A DNA stretch of 64,000 bases from Luteimicrobium album (GTDB taxonomy: Bacteria > Actinomycetota > Actinomycetes > Actinomycetales > Cellulomonadaceae): the NCBI RefSeq assembly GCF_030161555.1, contig NZ_BSUK01000001.1, positions 4,092,001-4,156,000 of the forward strand, in the 5' to 3' direction. A model generated the notes under the pieces. It worked only from the letters and a program-made list of their open reading frames with translations. It had not been told where the DNA came from and made no database searches. This document shows, piece after piece, positions 1-64,000 of this stretch (positions within the stretch are counted from its first letter, which is position 1; each line of letters begins with the position of its first letter). The position numbers were made by a program, and so were the translations under genes.

Positions 1-420
1 GTCTTCCGCGTCGCACGGCTCGACGGCGTCGTCTGCATCACGGTGACCGGGCTCGTCTACGTGACGGTCCTGCGCGGGGTCGCCGACCTCACGACCGCCG
101 GCCAGGTGTCGAACGCTCTGCTCCACTACGTGTGCCCGCCGCTGTGCGTGCTCGTGTGGCTTCTGACGGGTCCCAGGCCGCGGATCGATGCCCGTACGCT
201 TGCGTGGACACCGGTGGCTCCGCTCGCGTGGGTGGCCTACACCTTCGTCCGTGGCGCCGTCGTCGGCTGGTACCCGTACCCGTTCCTCGACGTGACGCTG
301 CACGGCTACACCGGAGCGCTCACCGCGACGCTCGTCGTGGCGCTGCTCCTCCTCGCGCTCGCCGCGCTCGCCGGGTTCGTGGACCGCAAGCTCCCGCCCC
401 GACCCGGAGACGCCGCATGA
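1..420 (+). CDS. Pr6Pr family membrane protein, 5' partial
   Basis: The reading frame is open from the first base of the window, so the N-terminus lies outside. The visible 139 residues carry about four hydrophobic helices and the family-like stretch PLAWVAYTFVRGAVVGWYPYPFLDV, here spread over roughly residues 72-98. I recognise this as the Pr6Pr type of actinobacterial integral membrane protein, whose function is not established. The stop overlaps the next start (ATGA), so the two membrane-protein genes are probably co-transcribed. Confidence 0.8.
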   Translation, partial: VFRVARLDGVVCITVTGLVYVTVLRGVADLTTAGQVSNALLHYVCPPLCVLVWLLTGPRPRIDARTLAWTPVAPLAWVAYTFVRGAVVGWYPYPFLDVTLHGYTGALTATLVVALLLLALAALAGFVDRKLPPRPGDAA

Positions 421-833
421 CCCCCGAGCCGAGCCCCAGCACCTCGCCCCGAGCCGCAGCGCCGCCCTGGCGCCCGGCGGTCCTCGCCGCGCTGGCGGAC
501 GTCGTGTGGGTGGTCGCGTTCGCGGCGATCGGTCGCCGTTCGCACGACGAGCACGAAGGGATCGCAGGCGTCCTCGCGACGGCGTGGCCGTTCCTCGTGG
601 GCGTCGCGGTCGGCTGGCTGGTGGCCCGCGCGTGGCGCCGCCCGCTCGCCCTGTGGCCGACGGCCGTGGCCGTGTGGGCCGCGACCTGGGCCGTCGGCAT
701 GCTGCTGCGCCTCGCGACCGGCCAGGGCATCGCGCCGAGCTTCCAGGTCGTCGCCGCGGTGTTCCTCGGTCTGGGCCTGGTCGGGTGGCGCGCGCTCGCG
801 TGGGTGGTGGCCCGCCGCCGCCCGGCCCGCTAG
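417..833 (+). CDS. DUF3054 domain-containing membrane protein
   Basis: A 138-residue protein with a proline/serine-rich N-terminal tail of about 28 residues followed by four hydrophobic segments. The motifs IGRRSHDE, TAWPFLVG and APSFQVVA are characteristic of DUF3054, an actinobacterial four-helix membrane family with no assigned function. The ATG overlaps the upstream stop by four bases. The gene converges on rdgB with only three bases between the two stop codons. Confidence 0.85.
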   Translation: MTPEPSPSTSPRAAAPPWRPAVLAALADVVWVVAFAAIGRRSHDEHEGIAGVLATAWPFLVGVAVGWLVARAWRRPLALWPTAVAVWAATWAVGMLLRLATGQGIAPSFQVVAAVFLGLGLVGWRALAWVVARRRPAR

Positions 834-836
834 CGC

Positions 837-1472
837 CTAGCCGCGGGCCAGGACCCGAGCGACGTCGGGAGCGAGCGCCCGGAACGCGCGGCCCCGGTGG
901 CTGACGACGTTCTTCTCGGCGGGCGACAGCTCCGCCGTCGACCGGGTCTCGCCGTCGGGCCGGAAGACCGGGTCGTACCCGAACCCGCCGTCGCCGTGCC
1001 GTTCGCGCAGCAGGCTCCCCCGCAGCTCGCCGACCCGCACGACCTCCTCGCCGTCCGGCGTCACGAGCGCCGCCGCGCACACGAACGCGGCGCCGCGGTG
1101 GGCGTCGGGCACGTCGGCGACCTGGGCGAGCAGGAGGTCGAGGTTCGCGGCGTCGTCGCCGTGCCGGCCGCTCCAGCGCGCGGAGAACACGCCGGGCGCC
1201 CCGCCGAGCACGTCGACCGCGATCCCGGAGTCGTCCGCGACCGCGGGCAGACCCGTGAACGCGACGAGCGCGCGGGCCTTGATGAGGGCGTTCTCCTCGA
1301 ACGTCACGCCGTCCTCGACGGGCTCGGGCGCGCCGACGTCGCCCGCCCCGACGACCGTTGCGGGGTCGAGGGTCGCGAGCGCCGGGACCGCGTGCAAGAT
1401 GTCGCGCAGCTCGCCGACCTTGTGGGCGTTGTGGGTCGCGAGCACGAGGCGGGCGCCGCCGGGGACGCTCAT
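837..1472 (-). CDS. rdgB: Non-canonical purine NTP pyrophosphatase (RdgB/HAM1)
   Basis: A 211-residue cytoplasmic pyrophosphatase of the RdgB/HAM1 family, which hydrolyses dITP, XTP and related deaminated nucleotides to monophosphates so they are not built into DNA or RNA. The N-terminal ATHNAHKV loop, the [11 protein letters not shown] helix, the DDSGI motif and the C-terminal SHRGRA motif are all present, and the length is normal. The start overlaps the rph stop (ATGA), the common actinobacterial rph-rdgB pairing. Confidence 0.95.
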
Positions 1473-2260
1473 CGGTGGCCCTCCGGCTCGGCGGCGAGCG
1501 CGGCGCGCTGGAGCTGCGCGAGGGTCGCGTTGCCCGCGACGGCGAGGTCGAGGAGGGTGTCGAGCTCCGCGCGGTCGAAGGGCGCGTGCTCCGCGGTGCC
1601 CTGCACCTCGACGAACGTCCCGGACCCGGTGACGACGACGTTCATGTCGGTCTCGGCTCGCACGTCCTCCACGTAGGGCAGGTCGAGCATGGGGGTCCCG
1701 TCGATGATGCCGACGCTCACGGCCGAGACGGAGTCGGTGAGGACGGGCGTACCGGCGGGCACGAGGGTCGGCCGGATCAGCCCGGACCGCTGGCCCCACG
1801 CGACGGCGTCGGCGAGCGCCACGTAGGCGCCGGTGATGGCCGCGGTGCGGGTGCCGCCGTCGGCCTGGAGGACGTCGCAGTCGAGGACGATCGTGTTCTC
1901 GCCGAGCGCCTTGACGTCGACGACGGCGCGGAGGGACCGGCCGACGAGGCGCGAGATCTCGTGGGTGCGGCCGCCCACCCGGCCCTTGACCGACTCGCGG
2001 TCGCTGCGCGTGGACGTCGCGCGCGGCAGCATCGCGTACTCGGCGGTGACCCAGCCTTCGCCCGAGCCCTTCTTCCAGCGCGGGACACCCTCGGTGAACG
2101 ACGCCGCGCAGAGCACGCGGGTGCCGCCGAACTCGACGAGGACGCTCCCCTCGGCGGAGTCGAGCCAGCCGCGGGTGATGCGGACGGAGCGCAGCTCGTC
2201 GGTGCGGCGGCCGTCGGCCCGGAGCGCGGCGGTGGGGGACGTGGTGGTGTCGTTCGGCAT
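1469..2260 (-). CDS. rph: Ribonuclease PH
   Basis: A 263-residue phosphorolytic 3'-5' exoribonuclease that trims tRNA 3' ends. It carries the RNase PH features [34 protein letters not shown] and [19 protein letters not shown] (split here by position, residues ~35-145). The ATG at 2260 lies six bases behind a TAGGCT -10 element, so the transcript is probably leaderless and this start is preferred. It is translationally coupled to rdgB. Confidence 0.95.
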
Positions 2261-2266
2261 GCCCTC

Positions 2267-2272
2267 AGCCTA
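2267..2272 (-). promoter_or_regulatory. -10 element of leaderless rph promoter
   Basis: Read on the minus strand, TAGGCT is followed by six bases and then the ATG of rph. A TANNNT box six or seven bases before the start codon is the usual actinobacterial leaderless arrangement. The same layout appears before murI, clpS, pncB and the DUF3039 gene. Confidence 0.6.
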
Positions 2273-2280
2273 GGTGCGGC

Positions 2281-3083
2281 TCAGAGCGTGTACGTCGCGC
2301 CGGGCGCCGCGAGCTCGACGGGGCCGGGGTAGGCCGACGCCGCCTCGGCGAGCGCGACCTGCGGGTCGTTCCACGCGGGCAGGTGCGTGAGCACGAGCCG
2401 TCGCACGGCGGCTGCCCGTGCAGCGCGGCCCGCCCGGTAGCCGGTCAGGTGGATGCCGTCGACGAGGTCGCGGCCCTCCTGGAACGCGGCCTCGCACAGG
2501 AACAGGTCGGCCCCGCGGGCCGCCTCGACGAGGCCCGCGCACGCGTCGGTGTCGCCCGAGTAGACCAGCGTGGCCTGCTCGCCGGGGCGCTCCGTCGACG
2601 GTCCGGTGACGCGGATCGCGTACGCCTCGACCGGGTGACGCACGGGCACGACCTCGACGACGAACGGCCCGACCCGGACCTGGCGCTCGGGCACCCAGGT
2701 CCGGAACGCGAACACGGACCGCAGGTCCTCGTCGTCATGCGAGCCGTAGGCCTCGGCGACGCGGGCCTCGGTCCCGGAGGGCCCCAGACGGCCAGCGGCC
2801 CGAGGCCGGGGTCGCGCACGACGCCGCGCCCGGGGTGGTACTTCCGGTAGACGTACAGCCCGCACAGGTCGGCGACGTGGTCCGGGTGCAGGTGGCTGAG
2901 GGCGACGGCGTCCACCTCGAACGGGTCGACGACGCGCTGCAGCGCCCCGAGCGACCCGTTGCCGAGGTCGAGGACGACGGTCCAGGTGTGCCCTGAGCCG
3001 TCCTCCGCCTGCACCGCGTACGACGACGCCGGGCCGTCCGGGCCGGCGAACGAGCCGGCGCAGCCCACGACGACGAGCCGCAT
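2281..3083 (-). CDS. MBL-fold metallohydrolase (RNase Z-like), frameshifted in this sequence
   Basis: The N-terminal part ([11 protein letters not shown], then ALSHLHPDHVADL, the HxHxDH zinc motif) and the C-terminal part (LVYSGDTD, HLTGYRAG, VLTHL) are in different frames. They join near 2779-2782, where one G appears to be missing from a GGG run (minus-strand reading VWGP to SGTEA). Together they make a complete metallo-beta-lactamase-fold hydrolase of about 267 residues, close to RNase Z/phosphodiesterase-type proteins. The substrate is unknown. The start overlaps the murI stop (TGATG). I read the shift as a sequencing error. Confidence 0.8.
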
Positions 3084-3886
3084 CAGACGGTCTCCACGGC
3101 GCGCACCTCGGGCCCGAGGAACCGGCGGGCGAGCCGCTCGAAGGTCTGGGCGCTGCCCGTCGAGACGAACCGGTGCTCCGGTGGCCCGGCGGCGGGCGAG
3201 CGTTCGAGGCCGTGCTCGACGAGCGTGTGGTACACGTCGCGCGCGGTCTCCTCCGCGGACGAGACGAGCGTGACGTCGTCGCCCATGACGTACGCGATGG
3301 CGCCCGCCAGGAGCGGGTAGTGGGTGCAGCCGAGCACGAGCGTGTCGACGCCGACGGCGCGCAGCGGGTCGAGGTACTCGTGCGCGATGTCGAGGACCTC
3401 GGGCCCCGACGTGACGCCCGCCTCGATGAGCTCCACGAACCGCGGGCACGCGCGCGACACGAGCGTGATGCCGGACGCGACCGCGAACGCGTCGTCGTAC
3501 GCCCGGGACTCGACGGTCGCCCGGGTGCCGATCACCCCGACGTGACCGGTCCGCGTCGTCGCGACCGCCCGCCGCGCGGCCGGCAGGATCACCTCGACCA
3601 CGGGAACGCCCCGGCGCACCGTGTAGCGCTCGCGGGCGTCGTGGAGCACCGCGGACGACGCGCTGTTGCACGCGATGACGAGCATCTTCACGCCCTCGTC
3701 GACGAGCTGGTCCATGATCGCGAGGGACAGGGCACGGACCGCGGCGAGCGGTTTGGGGCCGTACGGGCTGTTGGCGGTGTCACCGATGTAGTGCAGGGAC
3801 TCGTTCGGCAGCTGGTCGAGGATCGCTCGGGCCACGGTCAGTCCGCCGACACCGGAGTCGAAGATCCCGATGGGCGCGTCGTTCAC
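3083..3886 (-). CDS. murI: Glutamate racemase
   Basis: A 267-residue enzyme converting L-glutamate to D-glutamate for peptidoglycan synthesis. It has the expected DSGVGG motif (D10, S11) and the two catalytic cysteine regions, ACNSAS (C73) and GCTHYP (C187, H189). The GTG at 3886 sits six bases behind a TAGGCT box, supporting a leaderless transcript and this start. It heads a minus-strand unit with the MBL hydrolase. Confidence 0.95.
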
Positions 3887-3892
3887 GGTCCG

Positions 3893-3898
3893 AGCCTA
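3893..3898 (-). promoter_or_regulatory. -10 element of leaderless murI promoter
   Basis: Minus-strand TAGGCT, then six bases, then the GTG start of murI; identical in hexamer and spacing to the rph promoter. Confidence 0.55.
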
Positions 3899-3943
3899 AC
3901 GGGGTGCCGGCCCCTGCCCGGCACCGGCACGCCCCCGAGGGGT

Positions 3944-5138
3944 TCAGTCGACCGAGCCGGCCCGCTCGAGCGCGCCCGCGCGCAGCCCGCGCAGCAGGGC
4001 CGTGCCGGCGCCGCGGAGCACCGCGCCGTCCGGGACGCCCGTCGGGACGACGCGCGTCCGCCAGGGCGACCCCGCGGCGACCCGCTCCTCGACGCGTACC
4101 GCGAGCGCGTCGCCGCCGGCCACCGCGGGCGGCCCCGCGAGCACCAGCAGGCCCGGGTCGAGCATCGCGAGGACCGGCGCGACGCACTCCGCGACCCGGC
4201 GCGCGAGGGCGTCGAGCACCCCGTCGTCCGCGAGGACGTCCGCGAGCGCCTCGCCCGGATCGACGTCCGGGCCGAGGTCGATCCCGTGCCGCCGGCCGAG
4301 CTCGAGGACCGCGGACACGCTCAGCAGGTGGTGCACGGTCGACGGTTCGACGGGGTCGACCGCCTCGAGCGCGGCCGGGGACCGCAGGTAGCCGATCTCC
4401 CCCGCCGCGCCCGCGGCGCCGCGCACGACGACGCCGCCCAGGTCGGTCGCGAGGCCCACCCCTGGCCCATCCAGAGGATGGTGAACGCGTCCTCGCCGCG
4501 GCCCGCGCCGTCCTCGCGCTCGGCGACCGCCGCGAGCTTCACGTCGTTGTCGAGCACGACGTCGCAGCCCAGGGCGTCCGCGAGCCGTCGCCGGACACCG
4601 GTGGCGGGCCACCGCGGGAAGTCCTCGGCGAAGCGCAGGGTGTCGTCCGCCTCGTCGACGGCCGCGGAGACGCCGACCACCGCGAGCCGTACGTGGTCCC
4701 GCGTCACGCCGGCCGCGTCGCACGCCCGGTCCACCAGCGCGACGAGCTCCTCGGGTCCCCCGTGCCCGCAGCTCCCGCGGGCCGGGTGCCGTCGACCGCA
4801 CGCGGGGCCTCGACGCGCGCCAGCTCGGTGCCCAGGACGTCGAGGACGACCGCCGCCAGCCGGTGCGCCCGCGCGTCGACGGCGACCCCGACGTTCCCGT
4901 CCGTGACCAGCCCGTACGCGACGGCGTCCGGGCCTCGCCCACCGGAGACCCGCGCAACCGGTCCGACGAGCCCGAGCGCCTCGAGCCGCTGGACGACCTG
5001 CGTCGCCGTCGGCTTCGACAACCCGCTCAGCTCCCCGATCCGCCCCCGTGTCAGCGGCCCGTGGGCGAACAGCAGCTCGAGGGCCCGGCGGTCGTTGAGC
5101 GTGCGCAGCAGCCCCGGCTTGCCCGGCTGCGGGCTCAT
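3944..5138 (-). CDS. ROK family transcriptional regulator, two frameshifts in this sequence
   Basis: The N-terminal winged helix-turn-helix (LNDRRALELLFAHGPLTRG, then IGELSGLSKPTATQVVQRL) is followed by an actin-like ROK domain (VLDNDVKLAAV; GAAGEIGYL). The protein is readable only across two shifts: near 4757-4761 (one base missing in a C5 run) and near 4459-4462 (C4 run). Repaired length is about 398 residues. No CxCGxxGC zinc motif is obvious at its usual place. The start at 5138 overlaps the DUF2017 stop. It may regulate sugar genes, but no target is visible nearby. Confidence 0.75.
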
Positions 5139-5808
5139 CCCGCGCGTCCGGTACCTGCAGGGGGCCGCCGGCGTAGGTCCGTGAGCATCGCGTCGACGAG
5201 CGACTCCTGGAGCCACCCGGCCGTCACGAACACCGCACCGAGGAACTGCCGGGGCGCGTCACCGCCCGCCGCGCCGTCGTCGGCCTCCGGCTCCGCGTCG
5301 CCGTTGGCGCCGGCCTCGATCTCCGCGTAGAGGCCCTCCGCGTCCTCGTCGGTCGTCACGCCCAGGCGCGACGCGAGGACCAGCCGCACGTCGGTGAGCG
5401 CCGCCGCGGTGTCCCGAGCCGCGTCCCGCGGCACCAGCAGGTCCGTGCGCTCGGCACGGACGTGGCGGCCCGTCGCAGCGGCGCGCGCCACCTCGTCGTC
5501 CAGGAGCCGCTCCGCGAACGCGAGCAGCCGCTTCGCCTTCGCGCCCGCGAGCTCGCCCTGCGTCAGCCGTCGGAACTCCGCCGACACGTCCGGGTCCGTC
5601 GACGCCTCCGGCAGCAGCCGCGCCAGCGCCGCGTCCCGGGGCGCGGGGGCGCGTCGGCCTCGAGCGTGCCCCACGGCGACCCGTCGGCGTCGGGCACGGC
5701 CTCCTGGAGCAGCTCGACGACGTCCCCCACCACGTGCGCGAGCACCACCCGCTCCGGCGTGTCGAGCTGGGCCACGTACCCCCGCCGCGTCGCCCTGAAC
5801 GGCTTCAC
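5135..5808 (-). CDS. DUF2017 family protein, frameshifted in this sequence
   Basis: Starts at a GTG overlapping the clpS stop and encodes [20 protein letters not shown], typical of DUF2017, a clpS-linked actinobacterial family of unknown role. The frame changes near 5644-5648 (one base missing in a G5 run on the plus strand). The remaining part, an acidic, helix-rich C-terminus with [11 protein letters not shown], follows in the next frame. Repaired length is about 224 residues. Confidence 0.75.
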
Positions 5809-6113
5809 GCGCCGTCCTTCTGGAGCGTCGCCCACAGGCCGAAGTCGTGCATGGCCTGCACGTCCACCTCCATGCGCTCGCGGCCCCCGTGCGAGACGAC
5901 CGCGCGGCCCTCGTGGTGGACCTGGAGCATGAGCTCGTTCGCGCGCGACGACGGGTAGCCGAAGTAGCTCTCGAACACGTACGTGACGTAGCTCATGAGG
6001 TTCACCGGGTCGTTCCAGACGACCGTCGACCAGGCGTCCGCGACCCGCAGCGCGGCGTCGTCGGGGCGCAGCTCCGCCTCCGGGACGGCCGCCGCGAGCG
6101 TGATGCTGTGCAC
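5805..6113 (-). CDS. clpS: ATP-dependent Clp protease adaptor ClpS
   Basis: A 102-residue adaptor that delivers N-degron substrates to the ClpC/ClpP machine. The ClpS core is clear: [20 protein letters not shown] and the later [14 protein letters not shown]. The GTG at 6113 lies six bases behind a TAGCAT box. clpS and the DUF2017 gene overlap and are presumably one transcript, divergent from pncB, the usual actinobacterial neighbourhood. Confidence 0.95.
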
Positions 6114-6119
6114 ACCCCC

Positions 6120-6125
6120 ATGCTA
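6120..6125 (-). promoter_or_regulatory. -10 element of leaderless clpS promoter
   Basis: Minus-strand TAGCAT, six bases, then the GTG start of clpS. It lies in the 97-base divergent region shared with pncB. Confidence 0.5.
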
Positions 6126-6198
6126 GGGGCCGGGCCGACCCGCACGCCCCGGCCGTCCAGGAGCCACGGCCGCGCATGCCGCCCCCGCTCACGTGCCC

Positions 6199-6204
6199 TA
6201 GGTT
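6199..6204 (+). promoter_or_regulatory. -10 element of leaderless pncB promoter
   Basis: Plus-strand TAGGTT, then six bases (which include an in-frame GTG), then ATG at 6211. The spacing argues that 6211 is both the transcription and translation start. Confidence 0.5.
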
Positions 6205-6210
6205 GTGGTC

Positions 6211-7593
6211 ATGGCCACGCTCCCGGGGCTCAGCGACGTGCCCCGCCTCGTACCTGAGCCGACCAACGCCCCCGGTCGCACGTCGCTCCTCACCGACCGG
6301 TACGAGCTCACGATGCTCCAGGCGGCGCTCGCAGACGGGACCGCCGACCGCCACTGCGTGTTCGAGGTCTTCACGCGGCGCCTGCCGCCCGGCCGCCGGT
6401 ACGGCGTGCTCGCGGGCACCGGACGCGTGCTCGAGGCCCTCGGAGCGTTCCGGTTCGAGGCCGACGAGCTCGAGTGGCTGGGGCGTGAGCGCGTCGTCGA
6501 CGACCGGACGCTCGCGTTCCTCGCCGACTACCGCTTCACCGGAAGCATCACCGGGTACGCCGAGGGCGAGACGTACTTCCCCCAGTCCCCCGTGCTCGTG
6601 GTCGAGGGGACGTTCGCCGAGGCCGTGATCCTCGAGACCCTCGTGCTCTCGGTCCTCAACTACGACTCCGCGGTCGCAGCCGCGGCCTCCCGCATGACGA
6701 GCGCCGCCGTCGACCGGCCGTGCCTCGAGATGGGGGCGCGCCGCGCGCACGAGCAGGCCGCCGTGGCCGCGGCGCGCGCCGCCGTCATCGGGGGCTTCGC
6801 GGGCTCGTCCGACCTCGAGGCGGGACGCCGGTACGGGCTGCCCACGATCGGCACCGCCGCGCACGCGTTCACCCTCCTGCACGACGACGAACGGTCGGCC
6901 TTCGCGAGCCAGGTCGTCTCGCTCGGCAACGACACCACGCTGCTCGTCGACACCTACGACGTCCGCGAAGGCGTCGAGAACGCCGTCGCGGCAGCCGGGA
7001 CCGGTCTCGGGGCCGTGCGCCTCGACTCCGGCGACCTCATGGGGCTCGCCGTCGAGGTGCGCCGCCAGCTCGACGACCTCGGCGCGACCGGCACGAAGAT
7101 CGTCGTGACCTCCGACCTCGACGAGCACGCCATCGCGGCGCTCGCGTCGGCGCCCGTGGACACCTACGGCGTCGGGACGTCGCTCGTCACCGGGTCGGGC
7201 GCCCCCACGTGCGGGATGGTCTACAAGCTGGTCGCCCGCGAGGGACGCAGCGGGCTGCTGGAGCCGGTCGCGAAGGCGTCGACCCTCAAGACCTCGTCGG
7301 GCGGACGGAAGGTCGCGGCACGACGCCTCGACGGGGACGGCCGCGCGGTCGAGGAGCTCGTGGTCACGGGCGACGACCTCGCGCTGCGGTCCTGGGCCGT
7401 GCCCGACGACGCCCGGCCGCTGCACGTCCCGCTCGTCACCGACGGCGCCGTCGACACGCGGTGGACCGGCCCGAGCGGCGTCCAGGCGGCGGTACGCCGG
7501 CACGCCGAGTCGCGGGCCGAGCTGCCGCGGGGCGCCCGCCGGCTCTCGGCCGGAGACCCCGCCCTCGACACGGTCACCCTCCGCCTGCCGTGA
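6211..7593 (+). CDS. pncB: Nicotinate phosphoribosyltransferase
   Basis: A 460-residue enzyme joining nicotinate to PRPP to give nicotinate mononucleotide in NAD salvage. Recognised from the N-terminal LLTDRYELTMLQAAL, the central LETLVLSVLNYDSAV and MGARRAHE segments, and the RLDSGDL and KIVVTSDLDE motifs of the type II phosphoribosyltransferase barrel. ATG 6211 is chosen over GTG 6205 because of the leaderless -10 box. Divergent from clpS, as in many actinobacteria. Confidence 0.95.
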   Translation: MATLPGLSDVPRLVPEPTNAPGRTSLLTDRYELTMLQAALADGTADRHCVFEVFTRRLPPGRRYGVLAGTGRVLEALGAFRFEADELEWLGRERVVDDRTLAFLADYRFTGSITGYAEGETYFPQSPVLVVEGTFAEAVILETLVLSVLNYDSAVAAAASRMTSAAVDRPCLEMGARRAHEQAAVAAARAAVIGGFAGSSDLEAGRRYGLPTIGTAAHAFTLLHDDERSAFASQVVSLGNDTTLLVDTYDVREGVENAVAAAGTGLGAVRLDSGDLMGLAVEVRRQLDDLGATGTKIVVTSDLDEHAIAALASAPVDTYGVGTSLVTGSGAPTCGMVYKLVAREGRSGLLEPVAKASTLKTSSGGRKVAARRLDGDGRAVEELVVTGDDLALRSWAVPDDARPLHVPLVTDGAVDTRWTGPSGVQAAVRRHAESRAELPRGARRLSAGDPALDTVTLRLP

Positions 7594-7611
7594 GCGACGC
7601 TCTCCCGCGAG

Positions 7612-7655
7612 TTGTCAGAGCGCGGTGACTCTCGAGGCTCACCACGTTCTGACAG
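7612..7655. terminator. Imperfect inverted repeat between convergent pncB and helicase genes
   Basis: TGTCAGAGCGCGGTGA and TCACCACGTTCTGACA flank a ten-base loop. The arms pair with a few mismatches. It sits just between the two stop codons and probably ends transcription in both directions, although there is no T tract. Confidence 0.5.
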
Positions 7656-7673
7656 ACGACCGGGCACGGCGGC

Positions 7674-9563
7674 TCAGCGCTTGCCGACGAACCAGTTCCG
7701 GACCAGCTCGACGCGCGCCTCGAGCTGGTCGACGGTCGCGAGCGGCACCTCGGGTCCGCCGCAGCGGCGCCGCAGCTCGGTGTGCACGCTGCCGTGCGGC
7801 TGCCCGCTCTTGCGCGCCCACGCCGACACGAGCTTCTGCAGCTCCTTGCGCAGCTCGGCCGCCCGGCGGTGGTCGAACGCGGCGCGCTCGCGCGCCGCAG
7901 CCTCGGGGTCCGGTGCCGCCGCGCGCCCCGGCCTGACCGGCCTGCCGCTCGCGCAGCAGCGTCGTCACCTGGTCGGCGTCGAGCAGGCCCGGGAGCCCCA
8001 GGAAGTCGAGCTCCTCGGCGGACCCGACCTCGGCCCCCGTCCCGAACTCGCCGCCGTCGAACAGCACCCGGTCGAACGTGGCCTGCGCCTCGAGTGCCTT
8101 GAAGCTGGCCTCGAGCCCGTCCGGCCCGACGGCGTCCGGCGCGTCGCGCTGCTGGTTCGCCTCCGCGAGGAGACCGTCCTCGAGCCCGTTCTCGTCCTCG
8201 CCCGACGACGGCCGGTCGAGCGCGTGGTCGCGCTCGTCCTCGAGGGAGCCCGCGAGCGCGAGGAGCTGGGGCACGCTGGGCAGGAACACGGACGCCGTCT
8301 CGCCGCGGCGCCTGGCCCGGACGAACCGACCCACCGCCTGCGCGAAGAACAGGGGCGTCGCGGTGCTCGTCGCGTAGACCCCGACGGCCAGGCGCGGCAC
8401 GTCGACACCCTCCGAGACCATGCGGACCGCGACCATCCACCGCGAGTCCGAGGACGAGAACTCCTCGATCCGCGCGGACGCGCCGTCGTCGTCGGACAGC
8501 ACGACGGTAGGAGCCTGGCCCGTGATGCGACGCAGGTGCGCGCCGTACGCGCGGGCGTCGGACTGGTCGGTCGCGATGACCATCGCGCCCGCGTCGGGGA
8601 CCGCGCGGCGGACCTCCGTGAGGCGCGTGTCCGCCGCCTGGAGCACCGACGGGATCCACTCCCCTCGGGGTCGAGGGCCGTGCGCCAGGCCTGCGCGGTC
8701 ATGTCCTTGGTCAGGGCCTCGCCGAGCGTCGCCGCGACCTCGTCGCCCGCCCGCGTGCGCCAGCGCATCTGGCCCGAGTACGACAGGAAGATCACGGGCC
8801 GCACGACGTGGTCGCGCAGCGCCTCCCCGTACCCGTAGGTGTAGTCGGCACGCGAGCGCCGGACCCCGTCCGGTCCCTGCTCGTAGCGCACGAACGGGAT
8901 CGGCGCGGTGTCCGAGCGGAACGGGGTCCCCGTGAGCGCGAGGCGCCGCGACGCCCCGTCGAACGCGTCACGGACCGCGTCGCCCCAGCTCAGCGCGTCG
9001 CCGCCGTGGTGCACCTCGTCGAGGATCACGAGGGTCGGCGCCGCCTCCGTCCGCGCGCGGTGGAGCGCGGGCTTGCTCGCGACCTGCGCGTACGTGAGCG
9101 CGACGCCGTCGTAGTGCGCGCCGTGCCGGCCCTGGCTGTTCTTGAACGACGGGTCCAGGTGGATGCCCACCCGGGCCGCCGCGTCGGCCCACTGGTGCTT
9201 CAGGTGCTCGGTCGGCGCCACCACCGTGACGCGCCGGACCACCCGCTGCTCCAGGAGCTCGGTCGCGATCCGCAGCGCGAACGTCGTCTTGCCGGCGCCC
9301 GGGGTCGCGACCGCCAGGAAGTCGCGCGGCGACCGCTCGCGGTACAGCTCGAGCGCGGCGGCTTGCCAGGCGCGCAGCTTGCCCGCCGTGCCCCACGGGG
9401 CACGCCGGGGGTACGCCGGGCTCAGCTGCTCCGCGGCGAACGTCGACGCGGCCTGAGGGCCGGCAGGCGGGTGCGGCGCGAAGAGCGACGGCTGCTCGAC
9501 AGCGGAGCTGTCACGGGCGGGACGAGAGGACGGGCGGGTGCGGGAGCTCTCGTTCGCCGTCAC
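7674..9563 (-). CDS. DEAD/DEAH-type superfamily 2 helicase, two frameshifts in this sequence
   Basis: Starts at GTG 9563 (GTGA overlap with the DUF3039 stop). Helicase motifs appear in order: LAVATPGAGKTTFAL (Walker A), APTEHLKHQW, ILDEVHHGGD (DEVH box), ALTGTPFR, then VRMVSEGVDVPRL and FAQAVGRFVRAR (motif VI). The frame is lost near 8661-8664 (one base missing in a C4 run) and changes back near 7926-7929 (one extra base in a C4 run). The C-terminus ends LVRNWFVGKR at 7674. Repaired length is about 629 residues. The specific nucleic-acid substrate is unknown. Confidence 0.8.
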
Positions 9564-9919
9564 TTGCCGCCTCTGCCCCCAAAGAATCCCTTGCGCCCCG
9601 AGCCGCCCCCGGAGCCCTTGCCGTCACCGTCGCCGTCCTGCGGCTCGCGCAGACCCTCGTAGATCTCCTTGCAGACCGGGCAGACGGGGAACTTCGACGG
9701 GTCGCGTCCCGGCACCCAGACCTTGCCGCACAGCGCGATCACCGGAGCGCCCGTGACGGCCGACTCGAGGATCTTCTCCTTGCGCACGTAGTGCGCGAAC
9801 CGCTCGTGGTCGCCCGGCTCCGCGAGCTCGCGGGTCTCCTCCCGCTCCAGCACCGCCGTGGACGAACCGCCGGACGGGTCGTCGTACGCGGGCTGCGGGC
9901 TGGAGAGCGGTTCGGTCAT
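9560..9919 (-). CDS. DUF3039 domain-containing protein
   Basis: A 119-residue protein with the DUF3039 signature FAHYVRKEKILESAVTGAPVIALCGKVW (spread over residues ~40-69), the CPVCKEIYE zinc-knuckle-like motif and a glycine/lysine-rich tail. The family is common in actinobacteria and usually precedes this helicase; its function is unknown. The start is supported by a TAGGAT box seven bases upstream. Confidence 0.85.
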   Translation of the reverse strand: MTEPLSSPQPAYDDPSGGSSTAVLEREETRELAEPGDHERFAHYVRKEKILESAVTGAPVIALCGKVWVPGRDPSKFPVCPVCKEIYEGLREPQDGDGDGKGSGGGSGRKGFFGGRGGK

Positions 9920-9926
9920 GGTCTCG

Positions 9927-9932
9927 ATCCTA
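9927..9932 (-). promoter_or_regulatory. -10 element of leaderless promoter for the DUF3039-helicase unit
   Basis: Minus-strand TAGGAT, seven bases, then the ATG at 9919. Confidence 0.5.
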
Positions 9933-9949
9933 CGTCGGGGCGCCGACGC

Positions 9950-11290
9950 TCACTTCGCGTTGAGCGTCTCCTCGATCTCCTGGTCGAGCTTCTTGGCGAT
10001 CGTCGGGACGTCGCCCCCGGCGGCGATCTCGGCGAACGCCTTCTGCAAGAACTCCTTCGACTCGACGGTCGCCCAGTTGGGTGACGCGGGCGTCAGGATC
10101 GCGTTTTGCGCCGCCTGCGCGCTCGCGAGGGTGAGCGCGTCCTGCGGCAGGTTGGCCGACGACGAGATGCGCGCCGGGATGAAGCCGTTGAGGGCCATGA
10201 GGTCCTGATAGCCCGACGACGTCATGATCTTCAGCACCTGGTAGGCAAGCTCGGGGTTCTTGGACTTCGCCGCGATGCCGAGGTTCGAGCCGCCCGCGAA
10301 CGTCGCGGCGACGGAACCCTTCTCCCTGCCGGGCAGGGCGAACGCGACGAACGAGTCGGGGTCGCCGACCGTGTCCTTGCACCCGCCGTCCTTCTTCGCG
10401 GACTGGATCTGGGCTGCGTTCCAGGGCGGCGCGGCGAGGTAGCCGATCTGTCCCTTGCAGAAGATCTGGGCCCCCTTGGTCTCGTCCGAGTTCGCCGGGC
10501 CGACCTTCTGGTCGTTGGCCTTGCGCATCACGTTCTGCGCCTGCGCGAGGCCGACGATCCCGCCCGACGACGAGAAGCCCGCCTTCCAGGTGCCGTCGTC
10601 CTCCTGCTTGGCGATGTAGCCGCCGTTCTCCCACACGAACGGCATGACGTCGTACCAGTCCTTGCCGGGCAGGTAGATACCCGAGAGCTTGCTCTTGCTC
10701 TTGTCCTTGAGGTTCACGCCCGTGGCGACGTACTCGGCCAAGGTCTGGGGGACGGTCTGGCCGGCGATCGTGCTCGACGACATCACGACGCGTCCAGCCG
10801 AGTAGTAGGGCGGCGCGTAGAAGCGTCCGTCGTAGGAGCCGATCTCGACGAACGACGGCAGAAGGTCGTCGCCGCCGAGGTCGTCCTTCTTGTCGGTCAG
10901 GTCGAGCAGCGCGCCGGTCGCGGTGAAGCCCGGGGTCTGGGTATTGCCCATCTCGACGACGTCAGGGATCGCGCCCTTGCCGTCGATGAGCTCCTTGGCG
11001 TAGTCGTCCTGGTAGGTGCCCCACGCCTCGTCCTTGAAGACGAGCTCGTTGCCGGGGAACTTATCCTCGAACGTCGCCTTGAGGTAGTCGTTCGCCGCCT
11101 CCTGCGCGGCCGACGGAGCGATCAGAGTCACCGTGATCGTCTGTCCCGTCGGAAGGGACGCCGGGTCGTCGCCGTCGGCGTCGGCCTTGCCCGAGGAGCA
11201 CGCCGACAGCACGAGGCCGGAGACGGCGAGCGCCGCGACCAACGGGACGGCGGCTCGCCGACGGGGCGAGGTGATGTGGTGGGACGACAC
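9950..11290 (-). CDS. Extracellular sugar-binding lipoprotein of an ABC transporter (first copy)
   Basis: A 446-residue family 1 solute-binding protein. GTG 11290 is preferred because AGAGGA lies about seven bases upstream. A signal peptide with lipobox LVLSACSS directs lipidation at the cysteine. The mature part has PDVVEMGNTQTPGFTATGALLDL and WENGGYIAK-type binding-protein segments. It lies at the distal end of the amino-sugar locus behind nagB, and a second binding protein is present at 15199-16539. The ligand is inferred to be N-acetylglucosamine, chitobiose or a related sugar, from context only. Confidence 0.85.
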   Translation of the reverse strand: MSSHHITSPRRRAAVPLVAALAVSGLVLSACSSGKADADGDDPASLPTGQTITVTLIAPSAAQEAANDYLKATFEDKFPGNELVFKDEAWGTYQDDYAKELIDGKGAIPDVVEMGNTQTPGFTATGALLDLTDKKDDLGGDDLLPSFVEIGSYDGRFYAPPYYSAGRVVMSSSTIAGQTVPQTLAEYVATGVNLKDKSKSKLSGIYLPGKDWYDVMPFVWENGGYIAKQEDDGTWKAGFSSSGGIVGLAQAQNVMRKANDQKVGPANSDETKGAQIFCKGQIGYLAAPPWNAAQIQSAKKDGGCKDTVGDPDSFVAFALPGREKGSVAATFAGGSNLGIAAKSKNPELAYQVLKIMTSSGYQDLMALNGFIPARISSSANLPQDALTLASAQAAQNAILTPASPNWATVESKEFLQKAFAEIAAGGDVPTIAKKLDQEIEETLNAK

Positions 11291-11435
11291 GGACGGTCCT
11301 CTCGATCGTGCTCCGGCTGCGCCCGGCCCGTCCGCGCACGGAGGGGAGGCGCGCACAGCCTACAAGGTGGTCCTGGCCGACGTGAGGGTCGTCCGACGAA
11401 ACCAGGCCGGGCGCGGGTCCCGGCACCGGGGGTGG

Positions 11436-12218
11436 TCAGAGACCCTGCCAGTCCGGCTTGGACTCGAACGTCTGCCGGTAGTAGCCGGCGAGCTGCAGCC
11501 GGCTGGCAGCGGCATCGTCGACGAGGACGGTCGCGTGCGGGTGCAGCTGCATGATCGTCGCCGGCCAGAGCGCACTCACAGCGCCCTCGGTGAGCTGGTG
11601 AACCGCCTCCGCCTTGCCCTTGCCCGTCGCCAGGAGGACGAGGTGGCGTGCCGACATGATCGTCGCCAGGCCCTGCGTGAGGCAGTGATGCGGGACCCTG
11701 TCGATGTCGTCCTCGAAGAAGCGTGCGTTGTCCTCACGGGTCTGCTGCGTGAGCGTCTTGATGCGCGTCCGCGAGGCGAGCGACGAGCCGGGCTCGTTGA
11801 AGGCGATGTGGCCGTCGGTCCCGATCCCGAGGATCTGCAGGTCGACACCGCCTGCGTCCGCGATCGCAGCCTCGTACGCGGCACACGCGGCCGGCAGGTC
11901 GTCCGCGAGCCCGTCGGGGCCCTGGACGGCACCGGGCGCGAAGTCGACACGCGAGGCGATCTCCTTCTCGATGACGTTCCGGTAGCGCTCCGGGTGCTCC
12001 GCGGGCAGCCCGACGTACTCGTCGAGCATGAACGCGCGCGCGCCCGCGAATGACAGACCGCTCTCGGTGTGGCGCCGCGCCAGTTCGTCGTAGACCTTGA
12101 GCGGACTCGAGCCCGTGGCAAGGCCGAGCACGGCGTCCGGCTTGGACCGGACGAGGTTCTCGATGGCGTCTGCCGCGAGCCGCGCGAGCTCTTCGGCGGG
12201 TGCGATGACAACTTCCAT
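11436..12218 (-). CDS. nagB: Glucosamine-6-phosphate deaminase
   Basis: A 260-residue enzyme converting glucosamine-6-phosphate to fructose-6-phosphate and ammonia. It shows LGLATGSSPLKVYDEL, the MLDEYVGLP motif and IGTDGHIAFNEPGSSL, the active-site region of NagB. Length is standard. It directly follows the ROK kinase, so imported amino sugar can be phosphorylated and routed into glycolysis. No nagA deacetylase is in the window. Confidence 0.95.
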   Translation of the reverse strand: MEVVIAPAEELARLAADAIENLVRSKPDAVLGLATGSSPLKVYDELARRHTESGLSFAGARAFMLDEYVGLPAEHPERYRNVIEKEIASRVDFAPGAVQGPDGLADDLPAACAAYEAAIADAGGVDLQILGIGTDGHIAFNEPGSSLASRTRIKTLTQQTREDNARFFEDDIDRVPHHCLTQGLATIMSARHLVLLATGKGKAEAVHQLTEGAVSALWPATIMQLHPHATVLVDDAAASRLQLAGYYRQTFESKPDWQGL

Positions 12219-12253
12219 GGCTACTCCATTCGCTCGGTGGTCGGCCGGGCCGG

Positions 12254-13249
12254 CTACTCGCTGCGCAGCCCGGCGAGCGCGGCGCCGACAGCCGCGATGG
12301 GCACGTCCGACGGCGCCAGCGAGACGCGGTCGGCGATGCGGAGGCTCTCGAGGAACGCCGACGTCGCCGCCTGCTCCGCCAGCGCCTCGCACAAGACCTC
12401 GAGCAGCGACGCGCCGACACCCGTCACGCCGCCACCGATGACGATCCGGCGCACGTCGTACGACAGCACCACGATGCGCAGGCACTCGGCCAGCGCGACC
12501 GCGAAGTCGTGCCGAATCTCCAGGGCACGAGGATCGCCCTCCGCGGCTGCCTGGAAGACGAGCAGCGGCGCGGGGACCTCGGAGGTGGTCGGCCAGAGCC
12601 GGGCCAGGGCGCTGCCGCTCGCGTAGAGCTCGACGCAGCCGCGCTGTCCGCACGCGCACACGGGACCGTCGGGACGGATCGGGATGTGGCCGACCTCCCC
12701 CGCGGCACCGCTCGCGCCACGACGCAGCTCACCACCCATCACGACGCCTGCCGCCATCCCCGTCCCGAGGGCCAGGTAGGCGAGGTCGTCGGCGTCGGGC
12801 CCGAGCGCGAACGACGCGCCGAGGGCCGCGACGTTGAGGTCGTTGTCCACGTGGACCGGGGTACCCCCGAGCTCGCGGCTGATCCGGTCCGCCAGGGGGA
12901 ACTGGTCCGCATGGATGCCGAGGTTCACCGCGTGGTGCACGGATCCCGTCTCGGGATCCACCAGGCCCGGCACACCGACGCCGACCGCACCGATCTCTCC
13001 GAGGCTCAGGTCCGCCGCAGCGGCGAGGCGCCGGACGACGTCGGACGCCGAGCGCACGACGCCGTCCCCGCCACGGATCGTCGGAAGGCGGACGGAGTCC
13101 ACGACCGTGCCGTCCGCGGCGAGCAGGACACCGAGCACCTTCGTGCCGCCGATGTCCAGCCCGACCGCGAACGTGCCAGGTCGCTGCTCCGCCTCGCCGT
13201 CCCCGATCGTCTCCGCGTAGGTCTCGTCGAACGAGGCAGAGATGCTCAC
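12254..13249 (-). CDS. ROK family sugar kinase (glucokinase/GlcNAc kinase type)
   Basis: A 331-residue protein without an N-terminal HTH, so a kinase rather than a repressor. The phosphate-binding loop VGLDIGGTKVLGVLL is at about residue 30, with VDNDLNVAALG, GASGAAGEVGHIPI and the zinc-binding CACGQRGCVE motif. Sited between permease and nagB, it probably phosphorylates the imported hexose or amino sugar. Specificity (glucose, GlcNAc or other) cannot be read from sequence. Start is a GTG two bases from the permease stop. Confidence 0.85.
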   Translation of the reverse strand: MSISASFDETYAETIGDGEAEQRPGTFAVGLDIGGTKVLGVLLAADGTVVDSVRLPTIRGGDGVVRSASDVVRRLAAAADLSLGEIGAVGVGVPGLVDPETGSVHHAVNLGIHADQFPLADRISRELGGTPVHVDNDLNVAALGASFALGPDADDLAYLALGTGMAAGVVMGGELRRGASGAAGEVGHIPIRPDGPVCACGQRGCVELYASGSALARLWPTTSEVPAPLLVFQAAAEGDPRALEIRHDFAVALAECLRIVVLSYDVRRIVIGGGVTGVGASLLEVLCEALAEQAATSAFLESLRIADRVSLAPSDVPIAAVGAALAGLRSE

Positions 13250-13250
13250 G

Positions 13251-14161
13251 TCAGCCCTTCACCGCACCTGCGGACATGCCCGTGACGAGCCTGCGCTGGA
13301 TGATCATGAAGAAGATCACGACCGGGAGCGAGAAGAGGACGGACGCCGCCATCTGCGCGCCGTAGTCGGTCGGCTGGTTGGGGACGTTGAAGGAGGCCAG
13401 CCACACCGGGAGCGTGTACATGCTCTGCGTCTTCATGAACACGTACGCCGTGAGGTACTCGTTCCACGCGAAGATGAACGCGAAAACGCTCGTCGCGATC
13501 ACCCCGGGAGCAACCAGGGGGAACAGGATGCGCCAGAGCGTGGTCCAGATACCGGCCCCGTCGACAGCAGCCGCCTCTTCCAGCTCCTTCGGCAGCGCGA
13601 TGAAGAACCCGCGCATCACCCAGATCGAGAAGGGCAGGACCGCCGCCACGTACGCGAGGATGAGGCCGATGTACGTGCCCAGCAGGCCCATCTGGTTGAA
13701 GGCGAGGAACTGCGGGATCAGGAGAGCACCGCCCGGGAGCATCTGCACGGCGATGATCACCACGAGGATCGTCCGCCGCCCGCGGAACCGGAACCGCGAG
13801 ACCGCGGCCGACGCGAAGAACGCGAGGGCGATCGCGATGATCAGGGTCGCGCCGACGACGATCACCGAGTTCTTGAGGTTCGTGAGGAAGTTCGCCTGCG
13901 TGAACGCCACGTAGAAGTTGTGGAAGGTCGCGGACGACGGCAGGAACTTCGGCGTAGTCGTCAGGATCTCGGACCGCGGCTTGAAGGCCGTGTTGATCAT
14001 CCAGTAGACGGGGAAAAGCCAGACGATGCTCAGGATCAGCGCGATGATGTTGCTGCCCGTGCGGTGACGCCGCGGACGGCGGTTCTTGGGGACGACCGTC
14101 CCGGGGTGACCTCGGGCGGCGACGGGACCGCGCCGTCGATCGTCGTCTTGTCGGTGGTCAC
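13251..14161 (-). CDS. Carbohydrate ABC transporter permease (MalG type), frameshifted in this sequence
   Basis: The core, from LFPVYWMINTAFKPRSEIL to the C-terminal MSAGAVKG, carries six membrane helices and the EAA loop (ELEEAAAVDGAGIWTTLWRI, residues ~190-210). The N-terminus VTTDKTTIDGA starts at a GTG overlapping the preceding permease stop (GTGA). It reaches the core only across a shift near 14100-14106 (one base missing in CCCGGGG). About 303 residues when repaired. It forms the channel with the MalF-type permease upstream. Confidence 0.85.
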
Positions 14162-15144
14162 AGGTCCTCCCCCGTACGAACGAGCCGCCGGATGTAGAAG
14201 CCCGTGAAGATCATCAGCAGGATCGTCGTGACGACGGCGATGGCCGAGCCGACACCGATCTCGAAGCTCACGAACGCTGTCTTGTACGTCCAGATGCCGA
14301 GGGTCGCCGTCGTGTCGTCAGGACCGCCCTGCGTGAGCAGCCAGATCTGGTTGAAGATGTTGAAGTCCCAGATGATCGACAGGATCGTGATCAGGGTGAG
14401 GGTCGGCGCGAGGAACGGGAGCGTGATGGAGCGGTAGATCCGCCACTCGCTCGCGCCGTCGAGCCGTGCCGCCTCGTAGAAGGCTGGGTCGATCTGGCTC
14501 TGCGCCGCGTAGAGAGTCAGCGCGATGAACGGAACGGCCTGCCAGATCACGAGGAGCCAGATCGAGGTGAAGCCGAGCCATGTGTTGTTCGCCCAGCTCG
14601 TCTGCGTCATGTCACCGAAGACGTGCAGCTGGGTGAGCAGCCAGTTCACGACGCCGTAGCCCGGCTGGAAGAGCCAGTTCCAGACCTGCGACGAGGCGAC
14701 GTTCGGCATCGCCCAGGCGAAGATCATGGCGATCGTGAGCACGTACCTCATGACCGTGCCCAGACGTGTCATCAGGTTCGAGAGCAGCATGCCGATCGCG
14801 ACGCTGCCGCCGACGAGCGCAGCGGTGAAGACGATCGTCCGGACCAGCGACTTCCAGAACTCCGGATCGGTGAAGATGTCGGTGTAGTTCGCGAGGCCGA
14901 CACTGTCGTACGCGCCGGTGAAGAGCGTGCGCTGGTCCGTGTTGGTGAACGAGATCAGAACGAGCAGGATGATCGGGATCGCGGTCAGGATCGCCATCAC
15001 GAGCATCGCGGGCGACATGAGGAGCCAGGGTGCGCGGTTGCGCGACCGGGAGGCGGCCGGGCGAGGGCCCCGCGGCTGCCGTGACGCACCGGTCACGGCA
15101 GCCGCGCCCTCGCCTGCAGCAGTCGCTGCAGTCGGGATTGTCAT
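14158..15144 (-). CDS. Carbohydrate ABC transporter permease (MalF/UgpA type)
   Basis: A 328-residue inner-membrane permease with an N-terminal cytoplasmic tail of about 35 residues, six predicted helices and the EAA motif YEAARLDGASEWRIYRSITLP (residues ~222-242), which contacts the ATPase. No ATP-binding subunit gene is nearby. Streptomyces chitobiose/GlcNAc systems (Das, Ngc) also lack one and use the shared MsiK ATPase, which is the likely arrangement here. Confidence 0.9.
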   Translation of the reverse strand: MTIPTAATAAGEGAAAVTGASRQPRGPRPAASRSRNRAPWLLMSPAMLVMAILTAIPIILLVLISFTNTDQRTLFTGAYDSVGLANYTDIFTDPEFWKSLVRTIVFTAALVGGSVAIGMLLSNLMTRLGTVMRYVLTIAMIFAWAMPNVASSQVWNWLFQPGYGVVNWLLTQLHVFGDMTQTSWANNTWLGFTSIWLLVIWQAVPFIALTLYAAQSQIDPAFYEAARLDGASEWRIYRSITLPFLAPTLTLITILSIIWDFNIFNQIWLLTQGGPDDTTATLGIWTYKTAFVSFEIGVGSAIAVVTTILLMIFTGFYIRRLVRTGEDL

Positions 15145-15198
15145 CGAGGTTCTCCTACTGGGCTCTCGATGTGGAGAACCCGATGGTGACGGCTAGGT

Positions 15199-16539
15199 TC
15201 AGCCGTTGAGCGTGCTGTTGATCGCGTCGTCGGCGGTCTTCGCCGCGTCAGCGCTCGACTTCGAGCCAGAGGCGACGGAGGAGAACAGGTTCTCCATCAC
15301 CTTGTTGGCCTCGACCGTGGCCCACTTGGTCGCGTTCGGGGTCGAGAACGTCTTGCTCGCACCGGCGAAGAAGCCGGAGTTGATCGGTGCAGCGTTCGTG
15401 GCAGCCTGCGCCGCGAGCTCGTTGGTGTTCGGGATCCAGGGCTGAGCGGCGAGCTTCAGCTGGATGTCCTCGCTCGTCGCGACCTTGAGCCACGCAAGGG
15501 CGAGGTCCTGGTTCTGGGACTTCTGCGCCACGCCCCAGACCTCACCGCCACCGAAGTTGTAGGCCATGCCGTCACCGGACGGGCTCGGGAGCGCGAAGGT
15601 GCCGAGGTCGTCGAGGGTCAGCTTCTTGCCCGCAGCCTTCACGATCGACGCCGGGTCCCAGAGCGCACCGATGATCGTCGCGGTCTTGCCGTCCGCGAAG
15701 AGCTGCGTCTGGTCCGGGTTGTTCTCGCCGCCCGAGTTGAGCGTCTGCGACGCCTTGCTCGAGTAGGCGTTCTGGAACGCCTTGTACTCGTCGAGGCCCT
15801 TGACGCCCTTGTCCGAGAAGTCGGCTGCCCACTTGCCGTCCTGCTGCGTGGCGATCTTCGAGCCGGTGTCGAACGTCCAGCTGAGGCCCGCGTACCAGTA
15901 CTGACCCGGCAGGTAGAAGGCCGAGAAGTCCGAGGCGGTGTTCTTCGCCTTGATCTTGTCGAGGTCCGACTTGAGGTCCGCGTACGTCGTCGGGGCCTCG
16001 GTAACGCCGGCGTCGGCCCAGGTCTTCTTGTTGTAGATCACCGCGCGGTTGCCCGCGAACGACGGGACGGCATAGAGCTTGCCATCGACCGTGGACGGGT
16101 CGACGAGCGAGCCGAGCCACGTGCCACCCTGCTGGAGGGCGTCCTTGTACTTGCTGAGGTCGGCCAGGCCACCGGTCGCGGCGTACGTCGACACCTGGGT
16201 GTTGCCGATGTCGATGACGTCCGGCGGCGTGGTGGTCGCAAGGGCCGTCGTGAGCTTGGTGCCGATGTCGGCCCACTGCTGGGTCTCGACCTTCACGTCC
16301 GCGCCCGTGTCGGCCTTGAACTTGTCGTTGATGGCCTTGAGCGTCTCGTCGGTGTAGTCGCCCGACATCGCCCACACCGTGAGGGTCTTGCCCGAGCCGT
16401 CGACCGTGCCGATCGTCTTCTGGTCGCTCGCGCCACCGGTCTTGTCGTCGCCGCCGCTGCCGCTGCTGGAGCAGGCGGCCAGGCTGAGCGCAGCGACGGC
16501 GGTGAATGCGCCGATCGCCAGGGTGCGTGTCTTCTTCAA
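15199..16539 (-). CDS. Extracellular sugar-binding lipoprotein of an ABC transporter (second copy)
   Basis: A 446-residue family 1 solute-binding protein. TTG 16539 is chosen as start because AAGGAG lies five bases upstream and MKKTRTLAIGAFTAVAALS makes a proper signal peptide with lipobox LSLAACSS. Mature motifs include PPDVIDIGNTQVSTYAATGGLADLS and YNKKTWADAGV. It precedes the two permeases, so it is their natural partner. Similarity to the 9950-11290 protein suggests a duplicated, perhaps differently tuned, receptor. Confidence 0.9.
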   Translation of the reverse strand: MKKTRTLAIGAFTAVAALSLAACSSSGSGGDDKTGGASDQKTIGTVDGSGKTLTVWAMSGDYTDETLKAINDKFKADTGADVKVETQQWADIGTKLTTALATTTPPDVIDIGNTQVSTYAATGGLADLSKYKDALQQGGTWLGSLVDPSTVDGKLYAVPSFAGNRAVIYNKKTWADAGVTEAPTTYADLKSDLDKIKAKNTASDFSAFYLPGQYWYAGLSWTFDTGSKIATQQDGKWAADFSDKGVKGLDEYKAFQNAYSSKASQTLNSGGENNPDQTQLFADGKTATIIGALWDPASIVKAAGKKLTLDDLGTFALPSPSGDGMAYNFGGGEVWGVAQKSQNQDLALAWLKVATSEDIQLKLAAQPWIPNTNELAAQAATNAAPINSGFFAGASKTFSTPNATKWATVEANKVMENLFSSVASGSKSSADAAKTADDAINSTLNG

Positions 16540-16673
16540 CGCGTCTCCTTGAGTTGTGCGCGGGTGCGCATTCCAGGGTGTCCGACGGTTCCCACTGCGA
16601 TGGGCGCTCCGTCGGGCGTGGTCCACGTCCGGGCCACCTGCGGCCCGGGTCGTGAGGGGTGAGCCAGCGGAAG

Positions 16674-17835
16674 TCATGCGACCCCCATCTGGTTCGCGAG
16701 CACGAGGACGGCCGCGCCTGCGAGCACGTCGTCCTCGCCGAGTGACGCCATCTCGAGCCGAAGCTCGCTGGTGATGGCGGGCATCGTGCGGTCCCGGATG
16801 GTCGCGAGAGCGGCCTCGCGCAACGGCCCCCGAGCAGGTCCGCGGGACCGCTCAGCAGGACGTCCACGAGGTCGAGCGTGCTGATCACCGGCACCAGTGC
16901 CGTGCCGAGCAGCACGCCGACCGAGGCGAGGGCCGCCTCGGCAGACTGGGGGTCGAGCCCGTCGATGGCGCGGCGCAGGGCGGGCGCGGCCAGGACAGTC
17001 TCGAGGCAGCCGGTACGTCCACAGGCGCACCGCTCGCCGTCGGAGGTGACGACGGTGATGTGGCCGATCTCGCCGGCAGCGCTCCGCCGACCGCGCAGGG
17101 GCGCGCCGTCGATCATGACGCCGGCGCCCACACCCTCGCCGACCGTGATGACCAGGAGCCCGTCGCCGTCGGCGCCGCCGAAGGTGTACTCGCCGAGCGC
17201 GGCGATGTTGGCGTCGTTCGCGACGTGCACCGGAAGGCCCAGCCGCTCCGACAGCTCCGCGGCGAGCGGCACCCCGTACCAGCGGCGGTTGGGGGCCTCG
17301 ATCACGACGCCGTCCGCGTCGATGACGCCGGGCGAGCCGATGCCGACGCCGATGACGGGCTGGGTCGACGCTGCGAGCAGGAGGCGGACGAAGCGCGTGA
17401 GGAGGTCGACCATGTCGGAGCCGGTCCGGCCCTCGATGGGGAGCTCCTGCCGGTGGACGAAGTCACCGGTCAGGGTCGAGACCGCGCCGTGCATCACGGC
17501 GCCGTCGGTGAGGTCCACAGAGACGATCTGGAAGGCGTCAGTGCGCATCCCGACGAGGATGGCCGGCTTCCCGACCCGCTGGCCGGGGCGCACACCGAGC
17601 TCTTCGACGAGTCCCTCGGCGATGAGCGCCGCGACGAGGTCGGAGATGGTGACGCGCGTGAGGCCGGTGGCTCGCGCCAGGTCGGCGCGCGACGTCGGGC
17701 CCTCGTGGAAGAGGTGGCGCAGGACGAGCGACCGGTTGTGGGCCCGAGCGTGCTCGGGGAGCACCTTGGTGCTCGGACGGAGCGAGCTTCCGAGCCCTCT
17801 CCGGGCGCTCCCGCGCCGGTGACCGTCGTCGTCAT
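16674..17835 (-). CDS. ROK family repressor of the sugar locus, frameshifted in this sequence
   Basis: An N-terminal winged HTH (LRHLFHEGPTSRADLARATG, then LTRVTISDLVAALIAEGLV) precedes a ROK domain with VHVANDANIAALGEY, AAGEIGHITV and CACGRTGCLE. The last ~50 residues (PLREAALATIRDRT to QMGVA) need a shift at 16827-16831 (C5 run). The best N-terminus, MTTTVTGAG at 17835, needs another near 17775-17785. A GTG near 17770 would avoid the second shift. About 387 residues repaired. Being next to the binding protein, it probably represses this locus and releases on sugar binding. Confidence 0.75.
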
Positions 17836-18111
17836 AGCGGTTAGTAGACCCTCCTTACGAAGCGTCGTCAACTTTTCGCCGGTGACTGTGTCCATTCCGT
17901 AACCTTGTGCTCCACCTGCGGGCCCGACACCGTCCGTCCGTATGGCGGGCGGCCCCGCCCGCACAGCGCAGCCGCCAAGATCACGACTTGCTCACAAGGC
18001 CCGCGTGGGCACGCTCCCAGAGGTGTCGTCACGGTCGCGATCTGCCTACGCTGACGGTCCAGGCGCCGCCACGTCGGCATCGTCGCCGGCCACGACCCGG
18101 AAGGGAGCACC

Positions 18112-18492
18112 GTGCCCCACGCCCCCGCACGACCCCGTCCCGTCCCCGAGCTCGCCGCCTACCGTCGGCGGATCGGCCGGCTCACGGACACGGCCGGGAG
18201 CACGCACCGGGGGCTTCCCGTCGGGTACGTCGTGACTCGCGTCGTGACGCACTGGGACACGGTCGGGCCGCACCTGGCGCCCACGCACGTCAACCCCGTG
18301 GAGCGCCTCGAGTGGCGCGTCCACTTCGACGACGCCGAGACCGAGATCTACTGCGACGACGCGACCGTGCGGGGCACGCCCGCGCTCGACGCGCTCCGCG
18401 ACGGGCACCTGCGCCTCGGCGCGCGGGACCTGCATGTCACCTGGCTCGACGGCCCCGAGGCGGACGCCGCGTGGCACGACCTCGGCTGGTGA
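18112..18492 (+). CDS. Hypothetical protein
   Basis: A 126-residue soluble protein from GTG 18112, with GGGAGC about seven bases upstream. Charged, with DDAETEIYCDD and a C-terminal HDLGW. I do not recognise a family. It stands alone on the plus strand and ends just before a strong bidirectional hairpin shared with the tmRNA gene. Confidence 0.65.
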   Translation: MPHAPARPRPVPELAAYRRRIGRLTDTAGSTHRGLPVGYVVTRVVTHWDTVGPHLAPTHVNPVERLEWRVHFDDAETEIYCDDATVRGTPALDALRDGHLRLGARDLHVTWLDGPEADAAWHDLGW

Positions 18493-18510
18493 CCGGTTCA
18501 GGACGCACGA

Positions 18511-18542
18511 AGGGCCCGTCCGAGCGAACTCGGACGGGCCCT
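18511..18542. terminator. Bidirectional terminator between the hypothetical gene and ssrA
   Basis: AGGGCCCGTCCGAG and CTCGGACGGGCCCT form a perfect 14-bp stem with a four-base CGAA loop, flanked by GAAG and CTTC. It lies eight bases past the mature tmRNA 3' end. Confidence 0.85.
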
Positions 18543-18550
18543 TCTTCACG

Positions 18551-18918
18551 GGTGGAGGTGCGGGGAATCGAACCCCGGTCCGGTGACGCAGATCCAGGAC
18601 TTCTCCGGGCGCAGTCTGCTGCTGATTTTCTCGGCCCCAGCACTCACGCAGACAAGGTGCTGACGGGCTCAGTCAACTAAAAGTCCCTGCTACGCCGTTG
18701 ACGTGCGCAGCAAGCAGTGGCTCTCTAGATGACGCCAGGAACCGGGGCGAGAGCATCCCCGGGCTGACGGACTTCGAAGCCTCGCTCAGGCGGCGAGGGC
18801 GAAGTCGGTGCGCTTGGAATCGGCACCTATGGGTTTGCAGGCATCGTTAACGAGATAAGCCTGCGTTCTCGGCCCGCTTCTCCTCGAAGCACGACCACCG
18901 TCGAAACCGATCACCCCC
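18551..18918 (-). ncRNA. ssrA: Transfer-messenger RNA (tmRNA)
   Basis: Minus-strand 5' end GGGGGTGATCGGTTTCGAC and 3' end GGTTCGATTCCCCGCACC are the conserved tRNA-like ends. GGGGGTG pairs with CACCTCC to close the acceptor stem. The internal reading frame GCC GAT TCC AAG ... GCC GCC TGA near 18785-18825 encodes ADSKRTDFALAA, an actinobacterial degradation tag. The 3' CCA is not encoded (ACC followed by C). It rescues stalled ribosomes with SmpB, encoded close by. Confidence 0.95.
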
Positions 18919-19051
18919 GTGTGCAGTTGTCAACGCCCGGCTCCCGGAGGAACCCGACGACGACGCACGCCGGAGCGTGCGTGACAAGCCTACGGGATCA
19001 ACCGCGCGTCGGGCACCGGTATTCCGTCCGACGGCGGCGCCCGGGTGGGCT

Positions 19052-19467
19052 TCAGAGCTTGCCGCGGCTCACCGAGTCGACGAAGAGACCGGCGGCGATG
19101 CCCACGAGCCACGTGTCCTTCGCCAGGCCGATCCCCTGCGGCGACGGGCGGACGCTCCCGTCGCGCGTCGCGCCCGGCGTCTTGACGTACAGCCCGACCA
19201 GACCGCCCGAGAAGGCGCCCAGCGCCAGGGAGACCAGCGTCGTCGGGATGAACGGCACGACGAGCGCCACCCCGAGGGCGATCTCCGTGTTCGACAGGGT
19301 CCGGACGAACTTCGTCGGCTCCCAGTCCGCGAGGAAGGGTATGCGGCCGCGGCCTGGCCGTGGAGCATCGCGGCGTGCTCGTCGTCGACGCTGCGCTTGT
19401 CGAGGCCCGAGCTGAGGATGAACGCGCCGGCAGCGAGCCGTGGGAAGAGCTGGTGCAGCTTGATCAT
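19052..19467 (-). CDS. Small membrane protein (possibly DoxX-like), frameshifted in this sequence
   Basis: MIKLHQLFPRLAAGAFILSSG begins the protein. After AAAAYP the frame changes near 19337-19339 (one base missing in a GGG run) to give LADWEPTKFVRTLSNTEIALGVA and hydrophobic segments up to the end. Repaired length is about 139 residues with about three or four helices. The family resembles DoxX-like membrane proteins, but the assignment is loose. Confidence 0.6.
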
Positions 19468-19513
19468 GCAGCCAACGTACGGCGCCGCGCCCGATTCGTC
19501 ACCCGGTGCGACG

Positions 19514-19984
19514 TCAGGACAGCTCGCGGTGCCGCATCGCGCGCTGGGCCTCCAGGTTGTCCTGGCGCTCGCGCAGCGACTGACGCTTGTCGTACTCCTT
19601 CTTGCCTCGCGCGAGCGCGATCTCGACCTTCGCGCGACCGTCGAGGAAGTAGAGCTGCAGGGGGATGATCGTCTGGCCCTTCTCGCGCGTGCGCGCCTCG
19701 AGCCGGTCGATCTCCGAGCGGTGGAGCAGGAGCTTGCGCTTGCGCCGTGGCGCGTGGTTCGTCCAGGTGCCCTGCGAGTACTCGGGCACGTACACGTTCT
19801 CGAGCCACGCCTCGCCACGGTCGACGAGGACGAAGCCGTCGACGAGCGACGCCCGGCCCTGCCGCAGCGCCTTGACCTCGGTCCCGCTCAGCACGATGCC
19901 GGCCTCGAAGACGTCCTCGATGACGTAGTCGTGACGAGCCTTGCGATTGCTCGCGACGACCTGGCGGCCCGTGTCCTTCGGCAC
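19514..19984 (-). CDS. smpB: SsrA-binding protein SmpB
   Basis: A 156-residue partner of tmRNA in trans-translation. The family core is clear: [36 protein letters not shown] and LLLHRSEI, with a basic C-terminal [14 protein letters not shown] tail that enters the mRNA channel. It lies 600 bases upstream of ssrA on the same strand. Confidence 0.97.
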
Positions 19985-20108
19985 CGTGCTCAGCTCCTGA
20001 CCTGGTGACGCCCGACGACGCCGGGTGCGCCGTCCGATCCGACCGACCAGACTACGTGACCGGCCCTCGGCCGGGCGCAGGTTTTGTCGTCGGCGAACGC
20101 CCCGAGCG

Positions 20109-21592
20109 TCAGGACAGGAACGGGATCGGGTTCGTGAAGGTGCCGTCCAGCATGACCTCGAAGTGGAGGTGGCACGCCGTGCTCAGGCCGTAGTCGCCCG
20201 CGTGCCCGACGACCTGTCCGCGCGACACGTGCTGCCCGGCGTGCACCACGAAGTTGACCATGTGGTTGTAGGTCGTGAACTCCTCGTGCGTCTTGTACAG
20301 GCCGTGGTCGACGACGACCCGGTTGCCGTAGCCGTCGACCCAGCCGGCCGACACGACCGTCCCGCTCGCCGCCGCCATGATCGGGACGCCGCACGGCGCG
20401 TGCAGGTCGACGCCCTCGTGCATGCGGTAGTAGCCGAGGATCGGGTGCAGCCGCCAGCCGAACGGGGACGTCACGTACGTGTTCGCGACCGGCCACGAGA
20501 GCTGCCCCAGCCCGATCCCGCTGCCGCCCGACGAGCCCCCGGACGAGCCCCCGCCCGAGCCGCCCGAGCTCCCGGACGAACCGCCGCCCGAGCTCCCCGA
20601 CCCCCGGACGACCCGCCGCTCGCCTTGTGCTCGGCGCGCTGCTTGGCGAGCTCCTCCTGACGCTTCTTCTCGGCGGCCGCGGCGCGCGCGGCGTTGCGCT
20701 TCTTGATCTGCGCGGCGAGCGTCGCGATGGTCTGCTGCTGCGCCTTGGTCTGCGCCTCGTTCGCCTCGACCGCCGCCGCGGCGGACTTCTTCTGCTTCTC
20801 GACCTCCGCGGCCTTCTTCGTCTTGCTGGCCTGCAGGGCGTCGAGGGTCGCCTTGCGCTTCGTCGCGTCCGCCTGCGCCGCCTTCGCCTCGGCGACCTTC
20901 TCGTCCGCCTGGGCCTTGAGGTCCGCCACCTGCTGGCGCACGGCCTCGAGCCGGACGGACCGGTTCTTCGCCACGGCCTCGGTGTCCTGGAGCGACCGGA
21001 GCTCGCGCGACTGGGTCCGCGAGACGGTCTTGGCGAGCGCGTAGTCGTCGACGAACTGCTGCGTGCTCTGCGCACCCGTGACCACGCCGAGGCTCGTGAG
21101 GGCGCCGTCGCCGCGCATCGCGCGTCGGGCCATGGCGGCGACGTCGTCGTGCGCCTGCGCGACCTGGGTGGCGCCCTTCGTCACCTGCGCCGCGAGCTCC
21201 TTCTCCTGGCTCTGGGCGTCGGCGAGGCGCTGCGCGAGGAGCTGCTGGGCGCGCTGCGTCGCCTCGACCTTGCCGTTGGCGACGTCGAGGTCGGCCTGCG
21301 CGACGGGGATCTTCGCCTCGACGTCCTTGAGCTCGAGGTACACCTTCGACAGTGCCGCCGACGTGTCCTCGAGCTGCGACTCGAGGTCCTCGTTCTTCGC
21401 CTCGAGCGCCTTCTGCTTCGCGACCGCCGCGGCACGGCGGTCGTCGAGGTCGTCGGCGTGCGCCGCCACGGCCGACCCCGCGAGCAGGGCCGTCCCCACC
21501 GCGGCAGCGAGCGTGCGGGCGAACCACAGCCGCGCCGTCGGGCGTGGCCGCGGACGCGCGGCGGAGTCGGGGAACGTCGTCGAGGCTCGCAT
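20109..21592 (-). CDS. M23 family murein hydrolase activator/peptidase, EnvC-like, frameshifted in this sequence
   Basis: A signal peptide (helix at residues ~23-45, AHA cleavage) is followed by about 260 residues of coiled coil, a Gly/Ser-rich linker and a C-terminal LytM/M23 domain. The M23 domain shows [20 protein letters not shown] and HLHFEV zinc ligands. The frame changes inside the linker at 20601-20605 (one base missing in a C5 run). About 494 residues repaired. Next to ftsEX, it is the probable extracytoplasmic hydrolase controlled by FtsEX during septal wall splitting. Confidence 0.85.
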
Positions 21593-21593
21593 C

Positions 21594-22507
21594 TCACACC
21601 CTCGTGTAGCGCCGCAGGGTCAGGACGCTCGCCAGGGCCGCGAGCACGACCGCGATCGCGAGCAGGACGGGCGCGATCGTCAGCACGTCCCGCTCCGTGA
21701 CATACGGCGCCCAGGTCACCGACCGGGCCAGCCAGTCGTCCACCAGGTACTTCACCGCCAGCCACAGGCCGCCGATCGCGAGGCCCGCGCCCAGCAGGGC
21801 GGAGATCGCCCCTCGAGCATGAACGGCAGGTGCACGAACCAGTTGCTCGCACCCACGAGGCGCATGATCCCCGTCTCGCGACGGCGGCTCATCGCAGACA
21901 GGCGGATCGTCGTCGTCGTCAGCAGGACGGCGGCGAGGAGCATGACGGCCGCCAGACCCGCGGACAGGTACGACGCGCGGTTCAGCGCGAGGAAGAGCGA
22001 GTCGAAGATCCGGCGCTCGTCCTGGACGTACTCGACCCCTGGCCTGCCCGTGACCACGTCCGCGACGACCTGGTACCGCGACGGGTCCTTGAGCTTGATC
22101 CGGAACGAGGCCTGCATGTCGTCCTGCGTGAGCTGGGTCCCGTTGTACCCGTCGGGGTAGCGGGCCTGGAACTCCTTGAACGCCTCGGCCTTGGACTCGA
22201 ACTGCACCTTCTCGACGAGCGGCGCGACGTCGGGCGACTTCATCAGCGCCGAGAGCGCGTCGATCTGCTGCTGCGTGGCCTCGCCGCTCGAGCAGCCGGC
22301 CTCCGTCGAGCCCTGCGGGCACAAGAAGACCGAGACCTCGACCTTGCCGTACCAGTCGTCCTGCAGCTTCCCGATCTGCATCTGCAGCAGCGCGGCAGCG
22401 CCCACGAACGTGAGCGACACGAACGTCACGAGCACCACCGCGACCACCATGGTCACGTTGCGGCGCAGCCCCTGGCCGATCTCCGACAGGACGTACTGGA
22501 ACCTCAC
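21594..22507 (-). CDS. ftsX: Cell division protein FtsX, frameshifted in this sequence
   Basis: An N-terminal helix ([20 protein letters not shown]), an extracytoplasmic domain with [10 protein letters not shown] and three C-terminal helices identify FtsX, the membrane half of the FtsEX complex. The frame breaks at 21809-21812 (FMLEG to AISALLGAG; one base missing in a C4 run), and the repaired length is about 305 residues. The two-base gap to the peptidase gene and overlap with ftsE indicate one operon. Confidence 0.92.
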
Positions 22508-23199
22508 GCGATGCGCTCCGATCCGTAGGCGCCGCGCGACTCGTCGCGCACCACCTCGCCGGTCTTGAGCTCGATGACCCGCTTGCGCAGCTCGTCGACC
22601 ATCTCGTCGTCGTGGGTCGCCATGACGACCGTGGTGCCGTTGCGGTGGATGCGGTCGAGGAGCCGAGTGATGCCGAGGGACGTCGTGGGGTCGAGGTTCC
22701 CGGTGGGCTCGTCGGCCAGCAGGATCGGCGGACGGTTCACCATGGCGCGCGCGATGGCGACGCGCTGCTGCTCACCGCCGGACAGCTCCTCGGGCAGCCG
22801 CTTCTCCTTGCCGTCCAGACCCACCAGCTCGAGCACCTCGGGGACGCGGAGCCGGATCGTGTGCCGCTGCTCCCCGATCACCTGCAGCGCGAACGCCACG
22901 TTGTCGAAGACCGTCTTGTTGGGCAGGAGACGGAAGTCCTGGAAGACCACGCCGATCCCGCGGCGTAGCTGCGGGACCTTCCAGCTCGACAGCCGCGACA
23001 GGTCGCGGCCCGCGACGTACACCCGCCCACCCGTCGGGCGCTCCTCGCGCAGGATCAGGTGGAGGAACGTCGACTTGCCCGAGCCCGACGCCCCGACGAT
23101 GAACACGAACTCGCCGCGCTCGATGTCGACGCTGACGCGGTCGAGCGCCGGACGGGCGCCACGCGCGTACACCTTGGTGACGTCGTCGAACCTGATCAC
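22504..23199 (-). CDS. ftsE: Cell division ATP-binding protein FtsE
   Basis: A 231-residue ABC ATPase with Walker [10 protein letters not shown], signature LSGGEQQR, Walker [13 protein letters not shown] and the H-loop ATHDDE. It couples ATP hydrolysis to FtsX and, through it, to the wall hydrolase. It overlaps ftsX by four bases. Confidence 0.97.
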
Positions 23200-23358
23200 G
23201 CCCGATCACCCCTCCCGTGCTGTCGTCGTCGCCGGCGCCGGCGGCGCACCTCACCGTGCGCTGCCACGCACGGCGGCTTCGACACTAAGCACGGGCCTTC
23301 GCCCGCCCGACGGCGACACGCCGGGGCGGAGCGTGCCTGGACGGGGGCTGAGCGTGGG

Positions 23359-24474
23359 TCAGGCGGCCTGCGACGCACCCCGGCGCCAGCGGATGCCCGC
23401 CTCGATGAAGTCGTCGATGTCACCGTCGAACACGGCCGACGGGTTGCCGACCTCGTGCTCCGTCCGCAGGTCCTTGACCATCTGGTACGGCTGGAGGACG
23501 TAGGAGCGCATCTGGTCGCCCCAGCTCGCCTTGATGTCGCCCGCGAGCTCCTTCTTCTTCGCGGCCTCCTCCTGCTGGCGGACCAGCAGCAGGCGCGACT
23601 GGAGCACGCGGAGCGCGGCGGCACGGTTCTGGATCTGCGACTTCTCGTTCTGCATCGAGACGACGATCCCGGTCGGGATGTGGGTCATGCGGACCGCGGA
23701 GTCCGTCGTGTTGACGGACTGCCCGCCCGGGCCCGACGAGCGGAACACGTCGACCTTGATCTCCGACTCGGGGATGTCGACGCTGTCCGTCTGCTCGATC
23801 AGCGGGATCACCTCGACCGCGGCGAACGACGTCTGCCGGCGGCCCTGGTTGTCGAACGGCGAGATGCGGACCAGGCGGTGCGTGCCGGCCTCGACGGACA
23901 GGTTCCCGTACGCGTACGGTGCCTTGACCTCGAACGTCGCCGACTTGAGGCCGGCCTCCTCCGCGTACGACGTGTCGAGGACCTGGGTCGAGTAGCCGTG
24001 GCGCTCCGCCCAGCGCAGGTACATGCGCAGCAGCATCTCCGCGAAGTCGGCGGCGTCGACGCCGCCCGCACCCGCGCGGATCGTGACGACGGCCTCGCGG
24101 GCGTCGTACTCGCCGCTCAGCAGGGTCCGGACCTCGAGCGCGTCGAGATCCTTGCGGATGGCGGCGAGCTCGCCCTCGGCCTCTGCCAGGGTCTCCGCGT
24201 CGCCCCCATCCTCAGTCGCCATCTCGACGAGGGTCTCGAGGTCGTCGATCCTGCTCGCCATGTGGGTGACGCGGTCCAGCTCGGACTGCGTCTGCGACAG
24301 TGCGGTCGTCACCTTCTGGGCCGCCTCGGGGTCGTCCCACAGGTCAGGAGCCGCGGCCTGCTCGGACAGCTCGGCGACCTTCTTCTCCAGCACGGCCGGG
24401 TCGCTCACCGACTCGATCGACTCGAGAGTGGTACGGAGGGCCTTGATCTCAGCCGGGAAGTCGATGGTCGCCAC
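23359..24474 (-). CDS. prfB: Peptide chain release factor 2
   Basis: A 371-residue class I release factor recognising UGA/UAA. It shows the RF2 tripeptide SPF (RISPFDNQG) and the GGQ peptidyl-hydrolysis motif ([16 protein letters not shown]). The frame is continuous from ATG or GTG 24474, so the autoregulatory +1 frameshift known in many bacteria is absent here. A TAGGGT box eight bases upstream suggests a leaderless start. Confidence 0.96.
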
Positions 24475-24506
24475 GAGGTTCTACCCTACGCGACCACCGG
24501 ACGCGG

Positions 24507-24541
24507 ACGGGCCGCCTCCCGATGAGCTGGAGGCGGCCCGT
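24507..24541. terminator. Terminator hairpin between the lipoprotein gene and prfB
   Basis: ACGGGCCGCCTCC and GGAGGCGGCCCGT form a perfect 13-bp stem with a nine-base loop, placed after the lipoprotein stop. Confidence 0.75.
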
Positions 24542-24567
24542 CAACCGGTCGTCGGCCGGTCCGTCGG

Positions 24568-24999
24568 TCAGTTGCTGGGCGCGATCGACACGATCCGCCA
24601 CTGCGAGCCGCCCTGGTCGTCGGGGGTCACGTTGACGAGCCACGCGTCGTAGGTGACCGACGACGGGTCCTTGCCCGCGTCCGCGATCTGCTTCTTCGCG
24701 TCGGCCGTCATGCCGGTCTGCTGCTCGACGAACGTGACGACGTCCTTGTCATCCTTCGACACGTTGAGGCTGACCTGCCCGTGGTACGCGGTCACCTTCG
24801 CGTTCGGGAACTTGGCCGCGATCGCGTCGCTCAGCTCCTGCGCCTTCACGTCGGCGGGGCGCTGGGTCGCGGCCTCGGAGGGCGCAGCGGAGGTCGTGGT
24901 CGACGACGACGACGAGGAGTCGTCGTCGGAGCTGCACGCCGCGGCGCCGAACCCGATCAGGGCGGCGAGGGGCAGTGCGATGAGGGCTGTCTTCTTCAT
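24568..24999 (-). CDS. Hypothetical lipoprotein
   Basis: A 143-residue secreted lipoprotein. ATG 24999 follows AAGGAG by nine bases. Signal peptide MKKTALIALPLAALIGFG with lipobox GAAACSS, then a Ser/Thr linker and a compact domain containing VKAQELSDAIAAKFPNAKVTAYHG. No family recognised. It has an unusually long upstream region (see 25000-25344). Confidence 0.75.
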   Translation of the reverse strand: MKKTALIALPLAALIGFGAAACSSDDDSSSSSSTTTSAAPSEAATQRPADVKAQELSDAIAAKFPNAKVTAYHGQVSLNVSKDDKDVVTFVEQQTGMTADAKKQIADAGKDPSSVTYDAWLVNVTPDDQGGSQWRIVSIAPSN

Positions 25000-25169
25000 G
25001 GGAACGGGCTCCTTCGTCAGTTGCGTATGCGTTCTCGTCACGTCACCGCCGGCATCCGACGCCTTCACGACCGCACAGCACGACGCAGCCGCGCGCGCCA
25101 CGGTGTCAGCTCTGAGGACAGCTCTGCAGGACGAGGTGCGGGCCGCGCGACGGTGCGACCATCCGGCGC

Positions 25170-25238
25170 GGTGCGGCTGCACTGGCCCCGGTGAACTGCC
25201 GGGCCAACGACGTCGGATCGCCGACGCCGGGCCGCACC
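25170..25238. other. Possible three-way-junction RNA element
   Basis: GGTGCGGC (25170-25177) pairs with GCCGCACC (25231-25238). Inside are two further helices: TGGCCCCGG/CCGGGCCA (25183-25191 with 25199-25206, one bulge) and CGTCGG/CCGACG (25211-25216 with 25221-25226). The GC content raises the chance of accidental pairing. Confidence 0.3.
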
Positions 25239-25319
25239 CTCGAACGGGATGCCACGAACAAGTTAACACCGTGTTCACACACGGCACGCACTGATATATG
25301 ACGGGCACGGGCCCGCTCC

Positions 25320-25338
25320 GGGACCGACGACCGGTCCC
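25320..25338 (-). terminator. Terminator-like hairpin at the end of the tad locus
   Basis: GGGACCG, five-base loop ACGAC, CGGTCCC. Lies six bases past the stop of the last tad gene. Confidence 0.5.
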
Positions 25339-25344
25339 CGCGGT

Positions 25345-25800
25345 TCAGTCCGCGCGGGCGCGGGCGTCCGCAGTCACCACGACGCCCCCGGAGAACGCCG
25401 CCGTCGCCCAGGTCAGCAGCGTCGGGCGGACGCGCGCCCGCAGGACGACCTCCGCCGTGCGGCCGTCGGGCGTCGACGCGTCGACGACCCGGACCTCCTC
25501 GTAGCCGTCGACCAGCTCGGGCGAGTCCGCGAGGACCGCGTCGACGGCGTCCTGCACGTCCGTGTCGGAGATCACGACCTGCGGCGTCAGGCCCGTGTCG
25601 AGCCGGTCGTAGTACAGGCCGCGGTCGAGCCGGTCGGCGGCGTCGAGCGCGATCTGGTCGGCCACGTCGTACAGGCGCTTGCGCTCGAGGTGGACCGACG
25701 ACGCCGACGCGACGGCGAAGACCAGGGCGAGCGCGAGCACCACGACGCCGATCGTGAGCAGCATGATCTGACCGGACTCCCGGTCCTCCCCGCCGCTCAC
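25345..25800 (-). CDS. Tad pilus assembly protein, TadG-like
   Basis: A 151-residue protein from GTG 25800 (GTGA overlap with the TadE stop). ESGQIMLLTIGVVVLALALVF is the typical Tad/TadG N-terminal membrane helix, followed by the HLERKRLYDVADQIALDAAD helix. There is no von Willebrand A domain, so it is the short form. It is the last gene of the pilus locus and presumably a minor pseudopilin-like component. Confidence 0.8.
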   Translation of the reverse strand: MSGGEDRESGQIMLLTIGVVVLALALVFAVASASSVHLERKRLYDVADQIALDAADRLDRGLYYDRLDTGLTPQVVISDTDVQDAVDAVLADSPELVDGYEEVRVVDASTPDGRTAEVVLRARVRPTLLTWATAAFSGGVVVTADARARAD

Positions 25801-26246
25801 GACCACCCCGTCAGGTCCGCGTAGCGCGGGAACGTGCCGTGCGCGGTCGCCTCGACGGGCACCGCGAGCGGCACGTGGGCGCGCACGAACGCCGGCACGA
25901 GCGGGAGCGCCACCTCGACCCGGACGCGCGCCACGACCGCCGTGCCTGACGTCCCGCACGTACCGCCGAGGCACGACAACGAGACCGCGCTCGCGGCGTC
26001 GTCGAGCGGGATGTGCTGGTCCTCGAAGGCGAGCCGGGTCGCGTCCACCGCGAGCGCCTCGCCCGACGCCTGGCCGGGTGCGACGACGAACACGCGCGCC
26101 GCGCCGCTCGCCGCGGACTCCGCGGCGAAGGACGCCGCCTGGACCCGCCCGACCGTGAGGACCAGGTAGACCAGCGGCACGAGGAGCACGAGGCTCGCAC
26201 CCAGGAACTCGACGAGGGCGCTGCCCTCGTCCCGGCGGGCGCTCAC
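25797..26246 (-). CDS. TadE-like pilus protein (second of two)
   Basis: A 149-residue pseudopilin. RRDEGSALVEFLGASLVLLVPLVYLVL is the TadE motif (G, then E at +5 or +6 in a hydrophobic helix), with a C-terminal extracytoplasmic domain holding two cysteines (CLGGTC). Overlaps both neighbours by four bases. Confidence 0.85.
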   Translation of the reverse strand: MSARRDEGSALVEFLGASLVLLVPLVYLVLTVGRVQAASFAAESAASGAARVFVVAPGQASGEALAVDATRLAFEDQHIPLDDAASAVSLSCLGGTCGTSGTAVVARVRVEVALPLVPAFVRAHVPLAVPVEATAHGTFPRYADLTGWS

Positions 26247-26653
26247 CGTGGCTCCGCGACGGCGTGCCCGACGACGTCGACCACGCCACCTGGACCCAGG
26301 AGGCCGACCACGGGCAGCGGCGCCTCGACGGAGACCTCGACGACGGCGACGCCGTCGCGCGTCGTGTACCGAGCGGTGACGTCGCGCGCGTACCGGGACG
26401 AGAGGTCGGCGGAGATCAGCTCCTGCGTGCGCCGGACCGCGTCGTCGGGGCCGCGGTCCGCGCGGGCGCCGTAGCGCGCACCCTCGGCCGCGGAGTCGAC
26501 GAGCATCGACCGCACGTGCTGAGCCAGCGCGACCTGCACCACACCCAGGAAGAGCACCATGAGCAGCACCGAGACGAGGACGAAGTCCACGACGGCCGAC
26601 CCGCCCTCGGCGTCGCCCCGCCCCGCACCACGCGCGGTCCTCGGCGAGGTCAC
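26243..26653 (-). CDS. TadE-like pilus protein (first of two)
   Basis: A 136-residue pseudopilin from GTG 26653, which overlaps the stop of the pilin-like gene. EGGSAVVDFVLVSVLLMVLFLGVVQVALA is the TadE helix, here with D in place of the usual E. The helix is followed by SAAEGARYGA, typical of the family. Confidence 0.85.
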   Translation of the reverse strand: MTSPRTARGAGRGDAEGGSAVVDFVLVSVLLMVLFLGVVQVALAQHVRSMLVDSAAEGARYGARADRGPDDAVRRTQELISADLSSRYARDVTARYTTRDGVAVVEVSVEAPLPVVGLLGPGGVVDVVGHAVAEPR

Positions 26654-26889
26654 GGCCCCTTGACGCTGTCGATCGCGTTGCCGAACAGGTCCGGCAGCAC
26701 CTTGCCCGCGACGGCCCACAGCGCGATCACGAGGCCCGCGGTCATGAGCGTCACCAGGACCCAGCCCGGGACGTCGCCCCGCTCGCCGTCGCCCGGACGG
26801 CCGTCCTGCGTCGCGCGCACGCGCTGCGCCGCGGCGCCGGCCCAGACGTGCGCCCGTCGGCTCGCGAGCTCGATCAGCGACTTCTTCAC
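26650..26889 (-). CDS. Small pilin-like membrane peptide of the tad locus
   Basis: A 79-residue protein: a basic N-terminal half, then GDVPGWVLVTLMTAGLVIAL, one membrane helix and a short amphipathic tail. It sits where Flp pilin genes are found in actinobacterial tad loci. The classic GxxxxEY processing motif is not present, so I cannot be sure it is the major pilin. Confidence 0.65.
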   Translation of the reverse strand: MKKSLIELASRRAHVWAGAAAQRVRATQDGRPGDGERGDVPGWVLVTLMTAGLVIALWAVAGKVLPDLFGNAIDSVKGP

Positions 26890-26974
26890 TGCTACCTCCG
26901 GTGGTTCTGGCTCAGGGTTCGACGCGCGCCGGCGGGCGCGGCCTCTCGGGGTACGGGCATCGGGGGCTCGGCTC

Positions 26975-27916
26975 TCACAGGCCGATCCGGAGCGTCACGA
27001 GGCTCGGGAACACGGCGAAGGCCACCGTCACGGGCAGCACCAGGAAGACGACAGGGATCATCATGGCCGTCTCCTTCTTGCCGCCCGTCTCCATCAACGC
27101 GCGTCGCCCGGCCTCCCGGACGTCCTGCGCCTGGGCGCGGAGCACGTCGGCGAGCGGTGTCCCGCGCTCGACGGCGACCGACAGGCCGTCCGCGAAGCGG
27201 GTCACCGCGGGCAGGGAGATGCGGTCGGCGAGCTGCTCGAGCGCGCGGACGAGGGACGTGCCCGAGCGCACGGCGCCGAGCGCCGTGCCGAGCTCTTCGG
27301 CGAGCGCGCCGTGGGCGGTGCGGCGGACCCGCTCGAGCGCGCCCACCGGCGACTCACCGGCCGTCACGGCGAGCGCGAGGAGCTCGGCCACGGTCGGGAA
27401 CTCGGCGAGGATCCGTTCCTCGCGGGCCGTGACCTCGCGCCCGAGCAGGTAGTCGCAGACCAGCGCGCCGACGACGCCGCACACGAGCACGAGCGCGAAG
27501 AGCGGCACGACCGAGGCCCCGCGCGCCACGAGCAGCAGCACCGCGAACGCCAGGCCGGTGGCGAGCCCGACCGCGCCGAACACCACCTGCCGGGCCCGGT
27601 ACTGCTCGACGGTCTCGGCCCGCCCCGCCCGGGCCAGCCGGCGGGCGAGCTCCGACCGGGTGGGGCCGAACCGTTCGAACGCGCGACCGATGTCGTCGAG
27701 CCACGGCGCGACGAGCCGCTCGAGCGCGCCGAACGGCGTGCGGACCGGGGTGGGGGCGAGCAGCGCGGACTCCGCCGAGTGCACCCGGAGCCACGGTGCG
27801 ACGCGTTCGGCGAGGATGGCACGGCAGGCACGCAGGCGAGCCACGACGAGGAGCAGACCGAGCGAGAACCCGGCGCCGACGAAGGCGCCCCAGGCGGCGA
27901 GCTGGCCGGCGGTCAT
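26975..27916 (-). CDS. tadC: Tad pilus inner-membrane platform protein TadC (T2SS F family)
   Basis: A 313-residue protein with N-terminal helix, two central helices and two C-terminal ones, and the GspF-domain pattern EFPTVAELLALAVTAGESPVGALERV, RFADGLSVAVERGTPLADVL and KKETAMMIPVVFLVLPVTV. It forms the pilus motor platform together with TadB. Start overlaps the tadB stop (ATGA). Confidence 0.9.
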   Translation of the reverse strand: MTAGQLAAWGAFVGAGFSLGLLLVVARLRACRAILAERVAPWLRVHSAESALLAPTPVRTPFGALERLVAPWLDDIGRAFERFGPTRSELARRLARAGRAETVEQYRARQVVFGAVGLATGLAFAVLLLVARGASVVPLFALVLVCGVVGALVCDYLLGREVTAREERILAEFPTVAELLALAVTAGESPVGALERVRRTAHGALAEELGTALGAVRSGTSLVRALEQLADRISLPAVTRFADGLSVAVERGTPLADVLRAQAQDVREAGRRALMETGGKKETAMMIPVVFLVLPVTVAFAVFPSLVTLRIGL

Positions 27917-28769
27917 CGCAGCACCCGCGTCTCCTCGGGCAGCCGCCCGATCCGGATCATGAGGCGGTACGCCACCGCGCAGCACGCGGCACCGAGCCCG
28001 AGCACGGCGACACCGGCCACCGAGTCGTACGCCTGGGCCGTCTCGGGGCGCGTCGCGAGCAGCGCCAGCACCACCCACGGCCCGGCGACCGCGAGCCGCG
28101 CCGCGTTGATCGTCCACGACTGGCGGGCCTCGAGCTCGCCGCGCGTGCGCGCGTCCTCGCGCAGGAACGTGGAGAGCGTCCGGAGGAGGCGGCCGAGGTC
28201 CGTGCCGCCGACGTCGCGGGTCATCCGCAGAGCCTCGACGATCCGGTCGCCGACCGGGTCCGCGAGCCGGGCCTTGAGCGCGTCCAGGCACTCGGAGAAC
28301 CGGCCCGACGCGCGGAAGTCGCTCGCGAACGCCCGGAACTGGGGCCTCAGCTCGACGGGCCCGCGCTCGCCGAGCTGCGCGACGGCCTCGGGCAGCGACA
28401 ACCCCGCCCGCACGCCCGACGCCAGGTTGTCCACGACCTCGGGCCACACCTCGCGCAGGGCCACGCGCCGTCGTCGGGCGCGCGACCGGACGAGCATCGC
28501 GGGGATCCCCCGGCGAGCAGCGCGAACGCGAGGCTGATGGTCCCGGAGCGGGTGAACACGAAGCCCGCGAGCGCCACGACGACGCCGACGACGACGCTCG
28601 CCCCGACGAGTCCGCCCGGCGTCACGCCGGTCGCGCCGGCCTGGACGAGGAGGTCCTGGGTGCGGGCGGCCCAGCCGTCGCTGCGCCGGGTCCGTGGGGT
28701 CGGCGCCCACCACGCGGTCCACACGAGGCACAGGCCGGCGCCGAGCAGGAGGCCGAGGACGACGCCCAT
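27913..28769 (-). CDS. tadB: Tad pilus inner-membrane platform protein TadB, frameshifted in this sequence
   Basis: N-terminal MGVVLGLLLGAGLCLVWTAWW and the GspF domain (WPEVVDNLASGVRAGLSLPEAV; RMTRDVGGTDLGRLLRTLS) are split by a shift at 28507-28511 (one base missing in a C5 run, reading ALLAGG to IPAMLVRSR). Repaired length is about 285 residues. Start overlaps the tadA stop. Confidence 0.88.
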
Positions 28770-29670
28770 CAGGCCTGCCCCCGGTACGCGTCGGCGAACG
28801 GCTGGGCCGGCGGCGGGGGATAGACCGTGGTGCCGGCGGCGCCGGGCGCCGCGTGGTCGCGCTGCGCCTCGTGCGGGCGTCCGGTCGCGAGCAGCGCGAG
28901 GACGTCGATCCCCGCGCGCTCGTAGCGGTCGAGCGCCGGCGGGAGCCCGTCGCCGCGCACCAGCTCGCCACCGGACCGCCCGCCGCCGACCCGATGGAAG
29001 ATCGTGGACGTCTCGACGACGTCCTGCTCGACGCGCCCGGGCACGCCGACGATCTCGCGGACCTGGCGCCGCCCGTCGGGCGCGACGCCGAGGTGGACGA
29101 CGACGTCGACCGACGACGCGACGGTGGGCACGACGAACCGGTCGGACACGTTCTCGCCGGCGAGGAGCGGGAGGGCCGTCATCTTGCCGATGGCCTCGCG
29201 GGCCGAGCTCGCGTGCAGCGTGCACATGCCCGGGATGCCGGAGTTCAAGGCGATCAGCAGGTCGAACGCCTCGGCCTCGCGGACCTCGCCGATGACGATG
29301 CGGTCGGGGCGCATGCGCAGCGCCTCCTTGACGAGACGGCGGAGCGTGATCTCGCCGGTGCCCTCGAGGCTGGGCTGGCGGCACTGCATCGCGACGAGGT
29401 CCCGCGCGGCGATCCGGAGCTCGAAGACCTCCTCGCAGGTGATGATCCGCTGCGTCGCGGGCACCGATCCGGCGAGCGCGTTGAGCATCGTCGTCTTGCC
29501 GGCCTGCGTCGCGCCCGACACGAGGACGTTGAGCCCGGCGCGCACGGTCGCGTCGAGGAACGACGCCGCCTGCCCGGTCAGGGACCCCAGCGCGACGAGG
29601 TCGCCCAGGTGCGACGCGCGCAGGACGTGCTTGCGGATGTTGACCGCCATCTCAGCGCGCGTGACGTCCG
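28769..29670 (-). pseudogene. tadA: tadA/cpaF secretion ATPase, 3' part, interrupted by prophage
   Basis: About 300 C-terminal residues of the Flp-pilus ATPase: VNIRKHVLRASHLGDLVALGSL, Walker A SGATQAGKTTMLNAL, CEEVFELRIAARD, RMRPDRIVIGEVREAEAFD (Walker B) and GMCTLHASSAREA. Homology to the family stops upstream of about ADVTRAEMAVN, exactly where the phage integrase ends. The N-terminal half must lie beyond the prophage, outside the window. As it stands the ATPase cannot be made whole, so the pilus motor should be off in this lysogen. Confidence 0.88.
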
Positions 29671-29690
29671 CTATCCGATGGGACGCAGAG
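29655..29690. other. Putative attL, phage/host junction
   Basis: The integrase stop codon (29671-29673) and the last recognisable TadA codons (IADVTRAE) meet here. Serine-integrase phages carry attP next to int, so the core should lie in this interval. The exact core cannot be defined without attR. Confidence 0.6.
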
Positions 29691-31122
29691 TGCTCCAGAC
29701 CGGGACGACGTCGGCGCGCCGCTCCTCGAAGCGCACCTCGACCCGCGCGATCAGAGCCCGCAGCGCGGACCGCTTCGCCTCGACCGGGAGCGTCACCCAG
29801 TCCGCCAGGACCTCGCGCGCGATCTTCGACGGGTCGTCGGGCATGCGCACGATCAGCCGCTCCGCCGCGGCGAGGCCGGACGTGAGCCGGTCGCGGCGCT
29901 CCATGATCTCGTCGCGCGTCACCCGGTACGCGGCCTCCGGCACAAGCCCCGAGGCGAGGTGCCCGGTGAGGGCGGCGAGCTGGCGGTCCAGGCCGGTGAT
30001 CTCGCGGGCGATGCGCTGCGCCTCGAGGCGCGCGTCCGATCCCTCGACGGCGGCCCGGGCCGCGGTGTTCTCGACGTCGTCCGCGACGTCGCGCAGCCAC
30101 GCGAGCACGGCGTCCTCGACGAGGCGCAAGGAGATCGACCAGCGCGGCCCGTGTCCCTCGGCGCGGCCGAAGTCCCCGCACCGGTACCCGAGGAACCCTT
30201 CACGCTGCCGGTTCCGCGCCGACGGGGCGATGCGGTACCCGTTCATCCCGGCCCCGCACTCGCACCGCGCGATCCCAGACAGCAGGTACCGGCGCTTCAC
30301 CTGCCGCTCTGCCGCGCGCGCCTCACGCTCGGCCCGGTACGCCTCCCACGTCTCGACGTCGACGATGCCCTGGTGCGCGCCGTCGTGGAGCTCGCCGTGG
30401 TAGACGACGTACCCGGCGTGGATCGGCGAGTCGAGGCACTGCACGATCGTCGTGTCGTGCCACGCGGGGGCGTGCATCGGCTTGAGGCCGAGGCCGTTGA
30501 ACCAGGCTGCGAGCTCGCGGTGCCCTGCGCCGGCGAGGTACCGGCGGTACGCCTGCTCGATGTACGGGGCCGTGTCGGGGTCGGGGGTGACGGCGCCGTC
30601 GGCCCAGGCCCACCCCCAGGGGAGCTTCCCGCCGGGTGGGAGGCCGCGGGCGACGCGGGAGGCGTGGACCTCCTGCCACTGCTCGCTGATGCGTTCGGAC
30701 TCGAACGCGGCGAGCTCGGTCATGACGCCGCGCGCGAACCGGCCCGCGGCGGTGCCGTCGTTGGGTTCGGTGGCGGATTCGATGCGGCCGCCGGCGACGT
30801 CGACGCGGTCGGCTGCGATGGCCCAGTCCTTGCGGTTGCGGGACAGGCGGGACCAGCGCCACAGGACGACGACGTCGGCGGCGCGGGTCTCGATCATGTC
30901 CATGACGCGTTGAACAGCGGGCCGCTTCCAGGTGCGCCCGGAGATGCCGGGGTCGGCTTCGACGGCGACGACGTCGTATCCGTGGCGGGCGCAGTAGTCG
31001 CGTCCGGCGGTCTCCTGCAGCTCGAGGCTGATCGACTCCTCGCGGTAGGTCGACTGGCGCAGGTAGAGGACCGCGCGCGGCGGCGTGTCGGGGACGGGGC
31101 GGAGGCCAGCACGAGGAGTCAT
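29671..31122 (-). CDS. Large serine integrase (site-specific recombinase)
   Basis: A 483-residue recombinase that integrates and excises the phage. The resolvase domain shows AVLYLRQSTYREESISLELQ with catalytic S24 and VVVLWRWSRLSRN. A recombinase domain (GGKLPWGW...) follows, then a zinc ribbon (CECGAG ... YRCG) and a C-terminal coiled coil (residues ~370-430). ATG 31122 is chosen because a longer version would overlap the next gene. No excisionase (recombination directionality factor) was recognised. Confidence 0.95.
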   Translation of the reverse strand: MTPRAGLRPVPDTPPRAVLYLRQSTYREESISLELQETAGRDYCARHGYDVVAVEADPGISGRTWKRPAVQRVMDMIETRAADVVVLWRWSRLSRNRKDWAIAADRVDVAGGRIESATEPNDGTAAGRFARGVMTELAAFESERISEQWQEVHASRVARGLPPGGKLPWGWAWADGAVTPDPDTAPYIEQAYRRYLAGAGHRELAAWFNGLGLKPMHAPAWHDTTIVQCLDSPIHAGYVVYHGELHDGAHQGIVDVETWEAYRAEREARAAERQVKRRYLLSGIARCECGAGMNGYRIAPSARNRQREGFLGYRCGDFGRAEGHGPRWSISLRLVEDAVLAWLRDVADDVENTAARAAVEGSDARLEAQRIAREITGLDRQLAALTGHLASGLVPEAAYRVTRDEIMERRDRLTSGLAAAERLIVRMPDDPSKIAREVLADWVTLPVEAKRSALRALIARVEVRFEERRADVVPVWSTLRPIG

Positions 31123-31129
31123 AGGCGGG

Positions 31130-31780
31130 TCAGAACTTCCACTCCCAGCCCGTGTCGCCCTGGCCGTTGAGGCTGTACACGACGACCCCATGCTTGGTCT
31201 TGGAGTCGAGCACGACCAAGCCCTTCGCCTTCTGTGCTGGGCCGATCGATGTGGGGATCACTTCGGAGTCATCTGCGCATGCGAACGCGGCTGCTGTCGC
31301 GGGGTTCGACTGGTTGTAGCCGTCTGAACCGATGAGCGACCAGGTGGCTGGACCGATACCGAGAGCCGTGCCTCCGGTGAGCGACAGCGCCTTCACGAGT
31401 TCCTTCGACGTGCGCGCTTCGACCGTGAGCGCGACGAGGTGGCCAGCTTTCGACTTGGTGGCGAACTGGCCGTCGCATGTGGGGTCGACCTTGATCTTCG
31501 TGACCCGGATCTGGAATGCCGCGTCCCCGAGATTGTCCCCGTTCGAACCTGACACCCAGCCCCACTCCCCGGCCTTCTTCTCCACGTTCCCTCGCGCGCT
31601 CGTCGGAGCCGCGGTCGGTGTGACCTCAGCGGTGGGGGTCGGCTTGAGCTGGGCTTGGACTGTCTGAGTGACGGTCGCCGTCACCGTGACGGGCGGTGCA
31701 CTGGGGCCCGATGACGAGCACGCGGCGAGCGTCCCAGCTGCGACGACAGTGATGGTTGCGAGAGCGTACTTACGAGGCAT
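31130..31780 (-). CDS. Prophage lipoprotein, DUF4352-like, possible superinfection exclusion factor
   Basis: A 216-residue lipoprotein with signal peptide MPRKYALATITVVAAGTLAACSS (positions 1-23, lipobox AACS), a Pro/Thr linker and a C-terminal domain. The domain contains FQIRVTKIKVDPTCDGQ and HLVALTVEAR, resembling DUF4352/telokin-like folds. GATGAT six bases before the ATG may be its leaderless -10. Surface lipoproteins expressed from lysogeny modules often block superinfection, so that role is inferred from position only. Confidence 0.75.
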   Translation of the reverse strand: MPRKYALATITVVAAGTLAACSSSGPSAPPVTVTATVTQTVQAQLKPTPTAEVTPTAAPTSARGNVEKKAGEWGWVSGSNGDNLGDAAFQIRVTKIKVDPTCDGQFATKSKAGHLVALTVEARTSKELVKALSLTGGTALGIGPATWSLIGSDGYNQSNPATAAAFACADDSEVIPTSIGPAQKAKGLVVLDSKTKHGVVVYSLNGQGDTGWEWKF

Positions 31781-31845
31781 GGACGGATCATCCCGTACCG
31801 CGCCGAGGCGACGAACCGTGCGAACGGGTGAAGTCTGTGAGCGCG

Positions 31846-32256
31846 TCATGCGGGGTCGTCTTGGTTGAGGATCATCGCGGCGACGCGACCCTTCTCGTCG
31901 TCGGTGAGGTGTTCGATCCTGGCGCGGAGCGTGTCGACGTCGACCCACAGCTCGTCAGCCAGCTCAGCCTCGGACGTCGCCCACTTCCATGCGGCGAGGA
32001 GGTCGTCGAGGTCGATGAGCCGCCGGGCGGCCAGCGCACGTGCTGCCTGTTCGTCACGGCGCCGGCATCCGTCCGTGTGGCCGAGGTCGACGTGTGCGAG
32101 CTCGTGCGCGAGGGTGCAGCGGCGCTGCACCTGGGTCTGGTGCGGGTGCAGAACGATCATGGTGCGGCCGTCTGTGAAGCCGAGGAGTCCAGGTAGGACG
32201 GCCCAGTGGAGTCGGATGTGGGGCCGGTTCGCGAGTGCACGCCAGGGATGGAACAT
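31846..32256 (-). CDS. ImmA/IrrE family metallopeptidase
   Basis: A 136-residue zinc protease with the HELAH motif at residues 51-55. In ICEBs1-type elements ImmA cleaves the repressor to induce excision, and here the candidate target is the repressor at 33925-34431. ATG 32256 is preferred over 32298. A TACGTT -10 lies seven bases upstream, and a LexA-type box covers the longer start, which would place that start within the promoter. Confidence 0.88.
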   Translation of the reverse strand: MFHPWRALANRPHIRLHWAVLPGLLGFTDGRTMIVLHPHQTQVQRRCTLAHELAHVDLGHTDGCRRRDEQAARALAARRLIDLDDLLAAWKWATSEAELADELWVDVDTLRARIEHLTDDEKGRVAAMILNQDDPA

Positions 32257-32263
32257 CGAGGTG

Positions 32264-32292
32264 AACGTACCGCCGCCCGAGGCCACTGTCGA
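32264..32292 (-). promoter_or_regulatory. immA promoter
   Basis: Minus strand: TCGACA (32292-32287), a 17-base spacer, TACGTT (32269-32264), then seven bases to the ATG at 32256. Good -35/-10 spacing and a leaderless start. Confidence 0.6.
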
Positions 32293-32304
32293 ACGCATGT
32301 TCGA
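32289..32304. promoter_or_regulatory. LexA-type SOS box over the immA promoter
   Basis: TCGAACGCATGTTCGA fits the Gram-positive LexA consensus CGAACRNRYGTTCG at every position, with an extra T/A pair on the outside. It overlaps the -35 hexamer of the immA promoter, so bound LexA should block immA. Confidence 0.75.
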
Positions 32305-32306
32305 AT

Positions 32307-32885
32307 CTAGGCGGTGTGGCGCACCGTTAGCTCCGGAGGTTCGCGGCGCTGCAGTTCGTCATCAGCTTCACGAACCGCCGGATCCACGTTCGCTTCGTAC
32401 CCCTCGAAGACCGTGTTGACGATGAGGACAACCAGGAGGAGCACGTAAGCGCCGAGTCCGACAGCGAGGCTGTTCCAAAGGCGCGTCGGCGCCAATCCAG
32501 CCTTGACGAAGACGGCGACCGCGGTCGCAGCGCAGCAAGCGATGACACCCACGAGAGCGTGAGCGGCCGCTGCGTCGACGGATCTCCGAGCTGGAGCCTC
32601 TGACGCGGGGCGCCGGCCAGCCCGTTCGTCGAGGCGGCTTCTCCAGGCCGCAATCTGAGCGAAGACCGCTATGAGGACCCCGCCAAGGAGGGCGAAGCCC
32701 CCGATCAGGGCATCGGCAACTGTCGCTACGGACCAATGGCGCCAGAACGCTACTGCGGCCAGTGCGACCGGGATGCCGTAGAGGAACCCACGGGACCACC
32801 AGTCGGGTGCTCCGCCCCGGTGGTTCCTGAGATCGGCCAGTCCCTCCCAGTGTCGCAAGAAGAGCTCGGCCGGACCCATAGGCAT
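32307..32885 (-). CDS. Four-helix membrane protein of a two-gene lysogeny unit
   Basis: A 192-residue protein with hydrophobic segments at about residues 33-52, 54-78, 112-133 and 139-163, a basic loop between the second and third, and an acidic C-terminus. No family recognised. It lies 31 bases downstream of the 324-residue gene on the same strand, so the pair is probably co-expressed in lysogens. Topology fits a defence or exclusion effector, as an inference. Confidence 0.7.
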   Translation of the reverse strand: MPMGPAELFLRHWEGLADLRNHRGGAPDWWSRGFLYGIPVALAAVAFWRHWSVATVADALIGGFALLGGVLIAVFAQIAAWRSRLDERAGRRPASEAPARRSVDAAAAHALVGVIACCAATAVAVFVKAGLAPTRLWNSLAVGLGAYVLLLVVLIVNTVFEGYEANVDPAVREADDELQRREPPELTVRHTA

Positions 32886-32916
32886 CGCGTCACGCTCCTC
32901 AGATCGGCTCCCTGGT

Positions 32917-33891
32917 TCAGATGGTTATATCGGTGCCCTCTGACAGTGTCCCACTGAGGAGGGAGCGCGCACTTGCGATCCAGGAGTCGTCGTCGAGCGG
33001 TAGATCCGCGCTGAACTCGTACGTGAACAGTGCGCGGATCGAATCGGGCCGGATCGTCTTGCGGCCCTCGTCATTCTCGACAACCAGAGCGGCATCGTCG
33101 AACCGGAGGCCAGTCTCATCGAGAGCCTCTGGGCTGTAGCCGGCGATAGATTCGATCCTGACGACGTACTCGGAGTCACCGCCACCCTCCGCCCATCGGA
33201 GGGCCTCGCGAAGGAGACCCTCACGCTCGTAGTCCGCGTCGACGTGGTGCGTCAGCTTGGTGGCGACAGACCTTCGACGCCCCGGTTCGCTGGGCCGGTA
33301 CTGCCGCAGTTCTGCGGTGACCTTCTCGGCGTTCCGGATGAGCTCCATGATCCGGCGACGATCCGCAACCTGGTTGACCTTGGGACGCAGCCACCTGTCA
33401 GCATCGAGCCGAAAGCCTTCGTAGCCCAACCATCGAACCAACATCGTGATGGGGCATGTCCTCGCGATCGTTTCAACCACGAGACGCCCTTCGGGTCCTG
33501 ACTCAGGGACAAACAGCAGGGCTCGGTATTCGTGGACTGGGGCACGCTGCGAGATGTCGACCGCGCCGTCGCGGCCTAGCGCTTCGTCGAACTCGCCGTG
33601 GTAGCCGTGCTTCAGCTTGTAGAGCGTCTGCCCCGGGCCAACGGCGCGGACGTCGTCACAGCGCAGTTGGGGAGTCTCGCGTGGAGGGTGCGGGTCCTCC
33701 TCCCACTCGGCAGGTCGGCGAAGATCCGGCACCCCGGAGACCAGCCCGCGCGTCATCAGCGACTCGCCGCACGCCACCAGAAGGTCTTCCGCAGAGGCAC
33801 TGGCGCTCCCCCACGGCTCGCCGAGATCGAGGCGCGTGCGCTTCGATGGTCCCCGCGTCACCCAGAACTCGAAGACTCGTGCTCCGAACAC
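32917..33891 (-). CDS. Hypothetical soluble protein of a two-gene lysogeny unit
   Basis: A 324-residue protein with no signal peptide or membrane helix. Begins MFGARVFEFWVTRGPSKRT and has an acidic C-terminal third (VVENDEGRKTIRPDSI). I do not recognise a family. Base composition is visibly less GC-rich than the early genes. With the four-helix gene behind it, it sits between repressor and immA, the usual place for lysogen-expressed defence genes. Confidence 0.7.
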   Translation of the reverse strand: MFGARVFEFWVTRGPSKRTRLDLGEPWGSASASAEDLLVACGESLMTRGLVSGVPDLRRPAEWEEDPHPPRETPQLRCDDVRAVGPGQTLYKLKHGYHGEFDEALGRDGAVDISQRAPVHEYRALLFVPESGPEGRLVVETIARTCPITMLVRWLGYEGFRLDADRWLRPKVNQVADRRRIMELIRNAEKVTAELRQYRPSEPGRRRSVATKLTHHVDADYEREGLLREALRWAEGGGDSEYVVRIESIAGYSPEALDETGLRFDDAALVVENDEGRKTIRPDSIRALFTYEFSADLPLDDDSWIASARSLLSGTLSEGTDITI

Positions 33892-33924
33892 CTGCTACCC
33901 CTATCTATCGCCTGGAGCTGTCGC

Positions 33925-34431
33925 TCACGACGGCTCATCCGAGCCTGAGTCCTGCGACTCCTCCCCCGATGTCGCGTCAGGCGCGGCGGCCGGCACTCCG
34001 GGGCGAGCCGCTAGCGCAAGCGCGTCGGGGGCGAGCGCGGCGGAGGACTCTGCATCGCGGCGCGCCTCGTCGAGCTCACGATTGGACCGCGCGAACTGCC
34101 GCACGATGTCAACGACCACGCGACGCTGGTCGGCGGAGAGCAGATCCGCGTCAGGCGGCAGGAGTTCGGCGAGCGGCTGCACCGGAAGCGGTTCACGGGC
34201 AGCCAGCAGGACCTCGACGAGCGGAACGCCGGAAAGCTCGGCGAGCGCTTCGAGGGTGCGGCGCGTAGGCCGAGAGGTGTAGGTGCCCGCGATGATCTTG
34301 TCGACCGTCGTGTACGAGAGTGTGAGGCCGCGCCGTTTGGCTTCGCGATCGAGCGCTCGCCCTTGCAGCCCTCCAGCTCGCTCCGATGCCCTGAGCGCAA
34401 CGTCCCTCAGCGTGAGTGGATTCTTGGTCAC
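33925..34431 (-). CDS. Phage immunity repressor (Cro/CI-type HTH)
   Basis: A 168-residue protein from GTG 34431. The HTH region is ALDREAKRRGLTLSYTTVDKII plus GTYTSRPTRRTLEALAELSG (residues ~24-66). An alanine-rich flexible C-terminus follows. Divergent from a second HTH gene with inverted-repeat operators between, the standard lysogeny switch. The unstructured tail may be where ImmA acts. Confidence 0.75.
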   Translation of the reverse strand: MTKNPLTLRDVALRASERAGGLQGRALDREAKRRGLTLSYTTVDKIIAGTYTSRPTRRTLEALAELSGVPLVEVLLAAREPLPVQPLAELLPPDADLLSADQRRVVVDIVRQFARSNRELDEARRDAESSAALAPDALALAARPGVPAAAPDATSGEESQDSGSDEPS

Positions 34432-34540
34432 GGTCCCGATCCTGTCGGCGCTGTTCTCGCTGATGCCACCTTCGGCCCTAGGGGAACACACAAGTGACAG
34501 CGCCACCTTACGGCCTGACCTGCAAGTTCGTGCGCACCTC

Positions 34541-34581
34541 TTGACAAGTGCGTGACAAGCGCGGCAGGCTCCACTTGTCAC
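34541..34581. promoter_or_regulatory. Early promoter and repressor operators
   Basis: TTGACA (34541-34546) with CAGGCT 18 bases later forms a rightward promoter. GTGACAAG (34552-34559) and CTTGTCAC (34574-34581) are a perfect eight-base inverted repeat across it with a 14-base centre. Further half-sites AAGTGACA (~34492-34499) and GTGACAAA (~34872) lie nearby. Confidence 0.55.
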
Positions 34582-34646
34582 CCGGGACAAACGGAGGCAC
34601 GATGGTCACCCGACGACCGAAAGTCAGATTCCTCAGGGAGGTGTGG

Positions 34647-34913
34647 ATGCGAGTCAAGGACCCCGGTGCGATCCGTCGCGCAAGGCTCCGAGCCGGATAC
34701 ACCCAGTACGACCTCGCGGCGCTCGCGCGCTGCACGCAGGCGGCAATCTCGGCCCTAGAGACAGGCGCCATGCGCGGCTGCTCGCAAGATCTCGGCAGCA
34801 CGATTGCGAAGTACCTCGACCGCGACGTGGAGGACCTCTTCGAGGCCCATGTCGGATCTCGCGCGCATCGAGTGACAAACGCGGCCGGCTCCGTTCGTCA
34901 GGTGGCGGTGTGA
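34647..34913 (+). CDS. Cro-like HTH regulator
   Basis: An 88-residue XRE-type protein: IRRARLRAGYTQYDLAALARCTQAAISALETG is a classic five-helix HTH. ATG 34647 follows AGGGAGGT at good spacing; an in-frame GTG at 34548 and an ATG at 34602 are alternatives. First gene of the rightward early operon, so probably the lytic-side regulator. Confidence 0.8.
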   Translation: MRVKDPGAIRRARLRAGYTQYDLAALARCTQAAISALETGAMRGCSQDLGSTIAKYLDRDVEDLFEAHVGSRAHRVTNAAGSVRQVAV

Positions 34914-35104
34914 CGACGCGTGACGAAGCGATCGCGAAGGCGGGTGCGTGCATCGCGGAGGGACGGCGTGTCCGCGACTCCCTGCCGGTCGCGGAGGCTG
35001 CGCGCCGCGCCCACGTCGCCGGCGGGCCGTCCATCGAAGAGCTCGAGCAGCTCATTGCCGCCCAGCGCGGCCAGCAGACCCAGACCGCACCCGACGCGGC
35101 CTGA
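34910..35104 (+). CDS. Small early phage protein
   Basis: A 64-residue acidic helical protein (TTRDEAIAKAGACIAEGRRVRD...). GTG start overlaps the Cro-like gene stop (GTGA). Unknown function. Confidence 0.6.
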   Translation: MTTRDEAIAKAGACIAEGRRVRDSLPVAEAARRAHVAGGPSIEELEQLIAAQRGQQTQTAPDAA

Positions 35105-35122
35105 ACCCAAGCAGAACACAAC

Positions 35123-35158
35123 GAAGCCCGGCACCCCTACCACGAGACACCGGGCTTC
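35123..35158 (+). terminator. Hairpin after the first early genes
   Basis: GAAGCCCGG and CCGGGCTTC pair perfectly across an 18-base loop, between two early genes. It may attenuate early transcription or end the lysogenic read-out. Confidence 0.45.
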
Positions 35159-35184
35159 ATCGATCGAACAGGAGACATCGTCCC

Positions 35185-35532
35185 ATGAACACCCAGCACC
35201 TCCCCCGACACGCGAAGCCCGGGCCCCTCACCGGCAAGCTGCAGTTCCAGGAAGAGCGCGCGAAGCTCGCCGCCCGCAACGGCGAAACCTGCCCGCCCGT
35301 CCCAGGCCGTCACCGCGGTTCCCCCAAGCACACCGTCGTCACCGTCACCTCGACGCTGAGCATCCCCGACCGCGCGCGACGCGCCGGCGCGAACGCCATC
35401 ACCGGCGAGTGGTGGGACCCCGAGACCAACACCTGGTACCGCCTCGACCGCACCGACTTCGGGTTCGCCGTCACCGACCCGTCCGAGGTCGACGCGCCGA
35501 TCGACTACGAGCTCACCGAGCAGGCCGCCTGA
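35185..35532 (+). CDS. Hypothetical early phage protein
   Basis: A 115-residue protein with AGGAG ten bases before the ATG. Contains TVTSTLSIPDRARRAGANAITGEWWDPETNTWYRLD (residues ~52-87), a compact beta-rich region. No family recognised. Confidence 0.6.
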   Translation: MNTQHLPRHAKPGPLTGKLQFQEERAKLAARNGETCPPVPGRHRGSPKHTVVTVTSTLSIPDRARRAGANAITGEWWDPETNTWYRLDRTDFGFAVTDPSEVDAPIDYELTEQAA

Positions 35533-35897
35533 TGGGCGGGCGCTGGCAGTTCAGCTCCCACGCGGCCGACCGCGCGCCTGCCGAGGTCCTCGACCTCCGC
35601 GCCGCCCGCGCCCACCGCCTCGACGCGCACCTCGCCGAGCAGACCGCCGCCGCCGTCGCCCGCGTCCAGCAGGCCGACGGTCCGCCCCGGCACGCCCGCC
35701 GCCCCGCGTCGGGCCCGAACCCGCTCGGCGTCGCGATCGTCGCCGCCGCCGCGTTCGGCCTCATCGCCGCCGGCCTCGTCCTCGCCCTGTCGGCGCGGAA
35801 CCTGTCCGCCGCGCACTTCACGGCCGTCGGGCTCGCCGCCGCGGGCTTCGGCCTCCTCGTCCGCCTGCACGTCGTCAACACCCGGAGGCCCCGATGA
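35532..35897 (+). CDS. Early phage membrane protein, two helices
   Basis: A 121-residue protein with a charged N-terminal half and two hydrophobic segments (residues ~68-88 and ~94-113). TGATG overlap with the preceding stop. Function unknown; small two-helix proteins in this position can alter membrane or replication functions, but nothing in the sequence says which. Confidence 0.6.
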   Translation: MGGRWQFSSHAADRAPAEVLDLRAARAHRLDAHLAEQTAAAVARVQQADGPPRHARRPASGPNPLGVAIVAAAAFGLIAAGLVLALSARNLSAAHFTAVGLAAAGFGLLVRLHVVNTRRPR

Positions 35898-36106
35898 AGA
35901 CCGCCCGTCCCCCGCGCGCCGCCGCCGTCATCGAGGACGCCGAGTTCCTCGCGTCCTGGGGCGTCGGCCTCACCGCCGCCGCGAAGCGCCTCGGGTACTG
36001 CTCCGCGAACTCGCTCGAGAAGACCCTGCACCGCCTCGGCCGGTACGACCTCGCCGCCCGGCTCCGCACCTTCGAGCCGCTGTCCACCCACGCCCTCGCC
36101 GCCTGA
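35894..36106 (+). CDS. Small HTH-like early protein
   Basis: A 70-residue protein: FLASWGVGLTAAAKRLGYCSANSLEKTLHRLGR resembles a homeodomain-like helix-turn-helix. Overlaps the previous gene by four bases. Perhaps DNA-binding. Confidence 0.55.
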   Translation: MKTARPPRAAAVIEDAEFLASWGVGLTAAAKRLGYCSANSLEKTLHRLGRYDLAARLRTFEPLSTHALAA

Positions 36107-36122
36107 ACGGAGACCCACAACC

Positions 36123-36497
36123 ATGACCACCAACGACATCGCCACCCCGACGTCGGACGGCCTCACCGACGACCAGCTCGTCGTCGTCGAACAGCTCGCG
36201 ATCCGGAAGGCCAAGCTCCGCGACGAGAAGACCTCGATCGACGAGGAGATCGCCGCGATCGACACCCAGCTCCGCGCGCTCCTCCCGGACGGGACGACGC
36301 AGGCCGGGCAGCTCAAAGTCATCGTGACCGTCCCGGCGCGCCTGGACACGAAGAAGCTCGCCGAGGCGTTCGGGCCGGCGCAGCACCCGGTGCTCTACCG
36401 GGCCGCGATCGACACGGCCGCGGTCAAGGAGCACATGTCCCCCGCCCAGCTGCGCCCCTTCCAGGTCGCGGGCGCGCGCACGGTGACGGTCCGATGA
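36123..36497 (+). CDS. Hypothetical early protein with coiled coil
   Basis: A 124-residue protein. A coiled coil (residues ~18-56, KAKLRDEKTSIDEEIAAID) leads into a small domain with LDTKKLAEAFGPAQHPVLYR. GGAGA lies ten bases upstream of the ATG. No function assigned. Confidence 0.6.
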   Translation: MTTNDIATPTSDGLTDDQLVVVEQLAIRKAKLRDEKTSIDEEIAAIDTQLRALLPDGTTQAGQLKVIVTVPARLDTKKLAEAFGPAQHPVLYRAAIDTAAVKEHMSPAQLRPFQVAGARTVTVR

Positions 36498-36949
36498 CCG
36501 CCGTCGCAGCGCCCACGACCTGCGCCGAGTGCGGCGTCCCGCTCCGCGTCCGCGGTCTGCCGCGCGACGAGTGGCCCGCCGGGTCCAAGCAGCTCGCCGG
36601 TCACGGGAAGTGCGGCGCCTGCTACAGCCGCGAGCTCGCCGGCGGCGGTGTCATCCCCGTCATGCCGAAGACGATCGCGACGAAGGTCGTCGAGCCGCAC
36701 GTCGCGGCGCGCCGCGCCCTGGCCGGCGACTGGGTCGAGTCGGCGGTGTGCAGGTCCCTCGACCCCGATCTGTGGTTCTCCGAGGCGCCGTCGGACGTCG
36801 CCCGCGCGGCAGCGTTCTGCGCGGTGTGCCCGGTCAAGGCCCTGTGCGCCGAGCGCGCGGAGGCCGCACGGGAGCAGTACGGGGTGTGGGGCGGCGTGAA
36901 GCGCAACGCCAAGCCGGAGCGCGTCCACGTCGTGGCGGTCGCAGCATGA
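36494..36949 (+). CDS. WhiB-like iron-sulphur transcription factor with extra N-terminal zinc ribbon
   Basis: A 151-residue protein. The C-terminal part is a WhiB domain: C86, C109, C112 and C118 bind the [4Fe-4S] cluster, and GVWGG (residues 130-134) is the family turn before the basic DNA-contact segment. The N-terminal part has two CxxC pairs (C10/C13, C40/C43), a zinc-ribbon-like arrangement unusual for Wbl proteins. Phage WhiB homologues can interfere with host sigma-factor-bound WhiB proteins. Confidence 0.85.
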   Translation: MTAVAAPTTCAECGVPLRVRGLPRDEWPAGSKQLAGHGKCGACYSRELAGGGVIPVMPKTIATKVVEPHVAARRALAGDWVESAVCRSLDPDLWFSEAPSDVARAAAFCAVCPVKALCAERAEAAREQYGVWGGVKRNAKPERVHVVAVAA

Positions 36950-37203
36950 CCGGCGACGAGCAGCCCACCGTGCACCCGCCGTCGTCGCAGGCGGGCCTTC
37001 CCACGATCCGCGCCGGCGCTCGCGCCCGCGGCGCCGTGCAGTGCGGGGCCGAGCGCATCACGGACTCGATCGCGTACCTGACGCAGGCCGGCCACCCGAT
37101 CTACCACATCGCGGTCTGCGACCGGCGGCCCGGGCACGACGGCCCGCACCAGGACAAGAGCATGCGCGCCTACGCCTGGTCCGACGACCGGGTCGTCCCG
37201 TGA
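36946..37203 (+). CDS. Hypothetical early protein
   Basis: An 85-residue protein with C33 and C58 plus HDGPH and HQDK, a possible metal-binding set. ATGA overlap with the whiB-like gene, so the two may be made together. Confidence 0.55.
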   Translation: MTGDEQPTVHPPSSQAGLPTIRAGARARGAVQCGAERITDSIAYLTQAGHPIYHIAVCDRRPGHDGPHQDKSMRAYAWSDDRVVP

Positions 37204-37397
37204 CGGCCGTCCTGCGGGCCCGGCACCGCCTCGCCCGCATCGAAGCCGCCGCCGCGGACGGTGCGACGACGCTCGCCGTCGCCGCAGACCTCGGGTGGCT
37301 CCCCCGCCAGGTGCACCGCTACCTCGAACGCCACAAGCGCCGCGACATCGCGGCCCAGCTGTCCCGCAACGACGCCAGGAAGGACACGTACCGATGA
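37200..37397 (+). CDS. Small HTH-like early protein
   Basis: A 65-residue basic protein from GTG 37200. RLARIEAAAADGATTLAVAADLGWLPRQVHRYLERH is a probable helix-turn-helix. GTGA overlap upstream, ATGA downstream. Confidence 0.55.
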   Translation: MTAVLRARHRLARIEAAAADGATTLAVAADLGWLPRQVHRYLERHKRRDIAAQLSRNDARKDTYR

Positions 37398-37591
37398 GCA
37401 CACTGCCCCCGATCAGCGTCGGGCAGCTCCGGGAGATGAACGCCGAGACGCGTGCTCGCGTGATCGCCGCACGTGGCGCCGAGACGCGCCGAGCGCTCGC
37501 TCACCTCGCCGGCATCGCCGCGCAGAACAACGCCCACGCGGCCGCCGAGTACGCCCAGCTGGTCATCGAGCTGACGCGGGGCGAGTCATGA
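37394..37591 (+). CDS. Hypothetical early protein
   Basis: A 65-residue alanine-rich helical protein within an unbroken chain of overlapping genes. No family recognised. Confidence 0.5.
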   Translation: MSTLPPISVGQLREMNAETRARVIAARGAETRRALAHLAGIAAQNNAHAAAEYAQLVIELTRGES

Positions 37592-38420
37592 CGGCCATGT
37601 CCGCGCTCGCGACCGAGTACCGCGACGCGTACCTGCACACCGGCACCGCCCCCGACGTCGCGTTGCGCGAGCTGCGCACGCTCGTCGAGGACGCGATCGC
37701 CAACAAGCCGCGGAACCACCAGAAGATCATCGGGCCCTCGGAGATCGGCACCGACTGCGACCACTGCCTCGCCGCGAAGCTCGCGCAGTGGGAGCAGCTC
37801 CCGAGCACAGCGTGGCTCCCGTACGTCGGGACCGCGATGCACGAGAACCTCGAGCGCGTCCTCCTCGACCGCGAGATGAACGCCTGGCTCAACCAGCGGC
37901 CGGGCCGGTACCTCGTCGAGGAGAAGACGATGGTCGGCCACATCGGCGGCCAGGAGATCTGGGGATCCACCGACGCTCTCGACGTCGCCGCCGGCCTGAC
38001 CATCGACTGGAAGCTCGTCGGCGCGTCCACCCTCACCGCCGCCAAGGTCGGACCCTCGCCCGTCTACCGGGTCCAGGCCGACCTCTACGCGAAGGGGTGG
38101 AACGACGCCGGGATCCGCGTCGAGCACGTCTCGATCGTCTACCTGCCCCGCAACAGCGTGCGCGGACTCGACGACGCGATCTGGTGGCACGCCCCCACGA
38201 CCGCGCCCGCGCCGTCGCCGCCCTCGACCGCGCCAACCGCCTCCACGACAACCTCCGCGCCCTCGAGGACGCCCTGGGCGTCGAGCAGCGCGACGCGTGG
38301 ATCACCAGCCTCCCCAGGGCGCGGCACTGCTACGACTGCGCGCGCTTCCCCGACGGCGCCGGGCTCAACCCGCCCGGCCACCACGCTCCCGAGAAGGCGT
38401 TCGCCGACCTCCTCGGGTGA
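37588..38420 (+). CDS. RecB/Cas4-like PD-(D/E)XK nuclease, frameshifted in this sequence
   Basis: About 277 residues repaired. IIGPSEIGTDCDHCLAAKL opens a Cas4/RecB-type nuclease. Later come YVGTAMHENLERVL, the catalytic WGSTDALD and LTIDWKLVG (D...xxK), and C-terminal RHCYDCARFPDG, giving the cysteine set of an iron-sulphur nuclease. The frame breaks in a C5 run at 38192-38196 (WWHAP to HDRARAVAAL). Together with the SSB-like protein it probably works in phage DNA recombination or end processing. Confidence 0.82.
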
Positions 38421-38461
38421 CCCCAACCCACCGCAGTACCGACACCACAAGGAGCACCACC

Positions 38462-39097
38462 ATGACCGACACCAACGACTTCCTCATGGGGTCCGGCTCG
38501 AAGTCCGCCTTCGGGCGCGACGACGCCGTCGGCTACACCGTGACCGGCAAGGTCCAGTCCGTCGAGGTCCGCCAGCAGACCGACCTCGACGGGAACCTCC
38601 TCACCTGGGACAACGGCGACCCGCGCATGCAGCTCGTCGTCACCCTCGCCACCGACCTGCGCGACGACCCCGAGGACGACGGCGTGCGCGCCGTCTACGT
38701 CAAGGGCTCCAAGGCGCCCGGGTCGAAGTCCGTGCACGACGCCGTCCGCGCCGCCGTGCAGAAGTCCGGCGCCAAGGGCCTCGAGGTCGGGGGCACCCTC
38801 ACCGTCTCGTTCGTCGGGACGGAGCCGTCGAAGACCCGCGGGTACTCCGACCGCAAGCTCTGGGAGGCCCAGTACGCCGCCCCGGACAAGGCGGCCCAGT
38901 CGGGCGACTTCCTCGGCACCACCCCGGCCCCGACGACGACGCCGGTCCAGGCAGCGCCGCCCGCCCCCGCGCCGTCGGGCTCCGACGCCGGGGAGAAGGC
39001 GCGGCAGCTCGTCGCGCTCGGCCTCGACGACGCCACGATCGCCGGCGCCACCGGCCTCGACGCGTCCGTCATCGCGCTCCTGCGCACCGCCGCCTGA
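38462..39097 (+). CDS. SSB-like phage DNA-binding protein
   Basis: A 211-residue protein. The N-terminal ~125 residues have a beta-rich, OB-like pattern (VGYTVTGKVQSVEVRQQTD, QLVVTLATDL, LEVGGTLTVSFVGTEPS). A Pro/Thr linker and a C-terminal helical ~50-residue domain (GEKARQLVALGLDDATIAGATG) follow. Position next to the nuclease and primase supports a single-strand-binding role. Confidence 0.6.
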   Translation: MTDTNDFLMGSGSKSAFGRDDAVGYTVTGKVQSVEVRQQTDLDGNLLTWDNGDPRMQLVVTLATDLRDDPEDDGVRAVYVKGSKAPGSKSVHDAVRAAVQKSGAKGLEVGGTLTVSFVGTEPSKTRGYSDRKLWEAQYAAPDKAAQSGDFLGTTPAPTTTPVQAAPPAPAPSGSDAGEKARQLVALGLDDATIAGATGLDASVIALLRTAA

Positions 39098-39124
39098 CCG
39101 CGGCACCCCGCGCGCGCAACCGGC

Positions 39125-39152
39125 GCGCCCCAGCCCGTTCGATCCGGGGCGC
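39125..39152 (+). terminator. Hairpin between early genes
   Basis: GCGCCCC and GGGGCGC flank a 14-base loop in the 100-base gap after the SSB-like gene. No T tract. Confidence 0.4.
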
Positions 39153-39199
39153 GGGGACCACCAGCACCTCCAACACCTTCGACGTCCCGGGAGGACGAC

Positions 39200-39445
39200 A
39201 TGACCGACACCAAGCTCCCCCAGCCGTTCCGCTCCGGCGACGTCCGACCCGGCAACGTGCTCGCCGTCGACGGTCTTCGCGGTCGCTGGTCGGTGTGGTC
39301 TGCCGGGCCCGAGTCGTCGACGTGGTGGCTCCTTCCGATCGACGACGCGGCGCGGGCCGACGTCAACCGGAACGCGGCGTCGATCCTGCACCGGTCGGCT
39401 GGCGCCATCGCCGTCGCGACGAAGAGCCTCCGGAACGCGCGATGA
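39200..39445 (+). CDS. Hypothetical early protein
   Basis: An 81-residue protein with GGAGG seven bases upstream. Contains RSGDVRPGNVLAVDGLRGRW, possibly a small beta domain. Unknown. Confidence 0.55.
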   Translation: MTDTKLPQPFRSGDVRPGNVLAVDGLRGRWSVWSAGPESSTWWLLPIDDAARADVNRNAASILHRSAGAIAVATKSLRNAR

Positions 39446-39585
39446 CGACGCTCGCGGCCGCCGCACACACCACCTTCTGGCGCGCCCACGACCTCTGGGA
39501 GACCGAGCACCCCGACCCGCCCGACAACGAACTCGACGACGACCGCATCGACCGCCTCACCGAAGACGACCAGGAGCCCCAGTGA
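39442..39585 (+). CDS. Small acidic early protein
   Basis: A 47-residue protein with a strongly acidic C-terminal half (DNELDDDRIDRLTEDDQEPQ). ATGA overlap upstream and GTGA overlap into the primase gene, so translation is coupled. Confidence 0.55.
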   Translation: MTTLAAAAHTTFWRAHDLWETEHPDPPDNELDDDRIDRLTEDDQEPQ

Positions 39586-42093
39586 CCAACGACGTCCTCA
39601 CCGCCGCCCTCGAGCTGCTGGACGCCGGCTACTCCGTCATCCCCATCCGCGACGACGGCACCAAGGCCCCCGCCCTCACCGCCTGGAAGCAGTACACCGA
39701 CCAGCGCCCCGACGACTCCCGGGTTCGCGCCTGGTTCACCCACCCCGGCTACGACCTCGGCGTCGTCCAAGGCCACGTCTCCGGCAACGCCGTCATGATC
39801 GAGATCGAGGGCCGCGCCGCCCACCACCTCCCCGACCTCGCGCAGCTCGCCACCGACACCGGCCTCGGCGACCTGTGGGCCCGCGTCACCTCCGGGTGGC
39901 TCGAGCACTCCCCGTCCGGCGGCGTCCACTTCCACGTCCGCACCGACTCCCACCAGCCCGTCCTCGGCAACCAGAAGCTCGCGCGGGCCGCCGACGGCCT
40001 CGTCCTCGCCGAGACCCGCGGCGAAGGCGGCCAGGTCGTCGTCGCCCCGTCACGCCACCACGCATCCGGGCGCCCGTGGGTGCGGCTCGCCGGCGGTCCT
40101 GCAGACGCTGCCGTCCTCACCCCCGAGGAGCTCGACGCGTTCTGCGCGATCCTGCGCACCCTCGACGAGCAGCCCGAGCACGCCACCACGTCGACGCCCG
40201 TCGCCCCGCACGACCCCACCCAGGGCGTCACACCCGGCGACGACTACGAGAACCGCACCGACTGGGCCGACATCCTCACCCCCACGGCTGGACCCTCGTC
40301 TCCGCCCGCGGCCGCACCCGCTACTGGCTCCGCCCCGGCAAGGACCGCGGGCAAGGCATCAGCGCGACCACCGGGCACGCCGACGACCGCGACCGCCTCT
40401 ACGTCTTCACCTCGTCCACCGACTTCGCCCCCGAGGTGCCGTACACGAAGCTCGGCGCGCTCGCCGTCCTCGAGCACGGCGGCGACCACACCGCCGCCGC
40501 CAAGGCCCTCGCCGCCGCCGGATTCGGGCAGCGCGCCACCGCTCTGCGCCCCGTGCCCGACCACCCGACCGCCGACGACCTCGCCGGCCTCATCGCCCCC
40601 ACCGCCGACGGCGCGCTCCCCGTCCCGCCCGCGCCGCGCCCGCAGCTCCACGTCGTCGACGAGCCCGCCCCCGAGCAGGTCGCCGACCGCGTCGCGACCC
40701 CCGACCAGGACAACACCGCCCTCCTGTTCGTCGACGCCCACGCCGACACCGTCCGCTACGCCACCGGCCGCGGACGATGGCTCACATGGACCGGCCACCA
40801 CTGGTCCGTCGACGACCGCGAGCTCGTCCGCGAACACGCCCGCACCCTCGTCCGCCGCCTCCCCGGAGGCGAAGGCTGGGAGACCTACCGCAAGAAAGCC
40901 CTCAGCGCCCGCGGCGTCACCGACGTCCTGCGACTCGCCCAATCCGACCAGCGCATCGTCGTCGCCGCGAAGGAGCTCGACGCTCGCCCCTACGAGCTCA
41001 ACACCCCCGCCGGCATCGTCGACCTGCGCACCGGGACACTGTCCCAACCCGACCCCGCGGCCCTGCACACCCGCACCACCACCGTCGCGCCCGACTTCGA
41101 CGCGTCCCACCCCTGTGGGACCGGTTCCTCGCCGACACGTTCGCCGGCGACCCCGACATGATCGCCTTCGTCCAGCGCGCCGTCGGCATGTCCCTCGTCG
41201 GCGCCGTCCTCGACCAGGTCTTCTTCTTCGCCCACGGGTCCGGCGCCAACGGCAAGTCGACGTTCATGTCGACCCTGCAGCACATCGTCGGCCTCGGCGC
41301 CGACGGGTACTCCGGCCAAGCGCCCGCCGAGATGCTCCTCGCGACCCGCAACCACGGGCACCCCACCGAGCTCGCCCGACTGCAAGGACAGCGCCTCACC
41401 GTCACCTCCGAGATCAACGAGGGCCAGACGTTCGACGAGGCCCGCATCAAGTCCCTGACCGGCAAGGACACGATCTCCGCCCGGTTCATGCGCGAGGACC
41501 TCTTCGACTTCACGCCCACCCACACCCTGTGGGTCCTGTCCAACCACGAACCGGAGGTCCGGGTCGGCGGGCTCGCGTTCTGGCGGCGCGTCGTCATGGT
41601 CCCCTTCGTGCACACCGTCCCCGAGGGCGCCCGCGTCAAGGACCTCGAGGAACGCCTCATCGCCGACGAGGGCCCCGCGATCCTCGCGTGGGCGATCCGC
41701 GGCGCAGCCGACTACTTCGCCCGCGGCCTCGCCGCCCCCGACGCCGTCACCGCAGCCACGAAGGCGTACGAGACCGAACAGGACACCGTCGCCGGGTTCG
41801 TCACCGACTGCTGCGTCACCGGCGACCCGAACCGGCAGGACCTGCGCGTGCGGTCCGCGCAGCTGCGCACCGCGTACGAGCGGTGGTGCACCGACGCCGG
41901 CGCAACCCCCATGTCCCCGAAGACGTTCACCGTCGCGCTGCGGTCGAAGTACGGGATCCGCACCGAGCGGTCGAACTCGGCCCGATACCTCGCCGGCATC
42001 CGCCTCAACGACATCGAGGACGACGGCCCCGACGCGTCACGGGACGCGTCACCGACCCTCGACGAGCGCCTCGACCAGCAGGGGTGGCGGTAG
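39582..42093 (+). CDS. Prim-Pol primase/SF3 (D5-type) replicative helicase, two frameshifts in this sequence
   Basis: A replication protein of about 838 residues when repaired. The N-terminus (residues 1-200) is a bifunctional primase/polymerase: GYSVIPIRDDGTKAPALTAW and HSPSGGVHFHV. A linker follows, then D5-N (NTPAGIVDLRTG) and an SF3/P4-type helicase with Walker A HGSGANGKST, TSEINEG and WVLSNHEP. Frames change at 40279-40283 (C5 run) and 41110-41113 (C4 run). It should unwind and prime phage DNA, so the phage has its own initiator system. Confidence 0.88.
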
Positions 42094-42107
42094 CCCATGG
42101 CAACGAA

Positions 42108-42296
42108 TCGTGACGCGTGCGTGCCTGTTCGTGACGCGTACCCACAGCACGCGTCACGCGCTCTGACCTGCAGTTATGACGCGTGGTGACGCGATGACGC
42201 GACTTTCCAACATGACGCCCTACGCCCGCACGTACGTACGTGCGTTGCCGTCATACCCAACCCACGCATCACGCGTCACGACCACCACGACGGAGG
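42108..42296. repeat. TGACGCG heptamer array, copy A
   Basis: Non-coding, between the primase stop and the next gene. TGACGCG or its complement occurs about eight times. The block 42148-42207 aligns almost base for base with 54146-54203: TCTGACCTGC, TATGACGC and TGACGCGATGAC-CGACTTTC match in order. A perfect 16-bp palindrome GCACGTACGTACGTGC at 42228-42243 is found only in this copy. Ends at the ribosome-binding site of the next gene. Confidence 0.85.
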
Positions 42297-42302
42297 AACC
42301 CG

Positions 42303-42506
42303 ATGAACGACCCGGCCGCCTCGGTGCCTGACCCTTTCTGGGCCGACCGCCTCGCGAGCTCCAGCACCGACAAGGAGCTCATGGGGTACGCCTGGTCGTA
42401 CCTCCTCGCGACCCTGGCCGCGACGCCGCCCAGCAACGCCGTACGCCGCAACGAGCTGCACCGCGACGTCGCCGCACTCCTCATCGAGGCGGCGAAACGA
42501 GCATGA
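42303..42506 (+). CDS. Hypothetical phage protein
   Basis: A 67-residue helical protein following repeat copy A, with GGAGG six bases before the ATG. Contains FWADRLASSSTDKELMGYAWSYL. Unknown. Confidence 0.55.
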   Translation: MNDPAASVPDPFWADRLASSSTDKELMGYAWSYLLATLAATPPSNAVRRNELHRDVAALLIEAAKRA

Positions 42507-42970
42507 CTGCCCTGTTCGACCTCGAACCCGACGACCTCGACGCCGCCGCGACCTCCGAGCCCGCCTGGGTCACCGCCTTCACCACCACCCACGGCGCCAC
42601 ACCCACCCTCGCCTCCGGACGAGCCCTTCCACGCCCCTGCCCCCGCTGCGCACGCTGGACCGTCGTCGGCCTCGACGCACCCCGCTGCGCCGGCCTCGCA
42701 CGCTGCGACCCCCACCCCCTCACCCCACAACTCGAAGCCGCCGCCGTCATCCTCGACACCCCCACCTGGCAGCTCTGGACCTTCGCCGGCCGCCACGAGC
42801 TCACACCCCGCCACGAACCCCACGTCCCACCCCTGGCCCGCCTCGCACCCGCCGACCACGTCGTCGTCCTCGCCGCCCACGTCTGCGGGCGCCCACCCCT
42901 CTCACGCGCACCCCTGCGCCTCCGCACCACCCGCACCGCCGACCCCATGCACGGCGAACCGCCGTACTGA
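42503..42970 (+). CDS. Hypothetical phage protein with cysteine pairs
   Basis: A 155-residue protein with CPRC (residues ~46-49), later CAGLARCDP, suggesting a zinc finger. Extreme C bias on the coding strand: 33 C against 15 G in 42661-42720. Overlaps the previous gene by four bases. Function unknown. Confidence 0.55.
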   Translation: MTALFDLEPDDLDAAATSEPAWVTAFTTTHGATPTLASGRALPRPCPRCARWTVVGLDAPRCAGLARCDPHPLTPQLEAAAVILDTPTWQLWTFAGRHELTPRHEPHVPPLARLAPADHVVVLAAHVCGRPPLSRAPLRLRTTRTADPMHGEPPY

Positions 42971-42986
42971 CCCCAAGGAGCACCCC

Positions 42987-43277
42987 ATGCCCAACCTGCC
43001 TTCGAACAGCCACGCCGACCGGGCCGGAGACCGCCTGGACCGCGCCTACACAGCCGACCCGGACCACGCCCGGTACCTGCTCGCCGAGGCCCAGACGGAA
43101 GCGAGCCTCGCCGTCGCCCACGAGCTGCGCACCGCGAACATGCTCGCCGCCCTCGCCACCACCTTCGCCGACGGCTCCGCGAGCTTCCCCGGAGAGACCG
43201 ACACGCTACGGGCCGACATCCTGAGCAGACTCGGCTACGACGCCGCCTGGTACGGGACACTGGAGGCGCACGCGTGA
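42987..43277 (+). CDS. Hypothetical phage protein
   Basis: A 96-residue helical protein (LLAEAQTEASLAVAHELRTANMLAALATT) just upstream of the RuvC-like gene, which it overlaps by four bases. Unknown. Confidence 0.55.
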   Translation: MPNLPSNSHADRAGDRLDRAYTADPDHARYLLAEAQTEASLAVAHELRTANMLAALATTFADGSASFPGETDTLRADILSRLGYDAAWYGTLEAHA

Positions 43278-43812
43278 AGATCGTCGGCCTCGACCTCTCC
43301 TCACCTCCACCGGCGTCGCCGTCATCGCCGGCCGCCACGCCGCTGTCGACCGCATCCAGACCAAGCCCGACCACGACGACCTCCACGGCCGCCACAACCG
43401 CCTCCGCCGCATCGTCGCGAACGTCGCCTCCTGGACCGACGGCGCCGACCTCGTCGTCATCGAAGGCCTCGCCTACGCCGCACGATCCCCGCACGCCACC
43501 GAACGCGCCGGCCTGTGGTGGCTTGTCATCGACCGCATCGTCCAGCACGTCGACGCCGTCGCCGTCGTCCCGCCCACCACCCGCGCGAAGTACGCCACCG
43601 GCAAGGGCAACGCCGGCAAGGACCAGGTGCTCGCCGCCGTCATCCGCCGCCACCCCACCGTCGACATCACCGGCAACGACGAAGCCGACGCCCTCATCCT
43701 CGCCGCCATGGGCGCACGCCACCTCGGCCACCCCATCGACGACGTCCCCGCCACGCACCTCGCCGCCATGAACGGCGGCCAGTGGCCCGATCTCGAGGAG
43801 CTCGCTGCGTGA
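43274..43812 (+). CDS. RuvC-like Holliday junction resolvase, frameshifted in this sequence
   Basis: About 180 residues repaired. MKIVGLDLS is followed, after a shift at 43299-43300 (one C missing in TCCTC), by LTSTGVAVIAGR, VVIEGLAYAAR, VVPPTTRAKYATGKGNAGKDQVLAAV and NDEADALILA. These supply the RuvC acidic residues D7, E in the VVIEG strand and the C-terminal D-EAD. It resolves recombination intermediates before packaging. Confidence 0.85.
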
Positions 43813-43828
43813 ACGTGACCTTCACCGA

Positions 43829-43834
43829 TACGGT
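43829..43834 (+). promoter_or_regulatory. -10 element before the GNAT gene
   Basis: TACGGT, six bases, then GTG 43841. This is the leaderless layout, so the acetyltransferase may be transcribed independently of the phage operon. No clear -35. Confidence 0.4.
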
Positions 43835-43840
43835 GACGCC

Positions 43841-44395
43841 GTGCAGATCACCGAGGCAGTCACGACCGTTCAACGCGCCGCCGTCCAGCGGCTCTTCGCG
43901 AGTGCGATTCACGGCATCGCACCCAACGCCGTGCCCGCGCCGGAGCACGACTACCTCTACGCCCCCGTCATCGCTCAGGCCCGCGACGAAGACGGTCACC
44001 TCCTCGGCGCTGCACTCTCGTGCCGTGCACAAGTCGCGGCCGGCTCCGCGATCCTGGGGAGCCGAGGACCCTACGCGAACGTGCTGGACAAGCACAGCGA
44101 ACTCGACCTACTGGCGGTTGAGCCGAACGCCCGCGGCCGCGGCATTGGCGGCGCGCTCGTGCACCACCTCGAGACTCGCCTCGCCTCCACAGGCGTCCGC
44201 GCATGGTTCGGCGTCGTCACCGCAGACCTGCAGGCGGACCAGCTCGAGAAGTTCTACCGTCGCCACGGCTTCACCATCACCGAGCCTGGCCAGCCGCTCC
44301 CGAACCTGCTCGGCAAGAGGTGGTTCCCCGAGCGTGGCGCCGACGAGGTCGCGTTCTACTTCTACAAGCGCCCCGCGGCACAGAGCTTCCAGTAG
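43841..44395 (+). CDS. GNAT family N-acetyltransferase (phage cargo)
   Basis: A 184-residue acetyltransferase. Motif A is ELDLLAVEPNARGRGIGGALVHHLE (residues ~87-111, with the R/Q-x-x-G-x-G/A acetyl-CoA loop), and motif B has EKFYRRHGFTIT. Substrate unknown. It stands in a segment of lysogen-style cargo genes and is separated from the antisense HEPN-type gene by a hairpin, so it does not look like a structural or replication gene. Confidence 0.8.
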   Translation: MQITEAVTTVQRAAVQRLFASAIHGIAPNAVPAPEHDYLYAPVIAQARDEDGHLLGAALSCRAQVAAGSAILGSRGPYANVLDKHSELDLLAVEPNARGRGIGGALVHHLETRLASTGVRAWFGVVTADLQADQLEKFYRRHGFTITEPGQPLPNLLGKRWFPERGADEVAFYFYKRPAAQSFQ

Positions 44396-44407
44396 CAGAG
44401 TCGTCGC

Positions 44408-44430
44408 CGGGACGTCCCATGGGCGTCCCG
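44408..44430. terminator. Hairpin between convergent GNAT and HEPN-type genes
   Basis: CGGGACG and CGTCCCG flank a nine-base loop, followed by TGTGTGTT. Located just past the GNAT stop. Confidence 0.55.
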
Positions 44431-44549
44431 TGTGTGTTGACTGCAGTGTGGACGATGGGTCCATGGTCGGTGTCACGATTCGCTCACATCGCGGCGATGT
44501 CACGGTTTTCGCGCGTTGGCAGATTCATTGGCTGCGTCGAAGCCGCGAG

Positions 44550-45200
44550 TTACGGGTGGTACTTCTTGACAGCCTCGTCGTTGATGTTGGCGGCGAGCCG
44601 ACCCATCAGATCGACACACTCCGTTGCGTTCTCGACGGTCAGGCTCGGCCTCATCCCTCGATGCACGATCTTGTGTCTCATCTCCGTGAAGTGTTCGACG
44701 CGCGCTCGCCAGTTCGTCGGCAACCCCACCTCCGACAAGTCAACGCCGCAGTACTTCAGCCCGTTGACGACCGCGCTGACTCCGTGGAAGGACTTCGATT
44801 CCAGCCACTTATCGAGCGCTGCTTGCAACTCCTCACGCCGACGCTCAGGCGTCGGTGCCAGCGCAACACGGAGCGCGAGGGCCGGGTCGTCTCTCGCGAT
44901 GTTGCGAAGCGGCTCGTGCAGCGCGTCACCGTTTCCGCCGAACCGGGGCACAATTTCGAGGATCAGTTCGTGGACAAAATTGTCCAGCGCCCCGATCGAA
45001 AAGACGACTGCACCCTGCAGCAGAGCGCGCTCGATCTCCTGCGGCCGCCCAGCCTTCCGAGCCAGCGTGAAGTCCTGGATCAGAAAGCTTGCTCGCGCGT
45101 TGTTCTTCTCGAAGATCGCGAAGGACTCGCACTTCTTCTTCTTCGGCCCCATGCCGAGACGCTCCATCCGAGAACGCCACGTGTCAAGGATGGAATCCAC
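44550..45200 (-). CDS. HEPN-domain protein, antisense cargo gene
   Basis: A 216-residue protein from GTG 45200. The ATG at 45152 is preceded by GGAG and is a good alternative. Helical region AVVFSIGALDNFVHELILEIVP and C-terminal VEHFTEMRHKIVHRG match RiboL-PSP-type HEPN domains. RHKIVH (R175, H180) is the R-x4-H catalytic signature of HEPN ribonucleases. Read against all neighbouring phage genes and less GC-rich than they are. HEPN RNases commonly act as toxins or abortive-infection effectors; no antitoxin is visible beside it. Confidence 0.72.
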   Translation of the reverse strand: MDSILDTWRSRMERLGMGPKKKKCESFAIFEKNNARASFLIQDFTLARKAGRPQEIERALLQGAVVFSIGALDNFVHELILEIVPRFGGNGDALHEPLRNIARDDPALALRVALAPTPERRREELQAALDKWLESKSFHGVSAVVNGLKYCGVDLSEVGLPTNWRARVEHFTEMRHKIVHRGMRPSLTVENATECVDLMGRLAANINDEAVKKYHP

Positions 45201-45214
45201 GAGCAGGAGGAACC

Positions 45215-45846
45215 GTGATCGCTGTCGACGAGCTCTACACCACCGCCCGCACCCTCACCGCCGCACCCCACGGCCTCCTCCGCCGCGTCAACGCCCTCAT
45301 CCCCCACGCCTCGAACACCGTCGCGGAGTCGCAGCTCGGCGGGCGCGCCGACATCCACCGCATCCCCTGGAACGGGCCCGCCGCGAACCTCGCCCTCGAC
45401 ATCGCCGCGGCCGTCCGCCGCCACGAGTCCACGCTCACGCTGCTCCTGTTCCAGCAGGCGCGGTTCCGGCCCGACGGCGACCGCCAGACCCTCGACGCCA
45501 TCGGGCGCCTGCCCGTGCTCGTCGACCACGCCATCGCGTCAGGGCACGGCGGCCGGCCCCGGTCCGCGACGCCGCCCACGACCTCACCGCCTGGGCGCGT
45601 CGCTGCCGCGCGCTCCTCGACGAAGCCCACGACGACGAGCAGCCCTGGACGCCCGCACCCTCGGCGCTCCCGCCGTGCCCTGACTGCAATCGGCGCCTGT
45701 ACCTCGCGCCCGGATGGCAGTACGCCGGCGACGCCGCCGATGTCTTGTGCCGCACCTGCCGCGACGACGACGGACAGCCCCTGCGATGGGACGCGGGGAC
45801 GTGGCTCGCCGTGCTCGCGCACCGGAGCGCGGCCACCGCGGCGTGA
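45215..45846 (+). CDS. Hypothetical phage protein with zinc-ribbon C-terminus, frameshifted in this sequence
   Basis: GTG 45215 follows AGGAGG. The N-terminal ~115 residues (DELYTTARTLTAAPHGLLRRV, RFRPDGDRQTLDAIGRLPVL) are followed, after a shift at 45557-45560 (C4 run), by VRDAAHDLTAWARRCRALLD. A CPDCNRRLY ... CRTC zinc ribbon lies at the end. About 210 residues repaired. Similar proteins occur before terminase genes in actinophages; function unknown. Confidence 0.65.
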
Positions 45847-45862
45847 GGTGGGCGGCGGCCGG

Positions 45863-45868
45863 TACGCT
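45863..45868 (+). promoter_or_regulatory. -10 element before the single-pass membrane protein gene
   Basis: TACGCT, seven bases, then ATG 45876. Leaderless layout, supporting independent transcription in the lysogen. Confidence 0.45.
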
Positions 45869-45875
45869 CCGGCCC

Positions 45876-46433
45876 ATGCAGGACACCACCACGACGTGGG
45901 ACGTGCTCTCGTCCATCGGATCGTTCGGCGCGCTCGTCATCGTCGCCGCGTCCAGCGTCGTCGCACTCGTTCGCTGGTGGGTCACGCGCGATGACCGCGA
46001 GCGGGCGCGCGAGGTCCGCGTCGCCGAGCAGATTGCAAGCGACACGGCTGCGCGCCAGGCGCAGGCGCTCAGGGTCATCGCCTGGCATGAGGTCCAGCAA
46101 CGCGAGGTCGGCCCTCGGCTGGGCTCGACGTTCATGACGTCAGTGGACGCCGCAGTCGTCTTCAACGGCTCGGAGCAGACCGTGTTCGACGTCGAGGTCG
46201 GCCTCGTCACCGACAGCACGAATCGTTGGATCGAGGTCACGCACTGTGCCGTCCTCCCACCTGGCGCCCCCATGGCCTACGTCGCACCCGAGCGCGTGCT
46301 CGAAGCTGACGGGCGCGCTCGTGCCGTTATGACGTTCCGCGATGTGGCCGGTCGGTGGTGGCGCCGCTTCGAGAACGGCGGGCTGCAGCGCGTCGACGAG
46401 CACGGCGTGCCGAGCGACGACACGCCGGACTGA
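45876..46433 (+). CDS. Single-pass membrane protein (phage cargo)
   Basis: A 185-residue protein: N-terminal membrane helix (residues ~10-35), a coiled coil rich in R/E (DDRERAREVRVAEQIASD) and a cytoplasmic beta-rich domain. Resembles small phage or plasmid membrane proteins of unknown function. Own promoter candidate, and placed just before the late genes. Confidence 0.6.
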   Translation: MQDTTTTWDVLSSIGSFGALVIVAASSVVALVRWWVTRDDRERAREVRVAEQIASDTAARQAQALRVIAWHEVQQREVGPRLGSTFMTSVDAAVVFNGSEQTVFDVEVGLVTDSTNRWIEVTHCAVLPPGAPMAYVAPERVLEADGRARAVMTFRDVAGRWWRRFENGGLQRVDEHGVPSDDTPD

Positions 46434-46442
46434 CCTGCGCCT

Positions 46443-46470
46443 TGACCCCTTATCCACAGGCCCGCATACT
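46443..46470 (+). promoter_or_regulatory. Candidate late promoter upstream of terminase
   Basis: TTGACC (46443-46448), 16 bases, CATACT (46465-46470). The spacer contains TTATCCACA (46450-46458), a perfect consensus DnaA box. Downstream, GACCCCC/GGGGGTC (46506-46512 with 46531-46537) can form a leader hairpin. Confidence 0.45.
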
Positions 46471-46605
46471 GGGCGTGCGTTCGGCATGCCCGAACACACC
46501 CACACGACCCCCGTCGAGCCCACCAGCTCCGGGGGTCGCCCCATGTCCGCGCGACGTCAACAGCCCGCCCGGCGCGGTGAGACCAGCCCAGGCAGGTGAC
46601 GAGCG

Positions 46606-47109
46606 ATGCCCGCTGCCCGCCCCTGGACCGCCGCCGACGACCAACACCTGCGCGACCTCGCCGCCGCCGGCCACTCCGTCCGCGACATGGCCGCCGAGCT
46701 CGACCGGTCCAAGACCGCCGTCGGGCGCCGCATGCAGCACCTCGGGATCCTCGTCGACCGCACCGCGACCCTCGCCGCGACGACCGCGAACGTCACCGAC
46801 GCCCGCGGCCGGCGCGCGGCGCTCGAGCTCGCGCTCCTCGAGGACGCCGAACGCCTGCGGTCCCAGCTGTGGAGGCCGCACCTGTACTGGGACTGGGGCG
46901 GCAAGGACCACGACTACGACGAGAAGGAAGCCCCGGAGCCGATCCCCTCGGACAAGCTGAAGCTCGTCCAGGCCGCCGGGGCCGCGATCGACCGGTCGCT
47001 GAAGATCGCCGTGCACGACGCGGACGGCGGGATCGTCGACGCCCTGTCGATGCTCGACGGCATCGCGAACGCGATCACTGCCGCCGCCGACCAGGATGGT
47101 GCACCATGA
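46606..47109 (+). CDS. Terminase small subunit (putative)
   Basis: A 167-residue protein. WTAADDQHLRDLAAAGHSVRDMAAELDRSKTAVGRRMQHLGI (residues ~7-48) is a Myb/HTH DNA-binding domain. A helical oligomerisation region and an acidic tail follow. Its overlap (ATGA) with the large subunit supports TerS. Confidence 0.75.
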   Translation: MPAARPWTAADDQHLRDLAAAGHSVRDMAAELDRSKTAVGRRMQHLGILVDRTATLAATTANVTDARGRRAALELALLEDAERLRSQLWRPHLYWDWGGKDHDYDEKEAPEPIPSDKLKLVQAAGAAIDRSLKIAVHDADGGIVDALSMLDGIANAITAAADQDGAP

Positions 47110-48433
47110 CGCCCGTCGCGACCGCGACGCCGGCCGTCGTCGCCGCCGTCCGCCAGCAGCTCTCCCCGCGCAGATCCGCTCTATCGCCCACGCGGACGCC
47201 CGCGTCGTCCAGTGGACTGGGAGCATCCGGTCAGGGAAGACGATCGCGTCGCTGCTGCGCTGGCTGCTGTTCGTCGCGAAGGCCCCGCGCGGTGGTGAGC
47301 TCGTCGTCGTCGGCCGCACCCGCGAGTCCATCGCCCGCAACGTCTTCGGCCCCCTCAAGGACCCGTCCCTGTTCGGCACCCTGGCACGGCACGTCGCGTA
47401 CACCGCGGGCGCACCGACTGGCGTCATCCTCGGGCGGACGGTTCACGTCCTCGGCGCGTCTGACGCCCGCTCCGAGGCCGTGCTGCGTGGCCTGACCGTG
47501 GCCGGCGCGTACGTCGACGAGTCGACCCTCGTCAGCGAGGCGTTCTGGACGCAGCTCCTCGGCCGCATGTCCGTGCCCGGAGCGCAGCTGTTCGCGACGA
47601 CGAACCCCGACGGGCCCGCGCACTGGCTCAAGCGGCAGGTCATCGACCGCGCCGCCGAGCTCGGCTACCAGGTCCACCGGTTCCGCCTCACCGACAACAC
47701 GCACCTCGACCCCGCTTACGTCGAGCAGGTGCAGCGCGAGTACGTGGGCCTCTGGTACCGCCGGTTCATCCTCGGCGAGTGGGTCCAGGCCGCCGGCGCC
47801 GTCTACGAGCAGTGGGACCCAGCCCGCCACGTCATCGACCCCGACGCGCTCCCCACGATGGACCGGGTGCTCGCGCTCGGCGTGGACTACGGCGACCAGC
47901 ACGCGACCCGCGGCTACCTCCTCGGCGTCGGGCCCGACACGCGCGACGGCGCGACCGGGGACCGGCTGTACGTCCTCGACGAGTGGGCGCCGGGGCACGC
48001 GACGATCGGCGAGCACGCCACCTCGCTGCGCACTTGGCTCGCCGCCCGGCCGCACGACGCGTGGCAGCGACCCGAGTGGGTCGCCGTCGACTCCGCCGCG
48101 GCGTCGTTCCGGCACCAGCTGTTCCACGACGGCGTCCCCGGCGTCCGCAACGCCCACAAAGCCGTCCTGCCCGGCATCCAGCTCATCGCGTCGCTGCTCG
48201 CCGTCGACAAGCTCGTCGTGTCGGCGACGTGCCCTCGTCTGATCGAACGGATCACCGGGTACGTGTGGGACGACAAGGCCACCGCGCGTGGTGAGACGGC
48301 GCCGGTGAAGGCCGACGACGACGAGGTCGACGCCCTGCGGTACGCGATCTACACGACCCGCCACGACTGGCGTTCCGCCGTCCCCGTCGCACCCGCGATG
48401 GACGACGCGCCCGGCGCCGACACGACCGACTGA
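47106..48433 (+). CDS. Terminase large subunit (PBSX/P22-like), frameshifted near its start
   Basis: ATG 47106 gives MTPVATATPAVVAAVRQQLSP. One base is missing from the C4 run at 47164-47167, after which AQIRSIAHADARVVQWTG continues. Walker A is GSIRSGKT, Walker B AGAYVDEST. The nuclease domain has LGVDYGDQHA, AVDSAAASF and DDDEVDALRYAIY, supplying the acidic metal ligands. About 442 residues. It pumps DNA into the prohead and cuts it. Confidence 0.92.
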
Positions 48434-48437
48434 CCGG

Positions 48438-48545
48438 CTACCGACCGCGGCGACGCTTCCGAAGCTCCGGGTTGTCGCGCCTCCGGATGTACACGGTGTA
48501 GGCGATCGGCACGACGAGAAGCACGACCAGATACAGCCAGCTCAC
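48438..48545 (-). CDS. Possible antisense single-helix peptide
   Basis: A 35-residue reading frame from GTG 48545: one strong membrane helix (residues ~2-19) followed by a very basic tail. It fills the 155-base gap between terminase and portal on the opposite strand. No convincing ribosome-binding site, so this is tentative. Confidence 0.35.
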   Translation of the reverse strand: MSWLYLVVLLVVPIAYTVYIRRRDNPELRKRRRGR

Positions 48546-48588
48546 ACCGTCCACGGCCCGAGCGTCCCACACCACCGAGGAGGCCCGC

Positions 48589-50142
48589 ATGCCGCTGCCC
48601 CAGAACGGCACCGCGTGGCCCCCGAAGGTCCTCGCCCCGATCCGCACCCAGCAGGACGTCTGGGACGCCTGGTACGTCGGCACCCCCGACCGCCTCACCG
48701 CGGCGTACCGGACGGCGCAGCGCGACGACCGCGCGTCCACCACACGCCGGGCCCAGTACGCCGGCGGCGTCGTCGGGTCCCTCGCCAGGTTCTGGTGGGG
48801 CCGACCCGACAACGGGCTCGCGCAGCGCCGCGACCAGACCCACGTCCCGATCGCCGCGGACCTGTGCCGCGCGTCGGCGGACCTGCTGTACGCGGAACCG
48901 CCCGTCGTCACGACCGACAGCGAGGACACGGCGACGAACGCGCGCGTGGCCGGGTACGTCGACGACGCCCTCGCCACCACGCTCGCCGCCGGGGCGGAGC
49001 TCGGCGCCGCGCTCGGTGGCCGGTACCACCGGGTCACGTGGGACCCGCAGCTCGCCGACGCCCCGTTCGTCACGACGGTCGACGCCGACGCCGCGCTCCC
49101 CGAGTTCCGGTGGGGGCGCCTTGTCGCTGTCACGTTCTGGCACGTCGTCGGTCACCACGGCGGGACCGTGTGGCGGCACCTCGAGCGCCACGAGCTCGAC
49201 CCGGCCGGCTTCGGGCTGGTCTTCCACGCCCTGTACGAGGGCACCGGCGACAACCTCGGCCGCGGGGTCCCGCTCGTCGAGCAGCCGGCGACGGCGCCGC
49301 TCGCCGACCTCGTCGCAGCGGACGGTGCGCTCGCCGCGGGCCGCACCCCGGGCCTCGCCGTCGTGTACGTGCCGAACCAGACACCGCAGCGGCGGTGGCG
49401 GGACCACCCGATCGGCCGCGCGCTCGGCCGCTCGGACCTGGACGGCGTCGAGGGCCTGATGGACAACCTCGACGAGACGTGGTCGTCGCTGATGCGGGAC
49501 ATCCGCCTCGCGAAGGCCCGCCTCATCGTCCCGACGACGTACCTCCAGGACGCCGGGCCCGGCAAGGGCGCGTCGTTCGACCTGGACGCCGAGGTGTACG
49601 AGGCCGTCAAGGCCCCGCTCGGCGACGTCAACGGCGCGCTCGCAATCACGGCGCAGCAGTTCGCTATCCGCGTCGACGAGCACCTGCGCACCGCCGACAG
49701 CCTCGTCGCACGGATCATCCAGTCCGCCGGGTACGCCGGTGCGACGTTCGGTGAGGACGGCGGCGACGGCGGGGCGATCACAGCTACCGAGGTGCATGCC
49801 CGGGAGCGGGCGTCGTTCCAGACGCGGGACCGGAAGATCCGGCTCGAGCGGCCCGCGGTGCAGCAGCTCATGGGCAAGATGCTCACGATCGACGCCTCGG
49901 TGTTCGGCACCCAGCTCGACACGAGCGCGCACGTCACGGTCACGTTCCCGGACTCCGTGCAGGACAGCGTCCTGACGCTCGCGCAGACCGCGCAGGCCCT
50001 CGAAGCCGGCCGCGCCGCCTCGACCCAGGTCAAGGTGCAGCTCGTGCACCCGGACTGGGGCAAGGAGCAGGTCGACGAGGAGGTCGCCCGGATCGTCGCC
50101 GAGCAGTCGTTGACGTCCCCGGACACCGTCCCGACGTTCTGA
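48589..50142 (+). CDS. Portal protein (SPP1 gp6-like)
   Basis: A 517-residue protein with the SPP1-type portal pattern: LAQRRDQTHVPIAADLCRASADLLYAEPP near the N-terminus, GLMDNLDETWSSLMRDIRLAKARLIVP in the stem region, and ATEVHARERASFQTRDRKIRLERPAV towards the end. It forms the dodecameric DNA entry ring. GGAGG lies six bases upstream. Confidence 0.92.
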   Translation: MPLPQNGTAWPPKVLAPIRTQQDVWDAWYVGTPDRLTAAYRTAQRDDRASTTRRAQYAGGVVGSLARFWWGRPDNGLAQRRDQTHVPIAADLCRASADLLYAEPPVVTTDSEDTATNARVAGYVDDALATTLAAGAELGAALGGRYHRVTWDPQLADAPFVTTVDADAALPEFRWGRLVAVTFWHVVGHHGGTVWRHLERHELDPAGFGLVFHALYEGTGDNLGRGVPLVEQPATAPLADLVAADGALAAGRTPGLAVVYVPNQTPQRRWRDHPIGRALGRSDLDGVEGLMDNLDETWSSLMRDIRLAKARLIVPTTYLQDAGPGKGASFDLDAEVYEAVKAPLGDVNGALAITAQQFAIRVDEHLRTADSLVARIIQSAGYAGATFGEDGGDGGAITATEVHARERASFQTRDRKIRLERPAVQQLMGKMLTIDASVFGTQLDTSAHVTVTFPDSVQDSVLTLAQTAQALEAGRAASTQVKVQLVHPDWGKEQVDEEVARIVAEQSLTSPDTVPTF

Positions 50143-50155
50143 CGGGAGGCCCGTC

Positions 50156-51259
50156 GTGCCGGTCGACCCGTCGTTCGGTGAGCGCCTCGCGCGCCGCGTC
50201 TCCACCCTGTACGCGCAGGCCGAGCTCGTCGTCCTCCGCCTCATCCGCGACCGCGTCGCACGAGGCCTGGACGCACCGGACTGGGCGGAACAGAAGGCGC
50301 TGCAGCTCGAGGCGCTGCGCCGGGAGATCGCCGAGCAGCTCGCGACCGTGCAGGACGCGGCGACGAAGGAGCTGCTGCAGGTGATCCTCGACGCCGCGGC
50401 GGCGGGCGAGGGCGCGGCGGCCGCCGACCTGACCGCGCTCGGCCTCGAGGTGCCGTCACTGTCGCCGGCGGCGCAGGCCGCGGTGCAGCAGATCGCCGCG
50501 GAGACGACGTGGAAGCTCCGCGCCCTCCCGGCGACGGTGCTGCGGGCGTCGACGGACGCGTACCAGCGGGTCGTCGCGCAGGCCGCGTCGACGGTCGTCG
50601 TCGGGGCGCAGACGCGCCGGCAGGCCGCGCAGCAGGCGATGGACGGGCTCCTGGGTCGCGGGATCGGCGGGTTCACGGACTCGGCCGGGCGGCGGTGGCA
50701 GCTCGCGTCGTACGTCGAGATGGCCGTGCGCACCGGCGCCGGCGGGGCCGCGATCCAAGGGCACGTCGCGACGCTCTCGGCGTCGGGCCTGGACCTGGTG
50801 CTCGTGTCGGACGCGCCGCGGGAGTGCCCGCTGTGCCGACCGTGGGAGGGCAAGGTTCTCTCGATCAGCGGGCAGTCCGTCGGGACGGTCGAGGTCCGGT
50901 CCGCGACGACGGGCCAGCCGGTGAAGGTCCACGTCGCCGGGTCGGTGGCCGAGGCGCGGGCGGCGGGGTTCCAGCACCCGAACTGCCGGCACAGCTTGAA
51001 CGCGTACGTGCCGGGTGCCACGGTCGCGCCGAAGCCGCGCAGCTCGCCTGAGGGGTACGAGGCGCAGCAGCGGCAGCGAGCGCTCGAGCGCGGGATCCGA
51101 ACGTGGAAGATGCGCGAGGCGATCGCCCTCGACGAGCCCGGCCGCCGGGCCGCGGCGGCGAAGGTCGCGGAGTGGCAGGCCGCACTCCGGGCTCACCTGG
51201 CGGCGAACCCGGAGCTGAAGCGGCAGTCGGCGCGCGAGCAGATCGGGAAGGCGCGCTAG
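50156..51259 (+). CDS. Minor capsid protein (Phage_min_cap2/SPP1 gp7-like)
   Basis: A 367-residue protein from GTG 50156. Helical N-terminus, then LASYVEMAVRTGAGGAAIQGHV, ECPLCRPWEGKVLSISG and FQHPNCRHSLNAYVPG, the cysteine/histidine-bearing minor head domain. It follows the portal as in SPP1-type phages and is expected inside the prohead. Confidence 0.85.
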   Translation: MPVDPSFGERLARRVSTLYAQAELVVLRLIRDRVARGLDAPDWAEQKALQLEALRREIAEQLATVQDAATKELLQVILDAAAAGEGAAAADLTALGLEVPSLSPAAQAAVQQIAAETTWKLRALPATVLRASTDAYQRVVAQAASTVVVGAQTRRQAAQQAMDGLLGRGIGGFTDSAGRRWQLASYVEMAVRTGAGGAAIQGHVATLSASGLDLVLVSDAPRECPLCRPWEGKVLSISGQSVGTVEVRSATTGQPVKVHVAGSVAEARAAGFQHPNCRHSLNAYVPGATVAPKPRSSPEGYEAQQRQRALERGIRTWKMREAIALDEPGRRAAAAKVAEWQAALRAHLAANPELKRQSAREQIGKAR

Positions 51260-51260
51260 C

Positions 51261-51422
51261 TCAGTGCGGCTGCGCCGGGTTCAGGAGCCACGCGCGCGCT
51301 TCCGCGAGGTCCTTCGCCGCCGTGGAGTACTCCAGGGCGTGTGCCCCGGGCGCCTCCTGCGCCTTCGCCGCGAGCTTCACGATCGCTGCCTCGAGCGCGT
51401 CCGCGCTTGCCTTCTCTGCCAT
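51261..51422 (-). CDS. Small antisense protein in the head cassette
   Basis: A 53-residue helical protein (MAEKASADALEAAIVKLAAKAQEAPG) with AAGGGA about 11 bases upstream. Its stop is one base from the minor capsid stop, and it reads against the late operon. Too short to classify. Confidence 0.5.
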   Translation of the reverse strand: MAEKASADALEAAIVKLAAKAQEAPGAHALEYSTAAKDLAEARAWLLNPAQPH

Positions 51423-51520
51423 GTCGTCCGATCCCTTCGTTGGTCGCGCGCCTGGTGCGTGCGACCTGGCCCGAACCGTAGGGCCGACCACCCACAACAG
51501 CGCCCGGGAGGCACTGGACC

Positions 51521-52276
51521 ATGTTCCACACCACCAGCATCACGCACGTCACCCTGCCCACCCCGGGCATGCCCCGCCGCTTCGAGCGCCTGCGCTTCTT
51601 CTCCGCGCCCGCCGACGCCATCGCCGGCCCCGACGGCGCCAGCCAGGAGAGCGCACCGGGCGACGACGGGCAGAAGCCGACCACGCCGTCGCCCGCTGAC
51701 CTCGCCGCGGCCGTCCAGCAGCGCCAGGTGCAGCAGCCGAAGGGCGACGACGGCGGCGAGTGGGACGGCAAGGTCGACTCCCTGCCGCCCGGCGTCCAGA
51801 AGCTCATCGGCGACCTGCGCAAGGAGGCCGGCGACGCCCGCGTCAACGCGAAGCAGAGCGCCGCGCAGGAGGCCCGCGACGCCCTCGCCCAGGAGATCGG
51901 CAAGGCCCTCGGCCTCGTCAAGGGCGACGAGGCACCCGACCCCGCCAAGCTCGCCAAGACCGCCGCCGACTCCGCGTCCGAGGCTCGGCAGGCGCGCGTC
52001 GAGCTCGCCGTGTTCCGCGCCGCCCCCGGCCTCAAGGCCGATCCCGGCGCCCTCCTCGACTCCCGCGCCTTCCTGACGAAGGTCGCGGACCTCGACCCCA
52101 CCGACGACGGCTTCGCCGACGCGGTGAAGACCGCCATCACCGACGCGGTCAAGGACAACCCCAAGCTCGCGACCCAGGCGGTCGGAGCGTCCAGCGTCGA
52201 CCACGCCGGCGGGACCGGCGAGAAGACCAAGCCCAAGTCCCTCGCCGACGCCGTCACCGCGGCGTACGGCCAGTAG
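51521..52276 (+). CDS. Capsid scaffolding protein
   Basis: A 251-residue acidic, helical protein directly before the major capsid gene. N-terminal head, a Pro/Gln linker, a coiled coil (residues ~98-150) and a C-terminal segment ending SLADAVTAAYGQ. The Ala/Asp/Lys composition and position are typical of scaffolds. No protease motif was seen. Confidence 0.8.
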   Translation: MFHTTSITHVTLPTPGMPRRFERLRFFSAPADAIAGPDGASQESAPGDDGQKPTTPSPADLAAAVQQRQVQQPKGDDGGEWDGKVDSLPPGVQKLIGDLRKEAGDARVNAKQSAAQEARDALAQEIGKALGLVKGDEAPDPAKLAKTAADSASEARQARVELAVFRAAPGLKADPGALLDSRAFLTKVADLDPTDDGFADAVKTAITDAVKDNPKLATQAVGASSVDHAGGTGEKTKPKSLADAVTAAYGQ

Positions 52277-52292
52277 CCCAAGGAGCCTACCC

Positions 52293-53299
52293 ATGCCCGT
52301 CACCCTCGTAGAGGCCAAGAACAACACCCAGGACGACGTCGACGTCGCCGTCATCGACGAGTTCCGCAAGGAGTCCGAGATCCTCGACTCCTCGTCTTCG
52401 ACGACGTCGTCAACCCGTCCGGCGGCGGCGACACCCTGACCTACGGGTACCGCCGTCTCGTCACCCAGCCCACCGCCGCGACCCGCGCGATCAACAGCGA
52501 GTACACGGCCCAGAACGTCACCACGACCCGGTACACGACCGACCTTGCCGTCATGGGCGGCAGCTTCGAGGTGGACCGCGTCGTCGCGAAGCTCGGGCCC
52601 GCCGCGTCGGGTGCCGTGACCCTCAACCTCAACCAGAAGATCAAGGCGACGCGGACGAAGTTCCAGGACCTCGTCATCAACGGCGACACCGCGACCGACG
52701 CCAACGGCTTCGACGGTCTCGACAAGGCCCTCACCGGGTCTGACACCGAGATGAACGTCGACGTGGTCACGGACTGGTCCTCGTTCTCGGACGCGAACGC
52801 CGCGAACGTGGCGCTCGACGTCATCGACGAGTTCCTCGCGCTCCTCGACGGCACACCGACGATCGTGCTCGGCAACGCGAAGGCGCTCGCTCGATTCCGG
52901 GCCGCGGCCCGCCGCGCCGGGATGTACACGCAGAACCCGGTCGACGGGCTCGTCGGGCAGAACGGGCGCCCGATCGTCCGCGAGCAGTACGGGTCGATCG
53001 TGTTCGCCGACCCGGGCGCGAAGGCCGGGACGAACGACCCGATCATCCCGATCGAGACCCGCACGGTCGCGACCGTTTCGACGACTGGCCTGACGGACCT
53101 GTACGCGTACCGCGTCGGGCTCGACGGGTTCCACGGAATCTCGACCGTCGGCGGCCAGCTCGTGGCCACGTTCCTGCCCGACTTCACCACGCCCGGCGCG
53201 GTGAAGAAGGGCGAGGTCGAGCTCGGCCCGGTCGGTGTCGCTCTCAAGGCGACGAAGGCCGCGGCCGTCCTGCGCAACATCAAGGTGCAGGGCGACTGA
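52293..53299 (+). CDS. Major capsid protein, frameshifted in this sequence
   Basis: MPVTLVEAKNNTQDDVDVAVID begins at ATG 52293. One C is missing at 52390-52391 (GACTCCTCG), after which LVFDDVVNPSGGGDTLTYGYRR continues to the end at 53299. About 335 residues. HK97-fold hallmarks are the long N-terminal helix region, DGLVGQNGRPIVREQYGSIVF and FHGISTVGGQLVATFLPDF. Builds the icosahedral shell. Confidence 0.88.
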
Positions 53300-53622
53300 T
53301 GGCTACCGTGCGCACCCCCGTAGCGGGGTTCAACGGGACCGTCGTCGGCGTCGACTTCAAGGACGGCACCGGCGAGACGGAGGACGCCGCGGCGCTGGCG
53401 TACTTCGCGCGCCACGGCTACACGGTCGAGGCGCCTGAGACGCCGCCCTTCCCGGAGGGCGACCCGTCGGCGAGCTGGAAGGCCCCCGAGCTCAAGGCGT
53501 ACGCCGCCGAGCACGGGGTCGACCTCGGCGGCGCGACCAAGAAGGAGGACGTCCTGGCCGTGCTCGTCGGCAAGGCGGCCTCCGACGAGCAGACCGGCGA
53601 CGGCGAGCAGCCGACCGAGTGA
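53299..53622 (+). CDS. Hypothetical structural-cassette protein with SAP/HeH-like C-terminus
   Basis: A 107-residue protein. Small beta N-terminus (VAGFNGTVVGVDFKDGTGET; ALAYFARHGYTVE), then WKAPELKAYAAEHGVDLGGATKKEDVLAVL, a HeH/SAP-like helical motif. TGATG overlap with the capsid gene. Common after capsid genes; perhaps a head decoration or connector factor. Confidence 0.6.
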   Translation: MATVRTPVAGFNGTVVGVDFKDGTGETEDAAALAYFARHGYTVEAPETPPFPEGDPSASWKAPELKAYAAEHGVDLGGATKKEDVLAVLVGKAASDEQTGDGEQPTE

Positions 53623-53626
53623 GACC

Positions 53627-53667
53627 GCGCCGGGCCAGGGAGACGGCCACGCACCCTGGCCCGGCGC
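53627..53667 (+). terminator. Strong hairpin after the capsid genes
   Basis: GCGCCGGGCCAGGG and CCCTGGCCCGGCGC form a perfect 14-bp stem with a 13-base loop, five bases past a stop codon. It may reduce read-through from capsid to connector genes or protect the capsid mRNA end. Confidence 0.65.
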
Positions 53668-53692
53668 ACCCACCGACACGAAGGGCACGACG

Positions 53693-54121
53693 ATGAGCCT
53701 CGTCTACGCCACACCCGCCGACCTCGCCGCATGGACGGGCACGGCCGCGCCCGCGAACGCGGTGACGCTGCTGCGGGTCGCGTCGGGCCTCGTACGCCGC
53801 GCGACCGTCACCGCCTGGTACGCGACCAACGACACCGGCGCACCGACAGACCCCGACGTCGTGCAGGCGTTCAGCGATGCGACGTGCGCGCAGGCCGCCA
53901 CGTGGGCCACGCTCGGGATCGACCCGACGACGGCCGGCGTGGACACGGGCACGGGCGGGCGGGTCGTCGCGTCGAGGGCCCTCGGCCCGGCGAACATCTC
54001 GTACGCCGGCGCGGACGACACCGCGGCGCGGCGCGCGCAGCTCGCCGACGACCTCACCCCGGAGGCGCTGGGGATCCTCGCGGATGCGGGCCTGGTTCGT
54101 GGGGTCCGCACCCACGGATGA
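53693..54121 (+). CDS. Head-tail connector protein (gp6/gp15-like)
   Basis: A 142-residue helical protein: YATPADLAAWTGTAAPANAVTLLRVASGLVRRAT and the PDVVQAFSDATCAQAATWA helix fit HK97 gp6-type adaptors. Its stop codon TGA is itself the start of the first TGACGCG of repeat copy B. Confidence 0.75.
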   Translation: MSLVYATPADLAAWTGTAAPANAVTLLRVASGLVRRATVTAWYATNDTGAPTDPDVVQAFSDATCAQAATWATLGIDPTTAGVDTGTGGRVVASRALGPANISYAGADDTAARRAQLADDLTPEALGILADAGLVRGVRTHG

Positions 54122-54283
54122 CGCGTGCATGACGCGACCGAATCTCACGCGTCACGCCTCTGACCTGCGCGTATGACGCAGATGACGCGATGACACGACT
54201 TTCTAGGTTGCGGCCCTACGCGCCCGCACACGCCTGAGAGCAACCCGCAGACGCGTCATACGCGTCATACGCGTCATCGGAGG
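54118..54283. repeat. TGACGCG heptamer array, copy B
   Basis: Between two connector genes. Half-sites ATGACGCG recur, and the end holds three perfect tandem 9-mers ACGCGTCAT (54251-54277). The block 54146-54203 matches 42148-42207 of copy A. Copies A and B both end at a GGAGG ribosome-binding site, but the genes next to them are unrelated. Confidence 0.85.
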
Positions 54284-54288
54284 CGATC

Positions 54289-54606
54289 GTGAGCGAGCTC
54301 GACGACTTCTTCGTCCACACCGTGACCCTCACCCCGAAGACCGGAGACAGCGGCTACGGCCCCACCTTCGGCACCCCGACCGACGTGGCGTGCTTCGTCG
54401 ACGACACCGTGCAGCTCGTCCGCGCCCCCGACGGCGAACAGGTCGTCTCCTCGTCCACCGTCTACGCGCCGCCCGGTGCACCCGACGGGCCACCCGGGTC
54501 GACGATCACGTTCCCGGACGGCCGGGTCTCGACCGTCATCACGCAGGCTCGCCGCACGTCTGGGCCGCTCGACCTGCCCGACCACGTCGCATGGACGGTG
54601 ACCTGA
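54289..54606 (+). CDS. Head closure/stopper protein
   Basis: A 105-residue beta-rich protein from GTG 54289: HTVTLTPKTGDSGYGPTFGTP and VSSSTVYAPPG are typical of head-completion proteins. GGAGG eight bases upstream. Follows repeat copy B. Confidence 0.7.
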   Translation: MSELDDFFVHTVTLTPKTGDSGYGPTFGTPTDVACFVDDTVQLVRAPDGEQVVSSSTVYAPPGAPDGPPGSTITFPDGRVSTVITQARRTSGPLDLPDHVAWTVT

Positions 54607-54944
54607 TGGCGAGCATGCAGCCCGGCAGGTACCGGCCCGGCGCCCTGCGCGCCGCCATCGAGCGCGGTCTCGGCGTCGCAGCCGAGCACGTCCTCACCGT
54701 CTCGAACGCCCGCGTCCCGCACGAGGAAGGCACCCTCGAGCGGTCGGGCGCGACCTCGCAGAACGGCACGACGGTCGCGATCTCGTACGACACGCCGTAC
54801 GCGGTCCGCCAGCACGAGGACCTGTCACTGCGGCACGACGAGGGCCGGCAGGCGAAGTACCTCGAGTCCGCGCTGAACGACGAGGCCCGCACCGTCGGGG
54901 ACATCGTCGCCCAGGCGGCTCGCGAAGCCCTCGGGAGCAGCTGA
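54606..54944 (+). CDS. Minor capsid/tail completion protein (HK97 gp10-like)
   Basis: A 112-residue protein. HVLTVSNARVPHEEGTLERSGATS and ISYDTPYAVRQHEDLSLRHDEGRQAKYLESAL match minor-capsid-2/gp10-type tail-completion proteins. TGATG coupling with the previous gene. Confidence 0.78.
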   Translation: MASMQPGRYRPGALRAAIERGLGVAAEHVLTVSNARVPHEEGTLERSGATSQNGTTVAISYDTPYAVRQHEDLSLRHDEGRQAKYLESALNDEARTVGDIVAQAAREALGSS

Positions 54945-55384
54945 TGGGCTGGACCACCGACCTCCTCGAAGGCGTCGCCCAGATGCTCGCTGACGCGGGC
55001 GTGGGTGTGTGGCGGCCCGATGGGCCGGCGTACACCGCGTCCGAGGTCGGGATCGTCGTCGGGCGCATGCCCGCGTCCCCCGACCAGGTCCTCGCGATCA
55101 CCTCCTACCCCGTCACCTCCAGTGCCCTCTCGGACACCGTGATCGGTGTGCAGGTCCGCGCCCGCGGGCCGCGTGGCGCTGACCCGCGGCCCGTCAACGA
55201 CCTCACGGACGCCGTGTACGAGCACCTCCACGGCGTCGAGCAGCTCACGTTCGGAGGCGTGTACGTGGCGCACGCCTGGCGCGCGTCCCTCGCGCTCCTG
55301 GGCGCCGACGACGCCGGCCGCGAGGAGACGAGCTCGAACTTCTACGTCACGACCGCGCACGCGTCCGTGTACGTCACCGACTGA
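54944..55384 (+). CDS. Tail terminator/minor capsid 3-like protein
   Basis: A 146-residue protein: TDLLEGVAQMLADAGVGVWRPDGPAY, VGVQVRARGPRGADPRPVNDLTDAVYEHLHG and SSNFYVTTAHASVYVTD fit the tail-terminator fold. It caps the tail tube before head joining. Confidence 0.75.
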   Translation: MGWTTDLLEGVAQMLADAGVGVWRPDGPAYTASEVGIVVGRMPASPDQVLAITSYPVTSSALSDTVIGVQVRARGPRGADPRPVNDLTDAVYEHLHGVEQLTFGGVYVAHAWRASLALLGADDAGREETSSNFYVTTAHASVYVTD

Positions 55385-55472
55385 CCGCCCCGGAGGCGGG
55401 ACACGTCGCGCACCGCCCGGGCGGCGGGCGCACCCACACGACCACCAGCACACCCCACCACCGGGAGACACC

Positions 55473-56188
55473 ATGCCCATCGAGGCCCTCAACCCGACCG
55501 TCAACACGACGTGGCGCTGCGACGTCGACGTCGCCTCCGACCCCGACAACCCGTCGTGGGTGCAGGTCCGCGGACTCAACGCCCTGCAGCCCGTCGTCAA
55601 CCCGACTACCCAGGACGCATCCGACTACGACTCCCCTGGCTGGGGCTCGGACGCCGTCACGCAGCGCAAGTGGCAGCTGACCGCGACCGCGCTCCGCAAG
55701 ATCGACTCCGCCGGGGCCTACGACGTCGGCCAGGAGTTCCTGCGCGGCGCCGCGGACTCCTCGAGATCGTGCACGTGCGCTGGTACGAGCGGCAGGGCTC
55801 CGACGGCGAGGCCTACGAGGGCGACGCCCTCGTGCAGTGGGCACCGAACGGTGGCGACCCGACCGGCCTCAACTCCGTCGCGATCACACTCCTCGGGCAG
55901 GGCGCCCGCGAGCCGATCACGAACCCGACCGGGGAGGCGACCCTGCCGGCCCTGACGTCCGCGTCGCCGTCGGCGGCCGCGCAGGGCGCGCAGGTCGAGA
56001 TCCGCGGTGCATACCTGGGCGGTGCGACGTCGGTGAAGTTCGGGGCCACCGCGGCCACGAGCTTCCTCGTCGTCAACTCGGCCACGATCGTCGCCGTCGT
56101 CCCGGCCGGGTCGGCGGGCGCCGCGAACATCACGGTCGTCACGCCGGCCGGCACGTCCGACGCGCTCGCGTACACGCGCGGCGCCTGA
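55473..56188 (+). CDS. Major tail protein with C-terminal Ig-like (IPT) domain, frameshifted in this sequence
   Basis: ATG 55473. N-terminal ~95 residues (NPTVNTTWRCDVDVASDPDN, SDYDSPGWGSDAVTQRKWQLTATALRK) lead, across a missing C at 55759-55760, into IVHVRWYERQGSDGEAYEGDALVQW. The last ~80 residues (ALTSASPSAAAQGAQVEIRGAYLGGATSVKFG) are an IPT/TIG-type Ig domain, displayed on the outside of the tube. About 238 residues. Confidence 0.85.
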
Positions 56189-56209
56189 CCGACGAGGGAG
56201 AGCTGACCC

Positions 56210-56680
56210 GTGGCCGAGCAGTTCACCGACCTGTCCGACGTCCTCGACGGCAACCTCCTCGAGCTGCCGGTGGCGGGGCGCACCTTCGTGGTGCCCTCGC
56301 CGCCGGCGCTCGTCGGGCTCCGCCTGCAACGCGTCTTCGCCGCCGCCTCCACGCCGGCGAAGCAGCGCACCAACGCCCAGCGCGACCTCCTCGCCCGCGA
56401 CGAGGAGGAGTTCATGCGCGACGCCCTGGGACCCGTGTTCGACGAGATGGCCGACGCCGGCATCACGCTCGAGGTCCTCAAGCACGCCGCGTACACCGCC
56501 TACTTCGCTGTGGTGACGAACGTCGACGTGGCGCGGGCGTTCTGGGAGCGTCCGCTGGGGGAAGCGGAGACGTCGACGAGCACCGACCCCGAACCGTCGA
56601 CGACTACGCCCGAGGCGACGACGGCGACGGGATCCCCGAGTACTACGACATCCCGCCCGAAGAAGAAACACGCCTCCTGA
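56210..56680 (+). CDS. Tail assembly chaperone G
   Basis: A 156-residue protein from GTG 56210, with GAGGGAG upstream. Ordered domain to about residue 118, then a Thr/Ser-rich tail and a basic end. In siphoviruses this product and its -1 frameshift extension coat the tape measure during tail assembly, which fits its place between tail-tube and tape-measure genes. Confidence 0.85.
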   Translation: MAEQFTDLSDVLDGNLLELPVAGRTFVVPSPPALVGLRLQRVFAAASTPAKQRTNAQRDLLARDEEEFMRDALGPVFDEMADAGITLEVLKHAAYTAYFAVVTNVDVARAFWERPLGEAETSTSTDPEPSTTTPEATTATGSPSTTTSRPKKKHAS

Positions 56681-56889
56681 CACCGTCCGTCCAGGTCACC
56701 TGGGCGGCGATCCTCGACGCGTGGGACGACGTCGAGGTCGACCTGCACGCACGGTTCGGCCTCGACGTCGCCACCCCAGGTCTCCTGGCCGCCCGGTCGT
56801 GGCGGTGGCTGTCTCTGCGGGTCCTCGCGCTCCTCGACCCCCCGTACACGACCCGGCTCGCGAGGGCCCTCGGACTCACGGAGGCGTGA
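56557..56889 (+). CDS. Tail assembly chaperone T, made by -1 frameshift from G
   Basis: The -1 frame relative to G stays open to 56889 and encodes GGSGDVDEHRPRTVDDYARG, then WAAILDAWDDVEVDLHARFGLDV. The heptamer GGGGGAA (56557-56563), phased G GGG GAA in the G frame, is the likely slip site. There is no independent start with a ribosome-binding site. This -1 shift is expected in tail chaperones and should not be treated as a sequencing error. Confidence 0.75.
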   Translation, partial: GGSGDVDEHRPRTVDDYARGDDGDGIPEYYDIPPEEETRLLTPSVQVTWAAILDAWDDVEVDLHARFGLDVATPGLLAARSWRWLSLRVLALLDPPYTTRLARALGLTEA

Positions 56890-56892
56890 CGC

Positions 56893-59800
56893 ATGAGCCT
56901 GGACCTGGGGACCCTTGCAGGCAAGATCAGCATCGACGGCGCGGACGCCGCGGAGAAGTCGATCTCCGGGGTCCAGGCTGCGATGGCGAAGCTCGCGCAG
57001 ACACAGGACCCGAAGGTCAAGGTCGGCGCCGACACCGCGGCTGCAACCCAGGGCCTGACCGGGGTGCAGCGCCTCGTTCAGGACCTGTCTGCGGCGAAGG
57101 CGTCCCCGACGGTGGTCGCGGACGCCGCACAGGCACATGCGGACCTGGCGGCGCTCGAGGCGGAGCTTCGGAACGTGAACCGGACGCGCACCGTCGCGGA
57201 GATCACCGCGGACGCGCAGCAGGCGATGCGGACCGCGGAGCAGGTCGACGACCAGATCAAGGCCCTGAGCAAGAAGAAGGTCGAGATCCCGGTCGACATC
57301 GACCAGCACACCACCGAGCGGGGTCTTCGCGGGGCGTCGGAGTCGGTGGAGACGTTCCGGGACGAGGCGAAGGCGAACCTGTCCGAGGTCGCGTCCTCGT
57401 TCCAGGGGTCGATGGACTCCGCCGTCGACGTCGTGCAGGGCACCCTCGGCGGTGTTGTCGCGGACCTCGGGCCCGCTGGCCTGATCGGCGGCGCGCTCGC
57501 CGCGGCGGGGATCGGTCTCGGGAAGGCGCTGCTGTCGGGGACCGCGGACGCGGTGAACCAGGCGAAGCAGGACGTGCAGGACCTCGCGAAGGACATCGTG
57601 TCCGCGGGTGGCGAGATCAACTCGGTCGACTGGGACTCGAAGCTCGTCGACTTCGGGACGACGATCGTGGACCAGAAGTCGTGGTGGGAGGTCTGGCAGA
57701 AGGACGCCGTCACGAACCTCGACAAGGTCCGCAAGGAGTCCGAGGCGACCGGGCAGTCCATCGGGACCCTGTTGCAGGGTGAGGCCGGCGGCGACCTCGC
57801 CGGCGCGAAGAAGACCCTCGACGAGCTCACGAAGTCGTCCTCGGACCTCGAGACGCAGATCGGGCTCACGACGAAGACGATCGCGACGTCGACCGGTCCG
57901 ATCATCATCCGCGACCAGGCGCTCGTCGACCAGAACGACGCCACCAAGGACGCGATCAAGGCGATCTCGGCGCACGTCGACGAGCTCCAAGACGCCGCCG
58001 ACGCCGCGGACGAGCTGACGGCCGCGACACAGGGCGTCACGGTCGAGCAGGTCAAGGCGAACCGGGCCATCGACGACTCGAACAAGGCCCTTCGCGAGCA
58101 TGCCGCCCTGATGGGCGACACGAAGTCCGCGCAGCTCGACTACGAGGACGCCGTCGCGAAGGTCGCCGACGGCGTCGCGAAGTACCGCACCGAGCAGATC
58201 AAGGCCTACGAGGCGCAGGAGAAGGCCGCGAACGGCGGCAAGAAGCTCACCGACGCCCAGGAGAAGTCCGCGATCGCGCGAGCCGACGCGGACGTCAAGG
58301 CCGGGAAGGCCCTCAAGGACTCGACGCAGGCCGGCCGCGACAACCAGCGCGCCCTCCTCGCGCTGTCCCAGGACGTCCTGGCGTACGCGGACGCGACGGA
58401 GAAGCAGACCGGGTCGCAGACCGAGGCGAACCGCATCATCGCGAAGGGCTACGACGCGTTCGTCGAGCAGGCTCACGCCGCGGGGATGAGCGAAGCCGCG
58501 GCGAAGGCCTACGCGAAGCAGCTCGGGCTCGTCCCGGAGAAGGTCAAGACGACGTTCGACCTGGACACCCACGAGGGTCAGCTGCAGCTCCAGGCGTTCC
58601 TGCAGAAGATCAAGTCGGCCCGCCCGACGCTGCTCGTCGGCGTGAAGAGCTCGCAGTCCGTCGTCGGCGTGCATGTCGCGAACGGGAAGGTCGACCTCTA
58701 CGCGGGCGGAGGGAAGATCAGGGGCCCGGGCGGCCCACGGGACGACAAGATCCTCATCGCCGCATCGAACGACGAGTTCGTCGTGAACGCGGCTTCCTAC
58801 CGCAAGCACGCCGCACTGGTCGAGGCGATCAACAACGACACTCTGCCGAAGTACGCGGGCGGAGGAAGGTCAGCAAGACCCCGACGTCGTACAAGGGTCA
58901 CAGCTTGGAGTACTGGCAGGACCGGTACGCGTCTGGGTCGGACTACCTCGAGCTGAAGCAGACGGTCCGTGACGACAAGCGGGACCTCGCCGAGACCGAG
59001 AAGTACGGGCCGAAGGACAAGCACGGTAAGCAGCACAAGACCCGGTACGTGCTGCGCGGACTGGACCGGTCGGTCGCGACAGCGAGGAGCACGAGGACAA
59101 GAAGGCCCTCGAGGACGCGGACACCGCCCGGGCGTTCGTGAAGAAGTACGGCAGCCTCGCGGCCGCGATCAAGCAGCGCGACAAGGACAAGGCCGCCGCT
59201 AAGGCCGCGTCGGACAAGCAGAAGGCCGACACCGCCGCGGCCAAGCAGGCGGCGGCGGACTTCAAGTCTCTGGGGTCCGATCTCAAGACCGACATCCGCC
59301 GTGGGGACGTCGCTGACGCGATCACGGGTGGGCTCGACTCCGCGCTCGGGGTTACGGACCAGGCGCGGCAGGAGGCCACGTCGTCGACGCTGTCGAAGAA
59401 GCAGAAGACCGCGCTGACGACGGCAGCGAACACGGCCGAGAAGTCGCTCACGAGTCTCTACGCGGCGGCGGACAAGTACCAGGCGGCGCTCGACAAGGCG
59501 AACAACCACCTCGCGGACATGAAGTCGCTCGCCGACTCGGCGGCGTCAGCGGTGAAGGGGACGTTCGACCTGTCGGCGGCCTACGTCGCGCCCACCGACG
59601 CGACGTCGAACCAGATCCAGCACTCCGACAAGTACGGGAACGTCTGGTACACGACCGACACCACGGCTGCGACCAAGGGCGGCTACACGGGCGCCGGCAT
59701 CACGTCGGCGGCGGACAAGCAGGCGAAGGACGCCACCACCTTCACCAACGCGCTGCAGGCCCTGCAGAAGAAGCTCGGGACCTCCCCGGCCTCGGAGGCG

Positions 59801-60475
59801 ATCGTCAACCAGGCGCTGTCGATCTTCGCCTCGAGCCCCGAGCAGGGCATCCAGTTCGTCCAGGCGCTCAACACCATGAGCGTGAAGGACCTCGGCGCGG
59901 TGAAGTCGGACTACAACACCGTCGCCAAGGCGGGGACGTCAGCAGGCCAGTCGCTCACGTCCGCGAACACCATCGGCGGGCTCACCGCGGCGACGACAGC
60001 GGTCAACTCGCTGACGAAGTCGCTGACCGACACGAACAACGCGATCGCGAAGGTCGGCAACACCCTCACGAACGCGATGCTCAAGCCCTTCGGGCTCAAG
60101 CTCGACGCCAAGGGCAACGTCGTGAAGAAGGCCGGCGGCGGGCTCGTCGTCGGCGGGCAGGCCGGCGCGGACTCCGTGCACGCCCTCCTCATGCCGGACG
60201 AGTTCGTGTCCACGACGGCGTCCACGGCCCGCAACCAGTCCGCGCTCGCCGCGGGGAACGCCGGGGCGGTGCTCACGGTGCAGCGGCCCTCGTCGACCCC
60301 GGTACCGGCCGCGGCGGCCGGGCAGCGCGTGGAGGTGACGATGCCGCGCGAGCTCGTCGTCGTCGACACCGATGGGGCGCTCGTCGGGCGGATGAAGGTG
60401 GAGGCGTCCCGCGTGGTCGTCGCCCACACGGCCCGCCAGGACGCTCAGGCCGCCTACTCCACAGGGAGCCTGTGA
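56893..60475 (+). CDS. Tape measure protein, two frameshifts in this sequence
   Basis: About 1,194 residues when repaired; shifts near 58864-58865 (YAGGG to KVSKTP) and 59071-59080 (DRSV to DSEEHEDKK), one missing base each. Long coiled coils (residues ~40-170 and ~300-480), a hydrophobic segment (residues ~193-220, LGPAGLIGGALAAAGIGLG) and repeated AGGG-K/L ... DDKILIAASNDEFVV/VHALLMPDEFVS motifs. At roughly 0.15 nm per residue this predicts a tail near 180 nm. Confidence 0.88.
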
Positions 60476-61275
60476 TGACGTTCGCTTCGACGTTCGACAC
60501 CGCGAGGAACCTGGTCCAGCTCGTCATCGACGGGCGCGACACCGGGTGGTCGACGGCTACCTCGGTGACGGTCACGCGCACGGTGGCTGGGGCGTCCCCG
60601 GTCCCCGTGCGCGGGTCTGTCGCCGTGGCCGTGGTGGGTGGGGTGCTGCTGTCCTCGGACAACGAAGCACCCATGGACTCCGCGGTCACGTATGCGGCGA
60701 CCGCGGTGGGCGACGACGACCCGGTCGCGCTCTCGGGCACCGTCGAGACGACGGGTGCCGCGTGGGGACTGTGGGTCAAGGTGCCGGGCCGCGCGGACCT
60801 GAACTGCCGGGTCCCGCTGCGCGACTTCGGTCAGGTCACCCGCCAGACGCAGGGCGGGTCCTGGCAGGTCCCGGGCGGGCAGCGAGTCGCCGAGTCGTCC
60901 GGGCTCGCGCAGGCGTCCTCGACGCTCGAGGTCGCGACCAGGACCCCGGGGCAGCTCGCCGCGCTCGCAGCGGTCCTCGAAGGCGCACCCGGTGGGGTCG
61001 TGCTCTTGCAGACCGGGCAACCGGCCGAGCCGGAACTCCCGTCCGGGTACTACCAGGTGACGTCGTGGTCGACGTCGAACCCGGGCCGTGCACGCTCGGA
61101 CGTGTCTGGGTGGCGAGTCCACACCCTCACGGTCGACCAGGTCGCGATGCCCGCCGGCGACGCCACGGGCTTCTCGGGCATGACCTACAACCAGGTCGCG
61201 GACCGGTTCGCGACCTATCAGGACCTCCTGGACGGTGTGCCGACGTACCTGGACCTGGCGACGGGGAGCTACTGA
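60475..61275 (+). CDS. Distal tail-type protein
   Basis: A 266-residue protein after the tape measure, ATG 60475 coupled by TGATG (GTG 60472 also possible). Beta-rich throughout: RNLVQLVIDGRDTGWSTATSVTVTRTV and WRVHTLTVDQVAMPAG. Position and content suggest the distal tail/baseplate hub ring. Confidence 0.65.
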   Translation: MTFASTFDTARNLVQLVIDGRDTGWSTATSVTVTRTVAGASPVPVRGSVAVAVVGGVLLSSDNEAPMDSAVTYAATAVGDDDPVALSGTVETTGAAWGLWVKVPGRADLNCRVPLRDFGQVTRQTQGGSWQVPGGQRVAESSGLAQASSTLEVATRTPGQLAALAAVLEGAPGGVVLLQTGQPAEPELPSGYYQVTSWSTSNPGRARSDVSGWRVHTLTVDQVAMPAGDATGFSGMTYNQVADRFATYQDLLDGVPTYLDLATGSY

Positions 61276-61276
61276 C

Positions 61277-62443
61277 ATGTGGCCTGTTCCCGGCGGTTAC
61301 GGGGAGACCCTGGTCGCCTCGCACGGGCTGCGGGTCTTCGCCGACGTATGGCGGGCCGGCCAGCCGGTGCGCTGGCCTGACGGGTCGGTGGTGTCGCTGC
61401 CGATCACGGGCGGGTCCATCACGGTGGACCGCACCCAGTCGGCGCGGCGCAGCATCAACATCACGGTGCCGCCGTTCTTGCGGTCGGGCACCTACACCCA
61501 GGTCCCGGCGCTCCCGTCGCTGCCCTCGGACGTCCTGGGCCACTACGGCCAAGAGCTCCGGGTCCGGCACGCCCTCGTCGCTGCGGACGGGACGCTGCTC
61601 GTGGTCCCGGTCGGCCGGTTCCGCATCGACTCCGGCGCCGGGTCGGACCTTGGCCTGACGGAAGTCACGATCGCCGGCGTCTCGCGTGAGGCCTACGTGG
61701 TCGACGACATCTTCACCGCGCCCCGCACGTTCTCGAACCCGTCGGGGATCGCGATCATCCGCCAGCTCATCCTCGAGACCCTGCCCGACGCGGAGGTCGC
61801 GGTGCTGACCCGCCGGGACCGCCGGGTGACGCCGACGACGTGGGATGACCGGTGGACGGCGATCAGCGAGCTCGCGGCGTCGCTGTCCGTCCAAGTCTAC
61901 GCCGACCCGACGGGCCGGTTCGTCATCACGGACCTGCCGACCCTGGCCACGAAGCCGGTGTGGCGGTTCCAACCCCAGGCGGGTGGGTCGCTCCTCGAGG
62001 CGGCGCGGACGTCCTCGCGCACCGGGGTCTACAACCGGGTCGCGGTGCAGGGCTCGACCCCGGACGGTGCGACGGTCGCGACCACGGGCGTCGACTGGGA
62101 CAAGGACCCGACGTCCCCGACGTTCTACGGCGACCCCGACACGGGCGCCTACGGGAAGGTCACCAAGGTCGTGTCGATGCCCAGCCTGACCACGCTCGCC
62201 GACTGCCAGGCTGCCGCGTCCACCCAGCTCGCCCTGTCCACGGGCGGGGCGGAGTCCCTGGACCTGGCCACGATCCCGCACGCCGGGCTCGAAGCCCTCG
62301 ACGTCGTCGAGATCGTCACCGACCCCGGCCGGGTGTTCGCGACAGCACGGCGGCACATGGTCGACAACTTCACGTTGCCCCTCGTCCCGGGCGGCCAGTT
62401 CTCCGTGGCGACACGCGACGTCGGGGCGGTGACGGACTCATGA
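61277..62443 (+). CDS. Tail protein, DUF5047-like
   Basis: A 388-residue beta-rich protein. VSLPITGGSITVDRTQSARRSINITVPP, VPVGRFRIDSGAGSDLGLTEVTIAGVSRE and WDDRWTAISELAASLSVQVYADPTGRF are typical of DUF5047/hub-like tail-tip proteins of actinophages. ATG 61277 is chosen; it lies just past the preceding stop. Confidence 0.72.
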   Translation: MWPVPGGYGETLVASHGLRVFADVWRAGQPVRWPDGSVVSLPITGGSITVDRTQSARRSINITVPPFLRSGTYTQVPALPSLPSDVLGHYGQELRVRHALVAADGTLLVVPVGRFRIDSGAGSDLGLTEVTIAGVSREAYVVDDIFTAPRTFSNPSGIAIIRQLILETLPDAEVAVLTRRDRRVTPTTWDDRWTAISELAASLSVQVYADPTGRFVITDLPTLATKPVWRFQPQAGGSLLEAARTSSRTGVYNRVAVQGSTPDGATVATTGVDWDKDPTSPTFYGDPDTGAYGKVTKVVSMPSLTTLADCQAAASTQLALSTGGAESLDLATIPHAGLEALDVVEIVTDPGRVFATARRHMVDNFTLPLVPGGQFSVATRDVGAVTDS

Positions 62444-63305
62444 CCTCCCCGCCGCGATCCGGCGCATGGTCGCCCAGATGCTCCCCGCCCAGCCCCGGTT
62501 CGGGTTCATCACCGCCGTGGACACCGGCCAGCAGCTCGTGACCGTCGCGTTCGAGGACGGGTCCACGACGACGTCCTTGTCGTGGGCGTCGTCGGCCTAC
62601 CCGTCCCCCGCGGTCGGTGACCGGGTGTCCGTGGTCCCGCACACCACGGGCTGGCTCGTGGTCTCCAAGGCCACCCCGCGTCCCGTGCTCGTGCCCGACC
62701 AGCAGGTGCTCGTGCTGCCGTCGCACAACTACGGCGGCGAGCAGGAGATCCCGACCGACGGGTCCGCGCCCGGCGCCTGGTGGTGGGCCGACACCGACGC
62801 CACCGACTCGGACTTCTCTCGGACGTTCATCGAGCAGGGACTCTCCGACGCCCAGGCCGGCGACACCGAAGGGCACCGGCCGCCGTACAACTACCTCCAC
62901 GCCACGGCGCTGACCTACCCGCTCGCGGCCTCCGTCCCCTCGGGCGCGACGATCTCCCAGGTCCAGATCATCCTGCGCTGCTCGTCCACGTTCGCCGGCG
63001 GCTCCGGCTCGGCCCACCCGGTCGCCCCGATCATGTACGCCCACACCTACACCGCACTGCCCTCAGGGGCGCCGGCGTGGGCGCCCGGGTACGGGCCGAT
63101 CCGGTTCCCGACGTTCATCATCGGCGAGATCCAGGTGCTCACCGTGCCCGCCGCGTGGGTCACCGCGTGGCTCGCCTCGACCATCGCCGGGATCGGGTTC
63201 TACGCCCCCGCCACGTCCCTGGACGCGTTCTTCTCCCACCAGGACAGCGACGGCGACGACAGCGGTACCGGGCAGCTGCTCATCACCTACTCGGGAGGCT
63301 CCTGA
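62440..63305 (+). CDS. Tail-tip/minor tail protein, probable frameshift near its start
   Basis: ATG 62440 overlaps the previous stop (ATGA). One base appears missing from the C4 run at 62449-62452, giving MTSP then AAIRRMVAQMLPAQPRFGF. If no error exists, ATG 62466 is the start. An OB-like N-terminal domain (GFITAVDTGQQLVTVAFEDGSTT, VGDRVSVVPHTTGWLVV) resembles gp5/hub OB folds. A beta-rich C-terminal domain with tryptophans suggests carbohydrate or receptor contact. Confidence 0.65.
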
Positions 63306-63532
63306 TGACCGACACCCCAGACGGGGCGAGCGACGACACCGCCCAGGCCGCCACCGACCCGACACCCGTGGACAACACCACGCCGCCCGTCGACGTGCTC
63401 CGGGCGCTCGGCTTCGACCCCGACACGGTGCGGTCCGTGGTCATCACCTCCACGTCCGTGGTCGCGGTCGCGGCCGACTACCCCGACCCACCCGTCCCCG
63501 CGCAGCCCGAGGAGCCCACCGATGCAGACTGA
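63305..63532 (+). CDS. Small acidic tail-region protein
   Basis: A 75-residue acidic protein: VDVLRALGFDPDTVRSVVITSTSVVAVAADYPD forms the only ordered region. TGATG coupling upstream. Such small acidic proteins frequently sit between tail-tip and fibre genes. Confidence 0.6.
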   Translation: MTDTPDGASDDTAQAATDPTPVDNTTPPVDVLRALGFDPDTVRSVVITSTSVVAVAADYPDPPVPAQPEEPTDAD

Positions 63533-64000
63533 CCCGCGCCAGGGATTCACCGGCCTCCCGGACTACAACGACCCGCCCAAGGTCCCCGACCACCTATCCG
63601 GGCTGTTCAGCTTCCTGCTCGACAGGTCCACCGAGCAGTACCCGACCCTCACCGCGCTCCAGTCCGCGATCCCCTCCCCAGCCGACGGCATGTTCAAGGC
63701 CGTCACGGGTGAGAAGGCGCTCTATTACGCGATCGGCGGACAGTGGCTCCTCGTCTGGAAGAGCACTCCGGCGGTGTTCGGTCGCCGCTTCCAGAACTCG
63801 GTGGCCGGCCAGTCGATCCCGTCCGGAACCGACACGCTGTACACGTTCGCAGGAGCGACGGGCTCCGAGCTGTCCGGCGGCGTGACCCTGGGGACCGGGT
63901 CACAGGTCGGGTGCTTGATTGTTCCCAAGGGCCTGTGGTCGCTGTCCGCGCAGGCTGCGTTCCCGTCCAACGCAACCGGGGTCCGGTCCCTGTACCTCAG
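63522..64000 (+). CDS. Tail fibre/appendage protein, 3' partial
   Basis: From ATG 63522, with GAGGAG ten bases upstream, the frame is open to the end of the window (159 residues and continuing). FTGLPDYNDPPKVPDHLSGLF and DRSTEQYPTLTALQSAIPSPADGMFKAV are typical of the N-terminal attachment part of actinophage minor tail proteins. A beta-rich region (LYTFAGATGSELSGGVTLG) starts afterwards. Probably carries receptor recognition further on. Confidence 0.7.
   Translation, partial: MQTDPRQGFTGLPDYNDPPKVPDHLSGLFSFLLDRSTEQYPTLTALQSAIPSPADGMFKAVTGEKALYYAIGGQWLLVWKSTPAVFGRRFQNSVAGQSIPSGTDTLYTFAGATGSELSGGVTLGTGSQVGCLIVPKGLWSLSAQAAFPSNATGVRSLYL

Follow-up and report, generated by a model that had tools for sequence, protein, structure and literature searches.

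A second iteron block among the late genes of an actinophage: probably an additional origin, not a gene switch

The prophage described here carries two copies of a repeat-rich block, one (copy A) directly behind the gene of its replication initiator and the other (copy B) 12.0 kb away between two late genes; judged by sequence and by analogy with known replicons, copy B is probably a further origin and not a site of gene control. The reading that we favour, and hold to be rather likely, is that both copies are iteron sites for the phage's own initiator, a PrimPol-D5/SF3 helicase protein (Rep), copy A being the main origin and copy B a second, origin-like site. An initial annotation of this DNA had rightly recognized a functional-looking array that occurs twice in the phage and is inserted between late genes, and had proposed a promoter, a stoperator-like silencer or a recombination linker as its function; it had missed that copy A lies directly behind a replication initiator of an origin-binding type and that the words of the blocks track Rep.

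Copies A and B and their shared architecture

The window, that is, the whole stretch of 64,000 nucleotides analysed, corresponds to positions 4092001-4156000 of a 4.18-Mb one-contig genome. Its relevant features, in window positions, are the following.

29665-64000, no strand: prophage with both copies, a 38,334-bp unit whose right end lies outside the window
39582-42093, + strand: rep, encoding a Prim-Pol domain (PF09250), a P4-family primase C-terminal/SF3 helicase region (TIGR01613) and a C-terminal winged helix
42110-42300, + strand: copy A, with the same architecture as copy B, directly behind rep and kept in the sister phage (L022)
53693-54121, + strand: head-tail adaptor gene (phrog_541), directly upstream of copy B
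54118-54155, no strand: left outer words of copy B, namely ATGACGCGT (54118-54126), ATGACGCG (54129-54136) and inverted ACGCGTCAC (54147-54155)
54160-54197, + strand: left arm of copy B, CTGACCTGC (an inverted GCAGGTC motif) followed by the direct words ATGACGC, ATGACGCG and ATGACACG
54198-54232, + strand: conserved spacer of copy B, ACTTTCTAGGTTGCGGCCCTACGCGCCCGCACACG, the proposed unwinding region
54251-54277, - strand: right arm of copy B, three perfect tandem 9-mers ACGCGTCAT, which are inverted words
54289-54606, + strand: head-tail stopper/connector gene (phrog_3881), downstream of copy B, with a GTG start at 54289

Copy B (54118-54277) separates the head-tail adaptor and stopper genes and comprises eight TGACGC-type words, the last of them being the three perfect 9-mers. 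These tandem 9-mers, and a block shared with copy A, had been described in the initial annotation, and both are borne out: an 84-nt core (54146-54229 against 42148-42231) is 81% identical between the copies (E 3e-14). The same annotation had placed the stop codon of the connector gene in the first repeat; a stop TGA (54119-54121) does overlap ATGACGCGT, the gene that it closes being the adaptor, with the connector downstream. The extent then given to the block, up to 54283, needs trimming, as the array closes at 54277 and the remainder takes in the GGAGG ribosome-binding site of the stopper gene (54279-54283), just past the end of the block.

Eight RTGACGC/GCGTCAY words fall within 174 bp at copy B, against 0.11 expected from the remaining phage (Poisson tail about 6e-13, for a region picked after inspection), and copy A holds the same number (about 0.1 expected). 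Both copies follow one order: outer words, the TGACCTGC motif, two or three direct words, the spacer (conserved as CGACTTTC...CCCTACGC) and inverted words. Block B is built as an imperfect dyad whose two halves face each other across a stretch that is among the most AT-rich of the phage; the AT-richest 50 bp of the block (54159-54208) rank in the top 0.46% of the phage's 50-bp windows. In both blocks the AT-richest 50 bp reach 46% AT, compared with 29% for the phage, and the spacer, flanked by two iteron sets, is AT-rich only relative to this 71% GC phage. A perfect inverted repeat of 12 bp has one of its arms at 54168-54179, and this arm can pair without mismatch with the 9-mer array in either of two registers. 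Two more ACGCGTCAC words lie within the 3' coding end of rep (window 42030-42051), just ahead of copy A.

Folded as single-stranded DNA and compared with shuffles, copies A and B have z scores of -3.2 and -3.1, respectively, and the blocks of several relatives are more stable still (z down to -7.2); folding is not significant for L020 from the sister phage (-1.7) or for the tested stretch of L080 (0.7), from which the right arm is missing. The dyad is not unusual by long-range pair count alone, and a genome-wide ranking of 130-nt windows by such pairs does not single out the blocks, whereas a ranking of perfect inverted repeats does: in eight relatives the longest one of the whole record (loop of 30-130 nt) lies within a block. 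GC skew has no clear switch at copy A or B. Since the dyad could fold as RNA too, and since block B stops just ahead of the stopper's ribosome-binding site, a late-mRNA hairpin controlling processing or translation of the stopper could be imagined. Such an element seems scarcely probable to us: no Rfam match was found at the block up to E 1 (over the window Rfam recovers a tmRNA only, far from the block), and the block also occurs behind rep and, in relatives, in the lysogeny module, near the right end and after the stopper.

Rep and the prophage that carries it

A serine integrase gene (29671-31191, - strand) stands at the left end of the 38,334-bp unit, whose att core is CGTC, and the unit is therefore a prophage. 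On the genome contig (C1), the end (4121665-4183861) holds one full prophage and 23.9 kb of a second tandem copy, the start (1-38793) repeats 458 bp of the left flank and the full prophage, and an attP-like junction of phage end and phage start, with core CGTC, is also present. The repetition at the contig ends may be due to overlap in the assembly, to a lysogen with tandem prophages or to circular phage DNA after excision. The early region of the prophage contains a gene for a WhiB-like regulator (window 36494-36949), and TGACAAG/CTTGTCAC repeats (34542-34581, in the region 34500-34600) lie just upstream of a probable HTH repressor gene; these repeats are a candidate immunity operator, with a word unlike that of the blocks.

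In the assembly the rep frame is broken twice, passing from the frame of 39582 to an ORF at 39875-41161 and another at 40777-42093, and its last in-frame stop (TAG, 42091-42093) lies immediately ahead of copy A. Only the first 235 residues of the window ORF 39582-42113 can be aligned with relatives, the homology then running in two other frames, and the rep of close relatives reads through without frame breaks. The breaks are either sequencing indels or the mark of a broken gene; an assembly completeness of only 81.6% suggests many indel errors. Because of the broken frame, the domains of Rep were assigned by reading the pieces separately and by using intact relatives. Profile matches are to PF09250 (Prim-Pol), TIGR01613 and Pox_D5 (a Pox_D5-like winged helix). 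AlphaFold models the C-terminus as a confident winged helix (pLDDT mostly 78-91 over residues 221-300) and the middle of the protein (the helicase) poorly, and a Foldseek search with the model returned ASFV PrimPol and the SaPI5 primase-helicase 7ola (prob 1.00, E 5.8e-7).

Blocks in related phages and their association with Rep

Blastn of the blocks against the phage collection gave only short chance matches (E 0.3 or worse), with L020; the L020 block compared with plasmids gave chance matches only, and no match was found for the pattern in 297 genomes of the order or for block B in 98 relatives. The exact core pattern had no match in IMG/VR, and a shorter pattern recovered from it a sister phage (L020 and L022, from one metagenome) with both blocks at the same places and the core conserved; the L020 stopper is 90% identical to that of the window. 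A looser pattern located the block in about a dozen additional actinophage contigs. Whole records of the pattern-found phages carry a block behind rep in every case and a second block in many.

Second blocks are present in about eleven phages and mostly resemble the phage's own rep block. Their sites are the head-tail region, where they precede the stopper, follow it or lie one gene past it, the lysogeny module and the right end: the block directly follows the stopper in G350, G352 and L098 (three such contigs in all), lies one gene past it in a single contig (G105), and occupies the left arm in G102, G103, G104 and G351, in G103 flanked by one gene with a match to a metalloprotease and one with a match to a transcriptional repressor. 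The distance between the two blocks in G105, G350 and G352 is 12.0-13.1 kb. Several Rep phages (G347, G348, G353, G354 and G359) have no second block, which means that replicons of this type can do without copy B. The Arthrobacter phages Constance and RootBeer have two tandem blocks behind the primase gene, with the word AGTGACA (L046 39889-40112 and L048 35800-36070); those of Constance fall within annotated gene 60.

That adaptor and stopper genes normally overlap, as had been stated for the site of copy B, holds in the block-less Microbacterium allomyrinae (stopper 42% identical), whose two ORFs do overlap; in the relative G352 the adaptor and stopper homologies are about 15 bp apart. A recombination linker, that is, homology for module exchange between phages, would draw on the matching of the copies within a phage, which could let them recombine, and on the varying position of copy B among relatives. 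Comparison with related phages, however, reveals no exchanged modules visibly bounded by the copies: block B shifts by one gene, and the surrounding synteny is kept whether it stands before or after the stopper. The words, moreover, diverge between phages, which would hinder exchange, and a linker needs neither a conserved, intact dyad nor adjacency to rep, so that we regard this function as very unlikely.

The relation of words to initiator was examined in Rep homologues gathered by protein only, of which 28 of at least 43% identity were used. At about 20 of these 28 loci, a sample not fully independent since some of its phages had initially come from the pattern search, a 6-mer recurs in the 300 bp around and behind the rep stop at a higher count than in all other windows of that locus (L188, L190, L195, L198, L203, L204, L207 and L212 are among the exceptions). 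Two phages found via the stopper gene, and hence independent of the pattern (G359 and G361), both have an array behind rep. The repeated word varies between phages and in some is without TGAC (GGGGTA, GTGGCA, CGGCAC); the Rep homologues of L208, L211, L217 and L251 are accompanied by arrays of wholly different words (GGGGTA, GTGGCA, CGGCAC and AGTGGC).

Word spectra follow the identity of the winged helix (Mantel r 0.64, P 1e-4) and of the helicase (r 0.61), and only weakly that of the PrimPol domain (r 0.26). With the helicase controlled for, the winged helix retains an association (P 0.011, in a weak partial test), and winged helix and words may both simply track phylogeny. Blocks also match within phages: the mean local score is 84 between copies of one phage and 52 across phages, with 146 of 362,880 permutations reaching the observed sum, and repetition on a less redundant set of eight phages, among them G361 as an out-of-sample case (own block pair scoring 390), gave 4 of 40,320. 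A phage's own partner is not ranked first in G102 (rank 7), G105 (rank 6-7) or G104 (rank 4-5). A block nearby is found at only 5 of 80 stopper loci; of the 16 near-complete phages whose related stopper has no block beside it, 14 are without a full Rep, and the remaining two have Rep with an array behind it.

These observations bear on the regulatory functions proposed at the outset, in which a regulated internal promoter, an operator or a stoperator-like silencer in the late operon would be bound by a phage regulator. Dense intergenic repeats ahead of a late gene would suit such a site, and copy A likewise precedes a gene. Stoperators of the L5 type have a 13-bp asymmetric consensus and are dispersed in one orientation. 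The blocks resemble them in consisting of repeated short words at intergenic sites of an actinophage, but are dense, two-sided clusters with dyad symmetry, and their word differs from the TGACAAG of the operator-like repeats at the probable repressor. The L5 consensus is not enriched (3 matches at up to 2 mismatches against 2.1 expected, none in a block), and no promoter or terminator match occurs in 53900-54500, the promoters sought being of the sigma-70 type. The second copies of relatives adjoin different, unrelated genes (repressor and metalloprotease, or near the right end), and the words track Rep. We therefore judge a regulatory site, whether promoter or stoperator, improbable.

Known replicons and a possible role for the second site

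According to PMC7581432 (citing Ubeda et al. 2007), the C-terminal domain of SaPI Rep recognises iterons directly downstream of rep, and PICI origins have two iteron sets on either side of an AT-rich region (PMC6092414). The Rep of the window is likewise predicted to be a D5/SF3 initiator helicase with a C-terminal DNA-binding domain; the iteron array lies directly downstream of rep in copy A and in most homologues (copy B is not rep-adjacent), two iteron sets surround an AT-richer region, and SaPI5 7ola is among the top structural matches. Unlike in SaPIs and PICIs, the element is a full siphovirus, its helicase carries a fused Prim-Pol, a second block lies 12 kb off in the structural genes, and the words form a large dyad. 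In pRN1 the origin is found 3' of the Prim-Pol gene, in a stem-loop (PMC4234260). The replicon of this plasmid and of phage BIP-1 shares with ours a Prim-Pol, an SF3 helicase and a C-terminal winged helix, with the array directly 3' of rep, and a region of about 100 nt is able to form a stem-loop as in pRN1; pRN1, however, is without iterons and has a single origin, whereas here the dyad is made of iterons, with tandem words on both arms. In P4, a satellite, the C-terminal winged helix of the primase-helicase alpha binds repeats, and there are two cis sites, ori1 and crr. The alpha protein has a Toprim primase (PMC4234260), unlike the window Rep with its PF09250 Prim-Pol.

The closest layout to that of the A/B pair is found in SPP1, in which oriL and oriR are 12-13 kb apart and oriR is located in the late region; the initiator, when bound to oriR, is proposed to set off the formation of concatemers (PMC6316719, PMC3485210). 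Copies A and B are, like oriL and oriR, two sites with shared repeats and an AT-rich part, one on the replication side and one interrupting the late-gene order. By contrast, SPP1 has separate G38P, G39P and DnaB-type helicase (G40P) where here there is one PrimPol-D5 protein, and oriL lies inside gene 38 while here the block is behind the initiator gene. Given a PrimPol-D5 initiator and no G38P/G39P/G40P set, the phage would work in an SPP1-like way rather than belong to the SPP1 system, and the fit of the pair to SPP1 is one of layout, not of initiator family. Since copy A fits SaPI, PICI and pRN1 and the pair fits the SPP1 layout, we read copy B as a second initiator-binding site; Rep binding to the blocks and their origin activity are what we infer from these parallels and from the sequence. 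Rep-adjacent origins are already known, and our searches of the open-licence literature turned up no account of a second copy, variable in position, in a late operon of PrimPol actinophages.

We propose that the C-terminal winged helix of Rep would read the tandem words on both arms, that two helicase rings would be loaded in head-to-head orientation and open the AT-richer spacer, and that the primase domain would then prime. Copy B may then be a further starting point or, in the way proposed for SPP1 oriR, a late site at which forks are held up by bound initiator, which would favour the change from circular to concatemeric replication. Less probably, copy B binds Rep without being an origin, as a titration, handcuffing or copy-control site or as a mere fork barrier, which is a narrower version of the favoured explanation and overlaps with it. 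This would be consistent with all the sequence evidence for Rep binding, with the barrier that SPP1 oriR is thought to be, and with second copies that vary in position and are missing from some Rep phages; against it, copy B retains the full architecture (both arms, spacer and local AT-richness), beyond the words alone.

As a tentative generalization, which we think somewhat less likely than not, we hypothesize that a group of actinophages with a one-protein PrimPol-D5 initiator may maintain a pair of matching origins, of which the second changes place among late and lysogeny genes, that the words at both sites may co-evolve with the winged helix of the initiator, and that the second site may time the switch from circular to concatemeric replication for packaging, an SPP1-like logic with an unrelated initiator. 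Should copy B prove to be a second initiator site, this group of phages (with one block, a tandem double, or two distant copies in one of several places) would be a natural comparison with which to address why some phages keep two origins and how the circle-to-concatemer switch works. It would also provide a simple sequence rule for finding actinophage origins, and many initiator-word pairs for the study of winged-helix specificity.
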